DNA of 64,000 nt from a virus. Every line of letters starts with the position of its first letter. Position 1 is the first letter of the stretch. Made by a program: the position numbers and the translations under genes. The stretch covers positions 1 through 64,000 of the IMG/VR virus record IMGVR_UViG_3300043446_004967; one strand, given 5' to 3'. A model generated the notes under the pieces. It was not told where the DNA came from. It searched no databases and was given only the letters and a program-made list of their open reading frames with translations. Below are positions 1-64,000 of the stretch, piece after piece.

Positions 1-741
1 CCCCGCCGGATTTCCACGGCATGGCGTCTCCGAGGTCAATCTCTCCTCCCCATTTCCACGGCATCGCCGTGCCAAGGTCCGCGCCCCCGCCTCCTTCGAA
101 CAGACTGCCGAATATGCCGCCTAACCCGAATTGTTTGTCCGGCACGATGCCTAGTCGTCCGCTTGGCAGACGCGTAACGGGAAAAAGCTTACCGTTGACC
201 GCTTCTATCGCAAGTCTGTTCCCGTCTTTACGTAAGGGCATGATCGCTTCAGGACCGGCTTCGCCTAAAACACCCAATCCGCCTTCCTTCATAGAGAAAG
301 CCGTCGGACGCTCTATGATGCCTTTTCCGCTTTCTTTCAGTGCGCTAATGGCACCTAGGTCAAAGGCTGCGCCCTTAGCGAACCGGCGTATATCCGGCAT
401 TCCTCGGGAAAACGTTGCCCCTTTAGCAAATCCGAAGAAGCTCATGGCGGAGCCGAAAGCCCCGGAAAGCATGTCTATGAGGTCCCCGCCGCCACCTCCA
501 CCCCCGAAAAGGTTGCCGAGCGCGCTAGTAATGCTGCCGAAAATACCGTCGCTGCTAAACAGCTTACCTATCCCGTCGAACAGCCCGTCAAAGATTCCGC
601 CCCCGCCGCTTCCGCCGCCGAACAATCCACCGAGGCTATCGGTCAGCTTGCTAAAGAGGTCCCCGCCGGATTTCCACGGCATGGCGTCTCCGAGGTCAAT
701 CTCTCCTCCCCATTTCCACGGCATCGCCGTGCCAAGGTCCG
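1..741. repeat. 81-bp exact direct repeat (1-81 and 661-741) inside the tape measure gene
   Basis: Bases 1-81 are identical to 661-741; they diverge from 82/742 on. The spacing is 660 bp, which is 220 codons, so the reading frame is kept. Each copy encodes two tandem versions of a DLG(T/D)AMPWK(W/S)GG peptide, giving four copies in the visible part. Because one copy starts exactly at base 1, the true repeat could extend further left. Confidence 0.95.
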
Positions 742-3700
742 TTTCTTTTTGTCCGCCGCCAAGGAAAGATTTGAACAAATCAAAAATACCCGAGAGGGGG
801 CCGCCCTGACCTCCTGCCGCACTTCCGGACGCGGCGGCTACGATCAGGCTTTGTCCGCCGCCCGCAACGATGTCAAGCAGTCCGGAAAAGAGACTGTTTA
901 GCCCGCCTGTTAAGCGGGAAAAGAGTCCTTTTACTTTAGCGAACAGTCCGCCCTCGGTCCCGGTCAATAGTGAAATAAGCGCTTTTTGCAGTCCGCCGAC
1001 TGTCCCGCTAATCCCCTTCTTTAAGCTCCCAAAGAGAGACGTTACCGTGGCAAATAGCCCAGAGCCTTCCTCCATCTGCGCGGCTGCTTGCGGGGACGGA
1101 GCTTCCGTCTTCCACGGAAGCGGGTCCCCCGGAATCTCCTTAAAGAAGGATTCTGCAAACGCTTGCCCGTCCTCCAACGATTTTTGAGGGGAAGCTAGCT
1201 CCTTAAGGACGCCTGAACAGGGGCCTTCGCACGAAGAAGATAGCGCGCCGGCCTGTTTATACGCCTCTTGGCCCACCGGCGGAGGCGGCGCTTCTTTTTC
1301 CGGGGCGCCGAAGATGGCCTGCCCGATTTTTGTAAAAAATGACATGGGAGAGTCGGAAAGGCCGTCCGCGCCTCCGCCCTTTCCGTCTTTACCTCCTGCC
1401 GCCTTATCCACCCCTCCTAACAGACTTGCCGTCAGGTCGCTGAAGGCCGTAGTGAACGACTGTTTCAGCACAATTTTGTACATGTCCTTAGAGAACTGTG
1501 CGTAAAAATTATGCCAGTTAAAGTCTTGTTCTGTAAAGAAGTCGGCGAAAGCGTCGGACAGACTCGAAATAGACTTGGACGCTAACTCTTGCCCCACGGC
1601 AAAGTTTCGCTCACTATTCCTAGTCTGTTCGCGTTGCAGAGTCGATAAGGCTCCGCCTAGCGCGCTATTTCTTGCCCGCGCGGTATCTTCAATCTTGGTC
1701 AGCTCCTCGTCCAAGGCTTCCATGTACCGGCGGTGAGTCTGCGCAACAGAATCCGCGTAGCGTTCTTCCGCCTCCCGCCTTGCGTCAATAGCGGCGACCT
1801 GCGCGTTTACGGAATCCGTGAGCGCTTTTATCTCTTGCTCGTTGGTATCTGACACTGTGTCCCGTATAGCCTCGTAGGCCCGCTCCGCCTCCTTCTTAGC
1901 CTCTATAGCGTCGTCAAAAATCTTGTCTAACTCCTTCTGTCTACGCGCGGCGATCTTTTCTTGTAAAGTCCCGTCCCCCAATTGGAGCGCGGTATATTTC
2001 GCATCAGCCTCGGCGCGCAGGGACGTATCTGTATAATCACGCAGCGCGTAGCCGTGCGCCCGCTCCGCCTCTTGGCTGCGCTGGACCGCCTCGTCTAGCT
2101 GTGCCTGTCGCCCTTGCTCTATGGCGGCTGTCCCTTGGTCCAACATCTGCTTAGCGATATCGGGAGGAAGCATAATTTTCGGATTGGTAAGTGCTTCTTC
2201 TAACTGTTGCCGCAGGTCGGCTGTTTTGTTTTCCGCGCGTAAGTCGATCTCCCGTTTCGCTGCTTCCAACTGCCCTTTAAAATCGTCCGGGTTGCGCTCC
2301 GCCGCTGCTTTCTGTATTTCAACAAGGGAAAGTGCGGAGTCCCTTTGTATCTTAGAGACCTCCCTTGCCCTCTGTATTTCTTCCTTGCTGAAGGTTTTCG
2401 ATAGCTTCGCTTCCTCCGCCCGCGCAATTTGTTCTTCTTTATTCACATAGGGCGTCGCTAAGCTTGCGAACCTGTCAAAAAGTGTTTTGACATCGGGATT
2501 GGCGCTATACTGCCCCATCGTATTAAGCGGGCTGAAATACCCCCACTCTGCGGGGTGTCCACGCGTCTGAGCGTCGGTTACAGCATCGGGCGAGGTGCGG
2601 TTCAGTAAGAATCTGTCACGCTCCACATAGTATCTTTCCCCATGCTCTGCCTGAGTGAGCAGTTGTCCCTTAAACTCCCCCTCCTGCGGGATAAACGGCT
2701 GGCGGAAAAGGGCATTACGCTCGTTAATCTGCGCCTCCCCTACGGGCAGTCGGCCGGCTAAGGCAGGGTTGGCTTCCGTTACCCCTTTAAAAACCACCGT
2801 GTCTATATTTTGCAGTTCCCGATAGTATTTTCCCTCAAGGTCTATTTTTTGCGCTTCGAGTTGTGCGAGGGGTGTATTCGGGAGACGGGCGGCGCTTAAT
2901 CTGTTTGCCTGACTAGTGGCGATGGTGTTTAGTTCTGGGACAGGACGCTCGATAAGCGGGGTCGTGCCCCCCGGGGCCGCACTCCCTAGAACTTCCTTTA
3001 CTTTTTGGTTAAACAGTTGAGTGGTTACGGCTTCCGGAGTCTTTTCTACGGAAATATTTTTTTGTGCTAAATCTTGCGCGACTGCGTCGAAAACCTTGCT
3101 GTACTGTTCCACGAAAGCATTTGCCAGAGAGGACACGGCGAGCCTGTCGCGCGAGACCATCGCAAGCTCCGGCACTTCTTGGACGGAAACCGGGCCGTAA
3201 GTCTCTAGCGCCTGTACCGTGGGTTGGCGTTTTGCGACGCTGAGGATGGTCTCATAGGCAGACGCGCTAACCCCACGAGCGGCGCTCAGCTGCTGGATAA
3301 TCCACTTAAAGTTGTTAACGGATTCCTTGTGCAGAACCTGACCAGAAGTCGGGTCCACGCTATCCCCTAGGCTCAGTCGCGGCACATACGCCGGAAGTTT
3401 CGCGGCGGCTTGCAGGTTGGCTTGTTCTTTTTTTGTGAACTCGCGGTACTCGGACTTTTGTAGCACCTCGTCCGACCTAAATGCGTCTATTCCAGTGAAG
3501 TCTGCCAGCCCATTCCCTATCGCCCTAACGGCTCCGCCCAGTGCGTTTAATTGTGACTCAAAGGGGCCCTTCCTATCCTTCGGAATTTCTACGCGCTGGA
3601 TAGGAGTATATTCTAGCGGAGGCGGAAGGTCTGCCTGAGCCGCAGGGGGCAGGGCTTTAGCGTAAGTCTCATATATGGCCTTACCTTCGGCTGTAGTCTT

Positions 3701-5959
3701 TTCCCCCAGCCGGTTTATGAGCGCTATCAGATCGTCAATCTTCTGCTGTTGCGTATTTACGTCGACGATGGCGGAAGTCTTGCCTTGTCGGTATACGTCC
3801 AGCTCCTTGGCCGCGTTTTGCGTCAGAAGGTTTACGGCGAACTCTTTGCGCCATTGAACGGGGTCAGGGGTATTCTTAGGGGGTTGCGCCTCTGTGGCGG
3901 CATGAAGCAGGGAGTCGCGTACCGCCTTCGGGACGGCCTCCACGATGAGGCCTGCAAGCTCCTTTCCCGCCGCTTCTGCTTCCGGCGTATATTTATCCGG
4001 CGACTCTGTGGCGTACAGCCTTCCACTGAGGTCAGGATACTTTTGGTTTATAAAGCTCCCCAAAAGTGTCTCGTATTTAGTGTTCCCGTCCCTTGCCGTT
4101 TGTAAATGTTTTTCTAAGAGACGCTTAACGTCCTCCTCCCTCAGCGGATCGTTAAGGGCAGACGTGCCGCTAGACACCTCATAGGTGTCTGCCCCTAACG
4201 ATCCGCCGCGTTTTACCCCCCCGACTAAGGGAGGCAGAGCGTCCCCCGCAAAGCGGCCCCGTGCGCTATTGTCTGCCGCTCGTATATCAAGGAAATCGTC
4301 CTTTACCAGCGCGCCCGCGAGGGGTAAAAGCTTCTCCAAGTTCTCTTGCCTGCCCGACGGAGCGATGAGCGTCTGCTTATATCTGGCTAATTCATCTTTT
4401 AGCTGCTTGAGTTCTTCGAGCCTTGCCGCGTGGTCGTTCATAAGCCCTTGGGCGCGTTCGTCTGGGGCGGCCTGTTCGCGCAGTGCTATGGAGTTTTCTA
4501 TGCTTTCGGATGTGGGGACATCGCTAAATGTAGGGATGGCGGCCTTGTGAGCTTTTGCGTAGTCCTCTAAACTTTGCCGGCTTTTCTCGGAGAGTCCCCC
4601 AATGTTTGCCATGTGGAAGGCGACGGAGGCTAACGCCCCGACTAGCGAGGCGATAATGCCGCGCAGGATTATCCATTTTGCTGCCCCTCCGAGCAGGTTG
4701 CCAAGGAGACCTACAGTGCGGGCTAGGTTGGGGGTAAGCTTATTTAACTTATCCCACATAAACCCTAGCGCACTTCCTGCTTGTTTGACGGTTCCGACAA
4801 AGCCTGCCCCCGCTTTGGTGAGGCCGATAAATACGGCGATGGCGATGCCCCCCATCACCGCAAAATTTTTGGCAAAGTCGGGGGCGTCTCTCCATCCGCT
4901 TGTAAACTCCCGCACGCCTTCCGCAGCGGAAACTAGTTTAGGGGCAAGTGTTTTGCCTAGCTCGATGCCTAAGTCGGAGACCGCGTTACGCGCCAGCTTT
5001 AGAGATCCGTCCAGCGTGGTCAGCTGCGCGCCGGCCTGCTCGAACGCGGAGTTCGTCCCTGTTATCTGTTCTTCCATCGCGGCCCATTTGTCTATCAGGC
5101 GCGGCAGCCCGTCCTTCCCTAATACCTGTACCTTTGTAATAGTGGAATCCAAAAGGGCGCGGGCGCCCGCAAGCCCGTCTACCCCGAACATCGACACGAG
5201 CACGCTGTTTGACGGGTTCTTCTGGGCTAGCTCTTGCAGGACATCTTTCGGGTTACGCGGCTTGCCCTTTTCCTGAAGATTGATGCCGTAGGCTTTGTAG
5301 TATGCCGTAGCTTGCAGGGAAGGGGCTTGTAGCCCCGTAAGAATATTTCGGAGCGACGTTCCCGCTTGTTCCCCTCTTAGGCCCACGTTGTACAGAGTCG
5401 ATAAGGCCGCCGTGGTTTCCTCGATAGACAGTCCTGATGACGCCGCGACGGGGCCCACTTGACGGAAAGAGAAGGCTAGTTTTTGCAAACTAGCCTGCGA
5501 CCGGGCAATGGACGCGGCAAAGACGTTAGAGATCCTCGTTGTCTCCGACGCCTTCTCCCCATAAGCGCTGAGCGTCGAGGCAAGCAAGTCGGAAGACGCT
5601 CCGGCGCTTTGCTGCGTGGCCTGCGCTAGTAAGAGCGTACCGGTAAGCGCCTCTAAACTTTCCTTAGTGCTGTACCCCGCTGACGAAAGGTAGTACAACG
5701 CTTGCGCATTTTCCGTCGCAGTGGATGTGGTCACTAGCGCAAAGTCGCGGGAAGCTTTCTCCATTGCCGCAAATTCAGCGCGGGTACTTCCCGCCGCCGC
5801 AGCGGTCAACGTTAGCGCCTTTTCCATACCCCGGAAAGCGTTTACAGCTCCGCCTAGCCCAGTAGCTGCCGCCGTCATGGTTACAAAACTTTGCGCGGCG
5901 TTTTGTAGGTGTTGGGCTAACCGGCCGAACTGTGCCGTTGCGCCTTCTCTTGTAGCCAT
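1..5959 (-). CDS. Tail tape measure protein (partial, runs off left edge)
   Basis: An open minus-strand frame runs from ATG at 5959 to the window edge with no stop, so at least 1,986 codons are present and the C-terminus is missing. An AGAGGG ribosome site precedes the ATG. The N-terminal third looks like the TP901-type tape-measure domain, with an LSTLYNVGLRGEQAGTSL stretch typical of the family. Hydrophobic segments follow around residues 360-470, then a long Glu/Lys/Arg/Gln-rich coiled-coil region, then a Gly/Ser-rich tail with the GEAGPEAIMPL signature of lambda-like tape measures. The protein sets tail length and is threaded into the tail tube. The distal part has an in-frame duplication (positions 1-81 and 661-741). 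It lies directly downstream of the frameshifted tail chaperone, as in other siphoviruses. Family assignment is strong; the exact C-terminus is unknown. Confidence 0.93.
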   Translation of the reverse strand, partial: MATREGATAQFGRLAQHLQNAAQSFVTMTAAATGLGGAVNAFRGMEKALTLTAAAAGSTRAEFAAMEKASRDFALVTTSTATENAQALYYLSSAGYSTKESLEALTGTLLLAQATQQSAGASSDLLASTLSAYGEKASETTRISNVFAASIARSQASLQKLAFSFRQVGPVAASSGLSIEETTAALSTLYNVGLRGEQAGTSLRNILTGLQAPSLQATAYYKAYGINLQEKGKPRNPKDVLQELAQKNPSNSVLVSMFGVDGLAGARALLDSTITKVQVLGKDGLPRLIDKWAAMEEQITGTNSAFEQAGAQLTTLDGSLKLARNAVSDLGIELGKTLAPKLVSAAEGVREFTSGWRDAPDFAKNFAVMGGIAIAVFIGLTKAGAGFVGTVKQAGSALGFMWDKLNKLTPNLARTVGLLGNLLGGAAKWIILRGIIASLVGALASVAFHMANIGGLSEKSRQSLEDYAKAHKAAIPTFSDVPTSESIENSIALREQAAPDERAQGLMNDHAARLEELKQLKDELARYKQTLIAPSGRQENLEKLLPLAGALVKDDFLDIRAADNSARGRFAGDALPPLVGGVKRGGSLGADTYEVSSGTSALNDPLREEDVKRLLEKHLQTARDGNTKYETLLGSFINQKYPDLSGRLYATESPDKYTPEAEAAGKELAGLIVEAVPKAVRDSLLHAATEAQPPKNTPDPVQWRKEFAVNLLTQNAAKELDVYRQGKTSAIVDVNTQQQKIDDLIALINRLGEKTTAEGKAIYETYAKALPPAAQADLPPPLEYTPIQRVEIPKDRKGPFESQLNALGGAVRAIGNGLADFTGIDAFRSDEVLQKSEYREFTKKEQANLQAAAKLPAYVPRLSLGDSVDPTSGQVLHKESVNNFKWIIQQLSAARGVSASAYETILSVAKRQPTVQALETYGPVSVQEVPELAMVSRDRLAVSSLANAFVEQYSKVFDAVAQDLAQKNISVEKTPEAVTTQLFNQKVKEVLGSAAPGGTTPLIERPVPELNTIATSQANRLSAARLPNTPLAQLEAQKIDLEGKYYRELQNIDTVVFKGVTEANPALAGRLPVGEAQINERNALFRQPFIPQEGEFKGQLLTQAEHGERYYVERDRFLLNRTSPDAVTDAQTRGHPAEWGYFSPLNTMGQYSANPDVKTLFDRFASLATPYVNKEEQIARAEEAKLSKTFSKEEIQRAREVSKIQRDSALSLVEIQKAAAERNPDDFKGQLEAAKREIDLRAENKTADLRQQLEEALTNPKIMLPPDIAKQMLDQGTAAIEQGRQAQLDEAVQRSQEAERAHGYALRDYTDTSLRAEADAKYTALQLGDGTLQEKIAARRQKELDKIFDDAIEAKKEAERAYEAIRDTVSDTNEQEIKALTDSVNAQVAAIDARREAEERYADSVAQTHRRYMEALDEELTKIEDTARARNSALGGALSTLQREQTRNSERNFAVGQELASKSISSLSDAFADFFTEQDFNWHNFYAQFSKDMYKIVLKQSFTTAFSDLTASLLGGVDKAAGGKDGKGGGADGLSDSPMSFFTKIGQAIFGAPEKEAPPPPVGQEAYKQAGALSSSCEGPCSGVLKELASPQKSLEDGQAFAESFFKEIPGDPLPWKTEAPSPQAAAQMEEGSGLFATVTSLFGSLKKGISGTVGGLQKALISLLTGTEGGLFAKVKGLFSRLTGGLNSLFSGLLDIVAGGGQSLIVAAASGSAAGGQGGPLSGIFDLFKSFLGGGQKETDLGTAMPWKWGGEIDLGDAMPWKSGGDLFSKLTDSLGGLFGGGSGGGGIFDGLFDGIGKLFSSDGIFGSITSALGNLFGGGGGGGDLIDMLSGAFGSAMSFFGFAKGATFSRGMPDIRRFAKGAAFDLGAISALKESGKGIIERPTAFSMKEGGLGVLGEAGPEAIMPLRKDGNRLAIEAVNGKLFPVTRLPSGRLGIVPDKQFGLGGIFGSLFEGGGGADLGTAMPWKWGGEIDLGDAMPWKSGG

Positions 5960-5991
5960 GGCCGGCCCTCTTTACTTATCGTTACTTTGGG

Positions 5992-6785
5992 TCATTTCCC
6001 CGAGCGTACTCTTGCGGAAGCCCCGCGCTCCTTGGCCTTCCGCCGTGCTTCCTCCGCCTGCTGTACCCGGAGGTGACAGGTGTCCGCCGTCGTTTTCACT
6101 AACGACATTAAGTGCGGAAACGCCGCGCACTGGTCGTTCATCCCTCCCCCGTAAGGAAGAAAGCCGTTCTTGTAATGTGAGTAGGCCCCTAGCACACGAC
6201 CGAACAACTCCGGGTTTTCAAGGATGGGCCGCCGAGGGCAACGGCTTTGCGGCGTCCCGTCCAGATCTGACCAGTAAGGGAACAGCGCGTCCTTGTCGCA
6301 CCCCCGGTCCGATTTTTGAACGGGGGTGCAGGTCGCACAGTTGTAGGTAGGGAACTCAATGAGGGCTATTAAGCCCCCTCTGAGTTTTTTGCGGTCGGCT
6401 CGTCTAAATCGTTAGCCTTAATCAAGGCTTCGCCTAACTCGGCGATAAGCCACAGAGGCAGACGGTTTAGCGAAGCCTCGCTAAGCACTTTTCCTTTTCC
6501 GACCTTTGCGTCTTCGGTAACGCACGGGATGTCTTTTCCTTGCTCATCTTTAAAATTGCGCCAGTCTTTTACACCGGCCCTTACTGCGTCCAAGTACACT
6601 TTATTCTTCAATGTGTAGATGGAGGCGTCTCCGGTTCCGACCCCGCGATACACATGCAGCCCGTCAGCCGCGACGGCGCGTTGCTCCGCCGTCAATGCGC
6701 CTAAGGTGAAGGGTGTCTCCTTCCCTACGTCTTTCACGGAGTAGAACGTAAAAGTTTCCGCCAAACTTAAACCGAGGATAGCCAT
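5992..6785 (-). CDS. Tail assembly chaperone fusion (gpGT type) made by -1 frameshift
   Basis: The predicted product joins residues 1-134 of the upstream chaperone (start 6785) to 130 residues of the -1 frame ending at 5992, about 264 aa in total. The -1 frame is open from the slippery site to the stop and begins LRGGLIALIEF. It contains a cysteine set (NCATC, then RGCDKD and SRCPRRP) resembling the Cys-containing T domains of other phages. A start inside the -1 frame is possible (TTG near 6207), but no good ribosome site is seen. In lambda-type phages the G and GT proteins, made in a fixed ratio, load the tape measure before tail tube assembly. Order (major tail, G, T, tape measure) and signal both fit. 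The frameshift itself is inferred. Confidence 0.82.
6369..6785 (-). CDS. Tail assembly chaperone, short form (gpG-like)
   Basis: This 138-aa protein is read from ATG 6785, preceded by GAAGG, and ends at 6369. It starts MAILGLSLAETFTFYSV and lies between the major tail protein and the tape measure, the usual slot of gpG. Sequence similarity to known G proteins is not obvious to me. The assignment rests on position, size and the frameshift signal four codons before its stop. It likely binds the tape measure during tail assembly. It is separated from the major tail gene by a terminator and a promoter, so it can be expressed independently. Confidence 0.75.
   Translation of the reverse strand: MAILGLSLAETFTFYSVKDVGKETPFTLGALTAEQRAVAADGLHVYRGVGTGDASIYTLKNKVYLDAVRAGVKDWRNFKDEQGKDIPCVTEDAKVGKGKVLSEASLNRLPLWLIAELGEALIKANDLDEPTAKNSEGA
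6384..6390 (-). promoter_or_regulatory. Programmed -1 frameshift heptamer A AAA AAC
   Basis: On the minus strand the G-frame codons GCA AAA AAC contain the heptamer A AAA AAC in the correct phase (X XXY YYZ), one of the most efficient -1 slippery sequences known. The zero-frame stop follows four codons later. A G/C-rich imperfect hairpin (GAGGGGGC ... GCCCTC) starts about three bases downstream and could act as stimulator, although the spacing is shorter than usual. Confidence 0.85.
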
Positions 6786-6860
6786 TGTTAAGCCTTCTTA
6801 TTTAATGGTCGTGGGTATGCCTTTCGCCTCGGGGCCACCTCATGGCGAGAAAGTAATTCT

Positions 6861-6888
6861 ACTATACACTTCTGGTACGTTATGTCAT
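6861..6888 (-). promoter_or_regulatory. sigma70-like promoter for chaperone/tape measure genes
   Basis: Read on the minus strand: -35 ATGACA (6888-6883), a 16-bp spacer, -10 TATAGT (6866-6861). It lies between the terminator after the major tail gene and the chaperone start at 6785. The same -10 and spacer occur upstream of the portal gene, which supports a shared late-type promoter. Confidence 0.55.
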
Positions 6889-6900
6889 GTATAAACGTAT

Positions 6901-6933
6901 AAAAATGGAAAGGCCGCACACAGGCGGCCTTTC
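6901..6933 (-). terminator. Rho-independent terminator after major tail gene
   Basis: A 10-bp perfect stem (GAAAGGCCGC at 6908-6917 with GCGGCCTTTC at 6924-6933) and a 6-nt loop are followed, on the minus strand, by CATTTTTAT. It lies 26 bp after the major tail protein stop. Confidence 0.8.
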
Positions 6934-6958
6934 TTAGCGGTACGCGACTAGTCCTAGC

Positions 6959-8632
6959 TTACCCAAAGATGATGCGTAGCTCATCGTTACCGTTAGCCGT
7001 CGTAGTCACTGCCGCTAGATTTACCGTGTAGGCCCTTAGCCCGTCCCGGTCCGCGTAGGATATGTCGCTGATCTGAAGGTTGTCCGACTGGAACCGGACA
7101 ATATTCCCCATAAGCGTGCCTACTCTGATGTGGAAGGAAAACAGCGACCCTAGCGTCATGTATTCCCAGAGTGCAAATTTGGCCTCCGGCATGGCCTCCG
7201 GGTCAATGGTAATCTTCGGGGACCGGTCTGTTATACGGAACCCTGCGTAAGCGTCCGCGCGGTTTAAACAAGTACGCGGCGTTACCGTATTACTGCAATC
7301 CACGGTAAACGAGTTTAGGCAGAAATCGTCCGTCCCCCCCAAAGAGGCTTGCGCCAGCTCCGTCTGTACCGGTACGCTTTTCTCGAAAACGGCGGTCGTC
7401 GGTAACGCCGCGTCTACCGGAGCGATGTAGTTGCCCGAAAACGTAAAGTTTGCCTGAGTGAACGCCCCGCCCTGCCCCGTAAAGGAGACGGTCCCCGCGC
7501 ATCCCGTGATTTTGTGCAGCACTTGTTCATAATAACAGTAAATAGTGCAGGTCTCTAGGTTGTCCGACACCGGCGTGTAGTGCATGCCGTACTCGGAGAT
7601 GGTTATGTCCCAAGCGTCGCCTACGTTTAAGCTGCCCGTCCATGTGCTCATGGCGAGCGTGGCTCCCCCCGATCCGACCAAGGGGATTGTGGTATTGCCC
7701 GTGCTTGCCGTGGTGATTGCGGAAGAAGTGTACGATTGAGACGTGGGCGACGCCACGGTAAACGCCGGCAAGGTCGTCGCCGTGGCTACCAACCCGTAGT
7801 AGGAAGCCGCGCCGCCTACGGCGTTTATCATGTTAATTATACCTTGCGCCACAAGACTTGCGGTCGTGTCCGTGGTTTTCACAGTGTAGGGGAACCGTTT
7901 TCCGCAATAAATAAGCGTCAGAATGTCGCCTGCCGTGACCGTCCCCGCTACGGTGTAGGTCACGGAGGAGCGATCGGTACTGGCCCCCGGGGCCGTCACG
8001 TTTAAGCGCGTGTTCGACTGTACGCCGTTAGCCCCGCCCGTCGCGGTGCGCTCCAAGGCAAGAAAGGACGTACTGATATCGTCGGAAGGCAGGCACGTAT
8101 CGTCCCCGAAGGCCGGCGTCCCTGTAACGCGCACTTTTGCCGTACCCGGAGCGCCTCCGTTAATGACCGTCAGCCTGTATTTCCCCGTTCGGCGGTTGGT
8201 TCCGCCTTTCGTCCAAGTGATCGTCCCCGCAGGCGTACTGAGCGCGTTGGGCCCCGAAGCGAACGCGGGAGACACGACTATGCCGGAGGATGCGCCGTTA
8301 GGCACGCCGGTTCGCGCGTATCCGCAGGCGCGCAAAAGGGGGTCTAGCGCCGGAGCTACCGCACGGTCCCCCGACGCTTTAAGGTCTGCGGAAAAGGTAA
8401 TGGACGTTCTTTTCCGCCCGACAGAGGAGGCCACGGGGGACAGCGATAGGCGCGAAAAGGTTCGCTGTAGCAGGTCTACTTCCGGCTTAACCTCCGGAAC
8501 CCCCACAAGGATTGCGTCAGTCAGCGGGGAGGGTAACGCGTCCCCGCCCGCCGCCATCGTAGCGGCGTCTTCTATTTTAGCCAACAGCAACGCGCGGTTA
8601 CTGAGCTGAGGGGTCTGTAAGACTAGAGTCAT
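6959..8632 (-). CDS. Major tail (tube) protein
   Basis: This 557-aa structural protein starts MTLVLQTPQLSNRALLLA. It is rich in Thr, Ser, Gly and Ala, with beta-strand-like alternation and a central Ig-like stretch (residues about 130-190, GTITWTKGG and GKYRLTVING). It is long for a tube protein, so it probably carries one or more decorative inserted domains. Its position directly upstream of the tail chaperone and after tail-completion genes is the usual place of the major tail protein. Virion structural role is near certain; tube identity is inferred from order. Confidence 0.75.
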   Translation of the reverse strand: MTLVLQTPQLSNRALLLAKIEDAATMAAGGDALPSPLTDAILVGVPEVKPEVDLLQRTFSRLSLSPVASSVGRKRTSITFSADLKASGDRAVAPALDPLLRACGYARTGVPNGASSGIVVSPAFASGPNALSTPAGTITWTKGGTNRRTGKYRLTVINGGAPGTAKVRVTGTPAFGDDTCLPSDDISTSFLALERTATGGANGVQSNTRLNVTAPGASTDRSSVTYTVAGTVTAGDILTLIYCGKRFPYTVKTTDTTASLVAQGIINMINAVGGAASYYGLVATATTLPAFTVASPTSQSYTSSAITTASTGNTTIPLVGSGGATLAMSTWTGSLNVGDAWDITISEYGMHYTPVSDNLETCTIYCYYEQVLHKITGCAGTVSFTGQGGAFTQANFTFSGNYIAPVDAALPTTAVFEKSVPVQTELAQASLGGTDDFCLNSFTVDCSNTVTPRTCLNRADAYAGFRITDRSPKITIDPEAMPEAKFALWEYMTLGSLFSFHIRVGTLMGNIVRFQSDNLQISDISYADRDGLRAYTVNLAAVTTTANGNDELRIIFG

Positions 8633-8662
8633 GGGGAAATCTCCGGAGAGTGGGGCGGTAGG

Positions 8663-8908
8663 CTAGGACGCGACGGGTCGTTTTATGCCGGTCACGGGGT
8701 CAATTTCGTAGGCCCCGCCCTTATTCTTATAAAACTCCGCGCTTACCCATGCGGCAAGGTTCGGGTCCGCCGGAAGCACAGGGGCGGCAGGCTCCACAGC
8801 GACGGGGGTTTCCGCCGAAGAAGGCGTCGCCGTGGCGGTCTCTTGCGGGGCTTCCGCGTCTTTAACGGAAGTCTTAGGCGTCGCGGGAGTGGAAGTGACG
8901 GCCATCAT
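8663..8908 (-). CDS. Small Ala/Pro/Thr-rich protein in tail operon
   Basis: An 81-aa protein (start 8908, MMAVTSTPATP). The first 50 residues are low complexity (Ala, Pro, Thr, Glu); the C-terminal 30 residues (NLAAWVSAEFYKNKGG) look folded. It sits between the tail terminator-like gene and the major tail gene with short gaps. I do not recognise a family. It could be a minor tail component or an assembly factor. Confidence 0.6.
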   Translation of the reverse strand: MMAVTSTPATPKTSVKDAEAPQETATATPSSAETPVAVEPAAPVLPADPNLAAWVSAEFYKNKGGAYEIDPVTGIKRPVAS

Positions 8909-8926
8909 AGGTCTCCTTCTGTCACG

Positions 8927-9412
8927 TTAAGGCATCCGGGTGTACGGGTCGTGGGTTACATGCCTGTACTGGAGAGAAAGCACCAGACAACCGCCGGGCC
9001 GATTGTCGTTCCTGTCTACGATACGCGGAACGCTTCCGGCTTCGGAAATAGCGTCCGCTAAAAGAAGTCCGTTACTCTCACTTCTGTACAACAATGTTTT
9101 TTGTACTATTCCAAGATAGTAGTTAAAGTCGTCAAAAACGTCAATACCTATTCTATTTTGGAAACGAAACTCCACAAAGATCGTAAGCCGTTTTCTTACG
9201 CAAGGCCAAGCGTCTTCGATGACGTCTTCCTCGCCCTCCTCCATACCCGCTATAGGGAATTGTGATACGTCAACGATATCTAAGTCTTCTTTGACTACCT
9301 TGTTAAATGCCGATTCTTGCGTAACAGGGTCGCGCGCGTTTTTCAGTTGCTCAAAAAGTGCGTCTAAGATCTGTTGCCTTACCGTGCGTACAGGGCGATT
9401 AGCTGCGGCCAT
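8927..9412 (-). CDS. Tail terminator-like protein
   Basis: A 161-aa protein starting MAAANRPVRTVRQQILDAL. An N-terminal helix, a central beta-rich segment (RLTIFVEFRFQ) and a late LSLQYRHVTHDP strand resemble the tail-terminator fold (lambda gpU and similar). Its start overlaps the end of the upstream gene by 14 bp, so translation is probably coupled. It would cap the tail tube at the head-proximal end. The call is by gene order and general pattern. Confidence 0.55.
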   Translation of the reverse strand: MAAANRPVRTVRQQILDALFEQLKNARDPVTQESAFNKVVKEDLDIVDVSQFPIAGMEEGEEDVIEDAWPCVRKRLTIFVEFRFQNRIGIDVFDDFNYYLGIVQKTLLYRSESNGLLLADAISEAGSVPRIVDRNDNRPGGCLVLSLQYRHVTHDPYTRMP

Positions 9413-10148
9413 ACGTGCGCTTCCTCCCTTTCAACGATATTCTGGGGCGGAAGCTTGCGACAATCGGCGCCAGTGAGGAGTCCAGCACTTTATACGTCTT
9501 TCCTTTTGAGTCGATCAGCTCCATTAAGTCTAAATTGGTCAGTTCGTGCGCGAAAATCGCCGCCCACGCCGCCATAAGCTCGGGCAGCTTCTCCCTATGA
9601 GTATCCCGGAGGCGTAATCTGGGGAAAAACGTGGCGTATTTGATAAAGACATACAGGAGCACCAGTTTCCCGTTCGCCCCCTTGTAGGCGAGGTAACTCT
9701 GCCCGGTCTTTCTGCTCGTATAGGTAAAGGTTCCGAACCGTTTCCAGCTGCGCGGGCCTTTTAGCTTTGGCGTTCCGTCAGGGCGCAGCGCAGCGGATAG
9801 GGGAAGCGTCAGTACCTTAGCCTGTCTCGGCACTACTTGTCCGCCGTATTCGTGTAACCAAGCATAGTACACCCCGGCATACCTGCCTTCGAGTGAGGCT
9901 AAGCTTGTGCCTACAGCGCGTGAGCTTTTAAGCAGAGAGCTTATCAGCCGACTTTGCTCTCCCGAACCGCCAACGTTGTCCGCTACGTCAAGGATTACGT
10001 CTCGCATAAACGCCAGCATGGCGGCGCGCATCGGAGGGGCTACGCGCCTCTCGAACAGCCCTAGTTTTCCCCTGACCATCGGGGCGAGAGCGGACCGCGC
10101 GGACGAGGGGACTTTGAAGGAAAAGAGAAGGCGAGAAGCGCTACCCAT
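9399..10148 (-). CDS. Head-tail joining / tail completion protein (HK97 gp10-like)
   Basis: A 249-aa protein starting MGSASRLLFSFKVPSSA. It lies between the connector-like gene and the tail-terminator-like gene and overlaps both neighbours (8 and 14 bp). The segment YYAWLHEYGGQVVPR resembles the AxxxEFGT.. motif of gp10-type tail completion proteins, which carry a similar 'W..E.G' stretch followed by a basic region. It would join the completed tail to the head. Family membership needs a profile search. Confidence 0.55.
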   Translation of the reverse strand: MGSASRLLFSFKVPSSARSALAPMVRGKLGLFERRVAPPMRAAMLAFMRDVILDVADNVGGSGEQSRLISSLLKSSRAVGTSLASLEGRYAGVYYAWLHEYGGQVVPRQAKVLTLPLSAALRPDGTPKLKGPRSWKRFGTFTYTSRKTGQSYLAYKGANGKLVLLYVFIKYATFFPRLRLRDTHREKLPELMAAWAAIFAHELTNLDLMELIDSKGKTYKVLDSSLAPIVASFRPRISLKGRKRTYGRS

Positions 10149-10791
10149 ACAGCTGCCCAGTCAGAGTACGCCTGAACGGTAAAAGCAGCATCGTCGCTTC
10201 GGGTACGGGACCGGTAAACACGGACGGGTGCCGCGCGATACCCGTGCCGCCTTTATCCGTGCGGGAAGTTCTACGCCCGGTGTCTTTGTTCAGCAGGCTA
10301 TCCAACATGTAGGTGGCCTGTATCGCCGTGGCCGTTTTTATAGGCTGCGGCACGGCGACTAAACCTGCGGCGTCCACGGAGTAGCCCGCGCGGTACTCAA
10401 TGCGAATGCCCGCGCGGCTATGATAGGTTCCGCCGAATAGCGTGATTTTCCCCTGAAGCGCGTCGGTCGTATAATAGTCAGTCGCTAAGGCGGAAACGGC
10501 GCTCCACACAGGGACAAACTCGTAGGAAACTTTAACGATAGGCGCGGGGGACAGTAAAACGGGGGCCTGCTGAAGGCGGAACACCGCAGGTTCGGAGCAA
10601 AGAACCGTAGGGAAATACTCCACCAGCGCGGCGCCGTCGTCCGCGAAACTTCGGCGGCAAAAAGTGCGGACTATTTCCGTGGCGGCGGGGATCAACTGCT
10701 CCGCTAGCAAACTATCGTGAGCCGTAAACGAGGCGGACATGGAACCGAACGCTTTTACGTCTTCGACCGTACAAAAAGAGTAAACAGGCAT
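10141..10791 (-). CDS. Head-tail connector / adaptor protein (HK97 gp6-like)
   Basis: A 216-aa protein starting MPVYSFCTVEDVKAFGS. The helical N-terminus (DSLLAEQLIPAATEIVRTFC) matches the pattern of gp6/gp15-type adaptors, in which a leading strand is followed by long helices. A later IRIEYRAGY segment is also typical. It lies between the capsid block and the tail completion genes and would form the ring under the portal. It overlaps the next gene by 8 bp. Confidence 0.6.
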   Translation of the reverse strand: MPVYSFCTVEDVKAFGSMSASFTAHDSLLAEQLIPAATEIVRTFCRRSFADDGAALVEYFPTVLCSEPAVFRLQQAPVLLSPAPIVKVSYEFVPVWSAVSALATDYYTTDALQGKITLFGGTYHSRAGIRIEYRAGYSVDAAGLVAVPQPIKTATAIQATYMLDSLLNKDTGRRTSRTDKGGTGIARHPSVFTGPVPEATMLLLPFRRTLTGQLYG

Positions 10792-10816
10792 AAGCTAATC
10801 CCCTCGCGTGAAGCCG

Positions 10817-11161
10817 CTAGGCGCGCGCCGCACGGATCCTTTTACGCACTTCGGTAAGGCCGTCTTCGTTGTCTGCGGCGCCTGCTCCCGCGTCGCCGTC
10901 GGCGACGTTACCCCTAAACTTCCGAGGCTTTACAGGCTCTTTAGCTTTCTCCGGCTCGACCCATTCGGAGAACCCAAAGAAGGGCTTTTGTCTGATTTCG
11001 CCGTCCGAGTCTATAGAAGGATACGTTAAGTCCTCTAGCTCGCAGGCCAGCTCCTCCCCTACTTTAACGGGAGTATCTTTATAAAAGTTTATCCCTTTAT
11101 AGCTGTAGAATCGACCTTTTATTAGGTGAGCCGCGTAATACGTTTCGTGAGTTTCCGTCAT
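10817..11161 (-). CDS. Hypothetical protein downstream of capsid
   Basis: A 114-aa protein starting MTETHETYYAAHLIKGRFY. The first 60 residues look like a small beta domain (GRFYSYKGINFYKDTPVKV); the C-terminus is Lys/Glu/Pro-rich and then acidic and disordered. It lies between the major capsid and connector genes, where phages often keep a small decoration or neck protein. I see no recognised motif. Confidence 0.6.
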   Translation of the reverse strand: MTETHETYYAAHLIKGRFYSYKGINFYKDTPVKVGEELACELEDLTYPSIDSDGEIRQKPFFGFSEWVEPEKAKEPVKPRKFRGNVADGDAGAGAADNEDGLTEVRKRIRAARA

Positions 11162-11168
11162 AAGGTGT

Positions 11169-11215
11169 CCCCTGTGCTTTTAGTTTTTTCGGGCCACAAA
11201 ACTATAGCACAGGGG
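11169..11215. promoter_or_regulatory. 10-bp inverted repeat with extended -10 box downstream of capsid gene
   Basis: CCCCTGTGCT (11169-11178) and AGCACAGGGG (11206-11215) form a perfect inverted repeat with a 27-nt spacer. On the minus strand, TGCTATAGT (11209-11201) is an extended -10 box, using the same TATAGT hexamer as other promoters here. No U-run follows the stem, so a hairpin or operator in the leader of the 10817-11161 gene is more likely than a terminator. Confidence 0.4.
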
Positions 11216-11224
11216 GTATCCGCC

Positions 11225-12178
11225 TTAGGCGTCAGCGCCGATCATCGTCGCTTTGACCACCATGTCTTCTTCCTCATATTTGTGGTCGATACGCAACGTC
11301 ATCACAATCACAATGGCACGTTCCCGTATTTCGTTCTCCATCGCTAGGGAGATTCTGCGCTGCACGCCGAAGATGATGTTCTTCGGGTTCAACAGGAAGG
11401 CCATCGTGTCGGGGATCAACGCTGCCCCTTTCACATCCACGTTCAGCATTTTCAGCGGAGCGCTGCCCGTCAGGACCGTATCGCCGAGGGTTGTCTGTCT
11501 GCTGGCAATCGCGGACCGCAACGAGATTTCCCGCTGCATGGACGTATAAAACCTAAACTGAGGCAAGAGACGGTGATACCGGGTAGGCAGCCCCTGTAAC
11601 ATACGCTTAAAAACATCAGGGCTAATGGGCGCCCCGCCGACGTTCACAATGTTAGAGGTAGTCCCCGCTACGATGCCGTTTTGCATTGCCAAGTACGGAT
11701 CGGCTGAAGTAATATCCCCGAGAATAATCTTTTCTTCCAAGTCTAACGCCGCCCGCTCCGCCATCATGTCCAGCAAAGTTTGCTGCAAAGCTTCCCGTTC
11801 GATGTTGTCTTCCAGTACCTCAATGGGAATGTTGAGTTCCGCGATGACTTCTTTCGTGCTCAGCGTCACTTTACTGGTGGTCGGCACAGTCCGCTGGGAT
11901 CGGGGCAAGGCGCGTCCGCCTACTTCTCCTAATTCCGGCGTGGAGATCAGACCTTGCGGGGCGGGGTACAGAATACGTTGGCCTAGTCCGAGTTTGTTGA
12001 TCTCCATCGTCGGGCTGTTCATTTGAACGACGCGGACTTCGTTCAACAGGGTGGGCGTGTCCATCATGCGCCGGAAGAAGCGATTCGCCTGCTCAGGAAC
12101 GAGATAGCCGCCGCCACCCGTCAAATCGCTGAGGGCAATGTCGGCTTTTTGCAGTAGAGCTTGGTTTGAGGTAGACAT
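11225..12178 (-). CDS. Major capsid protein (HK97 fold)
   Basis: A 317-aa protein starting MSTSNQALLQKADIALSDL. The GGGGYLVPEQANRFFRRMMD segment and later PTMEINKLGLGQRILYPAPQ match the phage major capsid family (HK97-fold, no large N-terminal delta domain visible). It lies after the protease and scaffold-like genes and before connectors, the canonical place. It forms the icosahedral shell. The C-terminal IRERAIVIVMTLRIDHKYEE strand pair fits the family too. Confidence 0.88.
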   Translation of the reverse strand: MSTSNQALLQKADIALSDLTGGGGYLVPEQANRFFRRMMDTPTLLNEVRVVQMNSPTMEINKLGLGQRILYPAPQGLISTPELGEVGGRALPRSQRTVPTTSKVTLSTKEVIAELNIPIEVLEDNIEREALQQTLLDMMAERAALDLEEKIILGDITSADPYLAMQNGIVAGTTSNIVNVGGAPISPDVFKRMLQGLPTRYHRLLPQFRFYTSMQREISLRSAIASRQTTLGDTVLTGSAPLKMLNVDVKGAALIPDTMAFLLNPKNIIFGVQRRISLAMENEIRERAIVIVMTLRIDHKYEEEDMVVKATMIGADA

Positions 12179-12225
12179 ACCGTTTGTCCTTTATTCTAGG
12201 GGGGAGGGGCGTGGCCTTACGGCAG

Positions 12226-13410
12226 TTACTTTTTAGGGTCAATCAGGGAGATATACCCCAACCGATCTTTGACCCTACGGAAAGCGTCGTCCTCGTCGCT
12301 AAAGAGGCCGGAGTCGGACGAATTTTGTTTCCTTACAAAGTCGGGCGTTTTAGCTTTCTTCTCCGGCACAGAGTTCTCCAGCGCCTTTACCGAGGCTTCC
12401 AGTCCGGAGGCTTTCTCGGCTGCGGCGCCGACAGCCTCCTCAACGGCGGACATCTTTGCGCCTAGCGTTTCTACGGATTTGGCGACGGCGGCGAGCGCGT
12501 CTTTGATCTCTTGCAGTTCTTGCACGGGGGTCTCCGGAGCGAGGGATTGTAAGGGTTGACTCTCAGGGGGGAGGAGGCTTTTCGCCTCCGCGCTACCCTT
12601 GAACAGAGTGTACAGGGAGCCTACAAGTTGGCTAAACTCTGCCAGTATGGCGTTCACGGCGGAGGCCGGGTCGTCCGCGTGCCGATGGGCATTAACTATG
12701 GCGGCGGACATGGCGTCCTCCAGTTCTTCGTAGCCGGGAGGCACCCCGTCCGTCATTCCCGCCAATAGTACTTCAGACAGCTTGTAGCTATTGCTACACT
12801 CCGCGTAGTAGCACCAGTATTTCTTCTCTTTAACAGGGCGGGAAGACGCTTTGCTTGCCGCCGTGCTGTCTGTCGGCGCACTTTCCTGTGGCTTTTCGGG
12901 CGGCTCCGGGGCGTCTTCCGTGGGAATCTCGTCGGACTTTTCCACGGGGTCGGGCACATTGTCCGTCGAGTCATCGGATTCGTTCAGGGCGGCGGGGGCG
13001 TTTTCGTAGACAACGCCGGTCACACCGGCTTCCATCTCGATTTCGCGCAAAACGCCGCCCGTCTGGGCTTCGTTACCCTTTGCAAAGAAAGAATCTTCCT
13101 TTACCTCAATAACGTAGCCCGTCCAGTCGTTGCCGTCTAAGTAGGCGGCTACCTCAGCTTCGGAAGGGAACACTGCTTTAGCAAAACGCAGCCCGTAAAC
13201 CGCGATATTTTGCTCGTTCCTTTTAGCCGCCCTTTCCGGGGCTTCCGGAGCTTTCCTTGGCTTTCGTGCCACGGCGGTCTCCTTACTTAAGGTTTTCAGC
13301 GCGGCGAAAGGGGTTTCGTTCGCTCCGCGATCAACCAAGGAGACGAACAGCGGGGTCGCGTCTTTCAGGTAGTTAACCCGCCGGACTACTTGCCTCACTT
13401 TCTGCTTCAT
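12226..13410 (-). CDS. XkdF-associated scaffold-like protein
   Basis: I place the start at ATG 13410 (MKQKVRQVVRRVNYL), five bases after the protease gene ends; an upstream ATG at 13476 would overlap that gene. The N-terminus holds KDATPLFVSLVDRGANETPF, a 'VSLVDRGAN' element seen in XkdF-type prohead proteins. A folded region near residues 60-130 is followed by a Glu/Pro/Ser/Thr-rich stretch. A long Ala/Glu/Lys coiled coil comes next (residues about 280-350), then a charged C-terminus. A coiled coil just upstream of the capsid gene fits an internal scaffold that is removed by the neighbouring protease. Confidence 0.65.
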   Translation of the reverse strand: MKQKVRQVVRRVNYLKDATPLFVSLVDRGANETPFAALKTLSKETAVARKPRKAPEAPERAAKRNEQNIAVYGLRFAKAVFPSEAEVAAYLDGNDWTGYVIEVKEDSFFAKGNEAQTGGVLREIEMEAGVTGVVYENAPAALNESDDSTDNVPDPVEKSDEIPTEDAPEPPEKPQESAPTDSTAASKASSRPVKEKKYWCYYAECSNSYKLSEVLLAGMTDGVPPGYEELEDAMSAAIVNAHRHADDPASAVNAILAEFSQLVGSLYTLFKGSAEAKSLLPPESQPLQSLAPETPVQELQEIKDALAAVAKSVETLGAKMSAVEEAVGAAAEKASGLEASVKALENSVPEKKAKTPDFVRKQNSSDSGLFSDEDDAFRRVKDRLGYISLIDPKK

Positions 13411-13414
13411 ACCG

Positions 13415-14032
13415 CTACAACAAAAAATATCTATGCGAGTGGCCGGCGGAGTCTTCCGTCGAGGAGCTGCACGCAATCTCGTGCGTATGCCCGGCGTCTT
13501 CGGACGTATGGCCGCCTACCACTTTTCCATTATTGTCTAGTTTTACATAATACACATGCGAATGTCCATTACTATCTTCGGTTTTTCCAAACATTTGAGA
13601 CATTACGTTTACGGTAACGGGGACTTCCTCCTTATAGGTGTATATTTCCATAGAGTAACCGTTGTACTTCCCCGATTTAATTTCGCGCCACAAAGTGTCG
13701 TCGTGCACTTTTACTGCTAAAACCCACGCGCCTTCAGTAAAGTCAGGGTCGCCCGGCCGGGCAATGAAGGATTCGACTGCCGTAGCCGCCGCCTTTATGT
13801 TGTTATGCTGTGTGTCGATACACTCCGCCTTACCGTGGAGCAGGAATTTATGTGCTAGCTTTTCCAGCTCGTCGGCGGACATGGCGTCCCCGTGAGAATC
13901 CACTACCTCAGGCGCATAAACCTCCCCGTAGACGATCTGCTTTTCGCCGTGTACTTTTTTGAAAATGACCTGCGCAGCGGAAGACGTGTGCTCCGGCAGC
14001 TTCGCTTTAGCAATAAGCTCATGCTTGTTCAT
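13415..14032 (-). CDS. Prohead protease, XkdF-like (Peptidase S78_2 type)
   Basis: A 205-aa protein starting MNKHELIAKAKLPEHTSS. The pattern GEVYAPEVVDSHGDAMSAD, then ECIDTQHNN, then VESFIARPGD and EGAWVLAVKV...GYSMEIY is that of XkdF-like putative serine proteases, with a candidate catalytic His in QHNN and Ser in GYSME. The C-terminal 60 residues carry three Gly-His-Ser/Thr-His motifs (NGHSHVY, AGHTHEI, AGHSHRY), a metal-binding-like tail often found in these proteins. It would process scaffold and capsid precursors during head maturation. Confidence 0.8.
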   Translation of the reverse strand: MNKHELIAKAKLPEHTSSAAQVIFKKVHGEKQIVYGEVYAPEVVDSHGDAMSADELEKLAHKFLLHGKAECIDTQHNNIKAAATAVESFIARPGDPDFTEGAWVLAVKVHDDTLWREIKSGKYNGYSMEIYTYKEEVPVTVNVMSQMFGKTEDSNGHSHVYYVKLDNNGKVVGGHTSEDAGHTHEIACSSSTEDSAGHSHRYFLL

Positions 14033-14047
14033 AGCGTTACCTTATGG

Positions 14048-15748
14048 TTAGGCTGCGGCGGAAAGGCCGGCAGCGTATGAGGAAAGTAATTCCGCCGCCT
14101 CTTTAGCGAGGGGCTTGCCCGGCAAGGTAGGAGCCTCCGCCGCTGCGGCCATTTGTTGAATAAATGTGTCGAGACCCTTAATAACGGTCCCTTTCTTCAC
14201 CATCTCCAGTATGACGGCGAAGGGAGCGTTACCCCAGTCCTCCGAGATACTGGGGACGTCTATCGCCAGTATCTGGTTAGCCAGCCCGATCACGACGTTA
14301 GGCGTCAACGCGCCTTGCCCGCCAAGAGAGTCTACGATTGTGGCAATGGACTCCGGGTCCGACAACGGCGCCCCAAGGGACTTAAACCTCCAGTATTTAG
14401 GGCTATAGGTGGAGAAGATCTTCGTGTTGAGAAACTCATCAAACCGCATACGCTCAGGCAAATACACTTGATTTTCCGCAACCTGCATGGAGGCTATGGC
14501 CGACGCGCGGGTGTAATCCTGCGCCCTTCCTTGGCTAATCGGAGGGAGGCGAAACACGGAGCGTCCTTTCTCCGCGTTCTTGCTGTCGTACTCTTGGAAA
14601 AGTCCTTCTTGCTGTCTTTCCGAAATCATAGGCCGCATATCGATGCGCGGCGCAGGCTGGGAGTGGTCCAGCCCGCCCGCTTGGTCGTCCGCTAAAGCCT
14701 CTATGACAAGGACGCGATTCATCGAGCCTTGTCCCCTGCGGCTGACAATCGACTCTTCTAACGCGGCGAACGACTCCTGCGTTAAGTTACCCCCCGACAC
14801 AAGCACTGCCATTGCCGGAATAGCGTTCTCCCGGAAAAAGTTTAAGTTAACCTCCTCCGCTTCTCTGCTTCCGAGAATGGCGGGCAAAATGCCTACCCAT
14901 TTCGGCACACCGTACAGATGGCCGGGCATGTACTGCGCGTCCATATAGATCTCCGTCGCTTGCTCCTCAAACGGAAGATCCGGATTCACCTCGCCTGTTT
15001 TGGGGTCTATCGTTCGAGGGTCGCCGAACTCTTTAAAGTATACGCGTTCCAGCGTGCCGGGACTAATCTGAACATACCTGCGAAAATACCTAGGGACAGT
15101 GCGCACAAACGGATCACCGTTAGCGTCTACTTGCGTGACCCGCACATACGCCGGCGTAGGGTCCACGCGCGTCATCCTTAACGTAAACATCGGGACATGG
15201 TCGAACAGGACGACTTGTCCTTTCCGATTTCGCGCGACCTCAAATGCCCGGCCCCCTAGGATCTCATAGTCGCTCCTTGACTGTTTTCGCGTCTCGACAA
15301 GCGATCTTGACTGGGAGAACCCCGTAACTACGGACTCCAGCATCTTCATCTCTTTGAGGGCGGCGACGCTTTCTTGCTTCCCTTTCGGCCCTATGTACTC
15401 CCAGATATGCCCGTAACCCTCGATGTTAATAGCCATCGATTCGACGCACGGGCTAAGGATGCTGCTTTGCGCGTAAATATTGATTAGGCGATTGAACGTA
15501 TAAATCGGCTCCTCGATACAGTAAACCATGTCCCCCCCGTAAACGGAGGAGAAAGGATCGCTTAGCTGTTGACTATGCTCCCCTTTCCGTAGTATTCCGT
15601 CTTGGTATACGGTGAGCGGCTCAAGCTCGGAGATTAGCGGGACACGTCCGCCCGTGCGGGGCGCGCGAGCCTTCGCCTCCGTAGGCACGGTTTCGAGTTT
15701 CGGCGCTTGAACGGAGTTGTGCACACGCGGATGTCTTTTTCTAGCCAT
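14048..15748 (-). CDS. Portal protein (PBSX/XkdE family)
   Basis: A 566-aa protein starting MARKRHPRVHNSVQAPKLE. The segments FNRLINIYAQSSILSPCVES, VPMFTLRM, and HLYGVPKWVGILPAILGSRE follow the PBSX-type portal pattern. The dodecameric portal forms the DNA entry and exit ring and nucleates head assembly. The upstream promoter at 15785-15812 makes it the first gene of the left structural operon. The C-terminal 60 residues are Ala/Glu-rich. Confidence 0.87.
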   Translation of the reverse strand: MARKRHPRVHNSVQAPKLETVPTEAKARAPRTGGRVPLISELEPLTVYQDGILRKGEHSQQLSDPFSSVYGGDMVYCIEEPIYTFNRLINIYAQSSILSPCVESMAINIEGYGHIWEYIGPKGKQESVAALKEMKMLESVVTGFSQSRSLVETRKQSRSDYEILGGRAFEVARNRKGQVVLFDHVPMFTLRMTRVDPTPAYVRVTQVDANGDPFVRTVPRYFRRYVQISPGTLERVYFKEFGDPRTIDPKTGEVNPDLPFEEQATEIYMDAQYMPGHLYGVPKWVGILPAILGSREAEEVNLNFFRENAIPAMAVLVSGGNLTQESFAALEESIVSRRGQGSMNRVLVIEALADDQAGGLDHSQPAPRIDMRPMISERQQEGLFQEYDSKNAEKGRSVFRLPPISQGRAQDYTRASAIASMQVAENQVYLPERMRFDEFLNTKIFSTYSPKYWRFKSLGAPLSDPESIATIVDSLGGQGALTPNVVIGLANQILAIDVPSISEDWGNAPFAVILEMVKKGTVIKGLDTFIQQMAAAAEAPTLPGKPLAKEAAELLSSYAAGLSAAA

Positions 15749-15784
15749 AGTGATCTGCCCGACGACATAAAGTAAATTACCATA

Positions 15785-15812
15785 ACTATATAGTAAAACG
15801 GGTTAACGTCAA
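15785..15812 (-). promoter_or_regulatory. sigma70-like promoter for portal/structural operon
   Basis: On the minus strand: -35 TTGACG (15812-15807), a 16-bp spacer, -10 TATAGT (15790-15785). The -10 lies inside the palindrome ACTATATAGT, so a -10 box also exists on the plus strand facing the 15828 gene, though I see no matching plus-strand -35. Confidence 0.65.
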
Positions 15813-15827
15813 TTGTAAGACACATAT

Positions 15828-16436
15828 ATGCTTTCCCCTACGCAGACCGACGACTTTGTTCCCGACGACGAATTAATGAAATTTTTTCATGGCAAAGATT
15901 TGACAGAAAACGTCTTAAGCTCCGCTAGCCGAGAGGCGATTGTGCGCGCTCGACCCGCCTCTCGGGAAGGGGTCCGCGCCGTAGTGGAGGATACGCCGAG
16001 AGGTCGCGTGCTGCGATACCCTCCTGATGAAGACGGTAAAGTGTGCGAGGTGCTTATACCGCAGGAGCGCTTAAAGGAGGTTGATGTTACGGCGCTTCGC
16101 GACACGCTATACGCGCTAATGGCAGTGGCGGCTTGGGAGCCCTTTGTTAGCCTAGGTCTTACCCCCGTACCACAGGAAGACGCTACGGAGGTGGTCGCCA
16201 TTATGCGGGCTATTGCGCGTGAGCACGGCAAGCCCATTTTAGACGGGCCTGATTTGATAGAGCATATTCTAGCCCATGAAGATAAAGAGGCTCCGCTAGG
16301 AAAACGTTATCGAAAAGCAGTGCCCGCGTATCCCGCAGCTTTTGCGAAGTTCAAGGAGGAGCAGCGCGTAAAACGCTTGCTCCGTCGAAGGAAACGACTG
16401 AACCGTGGAAAGAGACGGAGCAAGAAATCCCGTTAA
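15828..16436 (+). CDS. Hypothetical protein with highly basic C-terminal tail
   Basis: A 202-aa plus-strand gene in an otherwise minus-strand late region, between portal and terminase. It starts MLSPTQTDDFVPDDELMKFF. The first 170 residues are mixed alpha/beta with no motif I recognise. The last 35 residues are dense in Arg and Lys (RLLRRRKRLNRGKRRSKKSR), suggesting nucleic-acid binding. No clear Shine-Dalgarno precedes the ATG. The isolated orientation suggests separate timing from the packaging and head genes. Confidence 0.7.
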   Translation: MLSPTQTDDFVPDDELMKFFHGKDLTENVLSSASREAIVRARPASREGVRAVVEDTPRGRVLRYPPDEDGKVCEVLIPQERLKEVDVTALRDTLYALMAVAAWEPFVSLGLTPVPQEDATEVVAIMRAIAREHGKPILDGPDLIEHILAHEDKEAPLGKRYRKAVPAYPAAFAKFKEEQRVKRLLRRRKRLNRGKRRSKKSR

Positions 16437-16477
16437 CATTGTTCAGGGGTTCAGGGGGTGGAGCAGCGCGTAAGCCA

Positions 16478-18484
16478 TCATCTTCGGCTAACCACGCGTC
16501 GCAGTGTCACCCTCCTCTTGGTTGCCTTCCTGTTTAAATAGGACACCGCCGTGCGTTCACAGGACCCGTCCTTAATACTTTCCGCTGTGGCGGGGTCGCC
16601 TAGCAGGCGTGTCCGTTCGTCAAAGCTGTAGTCTCTGGCCATGGACCACGACGATTTTCGCGTCATCAGGAAGCTAGTAACACCGCACAGGGCGTCCGCG
16701 ACGTCCTTGCTGGACTGCGGGCGGTGATCCACCTTGATCTTGTTATTCTTAACAACCTGTTCCAGTTCGGAAAGCTCGGTCCGCGCAATAATATGACGTG
16801 GGAGAAGTAGCCGGCCTTCGTACAAAGCATCTCGTAATACGTTGTACGGCTCTATCTTCTCTACGGAGATATATTCGGTCGTGAATCCTTTAGTCTTTAG
16901 GATCTGCCGCGAGTCTACGGACTGGAAGCCGTCAAAGGTTACCCACTTCAAGGGAAGCGCATAGTCGTCTCGCAGGGCAATCAGCAGGGCGCGAATGGAG
17001 GCAAACTCAATCTCTCCCCCGGGAGGAGCCACCACGCGCAGCGCAAAATCTATGGCGATCACCGGCATCCATTCTTGCCGCCTCTTTTCGGTCACGGGAT
17101 CGTAAGACTCAACCATGCGCAGCCCTGCCACATGCCCGACGGCGATCCCGCAAGCGTCCTTTTTGAGCCCTAAGTCTACGTGACACGCACGCGGACTGTC
17201 CACGTCCAGCCGAACATACTCAGTGACGGGGCGAGGCATCCCCAGAGATAAGTCCACGCTTTCTTGTCGAAAGATGTTACGGTAGCCCGCCTTTTCCGCC
17301 GCCTCCATGCACTCGGCGATGCATTCCCTTCTGAGGATAAAAGGCGAGGTGGCGAGCGTCGTTTTGCCGGCAAAGTCTCTGATGGCCCCATCCGTGTTAT
17401 TCTCAAAATCAGTTCGGAAATCCTCGGGCACGTCGATAACTTCGCAGCCCGCCGGCGCCGTTTCTCCCGTAGCTAACACTTTTGACCGGATCGTATCGTT
17501 ACCGATCAGAACCCGAAAAGTCCGGTCGGAGAATGTCCCTTCCGGCTTGACCTCCCACTGTGCATATGAGTATACGTAGATGGAAGGGTCGGCGCCCCCG
17601 CACATGGTAGACTGGGCGGCCTTCAGTTCCGTGAAGTCGTCGGGAAACCGCGACGAGGAGATTAAGTACAGCGTTCCCGGTAATTTCCCTTTTTGCATAA
17701 ACCGGGATTTGCGTCGCTTAGCTAACGTGTCATACAGGGCTTTGGCTTGGTCGAACGACCCGTCCGCGTTGGCTTCGGAAGACTTAGACTCACCGATCTT
17801 CTGCATGAAGTTCATTTCGTCCAAGATGCCGCCCATGACGTTCATGGAGATAGCCCCTGTCGTAGCGGACGACACCGGAACGACGGAGACGTTGTTCCTC
17901 CTGAAGATCATCTCGCTGAGGACTTTTTTGTCGTAAGGATAAATTTTCTCAAAATACGGGGACTTGCGGAGGTACTGCCCTAGCTCGTTGAATACCGCTT
18001 TCTTTGCCGTAGACAGTCGGATCGACTGGATGGTAAAGATAATCGAGGACTTCGACGGCAGGCCGAAAGTGTTTTGCGGGTTACGCATACACGAAAGCTT
18101 ATACAGATCCCGTGAGAGCATCAGGTTCGCCAGCGTAGACTTCCCGATCCCCAAGGCTCCTTTTAGTACGGCTTCCGTATAGATCCCCTTGTCCAACTCA
18201 TGGCACGCCTCGATAATCCTCGGGTAAACCTTACTTTCCTCCACGCCCAGATAGGCGGGGTCGAATAAGAACGTATCGATTGGCACAAGAGGACGCGCGT
18301 AGGCGCATTGCTCTAGCAGTAAGGCAAGATCCCCCGTTCTCGCCGCCGTCTGTATGGCGTCCCCCCATGCCTCCCGCGTTTTACGGTCGGACATTCCCGT
18401 CAGCTCGATGCGTAACTGCTCGATTAGCGCGCGCAGTTCTTCGTCTTCGTCCCACGAAGATCTACTCGTCGTCTTTCTTATCAT
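16478..18484 (-). CDS. terL: Terminase large subunit (ATPase/nuclease)
   Basis: A 668-aa protein starting MIRKTTSRSSWDEDEELR. Walker A GALGIGKST lies at about residues 109-117 and Walker B GGILDEMNF at about 218-226. The C-terminal half has the RNase H-like nuclease pattern beginning ACHVDLGLKKDACGIAVGH, with the first acidic ligand in VDLG and another in WVTFDGFQS. It drives DNA into the prohead and cuts the concatemer. It overlaps the preceding small-subunit candidate by 23 bp. The protein is somewhat longer than most large terminases (450-600 aa). Confidence 0.9.
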   Translation of the reverse strand: MIRKTTSRSSWDEDEELRALIEQLRIELTGMSDRKTREAWGDAIQTAARTGDLALLLEQCAYARPLVPIDTFLFDPAYLGVEESKVYPRIIEACHELDKGIYTEAVLKGALGIGKSTLANLMLSRDLYKLSCMRNPQNTFGLPSKSSIIFTIQSIRLSTAKKAVFNELGQYLRKSPYFEKIYPYDKKVLSEMIFRRNNVSVVPVSSATTGAISMNVMGGILDEMNFMQKIGESKSSEANADGSFDQAKALYDTLAKRRKSRFMQKGKLPGTLYLISSSRFPDDFTELKAAQSTMCGGADPSIYVYSYAQWEVKPEGTFSDRTFRVLIGNDTIRSKVLATGETAPAGCEVIDVPEDFRTDFENNTDGAIRDFAGKTTLATSPFILRRECIAECMEAAEKAGYRNIFRQESVDLSLGMPRPVTEYVRLDVDSPRACHVDLGLKKDACGIAVGHVAGLRMVESYDPVTEKRRQEWMPVIAIDFALRVVAPPGGEIEFASIRALLIALRDDYALPLKWVTFDGFQSVDSRQILKTKGFTTEYISVEKIEPYNVLRDALYEGRLLLPRHIIARTELSELEQVVKNNKIKVDHRPQSSKDVADALCGVTSFLMTRKSSWSMARDYSFDERTRLLGDPATAESIKDGSCERTAVSYLNRKATKRRVTLRRVVSRR

Positions 18485-19133
18485 ACGAACTGCCTAGCAC
18501 TTTTTCTGCTATCTGATGCGTTATCATATGTAGCCGGGACGCTTGCGCTTCTTCGGCTTTAATGCCGCGAAGCGTATCACGCACGTCTGCGGGAAACGAG
18601 GCGAAAGAGTCCCCTTCCGACGCTGAGACGCTGCCGCCAAGCCCTTTTATTTTTGCAAGCTTGTCCAGAAATTCCGCCGCCACAAGAAACTCTTTTGCCG
18701 TCGTCGGCAAAAGTTTGCGCATCGTGCGCTCATGAGCTACGTCTATGGATATGCGCTCCTTTTGCAGGCGATACAGTCGGTTTAACTCGGCTTCTACGTC
18801 TACGCCGGGGCGGTTCGCCTCCATGAGGGCATCCAGCGGCGCGTGAGTAGCGTCGGAGGTCAGCAGATGTATATTTTTCGCTCGAAAAGTATTTAACGCA
18901 GCCGAAAAGGTGCGCTCGGAAACGTCGAGCCAACCGTTAGTCGCAAACCATTTAGCGATGTCGGGGACGGACTGCCCTTCCCGCAAACTAAGGACAATCG
19001 CGGAATAGCGCGGGTTCCTCAGTACGATGTTGATCGCCGCCTGATCCTTTCTTTGCTTGTCCGCGTCAGCCGCGCTAGGCGGCGCCTTTTTAAGCGCGGG
19101 TCTTCCTAACGGACGAGAGCTTAGTTTTCGCAT
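18462..19133 (-). CDS. Putative terminase small subunit
   Basis: A 223-aa protein starting MRKLSSRPLGRPALKKA. A basic N-terminus precedes a helix-turn-helix-like segment (SVPDIAKWFATNGWLDVSER, residues about 60-80) and a helical, coiled-coil-prone middle (LNRLYRLQKERISIDVAHER). It overlaps both the ParB-domain gene (44 bp) and the large terminase (23 bp). Position, size and DNA-binding pattern fit a small terminase that recognises the packaging site. There is no direct family match I can name. Confidence 0.6.
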   Translation of the reverse strand: MRKLSSRPLGRPALKKAPPSAADADKQRKDQAAINIVLRNPRYSAIVLSLREGQSVPDIAKWFATNGWLDVSERTFSAALNTFRAKNIHLLTSDATHAPLDALMEANRPGVDVEAELNRLYRLQKERISIDVAHERTMRKLLPTTAKEFLVAAEFLDKLAKIKGLGGSVSASEGDSFASFPADVRDTLRGIKAEEAQASRLHMITHQIAEKVLGSSYDKKDDE

Positions 19134-19929
19134 TGCCCGGAACCTCGTTTGTTACCCACTGCTTCACTACGTCCGCCATAGCGCGCCCGTCTTCCGCGCA
19201 TTTCGCTTCAAGGGCCGCCAGCTTCTTTTCCGTTTCGCGGTCGATAGGGATGTAATGGTGCTTCTTGCCTTCAAAGGAGAAGACCAGAAACCCTTTTTCC
19301 ATATCCGTCCCGCCTTCCCGGAAAATTCCGTTTAACACGGCGGATAGATCGTCCACGGATTTAATAGTCTCTTTCGCGTCTTGCAGCTTCTTGCGCTGCG
19401 CCGGCGTCACTGACTTCTCGACGCTCGAGTACAGCTTTTTGAACGCCTGCTCTTTGGTGAATCCCATCTGCGCCTTGATAAGCGCCTCTTCCAGCCCCGC
19501 CCGCTTTAATTTGTCGTACAGGCGCACGAATTTTTCGGGATCCGTCGTACCTCGCAAATTATTCCGGGCCATTCCCTCGATGTCCCGTTTCGTCTCGTCC
19601 CAGTCATGGTGAATTATCGCCGGAAGCTTGGTGAACTTTAGCAGTTTCGCCGCTTTATACCGATGCTCTCCGCTGACCATCGTGTACCAGCCGGCCTTCT
19701 TGGGGTCCGGCGCGACATGCACGGGTTCGTCAAAACCGTCGGTCCTGATTTTTTCTACAAGAAGGTCGAACGTCTTGTCGTCCTGAACGTTAGGGTTCTC
19801 CTCCCATAAGGTAATTTTGTCGATAGGGATGTCGTACACCTTAACGGTGGAGGACATCGGCGCCGGAGGCGTCGCGGGCGCCTTATCCTTAGCGGAAAGC
19901 GCGGCGCGTCTTTTAAGTACGGGAGGCAT
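19090..19929 (-). CDS. ParB/Srx-superfamily domain protein
   Basis: A 279-aa protein starting MPPVLKRRAALSAKDKAP. After about 30 disordered residues comes a ParB N-terminal domain: VYDIPIDKITLWEENPNVQ, then DGFDEPVHV and the signature SGEHRYKAAKLL (residues about 86-97), which in ParB proteins forms the CTP/nucleotide-binding box. No classical HTH for parS is evident, so it may be a ParB-like nuclease or CTPase rather than a partition protein. Such domains are common beside phage terminases and DNA-modification genes. A perfect parS sequence lies 30 kb away at 49456-49471. Confidence 0.8.
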   Translation of the reverse strand: MPPVLKRRAALSAKDKAPATPPAPMSSTVKVYDIPIDKITLWEENPNVQDDKTFDLLVEKIRTDGFDEPVHVAPDPKKAGWYTMVSGEHRYKAAKLLKFTKLPAIIHHDWDETKRDIEGMARNNLRGTTDPEKFVRLYDKLKRAGLEEALIKAQMGFTKEQAFKKLYSSVEKSVTPAQRKKLQDAKETIKSVDDLSAVLNGIFREGGTDMEKGFLVFSFEGKKHHYIPIDRETEKKLAALEAKCAEDGRAMADVVKQWVTNEVPGNAKTKLSSVRKTRA

Positions 19930-19931
19930 GA

Positions 19932-21452
19932 TTAACCTTTTAAAGAAGCAAGGAATTTGTCTTTTCTGATGAAGATCTCTTCGGCGGTCGTGCAGTCGTC
20001 CACGTAGCCCGCTTCCTTCATGCTGTGGTTAATGGCGGACCTCGCGTAGGTGAACCCCGTCCGCCTCGTCATGTCGCCGACGACCACTCCGTTGGTGTTT
20101 TTTGCCAACGAGTTAACATAGGCGCAGACGTCGTTCAGCTTGTACTTGGTCCCCTTGAGCGAGTTCACCATTTCTTGCACGCCCTTCGGCGTTTTGTAGC
20201 CGTTTAAATACTTGCGTGCCGGCTTCTCCACTTCGTCCGCGAGCCGGCGGATACACAGCGGGGCGTTATACTTTTCCCGAATAATATCTCTCCACGGCAG
20301 CACTAGTTTCCGCGCTTCCTCTTTATTGTCGCGTATCCACATAAGCGTGCCGACCAGTTTGTCCTTCTTTTTCCGGGGGATAACGAAAGGATAATCGGGG
20401 AAGAACGTGCGCTGGTAATCGGATTCCGTAATAATCCCGGGCACGCCCATATATAACGCTTCAAAGATGCCCGTCGGGTGATCTAAGTGAGACAGCGGGC
20501 ATACGAAGCACGCGAACTTCCGCAGCATACGAATGAAGTTGTCGCGCGGGTTGTTTTCCAGAATAACGAATTGTTTTCCTACGTTCGCAAAGTCGAACCC
20601 CGCCCGTTTCAGCTTATTTTTCATCGGCCCTTGCAACCTGCCCGACAAGGAAATGGTCAGGCACACGTCCGTCATGCCCGCTTTAAACAGGTAATCGAAC
20701 CATGGCACGTATTCGATGTAAGAAGGCCCGAACAGTCGCCCGAGGCAAAGCACCTGAAACCCTTTTTCCGCCTTCCAGCGGTCCGGCATGTAAAGCTTGT
20801 CCAGTTCGGCGCACTCGACGCCGGCGGGGATGACTTTTGTCCGGTCCGACCACTTACGTATGACGCTGAGCGCGAAAGTGTCCGTCATAGCTTCCGCGAC
20901 TTCCGTGCGGTTATGATCGGAGAGGAAGATCGAACTGTCGGCGGCCAGATAGCCCAGACATTGCGCCCACCAATAAGCCCGTGTTGTGAACTGGCGCTTT
21001 CTTGTCTGGGGGAACTCCTCGATAACGACAACGGGCAGCCCGTAGCTTTTATCGGAAAAGACGTCCTCTACGTCAAAAAAACGAGGGCTTTCTAACGTGC
21101 GTTTATACGTCAGCGCCAGCGAGGTTCGGCAAGTAACAAGAACGTCAATATGATACGTTCCTGCTATTCGGTTAAAGAGGTTAAAGAACTTATCCGTAAT
21201 CAGCCCGTCCACGACAAACTGGTCGGTGATATGCTCGGTACGAATAATCCCGACGTTCGGGTGGGACTCAATTTCGTTTGGCGTGTATTCCGTGTCAGGA
21301 AGCATCCAGTAAACAAAATGTCCGCGAGCAGTGAGTTCGCGGACAAGGGAGACATATTTATGATACGTACTCGACCCCGCTAAGTTCCCTGACTGAACGT
21401 ACACGCCGTCGATCAGGACGCGAAGCCTAGGGACGTATAAATTTTCCGCCAT
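19932..21452 (-). CDS. GT-B fold glycosyltransferase (family 4-like)
   Basis: A 506-aa protein starting MAENLYVPRLRVLIDGVYV. The C-terminal Rossmann half shows KVIPAGVECAELDKLY, GFQVLCLGRLFG and the HPTGIFEALYMGVPGIITES acceptor, which is the E(x7)E-like nucleotide-sugar motif of GT4 enzymes. About 90 extra C-terminal residues (RTGFTYARSAINHSMKEAGY) look like a small DNA-binding-type helical domain. It lies between ParB and terminase genes and a winged-helix gene, not beside tail fibres. Modification of phage DNA, rather than of host surface glycans, is therefore a reasonable inference. The sugar and acceptor are unknown. Confidence 0.72.
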   Translation of the reverse strand: MAENLYVPRLRVLIDGVYVQSGNLAGSSTYHKYVSLVRELTARGHFVYWMLPDTEYTPNEIESHPNVGIIRTEHITDQFVVDGLITDKFFNLFNRIAGTYHIDVLVTCRTSLALTYKRTLESPRFFDVEDVFSDKSYGLPVVVIEEFPQTRKRQFTTRAYWWAQCLGYLAADSSIFLSDHNRTEVAEAMTDTFALSVIRKWSDRTKVIPAGVECAELDKLYMPDRWKAEKGFQVLCLGRLFGPSYIEYVPWFDYLFKAGMTDVCLTISLSGRLQGPMKNKLKRAGFDFANVGKQFVILENNPRDNFIRMLRKFACFVCPLSHLDHPTGIFEALYMGVPGIITESDYQRTFFPDYPFVIPRKKKDKLVGTLMWIRDNKEEARKLVLPWRDIIREKYNAPLCIRRLADEVEKPARKYLNGYKTPKGVQEMVNSLKGTKYKLNDVCAYVNSLAKNTNGVVVGDMTRRTGFTYARSAINHSMKEAGYVDDCTTAEEIFIRKDKFLASLKG

Positions 21453-21460
21453 AACGCCGG

Positions 21461-21940
21461 CTAGTTTAGGATTACATAGTCTCCCCCTTGGCCGTCGCGT
21501 TGCGCGCTTAACACGGGAGGTTCCTCCTTATTAGGAATATACATTTTTATATCTCTTGTCAAGACGGGCTGTTTACCCTGCTCCGGAACTGTCTTAGTGT
21601 CGAAGGTCCCGTCGTCTTTCTCATAAACGTAGAGCCTGACCCTTAACGCACGCCTTCCCAGCCCTGTTATGTTACACCCGGAGACGGACAAGGTTCCCAC
21701 CTGCCTGCCCGACCACGGACATTTGCGTCGGCCAATCTCAAACACAAGCCCTTGGTTCTTAAGGTCTGCAACTCTACGACTTACCGTAGTAAGTTCTAGG
21801 CCCAGAGTTTCCGCTATCTGCGTGCGCGTGCAGCCGAAGTGGGTTTCAATGAAACAGTACAGACGGTATGTTATCGTACCGTGCATAAGCAGAGGGTGCC
21901 GGCCTTTATACCCCGAAGGGCGTCGTTTTTGCGCGCTCAT
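21461..21940 (-). CDS. Winged helix-turn-helix DNA-binding protein
   Basis: I choose ATG 21940 (MSAQKRRPSGYKGRHPLL), immediately after the upstream stop at 21942; a TTG at 21967 is less likely. Residues about 25-70 form a MarR/IclR-like winged helix: RLYCFIETHFGCTRTQIAET, then LTTVSRRVADLKNQGLVFEI. A CPWSGRQVG stretch may bind metal. It probably regulates phage genes; targets are not evident. Confidence 0.65.
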   Translation of the reverse strand: MSAQKRRPSGYKGRHPLLMHGTITYRLYCFIETHFGCTRTQIAETLGLELTTVSRRVADLKNQGLVFEIGRRKCPWSGRQVGTLSVSGCNITGLGRRALRVRLYVYEKDDGTFDTKTVPEQGKQPVLTRDIKMYIPNKEEPPVLSAQRDGQGGDYVILN

Positions 21941-21941
21941 C

Positions 21942-22868
21942 TCATACTCGCCGGCTGGCTTTGTCAAGGCCCGCCCACAATAACTCCATATCGGGCTGTA
22001 GCTGCGCTTCTTGCTGCATTATCGCGGCGGGTAAGTGTTTGATGAACAGACTCTCAGGCAGTGTAAGTCCCGCCTCCTTAATGCGGCGCTCCGTGATGCC
22101 CACCCAGCATATCCACCGCCGTATAGCGGCGTAGTCTGCGCCCCTGTCGCGGCCTATGCCTGCGGCTAACGGTATAAAATCTCCGTCCTCTGCCGCAAGG
22201 TAGGCCCAAGCGTCCCGCCCTGCGTCGGCTAGAGTTCCCGGGGCGACTAGGGAGGGGCGAACCTGAAGCCCGCCGTATAGTAACCATTTCACGACCCGTT
22301 CGGGGAGCGCACTAATTACACTGAAGTTCTCCGGGGTGGGCAGCGCGGAAACAAGACCCAATAGTTCCTCGTCCGTTGTTGGGTTATCCCCGTGGGGCTC
22401 TTTTTCGTGCCAGAACGCTCCCTCTATCCCTCCCGGTAACTCCGCGATAGTCCATGTCTGAAGCGCCATCACCAACCAGCTGCTCAGCGGCCGGCGCTCC
22501 TCCGGCTTGCGGTCTGCCGATTCGTACAGTTCCTGAAAGGTAAGCCCTACCTCCGTGTAAAAAGCGCCCAAACGTAGCATTACGTACCGCGCCGCGTGTT
22601 CCGCCCACTCCGAGTCACGCAGCATGAAATAATAACGCTTCTGCCACACGTCTAAAGCGGCAAGGTAGGAGCGCAATAAGGGCATCTCTACCGCTGCGGG
22701 AGCGGCGTCCCCGTCTCCGCATAGCAACGCAATACGCCGTCTTATGTTTTGCCCGCAAGGGGTTCGCAAAAGGTAGTCCCTAGGTAAGTCTTTGTTGAGG
22801 CGTCGAGGAGGCTGAAAGTATCCCAGTACCCGCGTCTTCGACGGAGCCGTTTTGGTGAGTTTCACCAT
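21942..22868 (-). CDS. Hypothetical helical protein
   Basis: A 308-aa protein from ATG 22868 (MVKLTKTAPSKTRVLGYFQ), just after the kinase-like gene; a more upstream start would lie almost wholly inside that gene. It is rich in Trp and helical segments (LDVWQKRYYFMLRDSEWAEH, RDAWAYLAAED, IRRWICWVGITERRIKEAG). The C-terminus (LLWAGLDKASRRV) overlaps the regulator start region. I recognise no family. It may be a structural or regulatory protein with host or phage partners. Confidence 0.6.
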   Translation of the reverse strand: MVKLTKTAPSKTRVLGYFQPPRRLNKDLPRDYLLRTPCGQNIRRRIALLCGDGDAAPAAVEMPLLRSYLAALDVWQKRYYFMLRDSEWAEHAARYVMLRLGAFYTEVGLTFQELYESADRKPEERRPLSSWLVMALQTWTIAELPGGIEGAFWHEKEPHGDNPTTDEELLGLVSALPTPENFSVISALPERVVKWLLYGGLQVRPSLVAPGTLADAGRDAWAYLAAEDGDFIPLAAGIGRDRGADYAAIRRWICWVGITERRIKEAGLTLPESLFIKHLPAAIMQQEAQLQPDMELLWAGLDKASRRV

Positions 22869-22873
22869 AGACA

Positions 22874-23527
22874 CTACCCCCGCACGTCTTCCACCGTGAA
22901 CTCCAGCCGCATCGTCGGCGGATTTTCCTCGTCGGCACATCGCAGCGCCCGCAATGCGCGGTACTGCTGCCCCTCTCGCGTAAGAAAGAAACCTCCGCGC
23001 GTACCTTCTATATCTTGGTACGTTTCGCCCCATCGGATAAACTCCGTGCCGGGCGAGGCTAGTCTAATTAATAGGGACGAGCTTCGCGGGATCGACGTAA
23101 GCGGCCCCATTTCGGCGATAAACCGCACGTCCGGCACGATAAAGACGACAGGCGTGCCCTCGGCTTGTGCTGAGAGGGTAATCGCGCGCGCGGCTCTCTT
23201 AGCAAAGAAGTCCGCCCCCCAGTTCGGTTTGATGCAACTTTCCGCCAGAGACGCCCAGACCTCCCGCGGACGCTTGCCGTCAAATTCCGCGAGCGGAGTT
23301 TCTTTGTCTTCGTCTTTTACACAGTCTTCCCGCAGTCTGTAGAGGGCGGCAGCAGCCGCTTTCAGCGGATCCGCCAGCCGCACGGTGTGCACCGTCTCGC
23401 CTTGCTTCCGCAAAGACGCGCCAATAATTTCAGCGAGCGTATCTTTCCCCGAACGATCCGGACCGTTTATAAGGATAACCCGAATAGGGTATAACGCCAT
23501 AGACCCTAATGTAATGATATGTTCCAT
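22874..23527 (-). CDS. Deoxynucleoside monophosphate kinase-like P-loop protein
   Basis: Start placed at ATG 23527 (MEHIITLGSMALYP); ATG 23500 is also possible and has an AGGG site. The P-loop GPDRSGKDTLAEII follows a strand (RVILING), as in T4 gp1-type dNMP kinases and related adenylate-kinase-fold enzymes. A second conserved part reads VRLADPLKAAAAALY, then KPNWGADFFAKRAARAI and FIVPDVRFIAE, typical of dNMP kinases ('D.RF..E'). It would phosphorylate dNMPs for the phage nucleotide pool. It is downstream of thyX, consistent with that role. A role in dNMP hypermodification cannot be excluded. Confidence 0.68.
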   Translation of the reverse strand: MEHIITLGSMALYPIRVILINGPDRSGKDTLAEIIGASLRKQGETVHTVRLADPLKAAAAALYRLREDCVKDEDKETPLAEFDGKRPREVWASLAESCIKPNWGADFFAKRAARAITLSAQAEGTPVVFIVPDVRFIAEMGPLTSIPRSSSLLIRLASPGTEFIRWGETYQDIEGTRGGFFLTREGQQYRALRALRCADEENPPTMRLEFTVEDVRG

Positions 23528-23606
23528 ACTTTTAATATTTTCCAGTCTATTTGCAGGGTAAAGTATACGTTTAGGGGGGCGGAAAGCCCCCCTTAGTCTT
23601 CTACCA

Positions 23607-24425
23607 TCATACTTTGCTGTGCGCAAATACCGCGTACTCCCCGTCGGGGGAGTCCAAGATCTGCATATCTTGGTAGAGGGCCGAATATGCCTTCTTGAAG
23701 ATTCTTGCGATCTGAAGGAAAACTTCGCGCATCTCCTCCTCCGCGCTCGGCGCCGTGCGTAATTCTATAAGTTGCCGCCATGTCCGAGGGTTCCCCGTCA
23801 GCACGATACCGGTGCAAAGCCCTTCCGGCATTACTCTACGGTTCGCGGACTGAAAGAGTTTTTTCAGACTGAACGGCATGTCGGGGTTGTCCATCCCGCA
23901 CAATTCCGTTAACTCTTGCGCCACCTCTCCCAAGTGCGTAATTGTGCGCTCGAAAATACTTCGGATTTTGTCCGCAGTTTCCTCCGGCAGCTGCGTGTGG
24001 TAGACCTCCGGGAAGTAGGCCGCCAGCGTTATCGGGCGCACGAAGCGTAAACTTTCTTGGGAGGGGCTAAGCTCCTCCCCGGGAACTAAATGCCGGTGAC
24101 GTATCACTTCGTGAGTGAACACGCGAGACACGTTTTCAATAGCAATCGTGTCGTACACATGCTCCAGTACGCTTCCGTGACCGGACTTTAAAATGTTGCC
24201 GATGTACGGCATGTTTCCTTCCCGAACTCGGGTGAGGTTCGGGTTAAGATGCGTGCCGAAGGCGTTGTAACAGCGACGTCCGGCGATTTCTACCAAAGTT
24301 TCGGCGTCCGTAGTTGCGCCGGTAGACCATTCCGGCGCCCCGAGGCTGCGTAGGTAAGCCTCTACGTTCTCCTGAATAAGTCTAGTTTGCCCTATGTGAA
24401 AAACACTGGGTGTCGTGAACTTCAT
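23607..24425 (-). CDS. thyX: Flavin-dependent thymidylate synthase ThyX
   Basis: A 272-aa protein starting MKFTTPSVFHIGQTRLI. It has the ThyX architecture: SGHGSVLEH (about 81-89), the RHR motif (109-111), SQESLRF (122-128) and RRVMPEGLCTGIVLTGNPRT near the C-terminus. In the usual motif RHR is followed within a few residues by the S-Q/E-S-x-R part; here RHRH is followed by LVPGEELSP before SQESLR, an insertion of several residues. It makes dTMP from dUMP using FAD and methylene-folate. With nrdA, nrdB, dut and the kinase-like gene it completes a dTTP supply route. Confidence 0.92.
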   Translation of the reverse strand: MKFTTPSVFHIGQTRLIQENVEAYLRSLGAPEWSTGATTDAETLVEIAGRRCYNAFGTHLNPNLTRVREGNMPYIGNILKSGHGSVLEHVYDTIAIENVSRVFTHEVIRHRHLVPGEELSPSQESLRFVRPITLAAYFPEVYHTQLPEETADKIRSIFERTITHLGEVAQELTELCGMDNPDMPFSLKKLFQSANRRVMPEGLCTGIVLTGNPRTWRQLIELRTAPSAEEEMREVFLQIARIFKKAYSALYQDMQILDSPDGEYAVFAHSKV

Positions 24426-24466
24426 AGTCTCTTACCTTTTAAATAATGGTTGCGGTATTAGAGGCG

Positions 24467-24796
24467 CTACTGCACCCGCTCGGGCGCCGTATAGGAGGAG
24501 ATCTGCTCCAGAACGGTTAACTGTAACACTGTAACTCTCTGCCGTGCGGCCTCCCTTCCTTCGGGGAACACTTGATTAACCTCCAAGCAGAGGCTGGGTA
24601 TCAAGAAAAAGTTTACGTACACCGTCTCGTTTCGGACGCAAGCGGCATACTTATATTCTCCTTTAGCTGCCACAGAAGCTGTCACATCTCCGAGGTGCGG
24701 CAGTCCGGTCGCAAAGGCAATTGCGGGAAGGGAGAGCCATACTCGCCCCTCGTGAAAAAACCCTCCGTCGGCGAATGTCGTTCCTTGCGCGGTCAT
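24467..24796 (-). CDS. Hypothetical protein
   Basis: A 109-aa protein starting MTAQGTTFADGGFFHEGRVW. It is beta-rich in the first 70 residues (GRVWLSLPAIAFA, YKYAACVRNETVYVNFFLIP) followed by a helix. It lies between thyX and the metallophosphoesterase. No family recognised. Confidence 0.55.
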   Translation of the reverse strand: MTAQGTTFADGGFFHEGRVWLSLPAIAFATGLPHLGDVTASVAAKGEYKYAACVRNETVYVNFFLIPSLCLEVNQVFPEGREAARQRVTVLQLTVLEQISSYTAPERVQ

Positions 24797-24825
24797 TTTA
24801 TCCCCTGATTTTTACCTTTAAATAG

Positions 24826-25644
24826 CTATACTGCTATGATTAACTGTTCGTCGAACTCCGGGTTCGCGGGCAGCCCGGCGGAATCCGGGTATCCCGCAGG
24901 ATTGCACACTACGCGACAGCCGTCCACTGTATAATCCGCGCTATTATGCATGTGCCCGTGTATCCATAAGGAAACCCCGTACTCTTGCATTACCGGCTCA
25001 AGGTTGGAATAATAAGCGCTGTTCAGCGGGCTATGCAGGTAACGTGGCGGTACGCTTCGCCGACTGGGCGCATGGTGTGTGGCTACGATCTTTCGCGTAG
25101 CCTTATCCTCCTTGGATAGAAGGGACGCTAGTTTTCTTACGCTTTTGCGGTGCATCTGCCGGGTGTCTTCGGGCGTGAGGGCGGCCCCCGCCCCCTTATG
25201 GATATATTTATAGTCTGAGATACGCGACGCTATGTCGGGCGACGACCCCACCTCCGACCAAAGCGTGCCGTAGAAGATAGCGTACTCTTGCGATCCCTTA
25301 GCCCAACGATACACGCCTATGCCGTCATACCCTACCTTTTTGCCGGGAGGCGGCACATATAACCCGACGCGCGCCTCTACTGCTAGTTCCGTCATCCACC
25401 TGTCCGTAAGGTACGGATCGGACCCGTAATACTCATGGTTCCCCGGGAGGTAGATAACGTCCCTGTACTGCGTCAGCGCGTACAACCACTCCACAAAGCG
25501 GTCGTAGGCCACTTCCGTAATAAGCGCGGCGGATATGATATCCCCCGCCAAAATTAATACATCTTCGCCGAGGTACTCTAGCGGAGGAATCGGGCGCGGG
25601 CCGAGGGCCTCTAAGTGCAAGTCACTGACCGGACGTATTCGCAT
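24826..25644 (-). CDS. Calcineurin-like metallophosphoesterase
   Basis: A 272-aa protein starting MRIRPVSDLHLEALGPRP. All five metal/catalytic motifs are visible in order: SDLH (7-10), GD (34-35), GNHEYY (68-73), THHAPS (about 188-193) and HGHMHNS (about 228-234). It is a dinuclear-metal phosphoesterase in the cytoplasm. Substrate is unknown; phage members act on nucleotides, cyclic nucleotides or 3'-5' RNA/DNA ends. It sits next to the C5 methyltransferase. It could serve nucleic-acid processing or degrade defence signalling nucleotides, but nothing in the sequence decides this. Confidence 0.85.
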   Translation of the reverse strand: MRIRPVSDLHLEALGPRPIPPLEYLGEDVLILAGDIISAALITEVAYDRFVEWLYALTQYRDVIYLPGNHEYYGSDPYLTDRWMTELAVEARVGLYVPPPGKKVGYDGIGVYRWAKGSQEYAIFYGTLWSEVGSSPDIASRISDYKYIHKGAGAALTPEDTRQMHRKSVRKLASLLSKEDKATRKIVATHHAPSRRSVPPRYLHSPLNSAYYSNLEPVMQEYGVSLWIHGHMHNSADYTVDGCRVVCNPAGYPDSAGLPANPEFDEQLIIAV

Positions 25645-25653
25645 AACCCTCTC

Positions 25654-26430
25654 CTACGTTTCATATGTCCGGCTGTCGGGCAGTTCGACTACCGCCTGTA
25701 TTGTCTCGAAAATCGCCAACGCAATTTCAGGAACAATGGCGTTCCCTACAAGCTTAAGTCTGTCCAGCCCGCCGGGTACCCCATCATTTTTTCTGCAAAC
25801 GAGGGGTTCAGGTATATCGGATCTTCCGCGCAAATCCTCAACCCTTCCGACGCCTTGGAACCTCTGTATTCCGGGCTGCCACGGAACCGCGCTCTGCCCG
25901 CCCCCATGCCTTCGGACGCCGTACAGGTCGGAACGCGGAGATTCCGGTCTGTGCCCGACGATCCATACCCGGTTCCGCAGGTGGACGGCCCCGACGGCAC
26001 AAGCCGGAATAATAAATGGCCGCACGGCGTAGCCGAGGTTTTCCAGATCATCCTTTGTCCGACGGAATCCCATCGGGAGGAAGTTTGCAACATTCTCGCA
26101 AACAACCCAAGAAGGTCCGACGGCGGCGATGACCCGGCGCATCTCTGGCCAAAGGTCGCGTCCGTCGGAAGTCCCCCGTCGCTTTCCGGCGACGCTGAAC
26201 GGCTGACAGGGAAATCCTCCGACGATAACGTCGATGGCCCCGAGCGTGTCGCGTTCCTGCTCATAGTTAAATCCTTTAATGTCCGCGTACAGCGGTATTC
26301 CGGGGAATCGTTTTCGGAGGAGTGCGGCGCACTCTGGGTCATTGTCACAAAAGGCAGCGACGCTCCACCCGAGGTAGTCGGCGGCTATTGCAAACCCGCC
26401 GATGCCGGAGAATAGATCTAGGACCCGCAT
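25654..26430 (-). CDS. dcm: DNA (cytosine-5)-methyltransferase
   Basis: A 258-aa enzyme starting MRVLDLFSGIGGFAIAADYL. Motif I is DLFSGIGG (5-12), motif IV GGFPCQPFS with catalytic Cys near residue 75, motif VI ENV (112-114), motif VIII RNRVWIVG (152-159) and motif X GNAIVP near 230. The target-recognition region is short (about 70 residues), making the enzyme smaller than most free-standing C5 MTases. No restriction partner is next to it, so protection of phage DNA is likely. Its 3' two-thirds also carry a second long open frame (25746-26348). Confidence 0.9.
   Translation of the reverse strand: MRVLDLFSGIGGFAIAADYLGWSVAAFCDNDPECAALLRKRFPGIPLYADIKGFNYEQERDTLGAIDVIVGGFPCQPFSVAGKRRGTSDGRDLWPEMRRVIAAVGPSWVVCENVANFLPMGFRRTKDDLENLGYAVRPFIIPACAVGAVHLRNRVWIVGHRPESPRSDLYGVRRHGGGQSAVPWQPGIQRFQGVGRVEDLRGRSDIPEPLVCRKNDGVPGGLDRLKLVGNAIVPEIALAIFETIQAVVELPDSRTYET
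25746..26348 (-). CDS. Possible overlapping gene inside dcm (+1 frame)
   Basis: A 200-codon open frame lies wholly within the methyltransferase gene, same strand, shifted +1. It begins MTMTQSAPHSSENDSPEY and contains LLGLFARMLQTSS, MIWKTSATPCGHLLFRLVPS and NPSFAEKMMGYPAGWTDL. From general knowledge, proteins with 'TWK..ATP.GRLLF.L.PS' followed by 'NP.F.E.MMG.P.GWTDL' are annotated in many phages next to or overlapping C5 methyltransferase genes, so this may be a real dual-coding pair. The N-terminal 50 residues mirror dcm motif IV in another frame. No strong ribosome site is seen. Expression is unproven. Confidence 0.45.
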   Translation of the reverse strand: MTMTQSAPHSSENDSPEYRCTRTLKDLTMSRNATRSGPSTLSSEDFPVSRSASPESDGGLPTDATFGQRCAGSSPPSDLLGLFARMLQTSSRWDSVGQRMIWKTSATPCGHLLFRLVPSGPSTCGTGYGSSGTDRNLRVPTCTASEGMGAGRARFRGSPEYRGSKASEGLRICAEDPIYLNPSFAEKMMGYPAGWTDLSL

Positions 26431-26726
26431 GTCTCACAAGCCTCTGCTAGCTCCTCTAGTGCTTGCTCTAGCTCAGACCTACAGTTTATATAGGCGGACG
26501 ACTCCGCATCGGTAAACTCACGTACCCAACGGACGTGATTGAGGCCCCGCAGTCTGTCTACGCACCGCTTCGCCTTCGTCAAGTTCTGCCGGAAAAGGGT
26601 TCTTTGAGCAGGGTTCCACCCATCAAGCAGGCAGCGGGAGGCCACTCGTAATAGATGTGTGGACTTGTGCAGGGCAACCCCTGCGGTGATGGCTTTTTTG
26701 TAGCGTTTAAGGTGGCTAAAAATCAT
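26418..26726 (-). CDS. Hypothetical small helical protein
   Basis: A 102-aa protein starting MIFSHLKRYKKAITAG. It is mostly helical and basic in the first half, acidic at the end (QALEELAEACETCGS). Its 3' end overlaps the start of dcm by 13 bp, so the two are probably translated together. Function unknown. Confidence 0.6.
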   Translation of the reverse strand: MIFSHLKRYKKAITAGVALHKSTHLLRVASRCLLDGWNPAQRTLFRQNLTKAKRCVDRLRGLNHVRWVREFTDAESSAYINCRSELEQALEELAEACETCGS

Positions 26727-26769
26727 AAGTTCGACTCCTTAGTTTGTTTTTAGGATGTGCACGGTCCCC

Positions 26770-27177
26770 CTACTCTTTACCCGTTAATAAATAATCGACG
26801 CTTACGTCTAGCACCTCCGCCAACTGTGCCAACACAAAACACTGCGGTCTGCTTTCCCCGGTTTCGTATTTGTGCAGTTGCGTCCTGTTCACAACACAAG
26901 TTGGCAGCCGTGAGGTGATGTCGTTTAGCGATGCCGTCCGGCCGCCTTTGCCCGGGTGGCGTATTATCAGGTTAAGCCTAGCGTCACGTAGCCGGCACCC
27001 CAGCGCTTCATAGAACTCCTTTTCCGCGTTATTTTTGTTCCGCCACTCGCTTTTAGGCGGAGACGCGTCGGAGGGAAGGGCATCCTTTATCGGACCGGAT
27101 TCCGCACTTTGTACGGGGGATTCGGTAGTCGGGCGCCTAGGCGCCCTTTTATTACCATTTAACGTCTGACCAGTCAT
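26770..27177 (-). CDS. XRE-family helix-turn-helix regulator
   Basis: Start at ATG 27177 (MTGQTLNGNKRAPRR) with an AAGGGAG site seven bases upstream; it overlaps the nrdB end by 26 bp. The first 55 residues are disordered and basic. The C-terminal 75 residues are a Cro/CI-type HTH: LGCRLRDARLN, then TQLHKYETGESRPQ and LAQLAEVLDVSVDYLLTG. It is a candidate repressor; the repeated palindromic operators at 50-57 kb are possible targets. Confidence 0.75.
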   Translation of the reverse strand: MTGQTLNGNKRAPRRPTTESPVQSAESGPIKDALPSDASPPKSEWRNKNNAEKEFYEALGCRLRDARLNLIIRHPGKGGRTASLNDITSRLPTCVVNRTQLHKYETGESRPQCFVLAQLAEVLDVSVDYLLTGKE

Positions 27178-28135
27178 TTTTGCTCCCTTTTGCATAACTA
27201 GTTCCTCTTGCTTCAAAAAAGTTTGGAAATTCTACCCCGCCTAGCACTTCGTCCATCCACGGTAACGGATTGCGGGAAACCCCGTAACGCGCGGGCAACC
27301 CTAGCTCCTTAAGACGCAGATCCCCGATGTAACGGACGTACTGCTTAACGTCCGACGCGGAAAGCCCTTGCACGTCTCCCAAAGAAAACGCCAAATCAAT
27401 GAAAGCGTCTTCATGCCGGACCACCGTTTCGCACGCTTCTGTGATACGCTCGTTCAGCCGATCTCGGTCAATGGCCGGATTCTCCGCAAGAAAAGCATGG
27501 AACAGCTTTATGATGCCGTGGGTGTGTAACGCTTCATCCCTCACGGACCACGTAATGATCTGCCCCATGCCCTTCATTTTATTAAAGCGGGGAAAGTTCA
27601 TCAGCATAGCGAATGAGGCGAACAGCTGCAATCCCTCCGTAAACGCCCCGAACACGGCGAGGGTTAGGGCACACCCTTCCGCGTCCGCCGCGTCAAATTG
27701 CGCCATGTACTCGTGCTTATCCCGCATTTCTTTATACGACAGGAACGCCTGATATTCCGTTTCAGGCATCCCCACAGTGTCCAGCAAGTATGCATACGCC
27801 GCCATGTGGACCGTTTCCATCGCGGAGAACGCGGAAAGCATCATTCGCACTTCCACAGGCTTAAACAACCGTAGGTAATGGTCGATGTAGCAGCCCCCGA
27901 CGTCCACGTCAGCCTGCGTGAAGAACCGAAATATTTGCGTTAGCAAATGTTTTTCCTGCGGCAAAAGGTTCATCCTCCAATCACGGACGTCCTCCGCCAG
28001 CGACACTTCTTCGGGCAGCCAGTGCATTTGCTGCTGGGTGTGCCATAAGGTATACGCCCACGGGTAGCGAAAGGGCTTATACCCTGTTGACGGCGTTAAG
28101 AGTGACGGCGTGCTTAACGGTTGGCCCCAAGTCAT
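27152..28135 (-). CDS. nrdB: Ribonucleotide reductase class I small subunit
   Basis: A 327-aa protein starting MTWGQPLSTPSLLTPST. Diiron ligands can be placed: Asp76 (FFTQAD), Glu107 and His110 (METVH), Glu168 (FTEGLQ), Glu201 and His204 (RDEALH). The radical tyrosine corresponds to Tyr114 (ETVHMAAY), at the same spacing as in E. coli NrdB, so this is a Y-radical enzyme. It supplies the radical to NrdA for NDP reduction. The C-terminus (KGSKNDWSDVKW) is the tail that docks on NrdA. It is split from nrdA by three small genes. Confidence 0.92.
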   Translation of the reverse strand: MTWGQPLSTPSLLTPSTGYKPFRYPWAYTLWHTQQQMHWLPEEVSLAEDVRDWRMNLLPQEKHLLTQIFRFFTQADVDVGGCYIDHYLRLFKPVEVRMMLSAFSAMETVHMAAYAYLLDTVGMPETEYQAFLSYKEMRDKHEYMAQFDAADAEGCALTLAVFGAFTEGLQLFASFAMLMNFPRFNKMKGMGQIITWSVRDEALHTHGIIKLFHAFLAENPAIDRDRLNERITEACETVVRHEDAFIDLAFSLGDVQGLSASDVKQYVRYIGDLRLKELGLPARYGVSRNPLPWMDEVLGGVEFPNFFEARGTSYAKGSKNDWSDVKW

Positions 28136-28148
28136 GTGCGAGTCCTTG

Positions 28149-28514
28149 TTAATTCGTTGTTTCCATGGTGGAGATGGCGTCTCCGTTCAGCTCGGCTAGC
28201 ATGTCTTCCGTTAGCCCGCTTAGAGCGTCTTCCCAAAAACGGGCGACCCCGTCATCCAGCAGGGCGTCTTGTGTCCCCGTGTATTCTTCCAGAAGAAATT
28301 CGCCCTTATATGCCCGCTCTTGAAACTCGGCGTACAGCTGCGGGTTTTTTATAGCCGCGCGAACTAGCGGCAGGTAGGCACCCAGCGCACTTTCGACACA
28401 CGCTACTCCCGGGGCTTCTGCGATAACGCGAGAAACTCGCTTCAGGCGACGCTCCGTCAACGCCAAATATTTGTACAGCGTCTCTTCTTCGGAGAGCGGG
28501 ATACGCGAAATCAT
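28149..28514 (-). CDS. Hypothetical acidic helical protein
   Basis: I place the start at ATG 28514 (MISRIPLSEEETLYKYL) because an AAGGAG site lies directly upstream; an in-frame start at 28583 would overlap the previous gene by 65 bp. The product has 121 residues, helical, with an acidic C-terminus (DDGVARFWEDALSGLTEDM). It lies between nrdB and nrdA. Function unknown. Confidence 0.6.
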   Translation of the reverse strand: MISRIPLSEEETLYKYLALTERRLKRVSRVIAEAPGVACVESALGAYLPLVRAAIKNPQLYAEFQERAYKGEFLLEEYTGTQDALLDDGVARFWEDALSGLTEDMLAELNGDAISTMETTN

Positions 28515-28518
28515 ACCA

Positions 28519-29004
28519 TTACTCCTTTTCCTTATGTAAAGTCTTTCGGGGGCGCCCCGCGCGTTTTCTTTTACGGTAGACAACTACGGGGCCCTTCCCT
28601 AAATAACGCGGCACTTTTTTGGCGGCGCGCCGTTTATTGACGGGCGCACCGGGCGCCTCGCCCGCCGGGTAACAATGCCGCAGCAGACGAGGTGACGCGC
28701 ATCCCTCCAGTTCAGCGCGCAGCTCAAATAAATCTTTGCGCTCGCCCGCCTTGCCTTTCGGCTCCGTTAAAATTATCCGTGTCAAAGTTGCCCCATACAG
28801 GCGGCTTTCTTGTACTTTGGGCACCACCACATCCACCTTTTTCCCGATGTATGGGGAAAGCCTGCCTACAAGCTGCCGCACTTTGTCTCCCCGCAGTCTA
28901 CACTCCCGCAGGAACGCCTTCAACGGTAAAGTAAATAATTCCGCCGCGTATAGGCGGGCCAGCTCATCGCTGGCCTCTATGAAGGCTGTGCGCATGTCAG
29001 TCAT
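28519..29004 (-). CDS. Hypothetical protein with basic C-terminus
   Basis: A 161-aa protein starting MTDMRTAFIEASDELARLY. A helical first half leads to a C-terminal tail rich in Lys and Arg (VVVYRKRKRAGRPRKTLHKE), including an AT-hook-like RPRK core (GRPRK). Nucleic-acid binding is plausible. It overlaps the upstream gene by 8 bp. Confidence 0.6.
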   Translation of the reverse strand: MTDMRTAFIEASDELARLYAAELFTLPLKAFLRECRLRGDKVRQLVGRLSPYIGKKVDVVVPKVQESRLYGATLTRIILTEPKGKAGERKDLFELRAELEGCASPRLLRHCYPAGEAPGAPVNKRRAAKKVPRYLGKGPVVVYRKRKRAGRPRKTLHKEKE

Positions 29005-29515
29005 GGCGGCGCGCCTCGATGTCGCGTAACGGCTTAGTAACGCGCTCTACCACTCTTACCGTGTAAAAGCCGAGCATGGGAGACGGACGTTCGGGCAGCG
29101 CGTTCGGGAGGGCGCGGGACAGAGCCTGCGCGTAAAAGTCGGCGACATATCGCCGCGCTTCCTCCCCCAACGGACGGCGTGGCGCAGCGACCGCGCACAG
29201 CTCATAGAATAGGCAGGGCTCTCCGGATTGCACTAAGCAGGCAAACTCGGCGGTCAGGGTGACTCCTTCCAGCAACACCGTGCGCTTGATTTGACCGGAT
29301 AAAGGGTCCGCATACGTGGGGTAGCGTTTTGCCCACCCTAGGTTGATCTCCTTAACTCCGGGCAGTCCTGCACACACTCGCTCGACGCCGCTTGCTTCGT
29401 TGCGCGCTTGGATAAGCGCAGAGGCAATGCGCTCCACGACGGGTTTCGCTAGCTCAGAGGGAGGAACTACGCCGTAGCGGCGCAGCTCCTTTTCTGAAGA
29501 TACTCGTATAAACAT
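28997..29515 (-). CDS. Hypothetical protein next to nrdA
   Basis: A 172-aa protein starting MFIRVSSEKELRRYGVVP. Two Cys pairs occur in the middle (ACLVQSGEPCLFYELC). It lies 18 bp downstream of nrdA and overlaps the next gene, so it is part of the same transcript. I do not recognise a family. Confidence 0.6.
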   Translation of the reverse strand: MFIRVSSEKELRRYGVVPPSELAKPVVERIASALIQARNEASGVERVCAGLPGVKEINLGWAKRYPTYADPLSGQIKRTVLLEGVTLTAEFACLVQSGEPCLFYELCAVAAPRRPLGEEARRYVADFYAQALSRALPNALPERPSPMLGFYTVRVVERVTKPLRDIEARRHD

Positions 29516-29532
29516 GTTCCCTCTTGTGACTC

Positions 29533-31353
29533 TTAGCCGCAGGCGGAGCAGTCTTCGGTGTTGTTGATGCGCCTCTCCGGCGCATCCGGGTTTTTTGCCG
29601 CTAATGAGCGGAGGTAGTACAGGCTTTTTACCTGCTTTATATACGCGCTTTTGTGTAAGTTGTGGAGTTCTTGCGGAGAGGTCTCCGGGGGTAAGAATAG
29701 GTTAAGAGACTGCGCTTGGCAAATATACGGCGTGCGGTCCGCCGCAAGGTTTATGATATCGTGCTGGTTAATCTCAAACGCCGTGCGGAAAACGTCTTTA
29801 TCCTCGGGGGTTAGACAAGACAACTCTTGCACGCTGCCTTCCGCTCGGGTGATTTGTGACCACACTTCTTCCTTCAGTTGCTCGTTTAACCCTTCGGACC
29901 CGCCTAGCGCTTCGGAGAGTCGCTTGTCCAAGTAGCGATTTCTAAGCGCGAGCGTTCCGCTTAGGGTTTTCTGTGAGTAGCTGTTCCCATAGTAGGGTTC
30001 AATACCCGGCGAGCACTCCCCGCATATGATAGAAATAGACGCCGTGGGCGCTACCGCTAATGCGTGCGCGAAACGCTCTTGCAGGCCGGCTTCCGCCGCG
30101 TCAGGACAGGCCCCGCGCTCTGCGGCCAGTTTCGCCGACGCCCGTTTGGCATGTCCGTGCAGTTCGGAAAAAATCTTATTATTATACGCGCGAGCGGAAG
30201 CGGAGCCAAAAGGCAGTCGTTGTGATTGGAAGAAAGAATGCAGACCCATGACCCCGAGCCCGATGCTTCTTTCCCGAAACGCCGAGTAGGCGGCGGCGGG
30301 GACTTGAGAGCGCGCGATATAATCCTCCAACACGTTGTCTAGCATTCTGAGACAGTCTTCCGTGATCCGCTCGAAATTTTCCGCGCCCTCGCGCTGCCAC
30401 GTTAAATAGTGCTCTAGGTTCAGCGACCCTAGGCAGCATACTGCCGTGCGGCGCTTGCCTAAATGGTCTTTGCCCGTGTGCAAAGTGATTTCGCTGCACA
30501 GATTAGAGGTCTTAACGTCAAGACCTAATTTCTTATATACGTCCGGGCGCAGCCGATTCACTGTATCCGTGAATAAAATGTAAGGTTCGCCGGTCTTTAG
30601 GCGGAGATTCAGTAGTTTAGCCCAAAGCTCCCGCGCGCCGACCTCCCGGACAACGCTCCCGTCCGCCGGACTGGTAAGCGCCCACGAAGAACCCTGCTCA
30701 ACCGCTCGCATAAAGCCGTCGCATACTGACACGCCATGATGGAGATGTAACGTTTTGCGGTAAGGATCTCCCCCCGTAGGGGTACGTAAAGCTAAAAATT
30801 CCTCTATCTCCGGGTGAGACATCGGCAGGTATACGGCTGCGGAACCCCGACGCAAACTGCCCTGTGAGATTGCCAGCGTCATCGATTCCATCACCTTAAT
30901 AAAAGGGATAATCCCTGAGGTGACTCCGCTGCCCTTTACCTGCTCCCCTATCGAACGGATATTCCCCCAGTAACTCCCCAGACCGCCGCCGCCGGACGCC
31001 AGTAAAATATTCTCATCCCACAAAGCACGTATGCCGTCTAGGCTGTCGTCTGTTTCGTTGATAAAACATGATATAGGATAGCCGCGTCCCGCGCCGCCGT
31101 TGCTGAGTACGGGTGTGGCGGGCATGAACCATCCTCGTGACATATAGCCAAAGAGGCGAAAAGCGTGCGCTTCGTTATCGCCATACGCACGGGCGACGCG
31201 CTCGAACATGCCGGAAGGGGATTCTCCGGGCAGGGTATACCGACCGTCAATAACGCGAAGGCCGGCGGAAGTTAAAAAACTGGGGGGCGAGGTAAAGGAA
31301 GATTGCACGTCGGCCTCTAAGTGTTTTATGTAAAAAAATTTTATGTGATACAA
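29533..31353 (-). CDS. nrdA: Ribonucleotide reductase class I large subunit
   Basis: A 606-aa protein starting MYHIKFFYIKHLEAD. Active-site residues are visible: Cys96 (PISCFIN), the radical/proton set Asn284-Leu-Cys286-Ser-Glu288 (NLCSE), the partner cysteine at 306/307 (AVCCLGSLN), the tyrosine pair in KSLYYLRS, and the C-terminal redox pair in EDCSACG. The protein lacks the N-terminal ATP-cone of longer NrdA proteins, so dATP activity control is probably absent. It converts NDPs to dNDPs together with NrdB. It is the first gene of the minus operon that starts at the divergent region 31354-31491. Confidence 0.93.
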   Translation of the reverse strand: MYHIKFFYIKHLEADVQSSFTSPPSFLTSAGLRVIDGRYTLPGESPSGMFERVARAYGDNEAHAFRLFGYMSRGWFMPATPVLSNGGAGRGYPISCFINETDDSLDGIRALWDENILLASGGGGLGSYWGNIRSIGEQVKGSGVTSGIIPFIKVMESMTLAISQGSLRRGSAAVYLPMSHPEIEEFLALRTPTGGDPYRKTLHLHHGVSVCDGFMRAVEQGSSWALTSPADGSVVREVGARELWAKLLNLRLKTGEPYILFTDTVNRLRPDVYKKLGLDVKTSNLCSEITLHTGKDHLGKRRTAVCCLGSLNLEHYLTWQREGAENFERITEDCLRMLDNVLEDYIARSQVPAAAYSAFRERSIGLGVMGLHSFFQSQRLPFGSASARAYNNKIFSELHGHAKRASAKLAAERGACPDAAEAGLQERFAHALAVAPTASISIICGECSPGIEPYYGNSYSQKTLSGTLALRNRYLDKRLSEALGGSEGLNEQLKEEVWSQITRAEGSVQELSCLTPEDKDVFRTAFEINQHDIINLAADRTPYICQAQSLNLFLPPETSPQELHNLHKSAYIKQVKSLYYLRSLAAKNPDAPERRINNTEDCSACG

Positions 31354-31491
31354 CCACGGATTAACCGTGTTTTGCCTGTCAATTATAGCGTGAACGCGCG
31401 ACTAAAGCATGTATAATTGTACGCCGCGGGCGCAACGACGGAGAAAAAAAACGCTCTTGCCGCCGCGACGAACTTTTAAAAAAGTATATCT
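31354..31491. promoter_or_regulatory. Divergent intergenic region between nrdA and plus-strand accessory operon
   Basis: Candidate boxes: TATAAT on the minus strand at 31387-31382 (towards nrdA) and TATAAT on the plus strand at 31412-31417 (towards 31492). Neither has a convincing -35. A TTGACA on the minus strand (31382-31377) has no -10 at proper spacing. A short hairpin CACGG-TTAAT-CCGTG lies at about 31354-31368. No Shine-Dalgarno precedes ATG 31492. Confidence 0.4.
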
Positions 31492-32664
31492 ATGGAAATA
31501 AAAGAAGTCGAAAATATTTACTGCATCGAAGGCACGTTCACTTCGGGCGACCGTGCCAACCTAACGATAGACGGGGTCGCGGACCTCCCCAAAGTTTTCC
31601 GGAAAGGACGCAGGTTGACCCCCCTTGACCCGCGTCGAATCTTTTTTACCCGCACGGCGGCGGAGGCCAAGAAGATCTTCAAGGAAGTGCTATCCGGGTT
31701 TTACGTGGACGGAGACGCCCGCAGCGGCGTGTTGCGCCTGATCGAGACTCCCGCACTGGGCTACTTACAAGAGCTTACTTTGCTGGCCCACTGTAACGGA
31801 AAGTACGAAAAAAAGGTGCTACGGGTAAGCCGTCGTAACCTTCTTTCGATACGAAGACACATACTCTCCGTGCACGGAGAGCAAAGAACCGCGTTAGCCG
31901 CCGCTATTGACGCGCGCTTCCACGGACTGATGTGGACGGAGGCACCGCATTACGACGAGCGGCCGCGTACATGCACTCCCCCGATCGCCACCCAAGGAGA
32001 CCTTCTGAAGGCGCTGCCGAAAGTTATCGCAGCACAAGAGAGGGCTATACGGAGGATTATAGAAAGCCACGCCGCCCTTCAGTGTTCCTCGTTTAGCTGG
32101 CCGGACGCGCTCCGCCGCCAAGGGTTTACGCAAGACAAGCTTACCGCTCCTCTCGAATATGGCGCGGTCCCTACTCTAGGCCCCTTGGCGCACTTGGCAA
32201 AGCGCGTTAAGGGTAACAGGGCCTTACAAGAGGTTCTACAGAACGGGATCGTCTCCGAGGAGGACGAGGCCCAGCTATTTCTGCTGTATAAGGAGGGGGA
32301 AGACGGGCGGCAACGCTCCCTAGACGCGGAACTCGCTATGACTCTACACCATCTGTCAGCAATAGTCCGGCAGGAGCTCTCCCCGCATAGTCAGGTCCGG
32401 TTGCTGGCGCTGAAAAAGCTCTTGAGCTCGGACAACTCCGAGCTTTGTCAATTGAAAAGAGGGATCGTTGGTATCCGTAACGACTGGTTGCGGCGGATAA
32501 GCGCAGGCGTGTTGCGGAAAGCGGAGGCCATCAGCCTTTACGCCGGAATACCCGACGGCATCTGCTGGGGCAGTGGTCCCGTCGCCCAGCTTTACGACAC
32601 GAGCCTCCCTTACGTGGATTTCACAGGGTTCACCCTGCCGGGGGATGAACATGAGGGGGACTAA
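31492..32664 (+). CDS. Hypothetical protein, first gene of plus-strand block
   Basis: A 390-aa protein starting MEIKEVENIYCIEGTFTS. The N-terminal 170 residues are mixed alpha/beta; the C-terminal half is helical (LGPLAHLAKRVKGNRALQEV, LSAIVRQELSPHSQVRLLAL). It lacks a recognisable ribosome site, having an A/T-rich leader instead. It is followed by an overlapping gene. No family recognised. Confidence 0.65.
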   Translation: MEIKEVENIYCIEGTFTSGDRANLTIDGVADLPKVFRKGRRLTPLDPRRIFFTRTAAEAKKIFKEVLSGFYVDGDARSGVLRLIETPALGYLQELTLLAHCNGKYEKKVLRVSRRNLLSIRRHILSVHGEQRTALAAAIDARFHGLMWTEAPHYDERPRTCTPPIATQGDLLKALPKVIAAQERAIRRIIESHAALQCSSFSWPDALRRQGFTQDKLTAPLEYGAVPTLGPLAHLAKRVKGNRALQEVLQNGIVSEEDEAQLFLLYKEGEDGRQRSLDAELAMTLHHLSAIVRQELSPHSQVRLLALKKLLSSDNSELCQLKRGIVGIRNDWLRRISAGVLRKAEAISLYAGIPDGICWGSGPVAQLYDTSLPYVDFTGFTLPGDEHEGD

Positions 32665-33091
32665 CTGTCTTGCGCGCATAGAATTTTTGGTAACAACAGG
32701 AAAGATTACCGTTCTTGTGCGCGTGTCCAACGAAACTATCAGGCGACGGGCAACTGCCGCGCGTGCCGCTTTTAACGCGCGTAGGCCCCCTAGAGAATAC
32801 ACGTCTTGGCGCGCGGCACAGTGGGGCGCACAATGGGATAAAGCGTTGCTCAGGGAATACCCGTTGACAAGGTTCATCCGGCGAACGTACCCTAACGATA
32901 CGCTTCATTGGGCAGCGTCTAATGATCCTACTCGCGGCCGGCGGGCCTCCTCCTATTTTTACACAAAAGAAGAATTTATTTGGTGGCGTCATTATGAAAC
33001 TTCTGTGTTACAGCTCGGGGAACCCCGGACCGCTTCAGGTAACGGAACGCCTACGGGAAAATCTTCCGTCGCTGGCGGAACTGGCCGATAA
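32645..33091 (+). CDS. Hypothetical basic protein
   Basis: Start placed at ATG 32645 (MNMRGTNCLARIEFLVTT), overlapping the previous stop. The product has 148 residues and is basic, with RRRATAARAAFNARRPPREY and EEFIWWRHYE segments. Its last 30 codons overlap the next gene (from 32994), where the residues are low-complexity, so the 3' end may be only tolerated overlap. Function unknown. Confidence 0.45.
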   Translation: MNMRGTNCLARIEFLVTTGKITVLVRVSNETIRRRATAARAAFNARRPPREYTSWRAAQWGAQWDKALLREYPLTRFIRRTYPNDTLHWAASNDPTRGRRASSYFYTKEEFIWWRHYETSVLQLGEPRTASGNGTPTGKSSVAGGTGR

Positions 33092-33941
33092 GGAAAGTCC
33101 GTATAAAAGCGCCGCACGAGCGGCGTTAAGGGAGGTGATCCCTATCGCCGCCGCCCACAACCACGCGGAAACGCTGTATAACCAGTGGATCGACACGCGG
33201 GAATACGGTCCCGACGACGTGCGACGCGGCGTCGTCCGCGCTATTCGGGAAACAGCCCTCCCGTTAAGCCGTATCTATAGAAAGAAAGCGCGCGCAAAAT
33301 CGCTGGCGGTTCTCCGGAAGTTTACCTTTCTGGAGGACAGGGACGAGTGCGCGGAGGCTGCGGAGGAATTGGGCTACCGCCTTAACAGCTGGCGGGGAGA
33401 TGTAAGCGCCTACGGGGATCTTTTGATAGAAGCTTGGTTTTTATCCCGCCTGTTCGCGCCGGACCTTCGTTCTTACGAACGGGCGACGCTGGAGATGATC
33501 GCGCCCAGATTACCGAATTTTCAGGTACGAGAAGACCTTCGACGGCGTTATGCCAACGCGGATCCCGGCCCAGTCCCTTACGTCGTGTACGACGCGTTGT
33601 TTTCGCAGGCGAGGCTAAAGCTGCCGGAGCTGAAAGACAATGAAGAACTAGCACAATACCTCCTTTATTTGGCTGGGCTCGCCGGGAGCCGCCTGCGGAG
33701 GTGGGATCCTCTTAGGGCGGACGGAAAAGAGGAGTCCGGCGCGGAGGATAATCAAGCCTACAGCTTAAGGGCTACGGTCTGGCTGGAGCTTAACTGCGGA
33801 GTGCGGTATGCTGTACGTCGGCACGCGACAGCGATGGACAAGTTGTACGCACTTCTCAAACTCTGGTGGATGGCAATAGCTCTACGCCGAAGCGCCGCAG
33901 CCGGCGAATACCCCCCCCTCCTCTCTCCGGACTTCCCGTAG
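32994..33941 (+). CDS. Hypothetical helical protein
   Basis: Start placed at ATG 32994 (MKLLCYSSGNPGPLQVTE). The product has 315 residues, strongly helical and Arg-rich, with HEAT/TPR-like repeats of amphipathic helices (YLLYLAGLAGSRLRRWDPL, LYALLKLWWMAIALRRSAA). I recognise no family. It is part of the plus-strand accessory operon. Confidence 0.6.
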   Translation: MKLLCYSSGNPGPLQVTERLRENLPSLAELADKESPYKSAARAALREVIPIAAAHNHAETLYNQWIDTREYGPDDVRRGVVRAIRETALPLSRIYRKKARAKSLAVLRKFTFLEDRDECAEAAEELGYRLNSWRGDVSAYGDLLIEAWFLSRLFAPDLRSYERATLEMIAPRLPNFQVREDLRRRYANADPGPVPYVVYDALFSQARLKLPELKDNEELAQYLLYLAGLAGSRLRRWDPLRADGKEESGAEDNQAYSLRATVWLELNCGVRYAVRRHATAMDKLYALLKLWWMAIALRRSAAAGEYPPLLSPDFP

Positions 33942-34003
33942 GGTAGGACAACCAACCTCAACCGACCGACAAAATTAACAGAACTAGCAACGGAGGCCCC
34001 CTA

Positions 34004-34447
34004 ATGTCCATAGATCATGAAGCCGCCGTGAACACCATGCTTCAAGACGCCCGAGAATTGTTTAAAGACGAGAGATATGACGAAACCCTCGCCGTTTTGG
34101 CCGCGGCTCTTGTGTATGCGGAGAAGCGTCTGCCTACACCAGACACAGTAAGCGCCTACCGGACCCTTATTTACCGCTACTTGGCGGAGGCCGCCTACGC
34201 GCTAGGTAGGGTTAAAGACGCCGTAATCCTGTATAAGATGGCGTTAAACGGGATCGCTAGGTACACCCCCCAACTACGGACTTTTATTGTCACCACGCTT
34301 AGGATGCTCTTAAGTAGTTCCACGGCAGCGGAAGATTGGGATACCGCGGAGGAAGCGCTTGCGAAGCTCCGTCACTTACCGCCGGAGGTTGCCTGCGAGG
34401 GGGCTGACGTGAGCGAGGTAACCCTTCCGGGATCCCGGCTACATTAA
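34004..34447 (+). CDS. TPR-like helical protein
   Basis: A 147-aa protein with a good GGAGG site, starting MSIDHEAAVNTMLQDARE. Three or four helix pairs resemble tetratricopeptide repeats (ARELFKDERYDETLAVLAAA, YRYLAEAAYALGRVKDAVIL, DWDTAEEALAKL). TPR folds mediate protein contacts. A strong terminator follows, so it ends this transcript. Partner unknown. Confidence 0.65.
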   Translation: MSIDHEAAVNTMLQDARELFKDERYDETLAVLAAALVYAEKRLPTPDTVSAYRTLIYRYLAEAAYALGRVKDAVILYKMALNGIARYTPQLRTFIVTTLRMLLSSSTAAEDWDTAEEALAKLRHLPPEVACEGADVSEVTLPGSRLH

Positions 34448-34543
34448 TGCGGCGGAAGCGAAAACTCCCTTGCTCCCGCCTCGTTTTCTGTGTTACCCTG
34501 TGGTTTGAACTCAGTTCAGGGGTAGTCGCATGACTGCCGGAGG

Positions 34544-34573
34544 AAAGGCCGTCCAATGTGGGCGGCCTTTTTT
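34544..34573 (+). terminator. Rho-independent terminator
   Basis: AAAGGCCG (34544-34551) pairs with CGGCCTTT (34563-34570), and a run of six T follows, continuing TTTTTTCTTTTC. It closes the 31492-34447 plus-strand transcript. Confidence 0.88.
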
Positions 34574-34587
34574 CTTTTCCTTGTTGC

Positions 34588-34616
34588 TTGACGCACGACA
34601 AGCCTTAGTGTACGGT
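34588..34616 (+). promoter_or_regulatory. Candidate promoter for 34676-41370 operon
   Basis: -35 TTGACG (34588-34593), a 17-bp spacer, and a weak -10 TACGGT (34611-34616). It directly follows the terminator and is the only promoter-like pair upstream of the NAD-related genes. Confidence 0.45.
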
Positions 34617-34675
34617 TAGAGGAGCCGCAGTCTAGGCGGCGTGGAAAAAACAAAAAATCAAGGAATAGAAAGAAA

Positions 34676-35020
34676 ATGTCTAATACGCTCTTTTCAGCGG
34701 ATATTAATTACGACCCGTCTCGGGAAGCGGCGGAGATGGCGCTCCACATGGCGCACCTCGCTTATTTCTCTGACCGTCTTACGGAGGCAAGTCAGCATTT
34801 GATGACGGCGCTGGTCTACAGACTTATGCTATACGGAGGGGCCGCGCAGAAGACGAAAGAGGTTGTCGCGGTTCTCGAAAAATGGTACGAGGAGTACGCG
34901 ACCCCGGGTTCCCAAGTAGCAGAAATGCTGGAGAATGTAAGAAATTATGTAAACAGCGTGCCCGAAAAACCCAAAAAGTTCTATCGCCCCGGCGAGGAGC
35001 AATTATGCAGCGGCTCATAG
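34676..35020 (+). CDS. Hypothetical small helical protein
   Basis: A 114-aa protein starting MSNTLFSADINYDPSREA. It is helical, with TPR-like pairs (AEMALHMAHLAYFSDRLTEA), and resembles in style the 34004 product. It overlaps the start of the small membrane gene that follows. Function unknown. Confidence 0.6.
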   Translation: MSNTLFSADINYDPSREAAEMALHMAHLAYFSDRLTEASQHLMTALVYRLMLYGGAAQKTKEVVAVLEKWYEEYATPGSQVAEMLENVRNYVNSVPEKPKKFYRPGEEQLCSGS

Positions 35021-35211
35021 GCTCTTGGGCTGACTCCTGCCGTGCAATAACGGTGGGGGACATGTTAATTCTTCTGGGCGTACTCGTGGCTACACTGGCA
35101 GCCTTACGCTACGGGATGCGCTGGAGCAAAAATGAGGTTTTCCGTGAGGCGTTACCCTCAATTCTTTTTGTATGGCTCTGCATTGGAGCGTCGTGTGTAG
35201 TGGTGTTCTAG
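35005..35211 (+). CDS. Small two-helix membrane protein
   Basis: A 68-aa protein from ATG 35005 (MQRLIGSWADSCRAITVGD) with a strong GGCGAGGAG site. Two hydrophobic segments (LILLGVLVATLAALRYG and ILFVWLCIGASCVVVF) flank a short charged loop. It could be holin-like or an inner-membrane accessory protein. It overlaps the preceding gene by 16 bp. Confidence 0.55.
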   Translation: MQRLIGSWADSCRAITVGDMLILLGVLVATLAALRYGMRWSKNEVFREALPSILFVWLCIGASCVVVF

Positions 35212-35241
35212 TGCAATTGGAAAACATAAGGAGGGAGAAGC

Positions 35242-35685
35242 ATGTTGTTTATTTTTGATCTCGACGGAACATTGGCGGACATACGGCACCGGCGGCATTA
35301 CGTCGAAAGTCCCCCGAAAAGGTGGGCGCAATTCTTTGCAGAATGTACGGAAGACACCCCTAAAAAAGACGTGATCGCCGTGTTGGAGTCGTTGAGACGC
35401 GCGGGAGCTGAAATCCGTATATGGTCCGCGCGCCCCGAAAGCACTGCGGAGGCCACGAAAGCGTGGCTGGCCCGACATATTAAAGGGGGCGACGAACTTC
35501 CTTTACGTCTCCGACAGAAAGGGGACTTCCGCCCTGACGCGGAGATCAAGCAAGAGTGGCTTAGGGAACTTACGCCGGAGGAGCGTGAAAGGCTGCGAGG
35601 GATCTTTGATGACAGAGACATTGTTGTTCAGATGTGGCGCTCGAACGGCGTCACCTGCTTTCAAGTAGATAACTACGAGAACTAG
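35242..35685 (+). CDS. HAD-superfamily phosphatase (polynucleotide kinase 3'-phosphatase-like)
   Basis: A 147-aa protein starting MLFIFDLDGTLADIRHRR. Motif I is DLDGTLAD with nucleophile Asp6 and acid/base Asp8; motif II is IWSARP; the acidic motif near the C-terminus is FDDRDIVVQMW. The 'DDR..VV..WR..G..C.QV' ending is that of the phosphatase half of T4-type polynucleotide kinase and related phage nucleotidases. It precedes the Prs-like gene by 13 bp. It may remove 3' or sugar phosphates; a role in the NAD-related pathway is inferred only from position. Confidence 0.78.
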   Translation: MLFIFDLDGTLADIRHRRHYVESPPKRWAQFFAECTEDTPKKDVIAVLESLRRAGAEIRIWSARPESTAEATKAWLARHIKGGDELPLRLRQKGDFRPDAEIKQEWLRELTPEERERLRGIFDDRDIVVQMWRSNGVTCFQVDNYEN

Positions 35686-35698
35686 ATAAGGAGGCCCC

Positions 35699-36511
35699 AT
35701 GCCGGTATATTTAAACGGCACGTTAATTGAAAAGCGGTATTATCCGTGCGGGGAGATCTCAGTGAGACTGGACGACCCCGCCCTTGCCTCACAGGGGAAT
35801 ACCCTGCGGGTCGACTATAAGGACTCTGATGACATCATTCAGATGCTGCTAGTCGCGGACGCAGTACGTAGAGTAGCCCCCGACAGGGCACTCTCTCTTG
35901 TCCTTCCGTACATCCCTTACGGCAGGCAGGATAGAGTCTGCCACCCTGGGGAACCTTTTTCGCTTAAAGTTTTGGCGGATATTATTAACGTCCAGAACTT
36001 TACCGCAGTGTACACGGTAGAACCGCATTCTGTGGCGTCGGCTAACTACATTCACCGCCTTTGCTCAGTAAGCGCGGCGACGTTAATCACCTACGAGGAT
36101 GGGAAAGGCGTGCGCGACCTGATACGGGAGGAAACCCCCGTGCTGCTCTCTCCCGATAAAGGCGGGAGGCAGCGGGTACTTGAGGTGGCGACCGCACTGG
36201 CCCAACACAATATCGTCTGTGCCGCCGCATACGCCGACAAGCGTAGGGAGGACGGGCAGGTAACGTTTACCCACGTGCCGGAAATTTGCGCCGGGAGAAA
36301 TATCTTGGTCATAGACGACATTTGCGACGGCGGGGCAACGTTCCTAAAGTTGGCGGACGCCTTACAAGAGCGCGGAGCGAGGGATCTTTACTTGTATGTG
36401 ACTCACGGATTTTTTACAAAAGGAACCGAGGAGTTACTTAAAAAATACAAAAAGATCTTTTATTACAAAGACTACCAACACATTGCCATATTGGAGCAAA
36501 AAAATGCGTAA
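35699..36511 (+). CDS. Ribose-phosphate pyrophosphokinase-like protein (Prs or ADPR-pyrophosphate synthetase)
   Basis: A 270-aa protein starting MPVYLNGTLIEKRYYP, shorter than bacterial Prs (about 310 aa). Conserved parts: VLPYIPYGRQDRV (68-80), a catalytic-type His in VEPHS (His110), KRRED (181-185) and the PRPP loop VIDDICDGGATF (204-215). In cellular Prs the loop reads DD.IDTGGT, so Cys/Gly replace Ile/Asp-Thr here. The gene overlaps the NAMPT-like start (ATGCGTAA). In phages with NAD-rebuilding pathways, genes annotated as prs can instead pyrophosphorylate ADP-ribose (NARP1 type). Sequence alone does not tell which reaction occurs. Confidence 0.85.
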   Translation: MPVYLNGTLIEKRYYPCGEISVRLDDPALASQGNTLRVDYKDSDDIIQMLLVADAVRRVAPDRALSLVLPYIPYGRQDRVCHPGEPFSLKVLADIINVQNFTAVYTVEPHSVASANYIHRLCSVSAATLITYEDGKGVRDLIREETPVLLSPDKGGRQRVLEVATALAQHNIVCAAAYADKRREDGQVTFTHVPEICAGRNILVIDDICDGGATFLKLADALQERGARDLYLYVTHGFFTKGTEELLKKYKKIFYYKDYQHIAILEQKNA

Positions 36512-38039
36512 CCCTATGTTTATTACCGACTTTTATAAGATCTCCCACCGAAACATGTACCCGCAAGGTACAGAGGAAGTGTACTCGAACTTGACCCCAA
36601 GGAGCGGTAAGCTCGCTAAGGGCGTTGCAGGCGGTCTGCCGTTCACCGACGGAGTATTTGTCTTCGGGACAGAAAACTTTATACGGGACTACCTTTTAGG
36701 AGAATGGGAGACGGGTTTTTTCCGGCGGCCTTTAGAGGAGGTTTTGGAGGAGTACGTCAGTCTGCTATCTGACACACTCAACGGACCTGTGGAGAGTTCG
36801 CACGTTGCGGAATTGCACGGCCTCGGCTATCTGCCGTTAGAAATTAAAGCGCTCCCCGAGGGCGCGTTCGTGCCGGTACAAGTTCCGATGGTGACGGTAC
36901 GCAACACGTTGCCAAAATTCTACTGGCTGACGAACTACATAGAAACGGCCATGTCCGTTTACTTGTGGAAACCTTCCACAATTGCCACCATCGCCGCAAA
37001 TTACCGCGCGGTTTTGCTCATGTACGGGGAACGCACGACCGCCGACACAAGCTACGTGGACTACCAAGCCCACGATTTTTCATTTCGGGGACTGACGTCT
37101 CTGCGCGACGCGGAGCTGACCGGCGCGGGGCACCTCACAGCGTTTAAGGGGTCTGACTGCGTACCCGCGTTCCAGTTCCTGCACCGGCTCTATGCCGCCC
37201 CCTACGGTGAACTGGGGGGTTCAGTTCCCGCCAGTGAGCACTCCGTTATGTGCGCGGGGGAAGAAGAAGGAGAGTTTGAAACCATCCGCCGGTTGGTTAC
37301 GGAAGTGCATCCGACAGGGACCGTCTCCATTGTCGCGGATACGTGGAATCTGTGGCGTGTGCTTACGGACTATTTGCCGCGTCTGAAAGACGTAATCTTA
37401 GCCAGAGAAGGTAAAGTAGTCATTCGTCCCGACAGCGGAGATCCTGTAAAAATCGTAACGGGAGACCCCGAGGCCGGAGGTGACGGGCCTTACGCGGACG
37501 CGGAGCGTAAAGGAGTGGTACGCGCTCTGTACGATATCTTCGGGGGAACCGTAAACCCGAAAGGCTACAAAGAGCTGGACCCGCATATCGGGGCCATTTA
37601 TGGCGATTCCATCACCGTTTCCCGGGCGCAGGAGATACTGAGCCGTTTAGAAAAAAACGGCTTTGCCGCAAACAATATATATTTTGGGGTCGGGTCGTAC
37701 TCTTACGGGCACATGACCCGAGACACGTTCGGTTTTGCGGTAAAAGCGACCTCCGTTACGATCAACGGAGAGCGGCGTGCCATCCAGAAAGATCCTGTCA
37801 CGGGGGACCGCGAAAAAAAATCCGCTCGGGGTTATCTTGTCGTGGCGTATGACACTCTCGCAGGAAGGTACGTGTTGAGTGACGGCAGACCGTCCCCGGA
37901 AGGCGGGTTTCTGGAGACCATTTTCCTCAACGGGAAGCGCGTCGGGCCCGAGGCCACGTCATCTACGTTCGCCACGATCAGAGCGCGGGTACAGGGTAAG
38001 GCGGCGGAATGGGCAACCCGGTATACGCAGGGGATGTAA
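36504..38039 (+). CDS. nadV: Nicotinamide phosphoribosyltransferase-like (NadV/NAMPT family)
   Basis: A 511-aa protein from ATG 36504 (MRNPMFITDFYKISHRNMY). Family signatures are present: FYKISHRNMYPQGTE, HDFSFRGLTSLRDAE, KGSDCVPA, VIRPDSGDPVKIV and GDSITVSRAQEIL...NIYFGVGSYSY. Known members join nicotinamide with PRPP to give NMN, or, in the NARP1 pathway, with ADPR-pyrophosphate to give NAD+ directly. The start overlaps the Prs-like gene, and the macro-domain gene follows one base after its stop, so the three are translated as a unit. No NMN adenylyltransferase is visible in the window, which favours a route that does not need one. Confidence 0.9.
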   Translation: MRNPMFITDFYKISHRNMYPQGTEEVYSNLTPRSGKLAKGVAGGLPFTDGVFVFGTENFIRDYLLGEWETGFFRRPLEEVLEEYVSLLSDTLNGPVESSHVAELHGLGYLPLEIKALPEGAFVPVQVPMVTVRNTLPKFYWLTNYIETAMSVYLWKPSTIATIAANYRAVLLMYGERTTADTSYVDYQAHDFSFRGLTSLRDAELTGAGHLTAFKGSDCVPAFQFLHRLYAAPYGELGGSVPASEHSVMCAGEEEGEFETIRRLVTEVHPTGTVSIVADTWNLWRVLTDYLPRLKDVILAREGKVVIRPDSGDPVKIVTGDPEAGGDGPYADAERKGVVRALYDIFGGTVNPKGYKELDPHIGAIYGDSITVSRAQEILSRLEKNGFAANNIYFGVGSYSYGHMTRDTFGFAVKATSVTINGERRAIQKDPVTGDREKKSARGYLVVAYDTLAGRYVLSDGRPSPEGGFLETIFLNGKRVGPEATSSTFATIRARVQGKAAEWATRYTQGM

Positions 38040-38040
38040 A

Positions 38041-38523
38041 ATGGAATACCTGTATCAAGATATTACTCAAGTTAAGGGACCGTGCGCTATCGCGCACGGC
38101 GTTAACTGCTTAGGGAATATGAACTCCGGCGTAGCACGCGCTCTTTTTGAGCGATGGCCGGAAGTCAAAACGGAATATTTAAAAGTTCACCGGGAAGAAG
38201 GCTGGACGTTGGGGAAAGTACGCCCCGTTAACGTCGGGGACGGGATAACCGTACTCAACTGCGCGACGCAGTTACGCCATAGGCAAGCGGGAGACCCGCC
38301 AAATTACGTGTACGCCGATTGGCGGGCAATCCGTAGCTGTTTAACGGAGGCCGCAAGTTTTTGCAAAAACCAAAGCATTGACACGCTGTATGCCCCGAAG
38401 ATAGGGTGCGGTCTTGGCGGACTCGACTGGCGCAACGTCGAACCCGTTTTTAACCAAGTAGCCGGACGGGCAAAATTGCGTATGGTCGTTTGCCTTACAG
38501 ACACAGGAAGCTCCTCTCGCTAA
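38041..38523 (+). CDS. Macro domain protein (ADP-ribose binding/processing)
   Basis: A 160-aa protein from ATG 38041 (MEYLYQDITQVKGPCAIAHG). It has the two ADP-ribose-binding loops: HGVNCLGNMNSGVARAL (about 19-35, with Asn22) and PKIGCGLGGLDW (119-130), as in Appr-1''-phosphatase and TARG1-type macro domains. It starts one base after the nadV stop. Possible activities are hydrolysis of ADPR-1''-phosphate or ADP-ribosyl esters, de-ADP-ribosylation, or binding of ADPR-type signals. Linkage to the Prs-like and NAMPT-like pair suggests that it feeds or protects that pathway. Confidence 0.88.
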   Translation: MEYLYQDITQVKGPCAIAHGVNCLGNMNSGVARALFERWPEVKTEYLKVHREEGWTLGKVRPVNVGDGITVLNCATQLRHRQAGDPPNYVYADWRAIRSCLTEAASFCKNQSIDTLYAPKIGCGLGGLDWRNVEPVFNQVAGRAKLRMVVCLTDTGSSSR

Positions 38524-38546
38524 TCTGGCCGCATGGAGGAAAGGGA

Positions 38547-38749
38547 ATGCCCGACGAGATAATCGTAAGCCTGCATTACAAAGATATGGGGGAAAGAGCT
38601 TTTCGGTCTTTTGGACCATAGAGGAAGCCGGCGAACCGAAAGCCGGCGAACCGAAAGCCGCGTGGCCCGGAGACAATAGTGTGGAAATCGCGCTTGACGA
38701 GCGTCACATAAACCGGCTTAGTCAAAAAGCAGATAACCCCGAACAATAG
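38547..38749 (+). pseudogene. Small gene split by a frameshift in a G5 run
   Basis: ATG 38547 (after a GGAGGAAAGGG ribosome site) reads MPDEIIVSLHYKDMG and then stops after nine more codons. The -1 frame, joined at the GGGGG run near 38590, continues GKSFSVFWTIEEAG through an (AGEPK)2 repeat and a charged tail to TAG at 38747-38749, about 67 residues in total. The continuation has no start codon of its own. This is either a natural frameshift mutation, a sequencing error in the homopolymer, or a programmed -1 event at G GGG GAA. Confidence 0.55.
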
Positions 38750-38758
38750 GAAGAAAAA

Positions 38759-39136
38759 ATGTCCGAATCTGCGAATAACGACGCGCTTGTAGTAGCCCTG
38801 AAGGGGTCGCGTACCATGGGTTTTACGCAGGCGTTTGAGTCCGTGACTATCGAAATGCACGAGGAAGGCGCCTTTCGTGTCTGCCTGCCCGTATTTCTGC
38901 TCGCGGATCCCGTCGTTTACGGAAATTTAGAACTTCTTGTGGAGCAGGATTCGGCGCTCTCCGCCGAACTAAGCGAGGCTTTCATAGCAAGAGACGCGAA
39001 TAGGCTTACCGAAGCCCTTCGCCAATGTGCGCTGAGCGGGCCTATGAGAACCTTTCTAGCTTCGGCTATGCAGATCACGAAAAACCACGCTGACCCTTGG
39101 AAAGACACGCGCACTCTTACCCTACAGCCGGTGTAA
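38759..39136 (+). CDS. Hypothetical protein
   Basis: A 125-aa protein starting MSESANNDALVVALKGSRTM. A beta-like N-terminal half (FRVCLPVFLLADPVVY) precedes a helical C-terminal half (LSEAFIARDANRLTEALRQC). It lies between the frameshifted gene and the pseudo-ATPase. Function unknown. Confidence 0.6.
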   Translation: MSESANNDALVVALKGSRTMGFTQAFESVTIEMHEEGAFRVCLPVFLLADPVVYGNLELLVEQDSALSAELSEAFIARDANRLTEALRQCALSGPMRTFLASAMQITKNHADPWKDTRTLTLQPV

Positions 39137-39168
39137 GATAAGAGTACCCTATCAGTCTAGGAAACCCC

Positions 39169-39939
39169 ATGAAACTTATCTTAGAGAACATCGGGCCTGT
39201 AAAAAAGGCCGAAATACACCTAAAGGATCTCACGGTCGTGGTGAGCGAAAACCCTTTATGCTCTGCGTTACTGCCTAAGGTCATTGACGCAGTGGCCCGT
39301 ATGGTAGGGCGCACCCCCACGGACTTCTGGGGAGACTCGTTAAAAGAGGTGCTAAAGGGCCTACAAAAAGAATTTTTGTGGGCCACCAAACCGTGGGAAG
39401 ACGGGAGCAGAGAGGGGAGGATAAGGGTTCATAGCGAAGGAAGTCTTGTGCTGGAACTTTCGGTGACTTGTACGACAGTCCTAAACGTAAGGCCGCCGGC
39501 AGAAACAACGGTAGACGACATTCAGGTGGGGGTGCGAGTTGAGGAGGCTATCACACACTCAACGCTTTCTTGTTCTTGTGGTGTCGCACACCCTTACAAC
39601 TTCTTACACTGGGCCAACCACCGTTATCCGGGCAGCCGAATGACGGTCGCAGGCGCTTTAATAGAGAGCGGAGTCCATCCTGTAGACCAACTTGCGCTAG
39701 CTAAGAATGTAGTGGAAACGGCGAGAAACTTTGTATTCGTGTGTGTTACTTCCCACAGCCCCTACATGGTGGAAGCTTTAAAAAGGTATTCCGACCGCGA
39801 AGGAGTGTCCGCTCGTTTCGGGCTGGTGGGGGAAGACGGAATCCTCCGATACGATTGTTTGAGCGACATTTTTGCCGGGTTCGCTCAACCTTTCGATGAA
39901 TTTAGGCGGATGGACGCGGAAGATATGCGTGATGAGTAG
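39169..39939 (+). CDS. Degenerate AAA/ABC-type ATPase (pseudo-ATPase)
   Basis: A 256-aa protein starting MKLILENIGPVKKAEIHLKD. The opening matches the 'I.NFGPIK.A.I.LK.LTV..G.N.SGKS' start of AAA_15/OLD-like ATPases, but where Walker A should stand there is VVSENPLCSALL, with no GKS. In the C-terminal half, ALIESGVHPVDQLALAKNVV occupies the place of 'DEPE..LHP..Q..LA', with the Walker B acids lost, while CVTSHSPYMVEAL retains the H-loop 'THSPY' pattern. The protein is short for the family. Loss of both Walker motifs argues against ATP hydrolysis; a decoy or inhibitor of a related host ATPase is one idea. Confidence 0.68.
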   Translation: MKLILENIGPVKKAEIHLKDLTVVVSENPLCSALLPKVIDAVARMVGRTPTDFWGDSLKEVLKGLQKEFLWATKPWEDGSREGRIRVHSEGSLVLELSVTCTTVLNVRPPAETTVDDIQVGVRVEEAITHSTLSCSCGVAHPYNFLHWANHRYPGSRMTVAGALIESGVHPVDQLALAKNVVETARNFVFVCVTSHSPYMVEALKRYSDREGVSARFGLVGEDGILRYDCLSDIFAGFAQPFDEFRRMDAEDMRDE

Positions 39940-39987
39940 GAGAGGCTCAATACATCAATAACCACTTTACCTCACAGAGTTTTTTAT

Positions 39988-40440
39988 ATGGAAACACAAG
40001 AACGAAGCTATATCACCATTAGTCTGACGTCGAAAGTCTCCGGCGGCAAGAAATTGACGGAGGTGGAAGTCGAGTTCACGACCGTCTTTTACAGCAGACA
40101 CCATGAGTCAGATGACTGGAACAGGGAGTCCCGCGAGAGCTTTACACAGACTATTGACCCTCTCCCTTTTGGCAGAGAGTGGTATCAGATTATTTCCGGC
40201 GCGAAAGAACGAGACACCGAACAAATCATGGACGCCTTACGTAGTTATCTGCATAAAGCGCCGGGAAGGGTAACACATCCGGAGAAGTACATACAGCTGA
40301 CCCAGGTTTGTCGCAGACTAGACTATGACGCTAAGGCTAGCACAGAAAGCCAGTTGCGGCTAGTGTTCTCCGTGCCGCTGACCGCGCAGGAGCAGGAATC
40401 ATGGGATTGCGTCCCAGAAGAAAAAACAGCTAGCGTATAG
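39988..40440 (+). CDS. Hypothetical protein
   Basis: A 150-aa protein starting METQERSYITISLTSKVSGG. Beta-strand alternation in the first 60 residues and again near the C-terminus (ESQLRLVFSVPLT) flanks a helical middle. No recognised motif; part of the plus-strand accessory operon. Confidence 0.58.
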   Translation: METQERSYITISLTSKVSGGKKLTEVEVEFTTVFYSRHHESDDWNRESRESFTQTIDPLPFGREWYQIISGAKERDTEQIMDALRSYLHKAPGRVTHPEKYIQLTQVCRRLDYDAKASTESQLRLVFSVPLTAQEQESWDCVPEEKTASV

Positions 40441-40470
40441 CCGTAGTGAGTTTTATGTGAGGGATGTACC

Positions 40471-40830
40471 ATGACTACGCATTGGCTTGAGGCTTACAAA
40501 ACACAAGCGAAGGCTGCCGCCGAACATTATGCGCGCGCAAGTCGCGAGGAAAAAAGAAAGTGCGTTATCGCAGAGATCAAAAAGCTAGCGGAAGGTGAAG
40601 CTAAGAAGCTGTATCCGGGCCGGCGCGTCGCCTGTGCATTTAAAGGAAAAAGCAAATTCTTCCCGTCCGAAGGGCAGTGGATCATCTATCAAGCGGAAGG
40701 TGGGCGGTTCAATATTCATGTTGTCCCGTTGGGGATTGGGCCTGACTATGTAGGCCCTCCCCCGAATCCGTGGGAGGTTTGGGAGGAGGGTGAAATAAAC
40801 AAACTGGAGGAGGTAATATGGACGGAGTAA
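40471..40830 (+). CDS. Hypothetical protein
   Basis: A 119-aa protein starting MTTHWLEAYKTQAKAAAEH. An N-terminal basic helix (YARASREEKRKCVIAEIKKL) is followed by a small beta domain (WIIYQAEGGRFNIHVVPLG). Function unknown. Confidence 0.55.
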   Translation: MTTHWLEAYKTQAKAAAEHYARASREEKRKCVIAEIKKLAEGEAKKLYPGRRVACAFKGKSKFFPSEGQWIIYQAEGGRFNIHVVPLGIGPDYVGPPPNPWEVWEEGEINKLEEVIWTE

Positions 40831-40905
40831 TGGGCGCGATGATATGGCGAACCTAAGTTCCACGTCTCCGGTAAGCTCTCAACCTAAAAAGTGTGGATAA
40901 CTCGT

Positions 40906-41370
40906 ATGTCTGTATTTAGACTAAAGGCGACGTTCATTTATTACAAGCCTGTTAGAAGCTTTGATATTGAGGAATATCAGCCGATTATAAAAGATAACCC
41001 CGGAGTTTTTGCTACATGTACCTTTGGTCTAAGGAGGGAATGGCAAAAAATAGCAGATTTTGACGAAAATATAAGGGGGCGGAAGTTTAAGTATAACAAC
41101 ACAGAGTGCATAGCGTTGCGAGCATATTCCCCTTGGTATTGTTGGGGGGGGCGTCATCTGCTTCTTTTTGCGTTTAGCGACCCTAAAGACGGAGCGATAA
41201 AAACAAAAACAAATATTACCAGACCCACCGAAAGAGAGTGCGTTGATTATTTTAATCGGCGACGCGATTTCCTTCTTGGGCAATCTACAGGAATGCTTGA
41301 TTGGCTTGACGCCGATTACGTCAAGAGAATACCCCCGCTTTTAGCAACGCATTCTATAACGTTAGTGTAG
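40906..41370 (+). CDS. Hypothetical protein
   Basis: Start placed at ATG 40906 (MSVFRLKATFIYYKPV); a GTG at 40891 is an alternative. The 154-residue product is aromatic-rich (YSPWYCWGGRHLLLFAFSDP). It is AT-richer than its neighbours and has no recognised motif. It ends the plus-strand block before the tRNA. Confidence 0.55.
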   Translation: MSVFRLKATFIYYKPVRSFDIEEYQPIIKDNPGVFATCTFGLRREWQKIADFDENIRGRKFKYNNTECIALRAYSPWYCWGGRHLLLFAFSDPKDGAIKTKTNITRPTERECVDYFNRRRDFLLGQSTGMLDWLDADYVKRIPPLLATHSITLV

Positions 41371-41389
41371 TCGTAAAAGGAGAGGGCGG

Positions 41390-41480
41390 CGGGGACGGTA
41401 GGATTTGAACCTTCGACGCGGCTGCAACGCCGCGTAACGGTTTAGCAACCCGCCGCCTTAAGCCGCTCGGCCAATTCTCC
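41390..41480 (-). tRNA. tRNA-Ser(GCU)-like gene with mismatched stems
   Basis: On the minus strand the sequence has a class II tRNA layout: D-arm GCC/GGC, anticodon loop TTGCTAA (anticodon GCU, serine), a 7-bp variable arm (ACGCGGC with GCCGCGT) and T-loop TTCAAAT. The anticodon stem has a G31-A39 mismatch. The acceptor strands (GGAGAAT and CGTCCCC) form only about four of seven pairs, and no CCA is encoded. It may be a decaying or altered tRNA. It would read AGC/AGU codons. Confidence 0.7.
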
Positions 41481-41536
41481 CTCTGATAATCCCGCCCTTT
41501 TTTAAGGGGCGGGACCGATCTACCGGATCGAGGGTA

Positions 41537-41565
41537 ATGCTAACAATAGGCGACGACGTCGTCAA
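41537..41565 (-). promoter_or_regulatory. Candidate promoter upstream of tRNA
   Basis: On the minus strand: -35 TTGACG (41565-41560), a 17-bp spacer, -10 TAGCAT (41542-41537), about 57 bp before the tRNA 5' end. The palindrome GACGACGTCGTC overlaps the -35 region. A G/C-rich hairpin (TCCCGCCC...GGGCGGGA) lies between promoter and tRNA near 41489-41513. Confidence 0.45.
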
Positions 41566-41683
41566 GCCTAAAAAACGGGGAGTACGCCATTCCCCCTTAC
41601 AGTGCGCCCTTTCTTCGCGCCTCTAAATAAGGCAAGACTAACCCCCCGTGCCGACGGCTACCGCCGCAACGCTCAGAGCCATG

Positions 41684-42265
41684 TTACTCTCCTTTACTGT
41701 AGATTACGCTTGCCGGCGGATACGGGTAGTCGGCGCTCACGATCTGACGGTCCTTGATGTCCTTAATAATAAAGGCGGGAAAGTCCTCCAGTGTATCGCT
41801 TGGACGGTAGGCGTACCGCAAATACTGTTCCGCCATTTCCTCATGGTTTTGCGCCAGATAAAAAGCGTGCAGCTCCAGCGCCGCCGCCCGAAGGGCGAAC
41901 CACTTGACATCCCTCCTTAGCGCTACGGAAAATCGTTTGCACACTACCATACCGGCTAGACGCGCTTTCGCGGCGTTTTCACAGTCCCGCAAACTTGCGT
42001 ATACATGCGCGTATAGATTATTGGCGCATAATAAAATCTCGGGGTAGTATAACGCCGCTGTTTGGTTGAGGCGTGCGGACATAGCCGCCATCAGCGAAAA
42101 AGCTTTGTTTACGTCAGTCTCCTCCGCCAAGTCCCCGCTTATCATTAAAACGTCTTGGTACGCCTCGTAGCCGGCGTCGCCTGCGGAAAAACGGTCGCGG
42201 CTTAGAACCGCGTGTCGCATTATGTCGCGGGCGAGGCCGGATACCTCTTTTTGATACTCGTACAT
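41684..42265 (-). CDS. Hypothetical TPR-like protein
   Basis: A 193-aa minus-strand protein starting MYEYQKEVSGLARDIMRHA with a CAGGAG site. It is helical throughout, with repeated amphipathic pairs (LCANNLYAHVYASLRDCENA, LELHAFYLAQNHEEMAEQYL), similar in style to the 34004 product. It stands alone between plus-strand blocks with its own promoter. Confidence 0.6.
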   Translation of the reverse strand: MYEYQKEVSGLARDIMRHAVLSRDRFSAGDAGYEAYQDVLMISGDLAEETDVNKAFSLMAAMSARLNQTAALYYPEILLCANNLYAHVYASLRDCENAAKARLAGMVVCKRFSVALRRDVKWFALRAAALELHAFYLAQNHEEMAEQYLRYAYRPSDTLEDFPAFIIKDIKDRQIVSADYPYPPASVIYSKGE

Positions 42266-42305
42266 GGCTTCTCCTGTTTATGTCGGCAGGGTCGTCTTTT
42301 AATTA

Positions 42306-42334
42306 ACGCTAGCCGCCCCCGACGGCAAAGTCAA
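42306..42334 (-). promoter_or_regulatory. Promoter for 41684-42265
   Basis: On the minus strand: -35 TTGACT (42334-42329), a 17-bp spacer, -10 TAGCGT (42311-42306), 40 bp upstream of ATG 42265. The -10 resembles that of the tRNA promoter (TAGCAT). Confidence 0.5.
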
Positions 42335-42348
42335 GTGTCCCCTCCCGG

Positions 42349-42378
42349 TTGACAAGAGGGCTGCCGGCAAGGTAATCT
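42349..42378 (+). promoter_or_regulatory. Candidate promoter for 42410-48359 block
   Basis: -35 TTGACA (42349-42354, perfect), an 18-bp spacer, and a weak -10 TAATCT (42373-42378), 32 bp before ATG 42410. Confidence 0.5.
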
Positions 42379-42409
42379 GCGGAAGGCCCGTAAAAAAAGA
42401 GAGAAATCA

Positions 42410-42688
42410 ATGATAATAGTGTTCCCGCTGCCGGAGGCTAAGGACAGGCTGCGCGAGCCGGACGCCGAGATTAAAGAAATTACGGCGGACATGAGCGCAA
42501 CCCTAGAAAAACTATCGACTCTTGTGAAACTCGACCGCTGCAAGCATGGCGATTACCTTGTATTCAGTAGGCGAATCCGGCTACTGAGCGAGTTATTAGT
42601 CGAACTGGTAAACGAAATAGGCGTACAGGAACAGCGCATATGTATAATGCAAGAGGTTCCTCGGGACTCCGCCGAGAAGATCTCGTAA
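42410..42688 (+). CDS. Hypothetical small helical protein
   Basis: A 92-aa protein starting MIIVFPLPEAKDRLREPD. It is almost entirely helical and coiled-coil-like (ITADMSATLEKLSTLVKL, RIRLLSELLVELVNEIG). Function unknown. First gene of this block. Confidence 0.6.
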   Translation: MIIVFPLPEAKDRLREPDAEIKEITADMSATLEKLSTLVKLDRCKHGDYLVFSRRIRLLSELLVELVNEIGVQEQRICIMQEVPRDSAEKIS

Positions 42689-42711
42689 CCTTAAAATAAG
42701 GCACATTCATT

Positions 42712-43452
42712 ATGTTTACTCTGTTTACCCCAACCCCGATTGACGCGGCGCCCGCCGAGTATCCGCGACTGTTTGTTGTAGGCCCGGGCTTGGAAAATTT
42801 CCGTCAGTATGAGTCTAACCACCCGGAAATCCAGTGGTTTTACCGGCCGGTTATGCAGGCGCAACACGAAGGAATGCTCCTCGCCATCGGCGCCTGTTTC
42901 GGAGAGTACGGATTGCCCCTCTCTGAGGTTGTCGTGGACGAGGCTACCGAGTACGGACGACATATCGCAGAGAAGCTCCGCGAACAGAATAACTTACGCG
43001 CAAAGAAGACGCGCATTAGTCTTCCGGGTACGCCTTTCAAGTGGGAGCCGCCGAAATACCCGCTCAAAGAGCGAAAACTCTCCTTTTCTGAGCCGACGCC
43101 GTGCTACGTCGATGTGGCGGAACGTAATCACCCCTATTACGCCGAATGGATAAAAGCAGAGATACGCGACTATTCCCTCGGCGGCCTCGCGGAGACGCTG
43201 ACCGTCGCCGTTATTATGGCGGAGGAGGACTTACCGCTGGGAGTGTGGGGAAGGGATCTTGAACGCTTCGTCGAGCGAAACGACGATAAGGTTCTACGGC
43301 TCGCCGCCGCGTGGAAATTCTTTTCCGAAGAAAGGACGCCCTATTACGACGACTATGTTAAAGCGCGGCGCGCCGCTTTTCAGGAACTGTACGACAAGCT
43401 AAAAGAAGCCCTCACGGCGTCTATAAATAAGGAACAAAAGGAGAAGGCGTAA
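42712..43452 (+). CDS. Hypothetical protein
   Basis: A 246-aa protein starting MFTLFTPTPIDAAPAEYPRL. The N-terminal 80 residues look alpha/beta (RLFVVGPGLENF, ACFGEYGLPLSEVVVDE); the C-terminal half is charged and helical. Its stop overlaps the next ATG (TAATGG), indicating coupling. No family recognised. Confidence 0.6.
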   Translation: MFTLFTPTPIDAAPAEYPRLFVVGPGLENFRQYESNHPEIQWFYRPVMQAQHEGMLLAIGACFGEYGLPLSEVVVDEATEYGRHIAEKLREQNNLRAKKTRISLPGTPFKWEPPKYPLKERKLSFSEPTPCYVDVAERNHPYYAEWIKAEIRDYSLGGLAETLTVAVIMAEEDLPLGVWGRDLERFVERNDDKVLRLAAAWKFFSEERTPYYDDYVKARRAAFQELYDKLKEALTASINKEQKEKA

Positions 43453-44099
43453 TGGAAGACTCATTAAAGGCGGGGTACATTATAGGCGACGTCATCGCGG
43501 TCGCGGCGGACTGGGAACACCCCCGAGATTGGCAAACCAAAAAGATGCTTCCCCTGTGTCGCCAGCGACTAACCCCAGAAGTACGCAAAGAGATTGAGGA
43601 GGAGCAGAAACAGTGGGACGCCGGGCTTGAACTATGGCTTGCGGGGAGACACCCGGATCAATTAAGCGGCGAGTACGGGCATACAAGGCATATCCTATAC
43701 GAGCATATCCATGACACCCGCCCCACTTTTTCCGACTACCTTCCGGATTGGGGAGAGCATGAGCTAACGCACATCGTGTTCTTCTGTCGAGGCACAGATG
43801 TAACCGCAAGTCCACTTTTTTCGTCAGTAGAAAAGGCGGCGCAATGGGCAGTACGGTACTGGCAGGCGCAGCGACGTACAGAAGTCCGGTACGCTGATGA
43901 AAAGGAAGTCAGCTATGCCGATGCGCTGGCGTTTGTCGTTCGCTGCGTCCTGCGACACGAGGGCGCGCGGTTCCTCGAAAAAATAAGCGAAAACATCAAC
44001 GCTTGGCCGGAGTTCGACTGCCGGGAGGGCGAAGTTTGGAGCGCGAGCGAGATGAATCGGCGAATCATCCTTCCGTATTTAGAGTCAAGGAGGAAGTAA
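43452..44099 (+). CDS. Hypothetical protein, paralogue family A
   Basis: A 215-aa protein starting MEDSLKAGYIIGDVIAVAAD. It shares with the 45366 and 47148 products a pattern: an early W-x-HP (DWEHPRDW), a middle region with ...LTHIVFF..., then SPLFSSVEKAAQWAVRYW. The three are clearly related and lie within 4 kb. The fold is unknown. Its stop overlaps the next ATG (TAATGA). Confidence 0.65.
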   Translation: MEDSLKAGYIIGDVIAVAADWEHPRDWQTKKMLPLCRQRLTPEVRKEIEEEQKQWDAGLELWLAGRHPDQLSGEYGHTRHILYEHIHDTRPTFSDYLPDWGEHELTHIVFFCRGTDVTASPLFSSVEKAAQWAVRYWQAQRRTEVRYADEKEVSYADALAFVVRCVLRHEGARFLEKISENINAWPEFDCREGEVWSASEMNRRIILPYLESRRK

Positions 44100-44428
44100 T
44101 GAGAGCCTTATCCGGCGGTAACGCCCTCGTTAGGTTTATAAAATACCTTAAAAACGAGTATTATCTGAAAAAAAGCGTGAAGGAGCTTAGGAGAGTGCTT
44201 GACACTTTCAATCACGCGACAAGGAACTTAGGGGCAGTCGGCGAGGTACGGCGCAACCTCTGTGAAGATAACTTTAAATCTATAGTCCTCTGCCTGAACG
44301 ACCTCCGTGACATGAACGCCTTGTCTATGTTACGGGAACTGACCGAGCCGGAAAAACTGAAAGTACAGAGACTGAATAACACTTTCTGGGAGCTTCTTGC
44401 GGATATACGCAGAAATATGTATCTTTAG
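44099..44428 (+). CDS. Hypothetical helical protein
   Basis: A 109-aa protein from ATG 44099 (MRALSGGNALVRFIKYLKNE), overlapping the previous stop. It is basic and helical (YYLKKSVKELRRVLDTFNH). Function unknown. Confidence 0.58.
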   Translation: MRALSGGNALVRFIKYLKNEYYLKKSVKELRRVLDTFNHATRNLGAVGEVRRNLCEDNFKSIVLCLNDLRDMNALSMLRELTEPEKLKVQRLNNTFWELLADIRRNMYL

Positions 44429-44473
44429 TAGCCCGTCTGTCCGAGGCGGAAAAATAATCGAAAGAGGTAACAA

Positions 44474-45379
44474 ATGCTAATTAAAAACAGGACGGATATC
44501 CCGGTTCCCGAGGAGTTTCTTAGGGGATTTGAGGTGCCGGATGGGCTTTGCGGGCAAGATTTGGCCGAGGAAATAAATAAAAAGGTTGACCTAGACTGGA
44601 GGTTTCTGGACCTGACCGACGCGAATTTGAGCGGCGCGAATTTGAGCGGCGTGGATTTGACCCGCGCGAAACTGATCTACGCGGATTTGACCGACGCGGT
44701 TTTGAGCGGCGCGAATTTGACCGACGCGAAAATGATCTACGCGAAACTGAACGACGCGGATTTGACCCGCGCGGACCTGACCGGCGCGAAACTGATCGAC
44801 GCGGTTTTGACCGACGCGAATTTGACCGACGCGGATTTGACCGGCGCGATACTGATCGACGCGAAAATGACCGGCGCGAAACTGATCGGCGCGGACCTGA
44901 CCGACGCGGTTTTGACCGGCACGGATTTGACCGGCGTGGATTTGAGCGACGCGGATTTGACCGGCGCGGTTTTGACCGGCGCGAACCTGAACCGCGCGAA
45001 CCTGACCGGCGTGGATTTGACCTATGCGGATTTGAGCTACGCGGACCTGATCGGCGTGGATTTGAGCGGCACGGATTTGAGCGGCGCGAAATATCTTGCG
45101 ACCGCAAAACACGATCGGATCATTAAAATCGATTTCCCAAATGCAAATAATTGGGCCGTCGGTGTTTTTGTCTCGTACTGCGGTAAAAAAGATATCTTAG
45201 CAATAGGGTGCAAAAGCTTTTTATTGAGTAAATGGGAGGAAATGGCGGAACATGAAATAGATGAACTCCATGATGATGCGTCAATGTTTTGGAAGAAAAA
45301 CAAAGAAGCAATTTTGGCGGAAGCCAAGAAAGCAATTAATGAATTTAGAGAAAAGGAGACAAAAAATGACCGTCCGTAG
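44474..45379 (+). CDS. Pentapeptide-repeat protein
   Basis: A 301-aa protein. After a 45-residue N-terminus come about 33 consecutive pentapeptides of the A(D/N)Lxx type (residues about 46-210, for example DANLSGANLSGVDLTRAKL), encoded by a 15-nt periodic DNA repeat. A 90-residue C-terminal domain (AVGVFVSYCGKKDILAIG, then helices) follows. The repeats should fold as a right-handed quadrilateral helix that mimics B-DNA; known members protect or inhibit gyrase. Function here is unproven. Its end overlaps the next gene by 14 bp. Confidence 0.88.
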   Translation: MLIKNRTDIPVPEEFLRGFEVPDGLCGQDLAEEINKKVDLDWRFLDLTDANLSGANLSGVDLTRAKLIYADLTDAVLSGANLTDAKMIYAKLNDADLTRADLTGAKLIDAVLTDANLTDADLTGAILIDAKMTGAKLIGADLTDAVLTGTDLTGVDLSDADLTGAVLTGANLNRANLTGVDLTYADLSYADLIGVDLSGTDLSGAKYLATAKHDRIIKIDFPNANNWAVGVFVSYCGKKDILAIGCKSFLLSKWEEMAEHEIDELHDDASMFWKKNKEAILAEAKKAINEFREKETKNDRP

Positions 45380-45983
45380 AGTAGCGGCCGATTGGAAACA
45401 TCCGGTGATCCGTAACGGCTCCATGTTCCCGACGTCGGGAATATGGGTAGAACAGACCAACCCGGGTTACCTCCCCTTGCTGCCCAGAAGATGTATGGGG
45501 ACGGAATCCGAGTTCCGCGCCCGGCAAAAAGCGTGGGACGATAATCTAACGCGATGGACGGAGGGAACCCACCCCTTGCAAACGCGAAAAGACGCGCCGA
45601 ACCAACCCGTATACACAAAATACGACGTATACCCACACGTCGTAGGGGAAAGACCTTGCAGGACAAGGTATATGCCCGCGTGGCCCGAGGAAGATCTTAC
45701 CCACCTAATGCTCTACAGCGGCAGATACGACGAACCCCTTACGGGGAACGCCTTCCGCACGATAGAAGAACTGGCGGAAGAGCTCCTACGGATGGCCCGC
45801 GAACGCCCCGCAAAAGGGAGATTCTACGGAGCGTCCGATTACGCCGAAGCGATCAGCATCGTAATCGACGGAATCAAAGACGATCTCCTGCCGGAACCCG
45901 GCGAAAGCGAGGAAACCTTCAAACAAAGGCAACAAGAAACGGTAGAACGGTATAGAAGACCTCAGGAAGCCGTCACCGGCTGA
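45366..45983 (+). CDS. Hypothetical protein, paralogue family A
   Basis: A 205-aa protein from ATG 45366 (MTVRRVAADWKHPVIRNGS), overlapping the pentapeptide gene end. Shared family A elements: VAADWKHP, a middle QKAWDDNLTRWTEGTHPLQ like that of the 43452 product, then EEDLTHLMLYSGRYDEPLTG and an amphipathic helix. The C-terminal 40 residues are Glu/Arg/Gln-rich. Function unknown. Confidence 0.63.
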   Translation: MTVRRVAADWKHPVIRNGSMFPTSGIWVEQTNPGYLPLLPRRCMGTESEFRARQKAWDDNLTRWTEGTHPLQTRKDAPNQPVYTKYDVYPHVVGERPCRTRYMPAWPEEDLTHLMLYSGRYDEPLTGNAFRTIEELAEELLRMARERPAKGRFYGASDYAEAISIVIDGIKDDLLPEPGESEETFKQRQQETVERYRRPQEAVTG

Positions 45984-46089
45984 ACGGACGGACCCGATTA
46001 GACTTGCGTTACCCGCTCATCGCCGGTAATGTCGCTTTACGGGCGACAACCCGACAAAAAACAAGGGAACTCAGAAAGGAGATATAGAC

Positions 46090-46470
46090 ATGGACACATG
46101 GGAACCCGTGCACACGGATACGACTAAGAGAAAAACCGCAGAAAAATGCCCGGAAAAACAGTTCGACGACGCGCTGATAACGCTCTATGACTGCTTAGCT
46201 CCCCTGCTTAAAGAAGGCGCCACTCGTACCCTGCCTATCCCCGAGTACGAGAGACTCTTCAGAACGTGTGGGCTCGTAGTTGAACTGTTAAAAGCTCGAG
46301 ACCTTTTAGAGTACCGGGACGCCCCGCCGAAACCGGAAGAAGGCACGCGACCGGAAACCGGCGTAATCTTACAGACGACAATCAACCCGGAACATAAGGA
46401 CGCCTCCGTATGGAGACCTATCCCCGAGCTTAGTCCCGTGCAAAAGACCGGAAACCGACGGACAGGATGA
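46090..46470 (+). CDS. Hypothetical protein
   Basis: A 126-aa protein preceded by AAAGGAGATAT and starting MDTWEPVHTDTTKRKTAEK. A central helical part (FDDALITLYDCLAPLLKEG, LFRTCGLVVELLKARDLLEY) precedes a Pro/Thr/Glu-rich tail. Its stop overlaps ATG 46467 of a frameshifted gene. Function unknown. Confidence 0.58.
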   Translation: MDTWEPVHTDTTKRKTAEKCPEKQFDDALITLYDCLAPLLKEGATRTLPIPEYERLFRTCGLVVELLKARDLLEYRDAPPKPEEGTRPETGVILQTTINPEHKDASVWRPIPELSPVQKTGNRRTG

Positions 46471-46708
46471 CGAAACCCTGCTGTTCGTCGAAACCCGGAC
46501 GCTGATCGACGAGATCAGAAACGAAGTCTTCTTCAACCGCGCGTCGGACGAAAAATTGCAGGACTTGTGGACCTCGCTGCAAGAACTCGACGAACTTAAA
46601 GGAACGGATGAAAAAACAGAACGGCTAAAAAAAGAAAAAACCGCCGTAGCGCGTAGACTCACTGAGTATATGGCGGAACGCGGGGTAGAGCGGCCCGGAC
46701 GACAATAA
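46467..46708 (+). pseudogene. Frameshifted paralogue of the 47516-47902 gene
   Basis: ATG 46467 (in GGATGACG) opens a frame that stops after 12 codons. The -1 frame, which has no start codon of its own, encodes LLFVETRTLIDEIRNEVFF, then RASDEKLQDLW and a GTDEKTERLKKEKTAVARRL stretch to TAA 46706-46708. This aligns nearly end to end with the 47516 product (LIDEVKDEVFFIRAS, GTDPRTQRLKEEKTAV). One missing base just after the ATG would explain the break: restoring it gives an M-x-E-T-L-L-F start like the MDDELF start of the intact paralogue. Natural mutation or sequencing error are both possible. Confidence 0.72.
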
Positions 46709-46730
46709 ATAAAACAAAAGGATAAAGACA

Positions 46731-47120
46731 ATGGGACATGACATTTTTCACGACAGCACCGACTTGATCGTTATCGGCACTACAAACCGAGGAAGAAAGT
46801 TCATTTATGCCGGAGCCAGAGAACTAGAGCCCTATGACGGGGACGAAAAAACCTTTACCCACGAAGAAGTAGAAGCCTTCGGGCTGAGGGAATACGACCT
46901 CTCTTTCTCGGACCTTGGAAAAGACGTAGCCGATCTGATGGAACGGCAGACGGAAAATGAGGACGAGGAGGGGGAAGAGGAAGTAATCGTAACCGTTACA
47001 TTGTACCAGCTTAGACAAGTAAGGAATGAAGAGGAATACGAAGATGACGAAGATGACGAAGATGTGAGGTATAGAGTGTCCAAGATGCTGGTGTATTACA
47101 GCCCGTTCATTGTAGACTAA
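46731..47120 (+). CDS. Hypothetical acidic protein
   Basis: A 129-aa protein starting MGHDIFHDSTDLIVIGTTN. An alpha/beta N-terminus is followed by a very acidic region (residues 75-112, runs of Glu and Asp), then VSKMLVYYSPFIVD. Acidic phage proteins of this size can be DNA mimics, but nothing here proves that. Confidence 0.6.
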   Translation: MGHDIFHDSTDLIVIGTTNRGRKFIYAGARELEPYDGDEKTFTHEEVEAFGLREYDLSFSDLGKDVADLMERQTENEDEEGEEEVIVTVTLYQLRQVRNEEEYEDDEDDEDVRYRVSKMLVYYSPFIVD

Positions 47121-47147
47121 AAAATCAGACCCCGAGGAGAAGTAAAA

Positions 47148-47489
47148 ATGGCCGATCATTGGGTTCGTGCCGTTCCGTCACCGGAACTCTGGAGACACCC
47201 GGCGGACGACCGAGGAAAGCCGATCCCGATCAGGAGCTTCCCAAGCGCAGACCGGTTCGCTTTGACACATTACGCGGTCTACGAGTCGGCTAGAGATGAA
47301 GGGGAGATCGGGGACGAGGAGATCCCCTGCTCCCCGGTGTTCGGCACCTACCGAGACGCGATCTTCTGGTACTTAAGGGAAATCTACGTCACAAACGATA
47401 AGACAGCCCACGAGCTGTTCGACCGCTACAGGTACTTCGGGGGCTTAGTGACGGGAAGTCCGTCAGACTTCGACGACGACAATAACTAA
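47148..47489 (+). CDS. Hypothetical protein, paralogue family A (short)
   Basis: A 113-aa protein starting MADHWVRAVPSPELWRHPAD. It keeps the family A core: LWRHP, RFALTHYAVYESARDEGE, then CSPVFGTYRDAIFWYLREI, matching LTH and SP-F elements of the 43452 and 45366 products, but it lacks their middle and C-terminal parts. Acidic tail (FDDDNN). Function unknown. Confidence 0.62.
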   Translation: MADHWVRAVPSPELWRHPADDRGKPIPIRSFPSADRFALTHYAVYESARDEGEIGDEEIPCSPVFGTYRDAIFWYLREIYVTNDKTAHELFDRYRYFGGLVTGSPSDFDDDNN

Positions 47490-47515
47490 CAAACTAATAC
47501 AAAAGGATAACTACG

Positions 47516-47902
47516 ATGGATGATGAACTGTTTATGCAGAAAGTAACGGAGGATAGCCGGTCGCTGTCGCAACTCGGGTTCCCGCTCGAAGGCGCCGTGG
47601 TGTATAGGCAGGGGCGGAGAGCGGAAGCCCTCGAAAAACTGATCGACGAAGTCAAAGACGAGGTGTTCTTTATCCGCGCATCAGGTAAAAAATTACAAGA
47701 ATTTTATACCGCACTGAAAAAGCTCGGCGAGCCGGAAGGGACCGACCCCCGAACGCAACGGCTAAAAGAAGAAAAAACCGCCGTAATCGCCGCGCTAACC
47801 GAGCATATGAGGAAATGCGGGGTGCGGCGGCCGGAAGACGAAGATGCATTCCCCTACAATCCGGAAACTGACCCGGACGATACGGAAAGCTACCTCAGAT
47901 GA
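47516..47902 (+). CDS. Hypothetical helical protein, paralogue family B
   Basis: A 128-aa protein starting MDDELFMQKVTEDSRSLSQ. It has a coiled-coil-like core (LEKLIDEVKDEVFFIRASGK) and RLKEEKTAVIAALTEHMRKC. It is the intact copy of the frameshifted gene at 46467-46708. Acidic C-terminus. Function unknown. Confidence 0.62.
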   Translation: MDDELFMQKVTEDSRSLSQLGFPLEGAVVYRQGRRAEALEKLIDEVKDEVFFIRASGKKLQEFYTALKKLGEPEGTDPRTQRLKEEKTAVIAALTEHMRKCGVRRPEDEDAFPYNPETDPDDTESYLR

Positions 47903-47949
47903 AGGGAAACAGAGTAACCCAATAACTAGCGCAAGTTTAGTGTAGTATT

Positions 47950-47979
47950 GTCCGGCCGTACTTTACGAGGCGGTCGGAC
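47950..47979 (+). promoter_or_regulatory. Leader hairpin upstream of 48000 gene
   Basis: GTCCGGCCG (47950-47958) pairs with CGGTCGGAC (47971-47979) with one G-U pair and a 12-nt loop. It lies just before the AAAGGAGG ribosome site. No T-run follows, so a terminator is unlikely; it may stabilise the mRNA or regulate translation. Confidence 0.4.
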
Positions 47980-47999
47980 AGATAAAAGGAGGACATAGT

Positions 48000-48359
48000 G
48001 TGACCGACGAGCCAAGACTAATACGCACGTACACTTACGATAAAGTCACGTTTACCTTACACGATACGTCAGGGCTTTTCGTGGAAATCACAGGTAAATC
48101 TAAAGTGGAGGTGTACATCACACATAAGCTCCAATTTCGAAAAGACACGGGAATGTATAGAGTCCTTGACTCCGCTTGGGCCCTGCGGGAACAAGACGAC
48201 GACGGGTTCAGCTCCGAGCACCCTCCCATCCTGCTGTGGAGCTACGTGCCGGGACAGGCAACCGAACCCGTGAAGGAGTTCCTAAAGAGCGGGCTTCGCC
48301 TCACCAGCGCAAATTCCGGAAAACGTTCCAGAACTATGGAATACACGAAGCCATCTTAA
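48000..48359 (+). CDS. Hypothetical protein (GTG start)
   Basis: A 119-aa protein from GTG 48000, with AAAGGAGG seven bases upstream. It starts (M)TDEPRLIRTYTYDKVTF and is beta-rich (TFTLHDTSGLFVEITGKSKV). It is the last plus-strand gene before the convergent border. Function unknown. Confidence 0.6.
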   Translation: MTDEPRLIRTYTYDKVTFTLHDTSGLFVEITGKSKVEVYITHKLQFRKDTGMYRVLDSAWALREQDDDGFSSEHPPILLWSYVPGQATEPVKEFLKSGLRLTSANSGKRSRTMEYTKPS

Positions 48360-48414
48360 GGCTCCCTCCCGGGGGTAAACCCCTAAGAAACCGACAGGGA
48401 CGGTAGTGATACCG

Positions 48415-48618
48415 CTACCGCGCGCTGTCCCCGCAGAAATGGGCGCGCACCGCCGCGTCCTTAGCCTCCAAAAGCTTCCGTAACGCGACCGAACGCTCTT
48501 CGCAATCATGTACGTTGGCCGCGACCCAGTGCGCGACCTCGCAAAATTGAGCAGAAATGCGCTGCGCGGGCGTCTCCAAGTGTTTATAGACGAAAAAACG
48601 AAGGATCTCGGTGGACAT
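48415..48618 (-). CDS. Small phage protein with EKS-ALRKLLEAKDAA-type C-terminus
   Basis: A 67-aa protein from ATG 48618 (MSTEILRFFVYKHLETPAQ). The ending CEERSVALRKLLEAKDAAVR belongs to a family common in phages, with the pattern Y.HL......F..LA........E.SVALRKLLEAKDAAVRA. Two predicted helices form a hairpin. The 'EKS.AL.KL.EA...A..A' helix recalls the hairpin domain of Acb2/Tad1-type cyclic-nucleotide sponges, but this is only a pattern resemblance. A TATAAT box lies upstream at 48667-48662, beside the A-tract array. Confidence 0.7.
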   Translation of the reverse strand: MSTEILRFFVYKHLETPAQRISAQFCEVAHWVAANVHDCEERSVALRKLLEAKDAAVRAHFCGDSAR

Positions 48619-48670
48619 TTTGTAGCCATTTTTAGGTGAAAAATCCCGTGCGGGCGGCCTAATTATAGAC

Positions 48671-48810
48671 CAAAAATCGCCAAAAATCGCCAAAAATCGC
48701 CAAAAATCGCCAAAAATCGCCAAAAATCGCCAAAAATCGCCAAAAATCACCAAAAATCACCAAAAATCGCCAAAAATCGCCAAAAATCACCAAAAATCGC
48801 CAAAAATCGC
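48671..48810. repeat. 14-copy 10-bp tandem repeat with phased A5 tracts
   Basis: The unit is CAAAAATCGC; copies 8, 9 and 12 read CAAAAATCAC, and a degenerate fifteenth copy (CAAAAAAAAC) follows. The 10-bp period places an A5 tract on the same helix face every turn, the arrangement known to curve DNA strongly. There are no spacers, so it is not CRISPR. It lies upstream of the 48618 gene and about 650 bp from parS. Confidence 0.95.
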
Positions 48811-48986
48811 CAAAAAAAACCCGTTTTCAAAAATTTTACCCAAAATTTTTAGAGGGTTAGCAGCGTAGGGGCCCCTCTCGGCCTTCCCGGTTTTTTGGGA
48901 GGAGGGGAGGGGATAGATTTGTAATTATAAAAACGTATCTGCTACTTGATAGCCATAATTCCATAGATTTAATTGTATTGGGCACA
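48811..48986. other. Non-coding stretch beyond the A-tract array
   Basis: No gene is seen between the array and the terminator at 48987. It holds the near-repeat CAAAAATTTTACCCAAAATTTTT, the palindrome AGGGGCCCCT near 48874, a purine-rich run (GGGAGGAGGGGAGGGGATAG) near 48897-48916, and AT-rich DNA. Confidence 0.6.
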
Positions 48987-49018
48987 AAAAAAGGCGCCGA
49001 AGCGCCGATTTTTTATGA
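48987..49018. terminator. Bidirectional rho-independent terminator
   Basis: GGCGC (48993-48997) pairs with GCGCC (49002-49006) around the loop CGAA. T-runs flank both sides (minus strand TTTTTTTG, plus strand TTTTTTA). It follows the stop of the 49013-49426 minus gene. Confidence 0.82.
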
Positions 49019-49426
49019 TTTTTTCCGGGCGTAGGCCACCCTGCTGGTGAAGCCCGGCGGCAACACCACGGAAACGCGGGCGCCTTCCACGCCTTCCGCG
49101 TACTCCGCAAGGCGTGCCATAGCGTCAAGCACGGCGTTAGCGCTTTTATGCGCGTCGCCGGTATCTGCCGGAGCAAAACCCTTCGCGTCTAACACCGGTG
49201 TTTCTTTTGGTCCTTTGACAAGTTTTAATAAAGGCTTATCGCCTATGACTTCGCCCGGCCGCGCAATGCGAATTGCCGGAGCGAAGCGATTTTGTAACGC
49301 TTCCTTAGCGTTTTGTTTCGCTGTTTCCTTAATCTTTTCTTTTGAATTTGTCACAATGTCAAACACATGTACCGCCATAGCGGCAACTCCGCACGCTAGG
49401 GCGGTGATTATCACTTCGCTTATCAT
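49013..49426 (-). CDS. Membrane-anchored hypothetical protein
   Basis: A 137-aa protein starting MISEVIITALACGVAAMAVH. Residues 4-22 form one N-terminal membrane segment; a basic stretch (NSKEKIKETAKQNAKEALQ) and a soluble Ala/Pro-rich C-terminal part follow. It starts 26 bp after the parS palindrome. It has no ParA or ParB signature. Function unknown. Confidence 0.6.
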   Translation of the reverse strand: MISEVIITALACGVAAMAVHVFDIVTNSKEKIKETAKQNAKEALQNRFAPAIRIARPGEVIGDKPLLKLVKGPKETPVLDAKGFAPADTGDAHKSANAVLDAMARLAEYAEGVEGARVSVVLPPGFTSRVAYARKKS

Positions 49427-49451
49427 TTTATTTACCTTTTTTTAGTTGTTT

Positions 49452-49475
49452 GAGATGTTTCACGTGAAACATCTC
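49452..49475. promoter_or_regulatory. parS: Perfect bacterial parS site in a 24-bp palindrome
   Basis: Positions 49456-49471 read TGTTTCACGTGAAACA, identical to the consensus chromosomal parS bound by ParB in most bacteria. GAGA and TCTC flank it and extend the perfect palindrome to 24 bp. It lies in the 57-bp gap between two minus-strand genes. A T7 run follows on the plus strand, but no plus-strand gene ends here, so a terminator role is unlikely. The window has a ParB-domain gene (19090-19929) but no ParA. Confidence 0.88.
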
Positions 49476-49483
49476 TTTTTTTG

Positions 49484-50080
49484 TTAAACGGTTGCGGGCG
49501 CCCTCTTAGCGGCGGGCGCGCGCGGTCGGATGGGCTTTTTTGCTGCAACCGGCGCGGCCGGCTTAGGCGGTTGATATATTTTTAGTTCGTTTTGTGGGGA
49601 TTGCTCCCACGTTTTTACATCTTCGTTAAGCTCAAATGTTAACGCATGTTGCGTCAACATAAATCGTGCGCCCGGGTTTATCGCTTCGGACGGCGTGGCT
49701 TTTTCCGGCGTAATAAATTTATGATGTATTAAATAATTTAGCACGCCTGCATCTAGGCCGAACGCGCGCTCAACAATTTTACCATTTTTTAGCGTTACTT
49801 TAACTTCTCCGAAGCGCGGAAAGTACGCTTCGCCGAAGGCGTTCCGAAGAACGCTCAGCGCCGCTTGGTTGCGCGGCGTAAGCGTGGCGCCCGCGTGTTC
49901 CGCCGTGGCGTACTTTACCGGCGTTACGGTTCTGTTATTTTTCGAGGCGTGGGGGTTTGGCTTTGAAACTACCCCGGAATCGCCGGCGTAGCACGTCGGT
50001 ATGCACGGAAGGGCGTTCCCGTTCATTTTCGCTACGCAGGCGGCGCGCGTTAAGACTTCGCGCATATTGCTTCTTTTCAT
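49484..50080 (-). CDS. Hypothetical basic protein (possible DNA binding)
   Basis: A 198-aa protein starting MKRSNMREVLTRAACVAKM. The middle (LTPRNQAALSVLRNAFGEAY, then FGLDAGVLNYLIHHKFITPE) looks like a small helical DNA-binding-type domain. The last 35 residues are Pro/Ala/Arg/Lys-rich, as in histone-like tails. It is driven by the operator-promoter at 50119-50152. A DNA-organising or partition role next to parS is possible but unproven. Confidence 0.6.
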   Translation of the reverse strand: MKRSNMREVLTRAACVAKMNGNALPCIPTCYAGDSGVVSKPNPHASKNNRTVTPVKYATAEHAGATLTPRNQAALSVLRNAFGEAYFPRFGEVKVTLKNGKIVERAFGLDAGVLNYLIHHKFITPEKATPSEAINPGARFMLTQHALTFELNEDVKTWEQSPQNELKIYQPPKPAAPVAAKKPIRPRAPAAKRAPATV

Positions 50081-50118
50081 TTTCTTAGCTCTTTGGTTTG
50101 TGCTTTTCTGGTAACCCG

Positions 50119-50152
50119 AATATATTCCCCTCTTCGTCTCTTGTCAAGAGAC
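50119..50152 (-). promoter_or_regulatory. Operator-promoter copy 1 (minus)
   Basis: On the minus strand: TTGACA (50147-50142), 17 bp, TATATT (50124-50119). The 17-bp palindrome GTCTCTTGTCAAGAGAC (50136-50152) covers the -35. It drives the 50080 gene. It is the type copy of an eight-member family; a protein bound to the palindrome would block RNA polymerase. Confidence 0.85.
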
Positions 50153-50213
50153 AAAATGCGCTAGCGTGTCGTATTATATTGTATTGTATTGTGTCGCCCG
50201 CGCCCTGCATTTT

Positions 50214-50247
50214 GTCTCTTGACAAGAGACGCGCCGGCGTGTATTGT
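50214..50247 (+). promoter_or_regulatory. Operator-promoter copy 2 (plus)
   Basis: TTGACA (50219-50224), 17 bp, TATTGT (50242-50247), with the palindrome GTCTCTTGACAAGAGAC at 50214-50230 over the -35. It drives the plus-strand 50285 gene and is divergent from copy 1, 70 bp away. Confidence 0.82.
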
Positions 50248-50284
50248 AGGGGAGTCAAACGAAACAAACAAAGGAGAATTTAAA

Positions 50285-50458
50285 ATGATGATAAACCAAG
50301 AGATTATTAACTCACTCGCCGCATGCGTGCAAGAATTGCACGCGGCAGGCGCCCGCGCGGCATATGATAGTATGCTAAAAATATATGAAGAAGCGTGTCG
50401 CCGGTACGCGGCGGGCGAGCCGGCCAGTGCCGACATGCTGGCGATTTTGGAAGCATAA
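50285..50458 (+). CDS. Small helical protein
   Basis: A 57-aa protein with AAGGAG upstream and start MMINQEIINSLAACVQELH. It is all helical (AYDSMLKIYEEACRRY). It is the only plus-strand gene of the repeat-rich region and has its own operator-promoter. Its size would suit an antirepressor or small regulator, but that is a guess. Confidence 0.62.
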   Translation: MMINQEIINSLAACVQELHAAGARAAYDSMLKIYEEACRRYAAGEPASADMLAILEA

Positions 50459-50494
50459 AACAAATCTTTTTTGCAAGAAATTGCAGAAAAGGGC

Positions 50495-50541
50495 TTGACC
50501 ACCGTTCCCGTCTCCGGTATAACTTAGATATCAGAGACGGG
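50495..50541 (+). promoter_or_regulatory. Strong promoter with inverted repeat, reading into non-coding DNA
   Basis: TTGACC (50495-50500), 17 bp, TATAAC (50518-50523). An 8-bp inverted repeat CCCGTCTC (50507-50514) / GAGACGGG (50534-50541) brackets the -10. No convincing gene follows for about 350 bp; a small hairpin (GAAGC-TCGG-GCTTC) occurs near 50629-50642. A small RNA is possible. Confidence 0.5.
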
Positions 50542-50753
50542 AAACGGAGAGAAAAAACAAAAACCGAAAAAAAACAGGCTGACACCCGGGAAGGGCGGGG
50601 GGTAAAATAAAAATACCAAAAAAGGCGGAAGCTCGGGCTTCTCGGACAGGCTCGACGATAATCACAAACTTATGGGAAAATGGGGACGGTCGGCTCGCCC
50701 TTAGTCCGGACCTGCCAAGGGGGTACTCCGCCCGGCGCAGCAGGGGTGGGGGC

Positions 50754-50856
50754 TACTATACTACTAGCCGAAGCGCCGTCTACTATTTACTATTTACTAT
50801 CTACTACTAGAAAAAGTCCCGTTTACTATCCGAAACCACAATTTACTATACTATTA
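50754..50856. repeat. TACTAT repeat cluster 1
   Basis: About eight copies of TACTAT, many as TTTACTAT or CTACTAT spaced 7-8 bp apart, fill the gap between 50285-50458 and 50898. The same motif fills three other gaps (near 51568-51580, 52300-52515, 55137-55405) and I did not see comparable clusters in coding regions. No gene is seen here. Confidence 0.8.
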
Positions 50857-50865
50857 GGGGAATTA

Positions 50866-50892
50866 ATAAAAGAAAAGGCCCGTTATGGGCCT
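50866..50892 (-). terminator. Terminator of the 50898 gene
   Basis: On the minus strand AGGCCC and GGGCCT pair around ATAAC, followed by TTTCTTTTATT. The stem lies at 50876-50892 on the plus numbering. Confidence 0.8.
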
Positions 50893-50897
50893 ACTCC

Positions 50898-51434
50898 TTA
50901 ATCCGTTTGCGTTACAATGTCCAGAATCTTTAACACTTGGGCTTGCGTTAATTTCCGCAATTCTAATGCACATCCAGTGTCCGGCGTGCCGGCGTATCCT
51001 TTAATAGTAATCTCCCTATCCTTACCCCCACGGGCGATAAATTCCCTCCCGACGGCCTCTAGGCCATACCGTGAGGCAATATCTGCCGCTATTGTGCGGA
51101 GGTATTCCGCCCTCTTTTGCTCTTCCTCATTTTTCTTTTTGGCGGCAATAAATGCCTCCGTGTATCCGTCTAATAGACGGCGTTTTAACTCCCGGGCAAT
51201 TTGTGCCGAGGGTTTTGTTGAAGATATATTTATACTCTTATTATCTCTTAGTATATGTGAAATCGTAGACTCAAATATTATATGTCGCCCTCTGTCGCAC
51301 GCTTCAACAATCGCGCCCTCCGCGTTCTTTATATAAAAAAGATACGCGCTCTTTGTATTTTTTTCATCTATCTCCCATCCGTCGGGAGACAATCGGTTTA
51401 AGTCTTCACATACTGATCGCAACAAAGCTCTCAT
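50898..51434 (-). CDS. Hypothetical protein, paralogue family C
   Basis: A 178-aa protein from the ATG at about 51434 (MRALLRSVCEDLNRLSPDG). It shares with the 52599-53264 product a pattern: a small beta region (YLFYIKNAEGAIVEAC), then SINISSTKPSAQIARELKRR LL, and a charged helix. It is driven by operator-promoter copy 3. Function unknown. Confidence 0.62.
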   Translation of the reverse strand: MRALLRSVCEDLNRLSPDGWEIDEKNTKSAYLFYIKNAEGAIVEACDRGRHIIFESTISHILRDNKSINISSTKPSAQIARELKRRLLDGYTEAFIAAKKKNEEEQKRAEYLRTIAADIASRYGLEAVGREFIARGGKDREITIKGYAGTPDTGCALELRKLTQAQVLKILDIVTQTD

Positions 51435-51466
51435 TGTCTTATCCCCTTTTTTTTCTGATACCTCGA

Positions 51467-51499
51467 ATATATTCCCTTTTTCGTCTCTTGTCAAGAGAC
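51467..51499 (-). promoter_or_regulatory. Operator-promoter copy 3 (minus)
   Basis: TTGACA with the full palindrome GTCTCTTGTCAAGAGAC and a -10 TATATT, same layout as copy 1 (coordinates plus or minus one base). It drives the 51434 gene. Confidence 0.82.
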
Positions 51500-51593
51500 A
51501 AAAATGGGGAATCTTGCAAAAAATTGCAGGAGTAAACTACTACAATAGGCTATAATAGGGCACAAATTACTATACTATCCATACACATGCTAA

Positions 51594-51616
51594 AAGAAAA
51601 GGCGCGTTAAGCGCCT
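51594..51616 (-). terminator. Terminator of the 51622 gene
   Basis: On the minus strand AGGCGC and GCGCCT pair around TTAAC, followed by TTTCTTTTA. It has the same architecture as the 50866-50892 terminator. Confidence 0.8.
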
Positions 51617-51621
51617 TTCCC

Positions 51622-52179
51622 TTAATCCCGGAAAATCATCTCGTATCCGGGCGTTGGCTCGTTAGCTTCCTCTACCAAGCTAAACCCGTTATCAAACACG
51701 GCCCGAAACACTGGTTTATAAGCTATTCCCGGGTAATAACTGACGTACCCTGTATGTTCTACCCGAATGACGTGCAGAAAAGTGTTACCTTTTTTGTCAA
51801 AGATTTTATCCCCCACGCGAAAGCGTGGTTGCATCCGCTCAAGTAATAACATACTCCGGGCTAACGCGTGAAATTTTGTCCCTGTTTGTACAATACGTGC
51901 GTCTCGCTCGCTGCATTTAAGTACATGTTGCTGTATCTCGTAAACAGCGCGTTGACACTCTCCCACAGTAGCGGAAGCTACTTTAGCCATTTTCCCTATG
52001 ACAGGCTCGAAGGCGATAGCGATAAACCTATCAACGCGCCACCAAAGGCGCTTTGCTTCTTCGTATTCTTCCGCATGGGTATCTTCCGTGCGAAAAAGAT
52101 GCTCCATCATTAATAATCCTTCCAAAAAAGGAGAAAGTGTCTGAAGCTCTCGTTTTATTTTTTCTCTATTGTTAGTCAT
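51622..52179 (-). CDS. Hypothetical protein
   Basis: A 185-aa protein from ATG 52179 (MTNNREKIKRELQTLSPFL). A helical N-terminal part (HAEEYEEAKRLWWRVDRFIA) precedes a small beta domain (RFRVGDKIFDKKGNTFLHVI), which resembles a short SH3-like barrel. It is driven by operator-promoter copy 4. Function unknown. Confidence 0.6.
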   Translation of the reverse strand: MTNNREKIKRELQTLSPFLEGLLMMEHLFRTEDTHAEEYEEAKRLWWRVDRFIAIAFEPVIGKMAKVASATVGECQRAVYEIQQHVLKCSERDARIVQTGTKFHALARSMLLLERMQPRFRVGDKIFDKKGNTFLHVIRVEHTGYVSYYPGIAYKPVFRAVFDNGFSLVEEANEPTPGYEMIFRD

Positions 52180-52210
52180 TGTCTTATCTCCTTTTTCTTT
52201 CGATACCCCG

Positions 52211-52244
52211 AATATATTCCCTATTTCGTCTCTTGTCAAGGGAC
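52211..52244 (-). promoter_or_regulatory. Operator-promoter copy 4 (minus)
   Basis: TTGACA (52239-52234), 17 bp, TATATT (52216-52211). The palindrome GTCTCTTGTCAAGGGAC (52228-52244) has one mismatch. It drives the 52179 gene. Confidence 0.8.
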
Positions 52245-52255
52245 AAAATAGGGAA

Positions 52256-52515
52256 TCTTGCAAAAAATTGCAGGAGTAAATTACTACAAAGCACTACACT
52301 ATACCGCCCGCCAACCACGTTAAATTTACTATACTATTCGTCACTTACGTTACTAGCCGACACTATGGCTATGTATAATTTACTATACTATCCTGCCGAT
52401 TACTATACAAAAATCTACTATAAAGTAACTCAATAAACCGCCTACTATTTACTATCTACTATTCCCGTTTACTATTTACTATCTACTATTTGCTAGCTAA
52501 ACCTACTATACTATT
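52256..52515. repeat. TACTAT repeat cluster with one TTGCA palindrome
   Basis: A TTGCAAAAAATTGCA palindrome at about 52259-52273 is followed by about 14 TACTAT copies up to 52515, often as TTTACTATCTACTATT. No gene is seen between 52180 and 52598. A 7-bp hairpin (GTAGCCC-CTGC-GGGCTAC) follows near 52586-52603. Confidence 0.8.
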
Positions 52516-52598
52516 AGCCAAGCCGAAAAGAGCCAAGGAAGGCCAAGGAGCGCGTCCCCTAGCCTTCCGCTACCCGTGTAGCCTGTAGCCCCTGCGGG

Positions 52599-53264
52599 CT
52601 ACGCTACGAGCCTAATATTGGCCTTAGCGGCGGCTTCCAACCTGCCCGCTCGTAAAAATTGTAACACTGCCGTCGATTCCTCAACAGTTAAGTCTGTTAG
52701 GGTTAAACTCACCTCCGCAGGGGAATCCTTATCCGCGTTAACCTCAATAGTTGCAGGTACTCCCGGGATAAAAGCCCTGCGTTCCGGGGAAGGCTTGTAC
52801 CGGCAGTCCACCGCATAAGTATGAATCTTTTTCGTATAGCTATTTACGGGGTTCCCCGTTAGCGCGGTAAACTTGGCGTAAGCCTCGTTCACAACTTGCT
52901 CCCGCCGCGCGTTAGCGTCGCAGCTGGCTTTAGCTTGTTTAAACCAAGCTAAATATTCCGGTAATAACCGGCGGGAAATTTCCGACGCTACCGCCTTAGC
53001 GTCGCGATCATACCCCACGTTAATGCTTTTCGTAGGGTTGCCACCCAAATAATCTTTTGGGACACATCCGGATATCCGCCAAGGCTTCCCGAAGCGGTAT
53101 GAAATAAATAGTTCCGCCCCTTCGGGACTAATCAACGTCCCCCGTAAAAGCCAGTCCACAAACGGCGTTTCACCCGGCCTCCAGCCGGACCCCAAAGCGT
53201 TGCAAACATTCTGTAATTTTGTTTTAAACTCGCAAAACGTCTCTGCGTCGAAAGAGTCTTTCAT
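52599..53264 (-). CDS. Hypothetical protein, paralogue family C
   Basis: A 221-aa protein starting MKDSFDAETFCEFKTKLQN. Family C elements: AELFISYRFGKPW, then KSINVGYDRDAKAVASEISR and a charged helix. A C-terminal beta segment (AEVSLTLTDLTVEESTAV) is shared in style with the 50898 product (LELRKLTQAQVLKIL). Driven by operator-promoter copy 5. Function unknown. Confidence 0.62.
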   Translation of the reverse strand: MKDSFDAETFCEFKTKLQNVCNALGSGWRPGETPFVDWLLRGTLISPEGAELFISYRFGKPWRISGCVPKDYLGGNPTKSINVGYDRDAKAVASEISRRLLPEYLAWFKQAKASCDANARREQVVNEAYAKFTALTGNPVNSYTKKIHTYAVDCRYKPSPERRAFIPGVPATIEVNADKDSPAEVSLTLTDLTVEESTAVLQFLRAGRLEAAAKANIRLVA

Positions 53265-53296
53265 GCCGGTCTCTCCTTTGTTTGTCTGGTAATCCG

Positions 53297-53332
53297 AATA
53301 TATCCCTTTTAGTGTCTCTTGTCAAGGGACAC
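53297..53332 (-). promoter_or_regulatory. Operator-promoter copy 5 (minus)
   Basis: TTGACA (53325-53320), 17 bp, TATATT (53302-53297). The palindrome extends to GTGTC...GACAC (53312-53332) with one internal mismatch. It drives the 53264 gene. Confidence 0.8.
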
Positions 53333-53338
53333 TTTGCC

Positions 53339-53818
53339 CTATTTATACCAATAATACCCGCAGTCTACGTCCGCGTCCACGACATCAGGTGCTCCCTCCG
53401 CTCCGGCGGCTTTTGCCGTCAATAGCTCATTCGCAAGGCGCACCAATTCAGCGCGGTGACTCGCCGCCTCTGCGTGTGCCCCCCACCATAGACCTAACTT
53501 CTCCAGTTCTGCGGGCAGAACGGCCACGTAAGGGCGGATAAGCTGGAAGAACATCCAACTAAGGGTGCCACGCGCATCGCCTACGGCGCGGCTAAATGCT
53601 ACTTCAAAAGCCCACGAGATTGTCGGCATCCCAAAGCTTTTTACGTAAAAACGGTCTAAGACCCCCTCAAGCAGGGGCAGGCACGCCTTAACCATTTGGG
53701 CTATGCCGTACTCTTTCTTTACGGCAGGCGGTAAGATTCGCATTGCCAATATGCAGTGCGCGTGCAGAATAGCGCAATTCCGCGCCATATCATGGAAATT
53801 GTCCCGAAAATCCGTCAT
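53339..53818 (-). CDS. Hypothetical helical protein
   Basis: A 159-aa protein starting MTDFRDNFHDMARNCAILH. It is helical with aromatic segments (GTLSWMFFQLIRPYVAVLP) and a late VDADVDCGYYWYK. No operator-promoter lies directly upstream, so it is probably read from copy 6. Function unknown. Confidence 0.6.
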   Translation of the reverse strand: MTDFRDNFHDMARNCAILHAHCILAMRILPPAVKKEYGIAQMVKACLPLLEGVLDRFYVKSFGMPTISWAFEVAFSRAVGDARGTLSWMFFQLIRPYVAVLPAELEKLGLWWGAHAEAASHRAELVRLANELLTAKAAGAEGAPDVVDADVDCGYYWYK

Positions 53819-53859
53819 AAAATAACTTACCCTTTTATTAGTATTGTCACAAAGGTTCC

Positions 53860-53915
53860 CCCCGGAAAAATAATTTTCGAGGGAATCAAGTTAGTTTCCC
53901 GCAATTATTTGCAGT
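53860..53915. repeat. CCGGAAAAATAATTTTCG element plus TTGCA palindrome (copy 1)
   Basis: CCGGAAAAATAATTTTCGAG at about 53861-53882, then GCAATTATTTGCA at about 53899-53911. The same pair recurs near 54488-54541. Related CCGGAAAAAT elements occur near 55095, 55952, 55983, 56124 and 56232. It lies between two minus-strand genes. Confidence 0.75.
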
Positions 53916-54357
53916 AAGCGGGGAGCCGCCCGTTAATCGGGCGATACGCGTGAATTAGTTGATAAAAGAAGTCATCTTCCGCGAGGTCGAAAACCCCCCG
54001 CAGATGAGACGGGGTTTGCGCCGGATAAGGCGCGTCGTTAATTAACCGCGCCGAACGATACGGCCTAACCTTTCTACGCCCCGCCACCGGCACGAGGCCG
54101 ATACGTACAGCTTCGCCGGTGAGGCTGACGCCATACCCGGCCGCCCGAATAACCTCCGCCTCCCTGCGGAAAATTTCCCGCACGATACGCGCGGGCCTTA
54201 GGGCAGGAGAACGCCCCGTTAACTCAAGATAGATACTTCCCCATACGGGGAGGCGAGCCTCCACCGCCGAAAGTCTAAAGGTGCGCTGCCGATTCAAGCA
54301 GCGCAGATATTCCCAATAGGATTTCTCCTTCTTTTCATTATCAGATGATAAAGACAT
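53905..54357 (-). CDS. Hypothetical basic protein
   Basis: A 150-aa protein from ATG 54357 (MSLSSDNEKKEKSYWEYLRC). It is Arg-rich (LRPARIVREIFRREAEVIRA, RRKVRPYRSARL). Possible nucleic-acid binding. Driven by operator-promoter copy 6. Confidence 0.6.
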   Translation of the reverse strand: MSLSSDNEKKEKSYWEYLRCLNRQRTFRLSAVEARLPVWGSIYLELTGRSPALRPARIVREIFRREAEVIRAAGYGVSLTGEAVRIGLVPVAGRRKVRPYRSARLINDAPYPAQTPSHLRGVFDLAEDDFFYQLIHAYRPINGRLPAYCK

Positions 54358-54384
54358 TTTATCTCCCTTTTTTCTGATAACCCG

Positions 54385-54418
54385 AATATATTCCCTTTTT
54401 CGTCTCTTGTCAAGAGAC
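54385..54418 (-). promoter_or_regulatory. Operator-promoter copy 6 (minus)
   Basis: TTGACA (54413-54408), 17 bp, TATATT (54390-54385), with a perfect palindrome at 54402-54418. It drives the 54357 gene. Confidence 0.82.
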
Positions 54419-54543
54419 AATTAGCCTACCGGAACCAGTAGGCGAGACTACCCTCTTTCTTACGTAAGGTTGTTACAGACGTCCCCCCCCCCGGAAAAAT
54501 AATTTTCGAGGGAATAAGGTGCGCGCTGCAATTATTGCAGAGC

Positions 54544-54939
54544 TTACCCAATATACTCCCACCCCAGCCAAAAATGGGCGCAGTCATCCGCTAGCGGACT
54601 CTCGGAATAATTCAACTTGATTCCGCACGCCTTAAACAGCGCCCGACGTCGGGCGTGCAAGGTGTAGTGTGACTCCGGGTATATGATCACAATGTCATGA
54701 TATGCCGGGGCGCAGTCGTCACGGTGGCACTGCGCCACCTTTGCCGTTAAGTGAAAAATAGTTACAGGGGCCTCCTGTAACGAGTCCGTGAAGTCAAATT
54801 TGACTTCAATCCTAGGGACCAGCGAACCCGCTTGGCCCACGCTGCCGAAAGAGAGCGTGGCCGCACGCCCCCCAAAAACGGGAGTTAGGCGAAGATGCTC
54901 CTCGCCAAAAATAAACCGCCCTGCGTCGATCCCCGGCAT
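54544..54939 (-). CDS. Hypothetical beta-rich protein
   Basis: A 131-aa protein from ATG 54939 (MPGIDAGRFIFGEEHLRLT). Alternating strands (GRAATLSFGSVGQ, PRIEVKFDFTD, DIVIIYPESHYTL) suggest a beta sandwich. It is driven by operator-promoter copy 7. Function unknown. Confidence 0.6.
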   Translation of the reverse strand: MPGIDAGRFIFGEEHLRLTPVFGGRAATLSFGSVGQAGSLVPRIEVKFDFTDSLQEAPVTIFHLTAKVAQCHRDDCAPAYHDIVIIYPESHYTLHARRRALFKACGIKLNYSESPLADDCAHFWLGWEYIG

Positions 54940-54979
54940 ATTGTACCTACCTGCTAATGTTTGTTTGTCTGGTAACCCG

Positions 54980-55012
54980 AATCTACCTTTTATCGTGTCT
55001 CCCGTCAAGAGA
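54980..55012 (-). promoter_or_regulatory. Operator-promoter copy 7 (minus, variant)
   Basis: TTGACG (55008-55003), 17 bp, TAGATT (54985-54980). The palindrome is partly decayed (GTCTCCCGTCAAGAGAC). It drives the 54939 gene. Confidence 0.72.
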
Positions 55013-55411
55013 CAAAATAAAAAACCCTCAAAAAAAATGCGGGCGAAGAAACGCGAAGGGTATACTCATAGTAAGTCAGTGATAGTTGGACCCCGGAAAA
55101 ATAATTTCCGCCGAAACGGCCGCCCCCGGATAAATAATTTCTACTATACTATCGTACAATACCACGTAATAAAATACCCGCCGACCCGCCGCAAGTTCTT
55201 GCAATATAACCTGCTATAAGACACCTTCGCATCCCGCAATGTAATTTACTATACTACCCCATAATGGGCGACAACCGCCCCTAACCCGATTTACTATCTA
55301 CTATCCGTAAAACCAATTTACTATCTACTATTTGAAAATCCCGTCTACTATTTGGAAATAAAATACCGTCTACTATCACGCAATCCAATTTACTATCTAC
55401 TATTTGGGGCC

Positions 55412-55675
55412 GCAAATTCTTGCAGAAAATAGGGAAAAAGGGCTGCAATAACTTGCAAAAAATGCTTAGATAAAGGCCCGGCTAAGGTAAGATTGGCCTT
55501 TCTGCAAGAAATTGCAGGCACAAAAAAGGGCAAAAAAAGGGGCAAAACAGAGCTGCAATAACTTGCAAAAAATAGGAAAAGCGGGCAAGATGAGGCTCTG
55601 CAAATTCTTGCAGGACCGCAAAACAAGGCAAAAAGGGCCGCAATTTCTTGCAGAAAAGGGCCGCAATAACTTGCA
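55412..55675. repeat. Iteron-like cluster of TGCAA-N4-TTGCA palindromes
   Basis: Seven copies in 264 bp: 55412-55424, 55444-55457, 55503-55516, 55554-55567, 55599-55612, 55640-55652 and 55663-55675. Two spacer types occur: TGCAATAACTTGCA and TGCAAGAAATTGCA/TGCAAATTCTTGCA. Single copies are found elsewhere between 50.4 and 56.2 kb (for example near 50472, 51515, 52259, 54529, 55192). Candidate initiator-binding iterons. Confidence 0.85.
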
Positions 55676-56264
55676 AAAAATACCCAAAACAGCCCTTTTG
55701 ATGACCTTCTCCCCGATAGGAGAATCCGCTAAACCCCCTTTTGATGACCTCCGCTCCGATAGGCGAAAACGCCCCGGTACCCCCAAAACAGGCGAAAACA
55801 GGCCCAAAAGTGCCAAAACTAGGGCAGATTGAGCGAATCTGCTATGGTTTTGGGTCGGATTTGGGTCGAATTTACCCCCGATTTACCCCGAATATTCCGT
55901 CTAAAGATAACTTCTCTCTTAGTAGGTATCTTGGGTATCTTGGTTGTAGTTGGACCCCGGAAAAATAATTTTCGTTTTGTTGGCCCGGAAAAATTGCCGT
56001 TTATTGCCGTTTATTGCCGTTTATTGCATGTTATTGCAAGAACGCGCAGGGGATCCAAAAGGGATTGAGAAGGTATTGAGGGAGAGGGGTATAGGTAACG
56101 TAGGGTATCTAGGGGAAGTGTGGCCCCGGAAAAATAATTTCGTAAAAGAACCCCGCAATAATATGCAGTAGTAGGTAATAACGTGAAGTACGGGAGGAGG
56201 TAACGGACGGGTATAGGTAGGGGAAGTGTGGCCCCGGAAAAATTAAACGCAAAATATTGCGGAT

Positions 56265-56307
56265 ACAAAAAAGCCCCGACACCGATCGACGATACCGAGG
56301 CTTTCAA
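56265..56307 (-). terminator. Terminator of the micro-membrane operon
   Basis: On the minus strand AAAGCC...GGGCTTTTTT forms the base of an imperfect hairpin with TCGGTATCG/TCGGTGTCG inside. It lies 22 bp after the stop of the 56329-56490 gene. Confidence 0.65.
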
Positions 56308-56328
56308 AATAACGGGAACCCGGCCCCC

Positions 56329-56490
56329 CTACCTCCCCTTAGGAAACGGAGGAAATTGCAAATCATGCAGACGCGACACTTTCGCGTCAACCCGCCTTAT
56401 CGCCCAAAAAAGCATTAACCAATTTAGAAAATTTAATAAATCGGCGTAATGGGTAAAGAACGCCGCTACGTCTTTTAATAAATCAGCCAT
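56329..56490 (-). CDS. Small membrane protein (53 aa)
   Basis: From ATG 56490 (MADLLKDVAAFFTHYADLLN). The segment FLNWLMLFWAIRRVD spans a membrane or is strongly amphipathic; a basic, Pro-rich tail follows. It starts four bases after the previous mini-gene. Part of a chain of very small membrane genes. Confidence 0.6.
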   Translation of the reverse strand: MADLLKDVAAFFTHYADLLNFLNWLMLFWAIRRVDAKVSRLHDLQFPPFPKGR

Positions 56491-56493
56491 GCT

Positions 56494-56586
56494 TTACAAG
56501 CCCTCAAAGTAAAAATGTAAAATATACACAGTAATGCTAATCAGCATTACCAAAATAACCCCTGCCTCCGGAGTCATTAAAAACAT
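56494..56586 (-). CDS. Membrane mini-protein (30 aa)
   Basis: From ATG 56586, whose first A is the last base of the previous stop (TAATG), so translation is coupled. The product MFLMTPEAGVILVMLISITV continues YILHFYFEGL: one hydrophobic helix. Candidate holin-like or toxin-like peptide. Confidence 0.58.
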   Translation of the reverse strand: MFLMTPEAGVILVMLISITVYILHFYFEGL

Positions 56587-56870
56587 TATAACAGCATCCC
56601 CCAAAAAAAGTCAAAGGCCACATGCCTTCGGTACATCGGACCCTTCTTTACCTCCGCCGTACCCTTGAAAAACGTGAGAAGCGGCGCCGCTTTGGTATCC
56701 TCCCCTAAATAAACCCGAGTCTCCGAGGACTCATCCATAATCGCCGCGACCCGTGTAAAATAGGGCACCGCCTCAGACACAAATGAGCCGCGCCTAAACA
56801 CAACGCCCGTATCATGAGCCTGTCCGTTACGGTCGTAGGTGCGCCACAGGTAAGAAATATACTCTCTCAT
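56586..56870 (-). CDS. Hypothetical protein in micro-membrane operon
   Basis: A 94-aa protein starting MREYISYLWRTYDRNGQAH. A small alpha/beta domain (TGVVFRRGSFVSEAVPYF) ends in a hydrophobic FDFFWGMLL. It is coupled to the next mini-gene through TAATG. Function unknown. Confidence 0.62.
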   Translation of the reverse strand: MREYISYLWRTYDRNGQAHDTGVVFRRGSFVSEAVPYFTRVAAIMDESSETRVYLGEDTKAAPLLTFFKGTAEVKKGPMYRRHVAFDFFWGMLL

Positions 56871-56879
56871 ATACCCGCC

Positions 56880-56960
56880 TTAGTCCCCAGAAGACGTTAT
56901 CACTAACGCGCCTAATACCAAAAACGGCACAAAAACAATCAAAATCTTTACCGTTTCCAT
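56880..56960 (-). CDS. Membrane mini-protein (26 aa)
   Basis: From ATG 56960: METVKILIVFVPFLVLGALV then ITSSGD. It is a single membrane helix with a short polar tail, seven bases downstream of the 18-aa gene. Confidence 0.55.
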   Translation of the reverse strand: METVKILIVFVPFLVLGALVITSSGD

Positions 56961-56966
56961 AAAAAG

Positions 56967-57023
56967 CTACCCCTTCCATAAAATTTTAATAAACACACAT
57001 AGGAAACCTAAGAAAGGCAGCAT
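56967..57023 (-). CDS. Membrane mini-protein (18 aa)
   Basis: From ATG 57023 with an AGAGG site: MLPFLGFLCVFIKILWKG. It is the first gene after operator-promoter copy 8. An alternative longer product from an upstream GTG near 57162 would end in the same sequence. Confidence 0.45.
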   Translation of the reverse strand: MLPFLGFLCVFIKILWKG

Positions 57024-57198
57024 TCTAACCTCTTTTATTGTTAAAAGATTAATTAAAAGACTAGGCAACCTCAGAGCACGTACCACACTGGCATAGGCCC
57101 TGCCCGTCAAAACGGAACTGGGCGAAACGCCCGCCTCTACACGGGCGCCCGCTGAGGTATACAGCACGGCAGCCTCTTTTTCGTCGGCTAATACCCCA

Positions 57199-57227
57199 AA
57201 ACTACACCTTTTAGTGTCGCTTGTCGA
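57199..57227 (-). promoter_or_regulatory. Operator-promoter copy 8 (minus, variant)
   Basis: TCGACA (57227-57222), 17 bp, TAGTTT (57204-57199), inside a partly conserved palindrome (GTGTCGCTTGTCGAGGGAC). It would drive the chain of membrane mini-genes 57023-56329. Confidence 0.62.
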
Positions 57228-57327
57228 GGGACAAAACAACGCACCCCTAAAAGAAACTGTGGTCAATCTGCTACGGTTTTTTGCCGCGAGGGGTAGCGGC
57301 CACACACATACCCGCCAAGGTGGCCGC

Positions 57328-57735
57328 TCATTTTCGCGCAATTTCTGAGGACAAGGGGTTAACTGCAACCCCTTGTCGGAGCACTTCGTAGTGAAGATGA
57401 GGCCCCGTGGAATATCCCGTAGACCCTACGTAACCAATTATCGCCCCTCGCGTCACGGACGCCCCCGGCCTAACGCCATCAGCAAAACGGGATAAGTGCG
57501 CGTAACGAGTAGCTAAGCCCGCAGCGTGACGTAGCGTAACCATATTCCCGTAGCCGCCACGCCTTCCCGCAGACTTTACCACGCCGTCCCCCGTCGCATA
57601 TACGGGCGTCCCCAAAGGGGCGGCAAAATCCACGCCCTTATGCATACGAGAGCACTTAGCAATAGGATGACGCCGGCGTCCGAATCGAGAAGTAATCCGG
57701 GCGTGTTTAATAGGCAGCCCCAACGAAGGGCACAC
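57328..57735 (-). CDS. M23 (LytM) peptidoglycan endopeptidase
   Basis: A 135-aa protein with GTG start at 57735, overlapping no gene but 11 bp from the previous stop. The M23 pattern is complete: CSRMHKGVDFAAPLGTPVYA (first zinc ligands His and Asp), GYGNMVTLRH, THYAHL-like TRYAHLSRF, and GPHLHYEV (HxH). The reaction is cleavage of peptide cross-links in the cell wall, as an endolysin or virion lysin. No signal peptide is seen, so export would need a holin. An 8-bp inverted repeat (57296-57303 / 57320-57327) follows the stop. Confidence 0.88.
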   Translation of the reverse strand: MCPSLGLPIKHARITSRFGRRRHPIAKCSRMHKGVDFAAPLGTPVYATGDGVVKSAGRRGGYGNMVTLRHAAGLATRYAHLSRFADGVRPGASVTRGAIIGYVGSTGYSTGPHLHYEVLRQGVAVNPLSSEIARK

Positions 57736-57746
57736 GGCGCCCCCGG

Positions 57747-58370
57747 CTACGAGGCAGGCTTTTTTCCGGAAGGCTCTCCCTCTTTAGAAGGAAGGCCGTC
57801 GCCCCCAAAAAACCGATCAAGCAGACCCACGTCTGACTTAGGGGGAAGCTGTTCCCCCTCGTCCCCGGCTGGCGTATCGCCGTTGTACCTTGGGCCCGGC
57901 AAAACTCCGTCGGGGCCTGACCCCGAAGACGGCGCAATGACTTTCGTCTGCCCCTCCCCGTCGTGCTGGTCAACGAAGTCCCCCAAAGAGGACTCCTTCT
58001 CCGGGGCATACGCGACTTCCGCCCGAGCCGTTTGCCCCGAAGCAAGAAAAGACCTGCGAGCCGGGTAATAAGCATACTCGTTACCGCCCTTAACAAAAGC
58101 GACCCTCGCTCCCTTACCGTGAATCTCCGAAGCAAACCCTATTAATGCCCCCGGCCCCCCTTCCAAAATGTGCCGCTGGTAAACGGACTCGCATCCGTCA
58201 ATGATTTTATCCTCAGTGTACGTATAGTCGCATACGTAGCGGGTAGCTCTTTGCGCCTCCGCCAAAGACGCCTCCAACCCTTTCAGCTGCGAGCGGGCGC
58301 TTAGTCTTCCGCTTACCGCTCCAACGACAACCGCAACTACGGCGACCGCCCCAAACAATTTTTTTGTCAT
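57747..58370 (-). CDS. Membrane-anchored protein near lysis genes
   Basis: A 207-aa protein starting MTKKLFGAVAVVAVVVGAVS. Residues 5-20 are a membrane anchor or signal; a short coiled coil (SQLKGLEASLAEAQRATRYV), a small Cys-containing domain, and a long acidic, Gly/Pro-rich tail follow. A spanin-like role is possible by position before the M23 gene, but the sequence does not prove it. Confidence 0.6.
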   Translation of the reverse strand: MTKKLFGAVAVVAVVVGAVSGRLSARSQLKGLEASLAEAQRATRYVCDYTYTEDKIIDGCESVYQRHILEGGPGALIGFASEIHGKGARVAFVKGGNEYAYYPARRSFLASGQTARAEVAYAPEKESSLGDFVDQHDGEGQTKVIAPSSGSGPDGVLPGPRYNGDTPAGDEGEQLPPKSDVGLLDRFFGGDGLPSKEGEPSGKKPAS

Positions 58371-58416
58371 AATTTTTTAGTCTCCTTATTTTATAAATTG
58401 CCCCCGGACAAGCCGT

Positions 58417-58749
58417 CTAAGGACGCAAAGGAGCAAGCAAAACGCTCGGACGAGATGCCCGCGCGGAGGGGTTCCCCTCATCGTCATCGTCATCGCCATC
58501 TTCATGGCTGTCCCGCTCCGGAGCCGGAAGATACGACACGGGCGCCGCGCGAGGAATAGCCCGAAGATGCGGGCTAAGCGCGTGCTGGAATCCCAGCCCC
58601 AAGGAAAGCAGCGAAACGGCAATTAAGGCCGCCGCCGTTGTAATCCAAACCCCCCCACGCTCAGCGGTCTTCGCCTTGGCCCCGGCGAATAAGGCCGCAA
58701 CACCGGAAATAATAGTAACGCCGAAAGCTAGTAAAATGTAATAGTCCAT
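58417..58749 (-). CDS. Two-helix membrane protein (holin candidate)
   Basis: A 110-aa protein starting MDYYILLAFGVTIISGVAAL. Two hydrophobic helices (3-22 and about 34-54) are joined by a short charged loop, and an acidic tail (SHEDGDDDDDEG) follows. Size, topology and place upstream of the M23 enzyme fit a class II-like holin. Not proven. Confidence 0.58.
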   Translation of the reverse strand: MDYYILLAFGVTIISGVAALFAGAKAKTAERGGVWITTAAALIAVSLLSLGLGFQHALSPHLRAIPRAAPVSYLPAPERDSHEDGDDDDDEGNPSARASRPSVLLAPLRP

Positions 58750-58853
58750 ATTATGTAGGCCCCTTCTTCTTTACTGATTTTCATTTTATGGGGGGCCTCA
58801 GAACGACCCCCCTAGGCATAGTACCGCAACGAAATTAAAAATGCACGGAGAAA

Positions 58854-59207
58854 TTACCACTCCTCCTTGGGCGCAGGTTCCTGCGTGCGGACCCATGCTA
58901 GTAGGGAACTGACGGCCCCGAAAAAATGAGCGGCCACAGCGTCCCCTTCGCACTTCTGCTGCATAGACGGTAACAAATCTGCAATAACTTGCGCCGCGCT
59001 TCGCGGGATCGGGCATGTAGGAGAGGTCAACACCTCAACACACTCCGCCCCCACGCCTAACGAAGCGAAAGTATGATAAGTAACGAGTAATTCGTGCAAG
59101 GTACACGCCCCCGCATTGACTACGACGGGTAACGCGTCGTTCTCCTCCTCCAGCCCCGCTAAAGCCACGCGCAGCTGCCCTAGGTTAGTAATCGTGCGCC
59201 CCCTCAT
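58854..59207 (-). CDS. Hypothetical protein
   Basis: A 117-aa protein starting MRGRTITNLGQLRVALAGLE. An N-terminal alpha/beta part (DALPVVVNAGACTLHELLV) is followed by helices (SSLLAWVRTQEP). It begins two bases after the dUTPase stop. Function unknown. Confidence 0.58.
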   Translation of the reverse strand: MRGRTITNLGQLRVALAGLEEENDALPVVVNAGACTLHELLVTYHTFASLGVGAECVEVLTSPTCPIPRSAAQVIADLLPSMQQKCEGDAVAAHFFGAVSSLLAWVRTQEPAPKEEW

Positions 59208-59209
59208 AA

Positions 59210-59725
59210 CTAAACGACCCCCTCGTCTTCGTAGCGTAAGCCGGTGTTGCTAAGCGTTAAACTCTTTACCGAGGCGCCTGTCTGCCCGGTGGAACCAAAC
59301 CCCCCCGCACCCCGCTTGGTGTCGCCCAGCTCCTCAGCCCACGCTAAGGCGACCTTTTGCACGCGCGCAATAACCATCTGCGCCACCCGTTGCCCCGGCT
59401 CAATTAAGCACGGCTCGTCAGAAAGGTTAATTAATAAAACGCTAATCTCCCCCCGATAGTCGGAATCTACCGTTCCCGGCGCATTGGCGACAGTTACCCC
59501 GAACTTAAGCGCAAGGCCGGAACGAGGGCGAAGCTGTGCCTCATAGCCTTCCGGCAGTTCCAACGCGATTCCGCACGGAATCAACGCGCGGCGCAACGGT
59601 TGAAGGATCAGCGACTCGGGGATAGCGGCGTGCAGGTCCATACCTGCGCTTCCTTCCGTCGCGTAAGCGGGAAGCAGCGCCCCGCCACGCACGTCTTTAA
59701 CTTTAACCCTGAGCATCAGTACCAT
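59210..59725 (-). CDS. dut: dUTPase (trimeric)
   Basis: A 171-aa protein starting [26 protein letters not shown] (three codons in) is an alternative start. All five dUTPase motifs are present: [36 protein letters not shown] and [10 protein letters not shown]. It hydrolyses dUTP to dUMP, giving substrate for ThyX and keeping uracil out of DNA. It overlaps the upstream gene by 23 bp. Confidence 0.93.
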
Positions 59726-60110
59726 CTCCTTGGTTATGCACGCGCATGAGGCTCAAGGTCACGCGTGCTGCGGTAAGTCTTAGTTTAATTACGCCTTCCG
59801 ACGTAACGGATATGCCGTCCGCACGAGGTATGGGATACGTTGCTACACGACCTGTCCGCATTTCCTGTAGACGAAAACTCCTCTTTACCCCCCGATACCT
59901 CCCTAATATGCCGGAAAGTCCGTTATCCGACGGCAGCCCCCAAGGAAGTAGCTCGACCTCCGTAGGGACACAGGGGAACCCGGGCGTACCGCACTTAGAC
60001 GGTACCCTCGGACTAAACGGTTCCGCCTGTAGGGTAAGGCGGCAACGAGGGGCCAACTGCAACCACCTCGTTACCTCCGAGGGGTTTTTTAACGGAACAG
60101 CAGCCCCCAT
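59703..60110 (-). CDS. Hypothetical basic protein
   Basis: A 135-aa protein starting [18 protein letters not shown]. It is beta-rich and basic ([39 protein letters not shown]). It overlaps a 38-aa membrane gene upstream and dut downstream. Function unknown. Confidence 0.55.
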
Positions 60111-60205
60111 AAAAGCGCCCCCAAAATAATAATTATTAGGGCGTAAAAAAGCACCTTAGCCAGTGCCCCTAACGCACAGCTAAGCGCCTCTAAAAATTCC
60201 TGCAT
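60089..60205 (-). CDS. Small membrane protein (38 aa)
   Basis: From ATG 60205 with GGAGGAG just upstream: MQEFLEALSCALGALAKVLF then a single hydrophobic helix ([18 protein letters not shown]). Its end overlaps the start of the next gene by 22 bp. Confidence 0.55.
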   Translation of the reverse strand: MQEFLEALSCALGALAKVLFYALIIIILGALLWGLLFR

Positions 60206-60215
60206 ACTCCTCCGC

Positions 60216-60434
60216 TTATACCAACGGCGGCTGCAACGTCACGAAGTGTTGCGCCACCTTTAAAATATCTTTTTTAGTTTTGGGGCAGGCGGCCCCGGCC
60301 AGCCGCTGGAACTCGCGTTTTTTGCAAGCCCCGCACACAGGCGCGATCACGGCCCCTATCGCCGCCAACAATTCTTGCAGCGTTACAAGGTCATCCTCAT
60401 ACTGCTCCCACTGAAAAACAGGCTTCGCCGACAC
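60216..60434 (-). CDS. Small Cys-containing protein
   Basis: A 72-aa protein starting MSAKPVFQWEQYEDDLVTL. It has CGACKKREF and a later AACPKTKKD, a possible three-Cys metal site. Function unknown. Confidence 0.52.
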   Translation of the reverse strand: MSAKPVFQWEQYEDDLVTLQELLAAIGAVIAPVCGACKKREFQRLAGAACPKTKKDILKVAQHFVTLQPPLV

Positions 60435-60451
60435 CGCACGCCCCCAAAAAA

Positions 60452-60868
60452 TTAAAGGTTAGCCGGAACGTCTAACAGCTCTGCAAGCGTTTGCAGAACC
60501 TTCTTCTCCTCCTCGTTCGGCTCCTCACCGGCGACAACCCACCCGAAAGCATAAATGTCTTGCGCAATGTCCCCGGTGCCCTTCATCGCCACCACTTGAC
60601 GCCGCAGCTCCAACTGGCCTTGTACATCCCCCACAAGGGACATGGCCTCGTTAAACGCCCCCCTAATCTCCTTCTCTTCAAAATAATTTCCGATTTTTTT
60701 GTGTCTTAGCAGTAACGCCAAGGTTACTTCACGCTCTGCGGGCTCCGCCTTCTTGTCTGCGTAAGCAACTAAGGCACACGCAGCAGCGGCCGCTGACAAC
60801 ACCTTCTGACGCTCAACGCCTTCACCCGTAAACTTAGCGAACGTCTTACCAAAATTAAACAATCCCAT
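60452..60868 (-). CDS. TerB-like protein
   Basis: A 138-aa protein starting MGLFNFGKTFAKFTGEGVER. The helical repeat ALVAYADKKAEPAEREVTLA, RGAFNEAMSLVGDVQGQLEL and GDIAQDIYAFGWVVAGEEPN fits the TerB family (tellurite-resistance/stress cassette, DjlA N-terminal fold). In phages and defence islands TerB domains occur in stress or membrane-linked systems. Exact role unknown. Confidence 0.75.
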   Translation of the reverse strand: MGLFNFGKTFAKFTGEGVERQKVLSAAAAACALVAYADKKAEPAEREVTLALLLRHKKIGNYFEEKEIRGAFNEAMSLVGDVQGQLELRRQVVAMKGTGDIAQDIYAFGWVVAGEEPNEEEKKVLQTLAELLDVPANL

Positions 60869-60922
60869 AGTAAACCCCTTTATAGCTTAAATTTTTTGTT
60901 AGAATTATCCCCCGCCGTAACC

Positions 60923-61048
60923 TCAGTCGTCCGGACGGCGGAGCTTATCCCACCAGCGAACTATTTTTACCGTACACCAGACTAACAAAACTATGCCGCC
61001 CAGCGCGAGGCCCGCGACAATCTTATTACCAGACACAAATACGTCCAT
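60923..61048 (-). CDS. Small membrane protein (41 aa)
   Basis: From ATG 61048: MDVFVSGNKIVAGLALGGIV then one membrane helix and a positively charged tail (KIVRWWDKLRRPDD). It is too short for usual gene thresholds but has clean signal-anchor topology. Confidence 0.55.
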   Translation of the reverse strand: MDVFVSGNKIVAGLALGGIVLLVWCTVKIVRWWDKLRRPDD

Positions 61049-61127
61049 TTTTTCCTCTTTTTATACAAATTCCTTAGACTCTTAGACGGTTCTAGCCCGC
61101 TTACGTGATTAGCGCAAGCGGAATCGC

Positions 61128-61445
61128 TCAGGGCCGATCGTTCCACAAAAACAACGCCAAAAGTGCAATACCGCAAACTAACACAACGGGGCCGTCCCCC
61201 GCCGCTCTTATCTCGTGAAACAGCGCGCCCGCAAGATGATAGAGGAGAATAAGGCCGCTGACTATAATCATCCCAAGGAGGAAGTACTCGACGGGATCCT
61301 TATTAGTATTATTAACTCCCCTCCCCTCCCCTCCGTCGGAACGGGAAGGGGGTCCGCGTTCGGCCTGCTCCGTTTTTGCGGACCCCGCTCTGCAAAAATA
61401 TCTATAAAACGTTTTCGTACGTCCTCGTTGGAAAGGGAACAACAC
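61128..61445 (-). CDS. Small two-helix membrane protein, start uncertain
   Basis: The C-terminal 55 residues have two membrane helices (YFLLGMIIVSGLILLYHLAG and VVLVCGIALLALFLW). The long frame begins at 61445 but overlaps the upstream gene by 178 bp. An internal ATG (MIIVSGLILLYH, near 61268) would give a short protein without that overlap. Holin-like topology; function unknown. Confidence 0.5.
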   Translation of the reverse strand: MLFPFQRGRTKTFYRYFCRAGSAKTEQAERGPPSRSDGGEGRGVNNTNKDPVEYFLLGMIIVSGLILLYHLAGALFHEIRAAGDGPVVLVCGIALLALFLWNDRP

Positions 61446-61783
61446 TCGCGTTCGGCGCGTGTTATTTTGCGTAGGTGCTCCGTAAGGCGGAACTCCGTCT
61501 TGCTGACATGACGAGGATCCAATCCAAGATCTTCCATGACATCTTTAACATTGCTCCCCTCGACAAAGCGGAGCGCCGTCTCCAAGGTGCATTTAACCTC
61601 TCGACAACGCTTTAATAGACTTCCCATACTCATGTCCACGTACCGCTCGTGGCCGAGAGGCCAACGGCACCTCGACACAACGTCGCTATGGAGACGCGCG
61701 ACCTCACGGTCGGCGTGAAGCGTAACTTTGTGGTATTCGGCCACAACCGGAGGAACCCGATCAAACCTGTCCCAGTGCGTCAT
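61268..61783 (-). CDS. Hypothetical protein, paralogue family D
   Basis: A 171-aa protein starting MTHWDRFDRVPPVVAEYHK. It shares with the 61799 product the elements WPLGHERYVDM and ITRAERECCSLSNEDVRKRF. It has about 40 extra C-terminal residues (beginning RGPQKRSRPNADPL), which overlap the membrane gene. Function unknown. Confidence 0.6.
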   Translation of the reverse strand: MTHWDRFDRVPPVVAEYHKVTLHADREVARLHSDVVSRCRWPLGHERYVDMSMGSLLKRCREVKCTLETALRFVEGSNVKDVMEDLGLDPRHVSKTEFRLTEHLRKITRAERECCSLSNEDVRKRFIDIFAERGPQKRSRPNADPLPVPTEGRGGELIILIRIPSSTSSLG

Positions 61784-61798
61784 TAAGGCGCCTCCCTT

Positions 61799-62176
61799 CT
61801 ATTGGAAAATTCTTTTTATTAACTCCCGCGCCCCTTCGTCGGAAAGGGAGGGGAGTTCGCGTTCTGCCTGGGCTACCCGAGATAACCCCCAAGCGGGGCG
61901 TTCCTCCGCTAACTCTATGGTCGAGGAGCCGTAGCAAAAACTAGCCATCGCACCCTCCACGCCGCTCTCTCGCCAGAAATTTGCAGCAGCGACGAAATCT
62001 TCTTTTATCCAGACCAGCCGCTGGGCTATCTTTTCTTTATTCATTTCCCAATATTGTTCGTGGCCCGGCGGCCAGTCATCCATTGAGGAAATATCGCTCA
62101 GGAGATTTTCTATTTCCCCTTCCGCGCTGCGCATAAGTCTGAGAAACTCTTCATAAGTTTCTAAGGGGCTGTTCAT
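61799..62176 (-). CDS. Hypothetical protein, paralogue family D
   Basis: A 125-aa protein starting MNSPLETYEEFLRLMRSAE. It shares WPPGHEQYWEMN and VAQAERELPSLSDEGARELI with the preceding product. It is helical and acidic. The pair looks like a tandem duplication. Function unknown. Confidence 0.6.
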   Translation of the reverse strand: MNSPLETYEEFLRLMRSAEGEIENLLSDISSMDDWPPGHEQYWEMNKEKIAQRLVWIKEDFVAAANFWRESGVEGAMASFCYGSSTIELAEERPAWGLSRVAQAERELPSLSDEGARELIKRIFQ

Positions 62177-62355
62177 TTATATCCCCTCTACTTCTCTACT
62201 TTAACTCGTTCACTTTTGGCTTTTGTTGTGCCAAAATAACATCTAAGGTGGCATTTAACTTCGTCACGGCAATGAGAAGTTTTAAAACCGCTTCGCATGC
62301 CTCTTTTTCTTTTTTCTTTTTGTCAAATCAAAACATTAGGAAGCCTCCTTTTTTG

Positions 62356-62718
62356 TTACAAATCGTTTTCTTCTATATCCACTACTTCGTCATAAACCAT
62401 CTCTACCTCTGGATGGCGCTCAAACAAATCGTATAGTTTATCAAAAAACTCATAGTAATCGCCGTTTCCTGCGCATAGTAGATAAGGTTTTCGGTGTAGC
62501 ATTATGATGTACCCCCGCGCATAGAAACTCGACATACTCAATGTTATTTCAACATTAACACGCCGATTGCCTATCATTTCCTCAAAATGTCTGTTGTAGT
62601 CCATAAAGAGAGGTATCATGAGGCGCAAAAGCTTCCCCAAATTCGGATCTTCACTAATAGCGCTCTCAATTTCTTCCTTTTGTTTATATAGGTAGAAATT
62701 TTCTGGGTTCCAGTTCAC
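62356..62718 (-). CDS. Hypothetical protein (AT-rich)
   Basis: A 120-aa protein starting MNWNPENFYLYKQKEEIES. It is alpha/beta (VNVEITLSMSSFYARGYIIM). Its start overlaps the upstream stop by one base. Codon use is AT-richer than in most of the window, as for the next two genes, which may mean recent acquisition. Between 62177 and 62355 no convincing gene is seen. Confidence 0.6.
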   Translation of the reverse strand: MNWNPENFYLYKQKEEIESAISEDPNLGKLLRLMIPLFMDYNRHFEEMIGNRRVNVEITLSMSSFYARGYIIMLHRKPYLLCAGNGDYYEFFDKLYDLFERHPEVEMVYDEVVDIEENDL

Positions 62719-63308
62719 TACTTTCCCTCCTCCGCTCTTGACGACGCCACTCGGCTAAGATTTTGCGGTACACCCGTCGGGTTTTTTTCCGTTATTTCCA
62801 AGTCAGAACACGCACTGACTGCTTTAATAAGCTCGGCTATTATATGAAGATTGTCAAACTTATCAAATGAACCCAGTTCATAAGCCCATCCCAAATGGTT
62901 ATGCTGGTACGCTTCTTTTTTTTGCTCCTCTTTATGTGAAAATTTTATGTAGTATCGGTCGTGCGGCCATACAAAATTGTTTTGGTAATTGTTTTTTTTG
63001 CTTCTGGCTTTCGCTTTTTTCCCCCACCTATCCTCCCATCTTTTGTCCCATCGACGCCCGCCCTGTCTCTGAATGCGGACGGTAAATTCGCCTGTTTGGT
63101 AGTCTTCGCCGATTTGGCCAAGGGTGACCCATAACGAGGCAGGCCCCCATTTGCGCCCCCCTTCATCATCCTTGCCTTCTCGCCTTTTTCGGCTGTCTTT
63201 AAACGTTTGTGCCACCAAGTAGGCAAACTTGGCAGCTTCATATAGCCTGCCATGATCCGGAAAGGCGTAAATACCATCTTTTGTGATGGTGCATTTTGCA
63301 ATTGTCAT
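62718..63308 (-). CDS. Hypothetical protein (AT-rich)
   Basis: A 196-aa protein starting MTIAKCTITKDGIYAFPDH. The pattern KFAYLVAQTFKDSRKRREG, RWDKRWEDRWGKKAKARSKK and YYIKFSHKEEQKKEAYQHNH is very basic and aromatic. Function unknown. Confidence 0.58.
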   Translation of the reverse strand: MTIAKCTITKDGIYAFPDHGRLYEAAKFAYLVAQTFKDSRKRREGKDDEGGRKWGPASLWVTLGQIGEDYQTGEFTVRIQRQGGRRWDKRWEDRWGKKAKARSKKNNYQNNFVWPHDRYYIKFSHKEEQKKEAYQHNHLGWAYELGSFDKFDNLHIIAELIKAVSACSDLEITEKNPTGVPQNLSRVASSRAEEGK

Positions 63309-63324
63309 TTTTATGCCCCTTCCT

Positions 63325-63969
63325 TTAGATTAATAATAATTTCTGGGTATCGGCCTCTACGTTCCTTTTTGGGAACATTTCTTCCGACGTATTGATGTGA
63401 TATTGAAGCATTCCGTTTTGCTTCGATAAGTTATATGTCGGAGTCTGCGAGTCCCATTCGCAGATCATTAATGTTCTTATTGCATCATTAATACCTATTA
63501 TTAATAAGTAATCCTGCATATTTGTTTCAAATATTTTAAACTGCAATCCCATTTTTTTAATTTCATTAAATACTTCAAATAACGCAATTTTTTTCCTCAC
63601 CCTGTGCGCGAGTATATGGGGAAAGGTTCTCTCTCCGTGACCAGTTTGTGCCTCGTCGCAATAATAATCAACCTCCTCGTAATACTTTTCTTCCGCCAGC
63701 TCAATAAGTGCGGATTTGTATTGATCCTCTTTAATAACATCATTTTTAGAGTATTCGTAAAATACCTCCTTACACTCATCTTCTTGTTGGCTTATTCTTT
63801 CGCCCAAGACTAAAAACGACTCGCTTCTTCCGTAGTCCTTTGCTACATTTTCGTGTGACTTTTTTTCGCTATTGATTATTTTATTCCTCATTATTTCTTT
63901 TTGAATATCTTTATTCCATTCGTAAAAATACTCAAAATGAAGCCCGGCCATTCCCTCATCATACGTCAC
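63325..63969 (-). CDS. Hypothetical protein (AT-rich)
   Basis: A 214-aa protein starting MTYDEGMAGLHFEYFYEWN. A charged helical first half precedes an alpha/beta second half (LQFKIFETNMQDYLLIIGIN). It is the most AT-rich gene of the window. It lies at the right edge. Function unknown. Confidence 0.58.
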   Translation of the reverse strand: MTYDEGMAGLHFEYFYEWNKDIQKEIMRNKIINSEKKSHENVAKDYGRSESFLVLGERISQQEDECKEVFYEYSKNDVIKEDQYKSALIELAEEKYYEEVDYYCDEAQTGHGERTFPHILAHRVRKKIALFEVFNEIKKMGLQFKIFETNMQDYLLIIGINDAIRTLMICEWDSQTPTYNLSKQNGMLQYHINTSEEMFPKRNVEADTQKLLLI

Positions 63970-64000
63970 GTATGTTTTATATCTTTTAGTCTTTCTTGAG

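What the first reader, a model, noticed from the sequence alone, without database searches (positions are those of the whole stretch)
35242..38523. NAD-rebuilding cluster with a translationally linked macro domain
A HAD phosphatase, a Prs-like gene, a NAMPT-like gene and a macro domain follow one another with overlaps or 1-13 bp gaps. Phage NARP1-type pathways use genes annotated as prs and nampt to turn ADP-ribose plus nicotinamide back into NAD+, defeating NADase immunity. No NMN adenylyltransferase is visible, which fits such a direct route. A macro domain fused in operon is, to my knowledge, not a standard part. It could regenerate ADP-ribose from ADPR-1''-phosphate or ADP-ribosyl adducts, or sequester an ADPR-type signal such as those used by Thoeris. 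The HAD enzyme could act on a phosphorylated intermediate.
Basis: partly seen in the sequence, partly recalled or inferred. Interest (0 to 1): 0.85.

Follow-up and report, generated by a model that had tools for sequence, protein, structure and literature searches.

The report
Phage NAD-rebuilding pair with ADP-ribose eraser
A bacterial virus carries a two-enzyme pathway of a known type (NARP1) that rebuilds NAD+ after the host destroys it, placed between a nucleic-acid phosphatase gene and a macro-domain gene that probably cuts ADP-ribose off modified molecules and so could supply the pathway with raw material.

Summary
The gene order is real: HAD phosphatase (35242-35685), Prs-like (35699-36511), NAMPT-like (36504-38039), macro (38041-38523), with a 13-bp gap, an 8-bp overlap and a 1-bp gap. 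The middle pair is NARP1 by every sequence test I could run. The NAMPT-like enzyme keeps 16 of 20 NAD-contact residues of crystallised SPbetaL1 Namat, its four changes all recur in other Prs-linked Namats, and it groups with Prs-adjacent enzymes, away from NARP2. No NMN adenylyltransferase was found in the 110.9-kb record.

The macro domain is intact and ALC1/DarG/TARG1-like. It has Gln77 where DarG/TARG1 carry the catalytic Lys, as in the thymidine-ADP-ribose eraser SCO6735, and SCO6735's long basic mobile loop, which most phage macros lack. Macro genes beside NARP1 recur in unrelated phages, and a paper on phage Adele already proposed that one feeds ADP-ribose to NARP1. So this is not a new kind of system.

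The closest relative has HAD and macro 11 bp apart with no NARP1 pair between them. HAD+macro is therefore a separate pair, and the HAD enzyme is a common PNKP-type end phosphatase, not a pathway step. Feeding of ADP-ribose to NARP1 is plausible but unshown.

The parts
35242..35685 (+). Stand-alone HAD phosphatase, PNKP/PseT 3'-phosphatase type (147 aa)
   Evidence: Pfam PF25109 E 6.5e-26; phrog_415 polynucleotide kinase E 8e-42; PDB T4 Pnkp phosphatase 5uj0 E 1.4e-7; DxDGT motif and distal DDR present; relatives in 2302 phage records; 71% identical in relative L131
35699..36511 (+). Adps-like (ADP-ribose pyrophosphate synthetase; annotated elsewhere as prs), first NARP1 enzyme
   Evidence: phrog_619 214 bits, TIGR01251 130 bits; phage-type motif DDICDGGATF instead of Prs DDMIDTGGT
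36504..38039 (+). Namat-like (nicotinamide ADP-ribose transferase; annotated elsewhere as nampt), second NARP1 enzyme; overlaps adps by 8 bp
   Evidence: 485 bits to SPbetaL1 Namat (PDB 9w5x) against 215 bits to the best human-type NAMPT entry; 16/20 NAD-contact sites identical; motif GSYSYGHMTRD; tree
38041..38523 (+). Macro domain, ALC1/TARG1/DarG-like, SCO6735-type active site (H19, N22, Q77) with a long basic mobile loop (Q77-Y91); starts 1 bp after the namat stop
   Evidence: Pfam PF01661; model pLDDT 93; Foldseek 2fg1, TARG1, SCO6735 5e3b, DarG; Q77 and N22 invariant in 28/28 rows; loop 14 residues against 10 in most phage macros

Best explanation
The locus is a NARP1 anti-defence pair placed between a polynucleotide end phosphatase and an ADP-ribosyl-hydrolase macro domain. 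When host NADase or ADP-ribosylation defences cleave NAD+, Adps phosphorylates ADP-ribose to ADPR-PP and Namat joins it to nicotinamide, remaking NAD+ in two steps (inferred from residues and homology; shown experimentally only for relatives). The macro domain hydrolyses ADP-ribose from a conjugate, most likely nucleic-acid-linked (DarT-type thymidine adduct) or another 1''-linked adduct. This protects the phage and releases ADP-ribose that Adps can use (inferred). The HAD enzyme trims 3' phosphates on nucleic-acid ends and is not a step of the NAD pathway (inferred). The HAD-macro pair also exists without NARP1 in the closest relative, so NARP1 was gained between them, or lost in that relative.
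For: Namat identity: 9w5x 485 bits against 215 bits for the best human-type NAMPT entry. 16/20 NAD-contact residues identical, and R40K, A362S, F392Y and Y396H all occur in other Prs-linked enzymes. 78 of 80 Prs-adjacent enzymes carry GS at 390-391 and 79 of 80 an F or Y at 392, against GG in NARP2-type phage enzymes. The tree puts the window within the Prs-adjacent set, split from GG-type enzymes by starred branches. No adenylyltransferase found. Macro: high-confidence fold, nearest BT1257, TARG1, SCO6735 and DarG. H19, N22 and Q77 align with SCO6735 H24, N27 and Q85; N27S and Q85A nearly or fully abolish activity in SCO6735 (PMC9411070). SCO6735-like long basic loop. Association: 6 macros within 1 kb of NAMPT in 64 non-redundant loci, against 2 in 527 kb further out (p about 9e-4). 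10 of 55 non-redundant phage macro loci have NAMPT within 2 kb and Prs in the locus. Precedents: RyDEP feeding ADPR to NARP1 (PMC13232231) and the Adele proposal. Separate pair: L131 HAD (71%) and macro (69%) 11 bp apart, no NAMPT in its record.
Against: No enzyme here has been assayed. Position 396 is His and the Gln/Asn position before it is Gly, off the strict Namat consensus. ADP-ribose specificity of Adps has no published residue signature that I could find, and its similarity to the verified SPbetaL1 Adps is only 25%. Only about 9% of NARP1 loci carry an adjacent macro, so it is optional. The relative keeps the macro without NARP1 in a 30-kb fragment, so the macro does not need NARP1. 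No DarT or other host target is known. The macro profile was seeded partly with NARP-linked macros, which may inflate the enrichment.
Confidence: 0.6

Rival explanations
1. HAD and macro form a nucleic-acid repair or de-ADP-ribosylation pair with no functional tie to NARP1; the NARP1 pair merely landed between them.
For: The close relative L131 has HAD and macro 11 bp apart and no NARP1 pair. PNKP-type phosphatases and macrodomains are both end-cleaning enzymes, and a ligase-PARG-PNKP-like operon is known in Deinococcus (PMC11833690).
Against: Macro next to NARP1 recurs in unrelated phages that lack the HAD, sometimes between adps and namat with overlapping frames (L048, L201), which suggests a functional tie. 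No RNA ligase was found in the record. HAD-macro adjacency was not seen outside this family.
Confidence: 0.25
2. The macro domain is a Poa1p-like phosphatase or esterase acting on ADPR-1''-phosphate or acetyl-ADPR and feeding NARP1, as proposed for phage Adele.
For: Published proposal for a NARP1-linked macro (PMC12846349); related Sinorhizobium phage macro annotated Poa1p_like; Foldseek also matches Poa1p 6lfr; His and Asn of the site retained.
Against: Foldseek ranks BT1257, TARG1, SCO6735 and DarG above Poa1p. Poa1p Ser30 falls opposite a variable column (Asn26; pairing from memory of the Poa1p sequence). No Tpt1-type source of ADPR-1''-phosphate was listed among the families found, although the list for the rest of the record was cut at 25 of 37.
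Confidence: 0.12
3. The macro domain binds or degrades a diffusible ADPR-type immune signal (Thoeris 2'cADPR or 3'cADPR) as a sponge.
For: Macro domains occur in some Thoeris systems and phages commonly encode signal sponges (PMC11204291 and PMC12043709, titles and abstracts).
Against: Catalytic-type residues are retained rather than lost. Nearest characterised relatives are hydrolases of conjugates. The long basic loop points to a nucleic-acid ligand.
Confidence: 0.08
4. Ordinary salvage: Prs makes PRPP, NAMPT makes NMN, and a host adenylyltransferase finishes NAD+.
For: Family names; SPbetaL1 Namat keeps some PRPP activity in vitro (PMC12774641).
Against: Namat-type residues at 390-392, tree position and score gap to human-type NAMPT; Adps-type DDICDGGATF motif; no phage adenylyltransferase found.
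Confidence: 0.06

Closest known systems
NARP1 of Bacillus phage SPbetaL1 (Adps + Namat; PDB 9W5W/9W5X)
   Same: Order adps-namat, overlapping or abutting genes, Namat 48% identical over the alignment, catalytic and NAD-contact residues
   Different: SPbetaL1 locus shows no macro or HAD gene; Adps only 25% identical; window His at Tyr396 and Lys at Arg40
NARP1-macro locus of Pakpunavirus (Adele, PaP1)
   Same: Prs-NAMPT pair with a macro gene downstream on the same strand; the same ADP-ribose-supply idea was proposed for Adele
   Different: Small ORFs lie between the genes in Pakpunavirus; PaP1 macro about 27% identical with a shorter loop; no stand-alone HAD directly upstream
NARP1-RyDEP operon of phage DyoEdafos
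   Same: Accessory enzyme inside a NARP1 operon that yields ADP-ribose for the pathway (shown in vitro there)
   Different: Accessory is a RyR-domain glycosidase acting on cADPR signals, not a macro domain
NARP2-macro locus of Rhizobium phage RHph_I1_18
   Same: Macro gene overlapping the NAMPT stop
   Different: Pathway is NMN adenylyltransferase/Nudix + NAMPT (NARP2), with no Prs
SCO6735 (Streptomyces coelicolor), ALC1-like macrodomain
   Same: Gln at the catalytic-Lys position, Asn and His of the site, long basic mobile loop
   Different: 27% identity; cellular gene, not reported as linked to NAD synthesis; biochemistry not tested for the phage protein

Membership tests
NARP1 (Adps/Namat) | Adjacent adps and namat genes | tested here: met
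   35699-36511 and 36504-38039 overlap by 8 bp
NARP1 (Adps/Namat) | Namat catalytic core and NAM/R5P contacts | tested here: met
   All NAM/R5P contact sites of SPbetaL1 Namat identical (D13, Y15, F189, S190, R192, D215, A242, R306, D308, G360, G390, S391, R399) (sites)
NARP1 (Adps/Namat) | Selectivity-clamp helix signature GSX(T/S)X(Q/N)X(N/V)TRD with aromatics at positions 3 and 7 | tested here: inconclusive
   GSYSYGHMTRD: position 3 Tyr fits; position 7 is His and the Gln/Asn position is Gly. His at 7 recurs in 6 of 80 Prs-adjacent enzymes
NARP1 (Adps/Namat) | Selectivity-clamp loop residue Arg, Lys or Tyr | tested here: met
   Lys at the Arg40 position; Lys in 27 of 80 Prs-adjacent enzymes
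NARP1 (Adps/Namat) | Phylogenetic placement with Prs-adjacent Namats, apart from NARP2 NAMPT | tested here: met
   quick tree, starred branches between GG-type NARP2 enzymes and the main Namat set; exact position of the window inside it unresolved
NARP1 (Adps/Namat) | No NMN adenylyltransferase needed | tested here: met
   No PF01467 match in the record, controls positive; the record may be incomplete
NARP1 (Adps/Namat) | ADPR + ATP + NAM converted to NAD+ | not testable with these tools
   Needs purified proteins
NARP2 (NadV/NadM) | NAMPT plus NMN adenylyltransferase | tested here: not met
SCO6735-like ALC1 macrodomain | Gln in place of catalytic Lys, conserved Asn, His | tested here: met
   Q77, N22, H19 by the alignment to 5e3b (chain numbering offset 20)
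SCO6735-like ALC1 macrodomain | Mobile loop about five residues longer than in TARG1/DarG, with basic residues | tested here: met
   Q77-Y91 is 14 residues with R79, H80, R81; SCO6735 14, BT1257 15, most phage macros 10
SCO6735-like ALC1 macrodomain | Thymidine-ADPr hydrolysis | not testable with these tools
   Needs assay
TARG1 | Lys84/Asp125 dyad | tested here: not met
   Gln77 lies opposite the DarG-type Lys in the alignment to 5m3i, and Gly126 lies in the position I assign to Asp125 (TARG1 pairing partly from memory)
PNKP 3'-phosphatase (HAD) | HAD_PNKP fold with DxDGT motif | tested here: met
   no kinase domain fused

The most novel reading that the evidence does not exclude
A phage module that erases host-made ADP-ribosylation of nucleic acid (DarT-type) with a SCO6735-like macro domain and recycles the released ADP-ribose into NAD+ through translationally coupled Adps and Namat, turning the attack itself into cofactor.
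Probability: 0.25. Interest if true: 0.7.

Novelty: new member of a known kind. Interest (0 to 1): 0.42.

Why it matters
If the macro domain feeds NARP1, one phage operon both removes the ADP-ribose damage and refills the NAD+ pool, linking defences by ADP-ribosylation with defences by NAD+ depletion. The residues named here (Q77, N22, the basic loop) make that testable. The relative that carries HAD-macro without NARP1 gives a natural comparison for asking whether the macro works alone.

Tried and rejected
Four-gene NAD module including HAD: rejected, because HAD_PNKP relatives occur in 2302 phage records, HAD-NARP1 linkage is nearly confined to this phage, and the relative L131 keeps HAD-macro without NARP1.

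NARP2 reading: rejected on residues, tree and missing adenylyltransferase.

TARG1 or DarG-type catalysis for the macro: rejected, as the Lys position is Gln. Poa1p-type kept only as a weaker rival.

RNA-repair cassette with ligase: no RNA_ligase match in the record. Pfam tallies of the other ORFs listed no Tpt1, RtcB or TIR; one search shows only 25 of 37 families.

Bacterial NARP1 near this one: the single genome scan with the window protein returned only distant Helicobacter NAMPTs with a different motif (GSYAYNSGIRD) and no Prs in the fetched locus for the three representatives kept after dereplication.

The original NARP discovery paper (Osterman et al. 2024) was not read; it appears here only through citing papers.
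Full report
Observation. The junctions are a 13-bp gap, an 8-bp overlap (ATGCGTAA) and a 1-bp gap. Pfam, PHROGs and NCBIfam agree on the family of each. The window lies in an IMG/VR viral record of 110,897 bp that also carries portal, head and tail genes, DNA polymerase A and ribonucleotide reductase. A second record, L002, is 100% identical at the NAMPT-like gene and encodes the same flanking proteins. A 17-pair terminator-like hairpin lies upstream at 34539-34575, although such sites are not more frequent here than in shuffles.

The middle pair is NARP1. The NAMPT-like protein scores 485 bits against crystallised SPbetaL1 Namat and 215 bits against the best human-type NAMPT entry. I read the NAD-contact residues from the structure paper (PMC12774641) and mapped them on my alignment. 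Sixteen of 20 are identical, and the other four (R40K, A362S, F392Y, Y396H) all occur in other Prs-linked phage enzymes. In a set of 90 enzymes dereplicated at 70%, 78 of 80 Prs-adjacent ones have GS at 390-391 and 79 of 80 have F or Y at 392, while NARP2-type phage enzymes have GG followed by Q, A or G. The published Namat consensus is met at position 3 but not strictly at position 7 (His instead of Tyr/Phe) or at the Gln/Asn position (Gly). In a quick maximum-likelihood tree the window falls among Prs-adjacent enzymes, separated from the NARP2 types by starred branches, with its exact place unresolved and a long branch. The Prs-like protein shows the phage-type loop DDICDGGATF (common in the phage set) where E. 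coli Prs has DDMIDTGGT. Its identity to SPbetaL1 Adps is only 25%, so its ADP-ribose specificity is inferred from company rather than residues. No adenylyltransferase domain was found in the record.

The macro domain. Its predicted structure is confident (pLDDT 93). Its nearest solved folds are BT1257, TARG1, SCO6735 and DarG, with Poa1p lower. In the HMMER alignment to SCO6735 (5e3b; chain offset of 20), window H19, N22 and Q77 fall on H24, N27 and Q85. In SCO6735, Q85A abolishes and N27S nearly abolishes activity; Q85 replaces the catalytic Lys of DarG and TARG1, and the enzyme removes DarT-made thymidine-ADP-ribose (PMC9411070). Q77 and N22 are invariant in all 28 rows of my phage macro alignment (two of those loci appear twice). 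SCO6735 and BT1257 have a longer, basic mobile loop thought to clamp ssDNA. The window and its relative L131 share that length (14 residues from Q to Y, with R79, H80, R81), whereas most phage macros have 10. So the macro should bind and cleave, and a nucleic-acid adduct is the better-supported substrate. Neither point was tested biochemically.

How often a macro accompanies NARP1. In 80 viral loci found with the Namat alignment alone (64 after dereplication at 80%), six macros lie within 1 kb of the NAMPT gene (122 kb searched) and two in the next 527 kb (binomial p about 9e-4). Starting from macros instead, 14 of 55 non-redundant loci have NAMPT within 2 kb on the same strand, ten of them with a Prs gene in the locus. 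Arrangements differ: macro after namat (window, L022, L108, L134, L136, L160, L179) or between adps and namat (L048, L069, L073, L201). In the tree the Prs-linked macro carriers need at least three separate changes on starred branches. The association is therefore recurrent but optional. Caveats: the macro profile was seeded partly with NARP-linked macros, and Pfam alone recovers fewer (7 of 50 whole records over the cut-off).

The closest relative. L131 (30 kb, IMG/VR) is syntenic: HAD 71%, macro 69%, ribonucleotide reductase 81% identical. There the HAD stop is followed 11 bp later by the macro start, with no Prs or NAMPT between, and no NAPRTase-family match anywhere in that record. HAD-macro is thus a pair that can stand without NARP1. 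Which state came first cannot be told from two genomes. HAD-macro adjacency was not found outside this family. The HAD enzyme is a PNKP-type phosphatase with relatives in 2302 phage records.

Place in what is known. NARP1 is an established anti-defence pathway. An ADP-ribose-yielding accessory inside a NARP1 operon has been shown for RyDEP (PMC13232231). A macro gene downstream of NARP1 has been noted in phage Adele with the same supply hypothesis (PMC12846349). A macro also overlaps the NAMPT stop in a NARP2 operon of Rhizobium phage RHph_I1_18. What I add is residue and tree support that this pair is NARP1, the recurrence count, the SCO6735-type active site and loop of this macro, and the relative that splits HAD-macro from NARP1.

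Verdict. This is a real NARP1 member with a macro accessory. The NARP1 assignment is strong (about 0.9), the macro as an active ADP-ribosyl hydrolase is likely (about 0.7), and direct feeding of NARP1 is plausible (about 0.5). HAD as a pathway step is unlikely.

Noticed in passing
L131:8760-8890 (+): A second, decayed macro gene: the first about 31 residues are intact (55% identical to the window macro), then the frame is broken.
   Followed up: partly
window 39169-39939 (+): ORF with N-terminal similarity to AAA/PD-T4-4_A-like ATPases and a C-terminal match near a TSHSPYMVEAL motif, but no evident Walker A; two related copies in L131 (9180-9875 and 10754-11419).
   Followed up: partly
G000:67736-68239 (-), L210:3610-4308: Short TROVE (Ro60-like) protein matching only profile positions 2-175 of 442; no RNA ligase found in the record.
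   Followed up: partly
window 41391-41481 (-): tRNA-Ser (GCT), the only tRNA found in the window, shortly downstream of the cluster region.
   Followed up: no
L013 (CAKLQF020000015.1, filed as Acinetobacter phage MD-2021a): Prs, Namat-type enzyme and an NMN adenylyltransferase/ADP-ribose pyrophosphatase in one cluster, with bacterial-looking neighbours (transporters, regulator); it may be a mis-filed host contig with both routes.
   Followed up: no
L210-L212 (G000:64001-110897) and the window: Pfam C5-cytosine methylase matches in two proteins of the rest of the record and one of the window, and two SMC/AAA_15-like ATPases outside the window.
   Followed up: no
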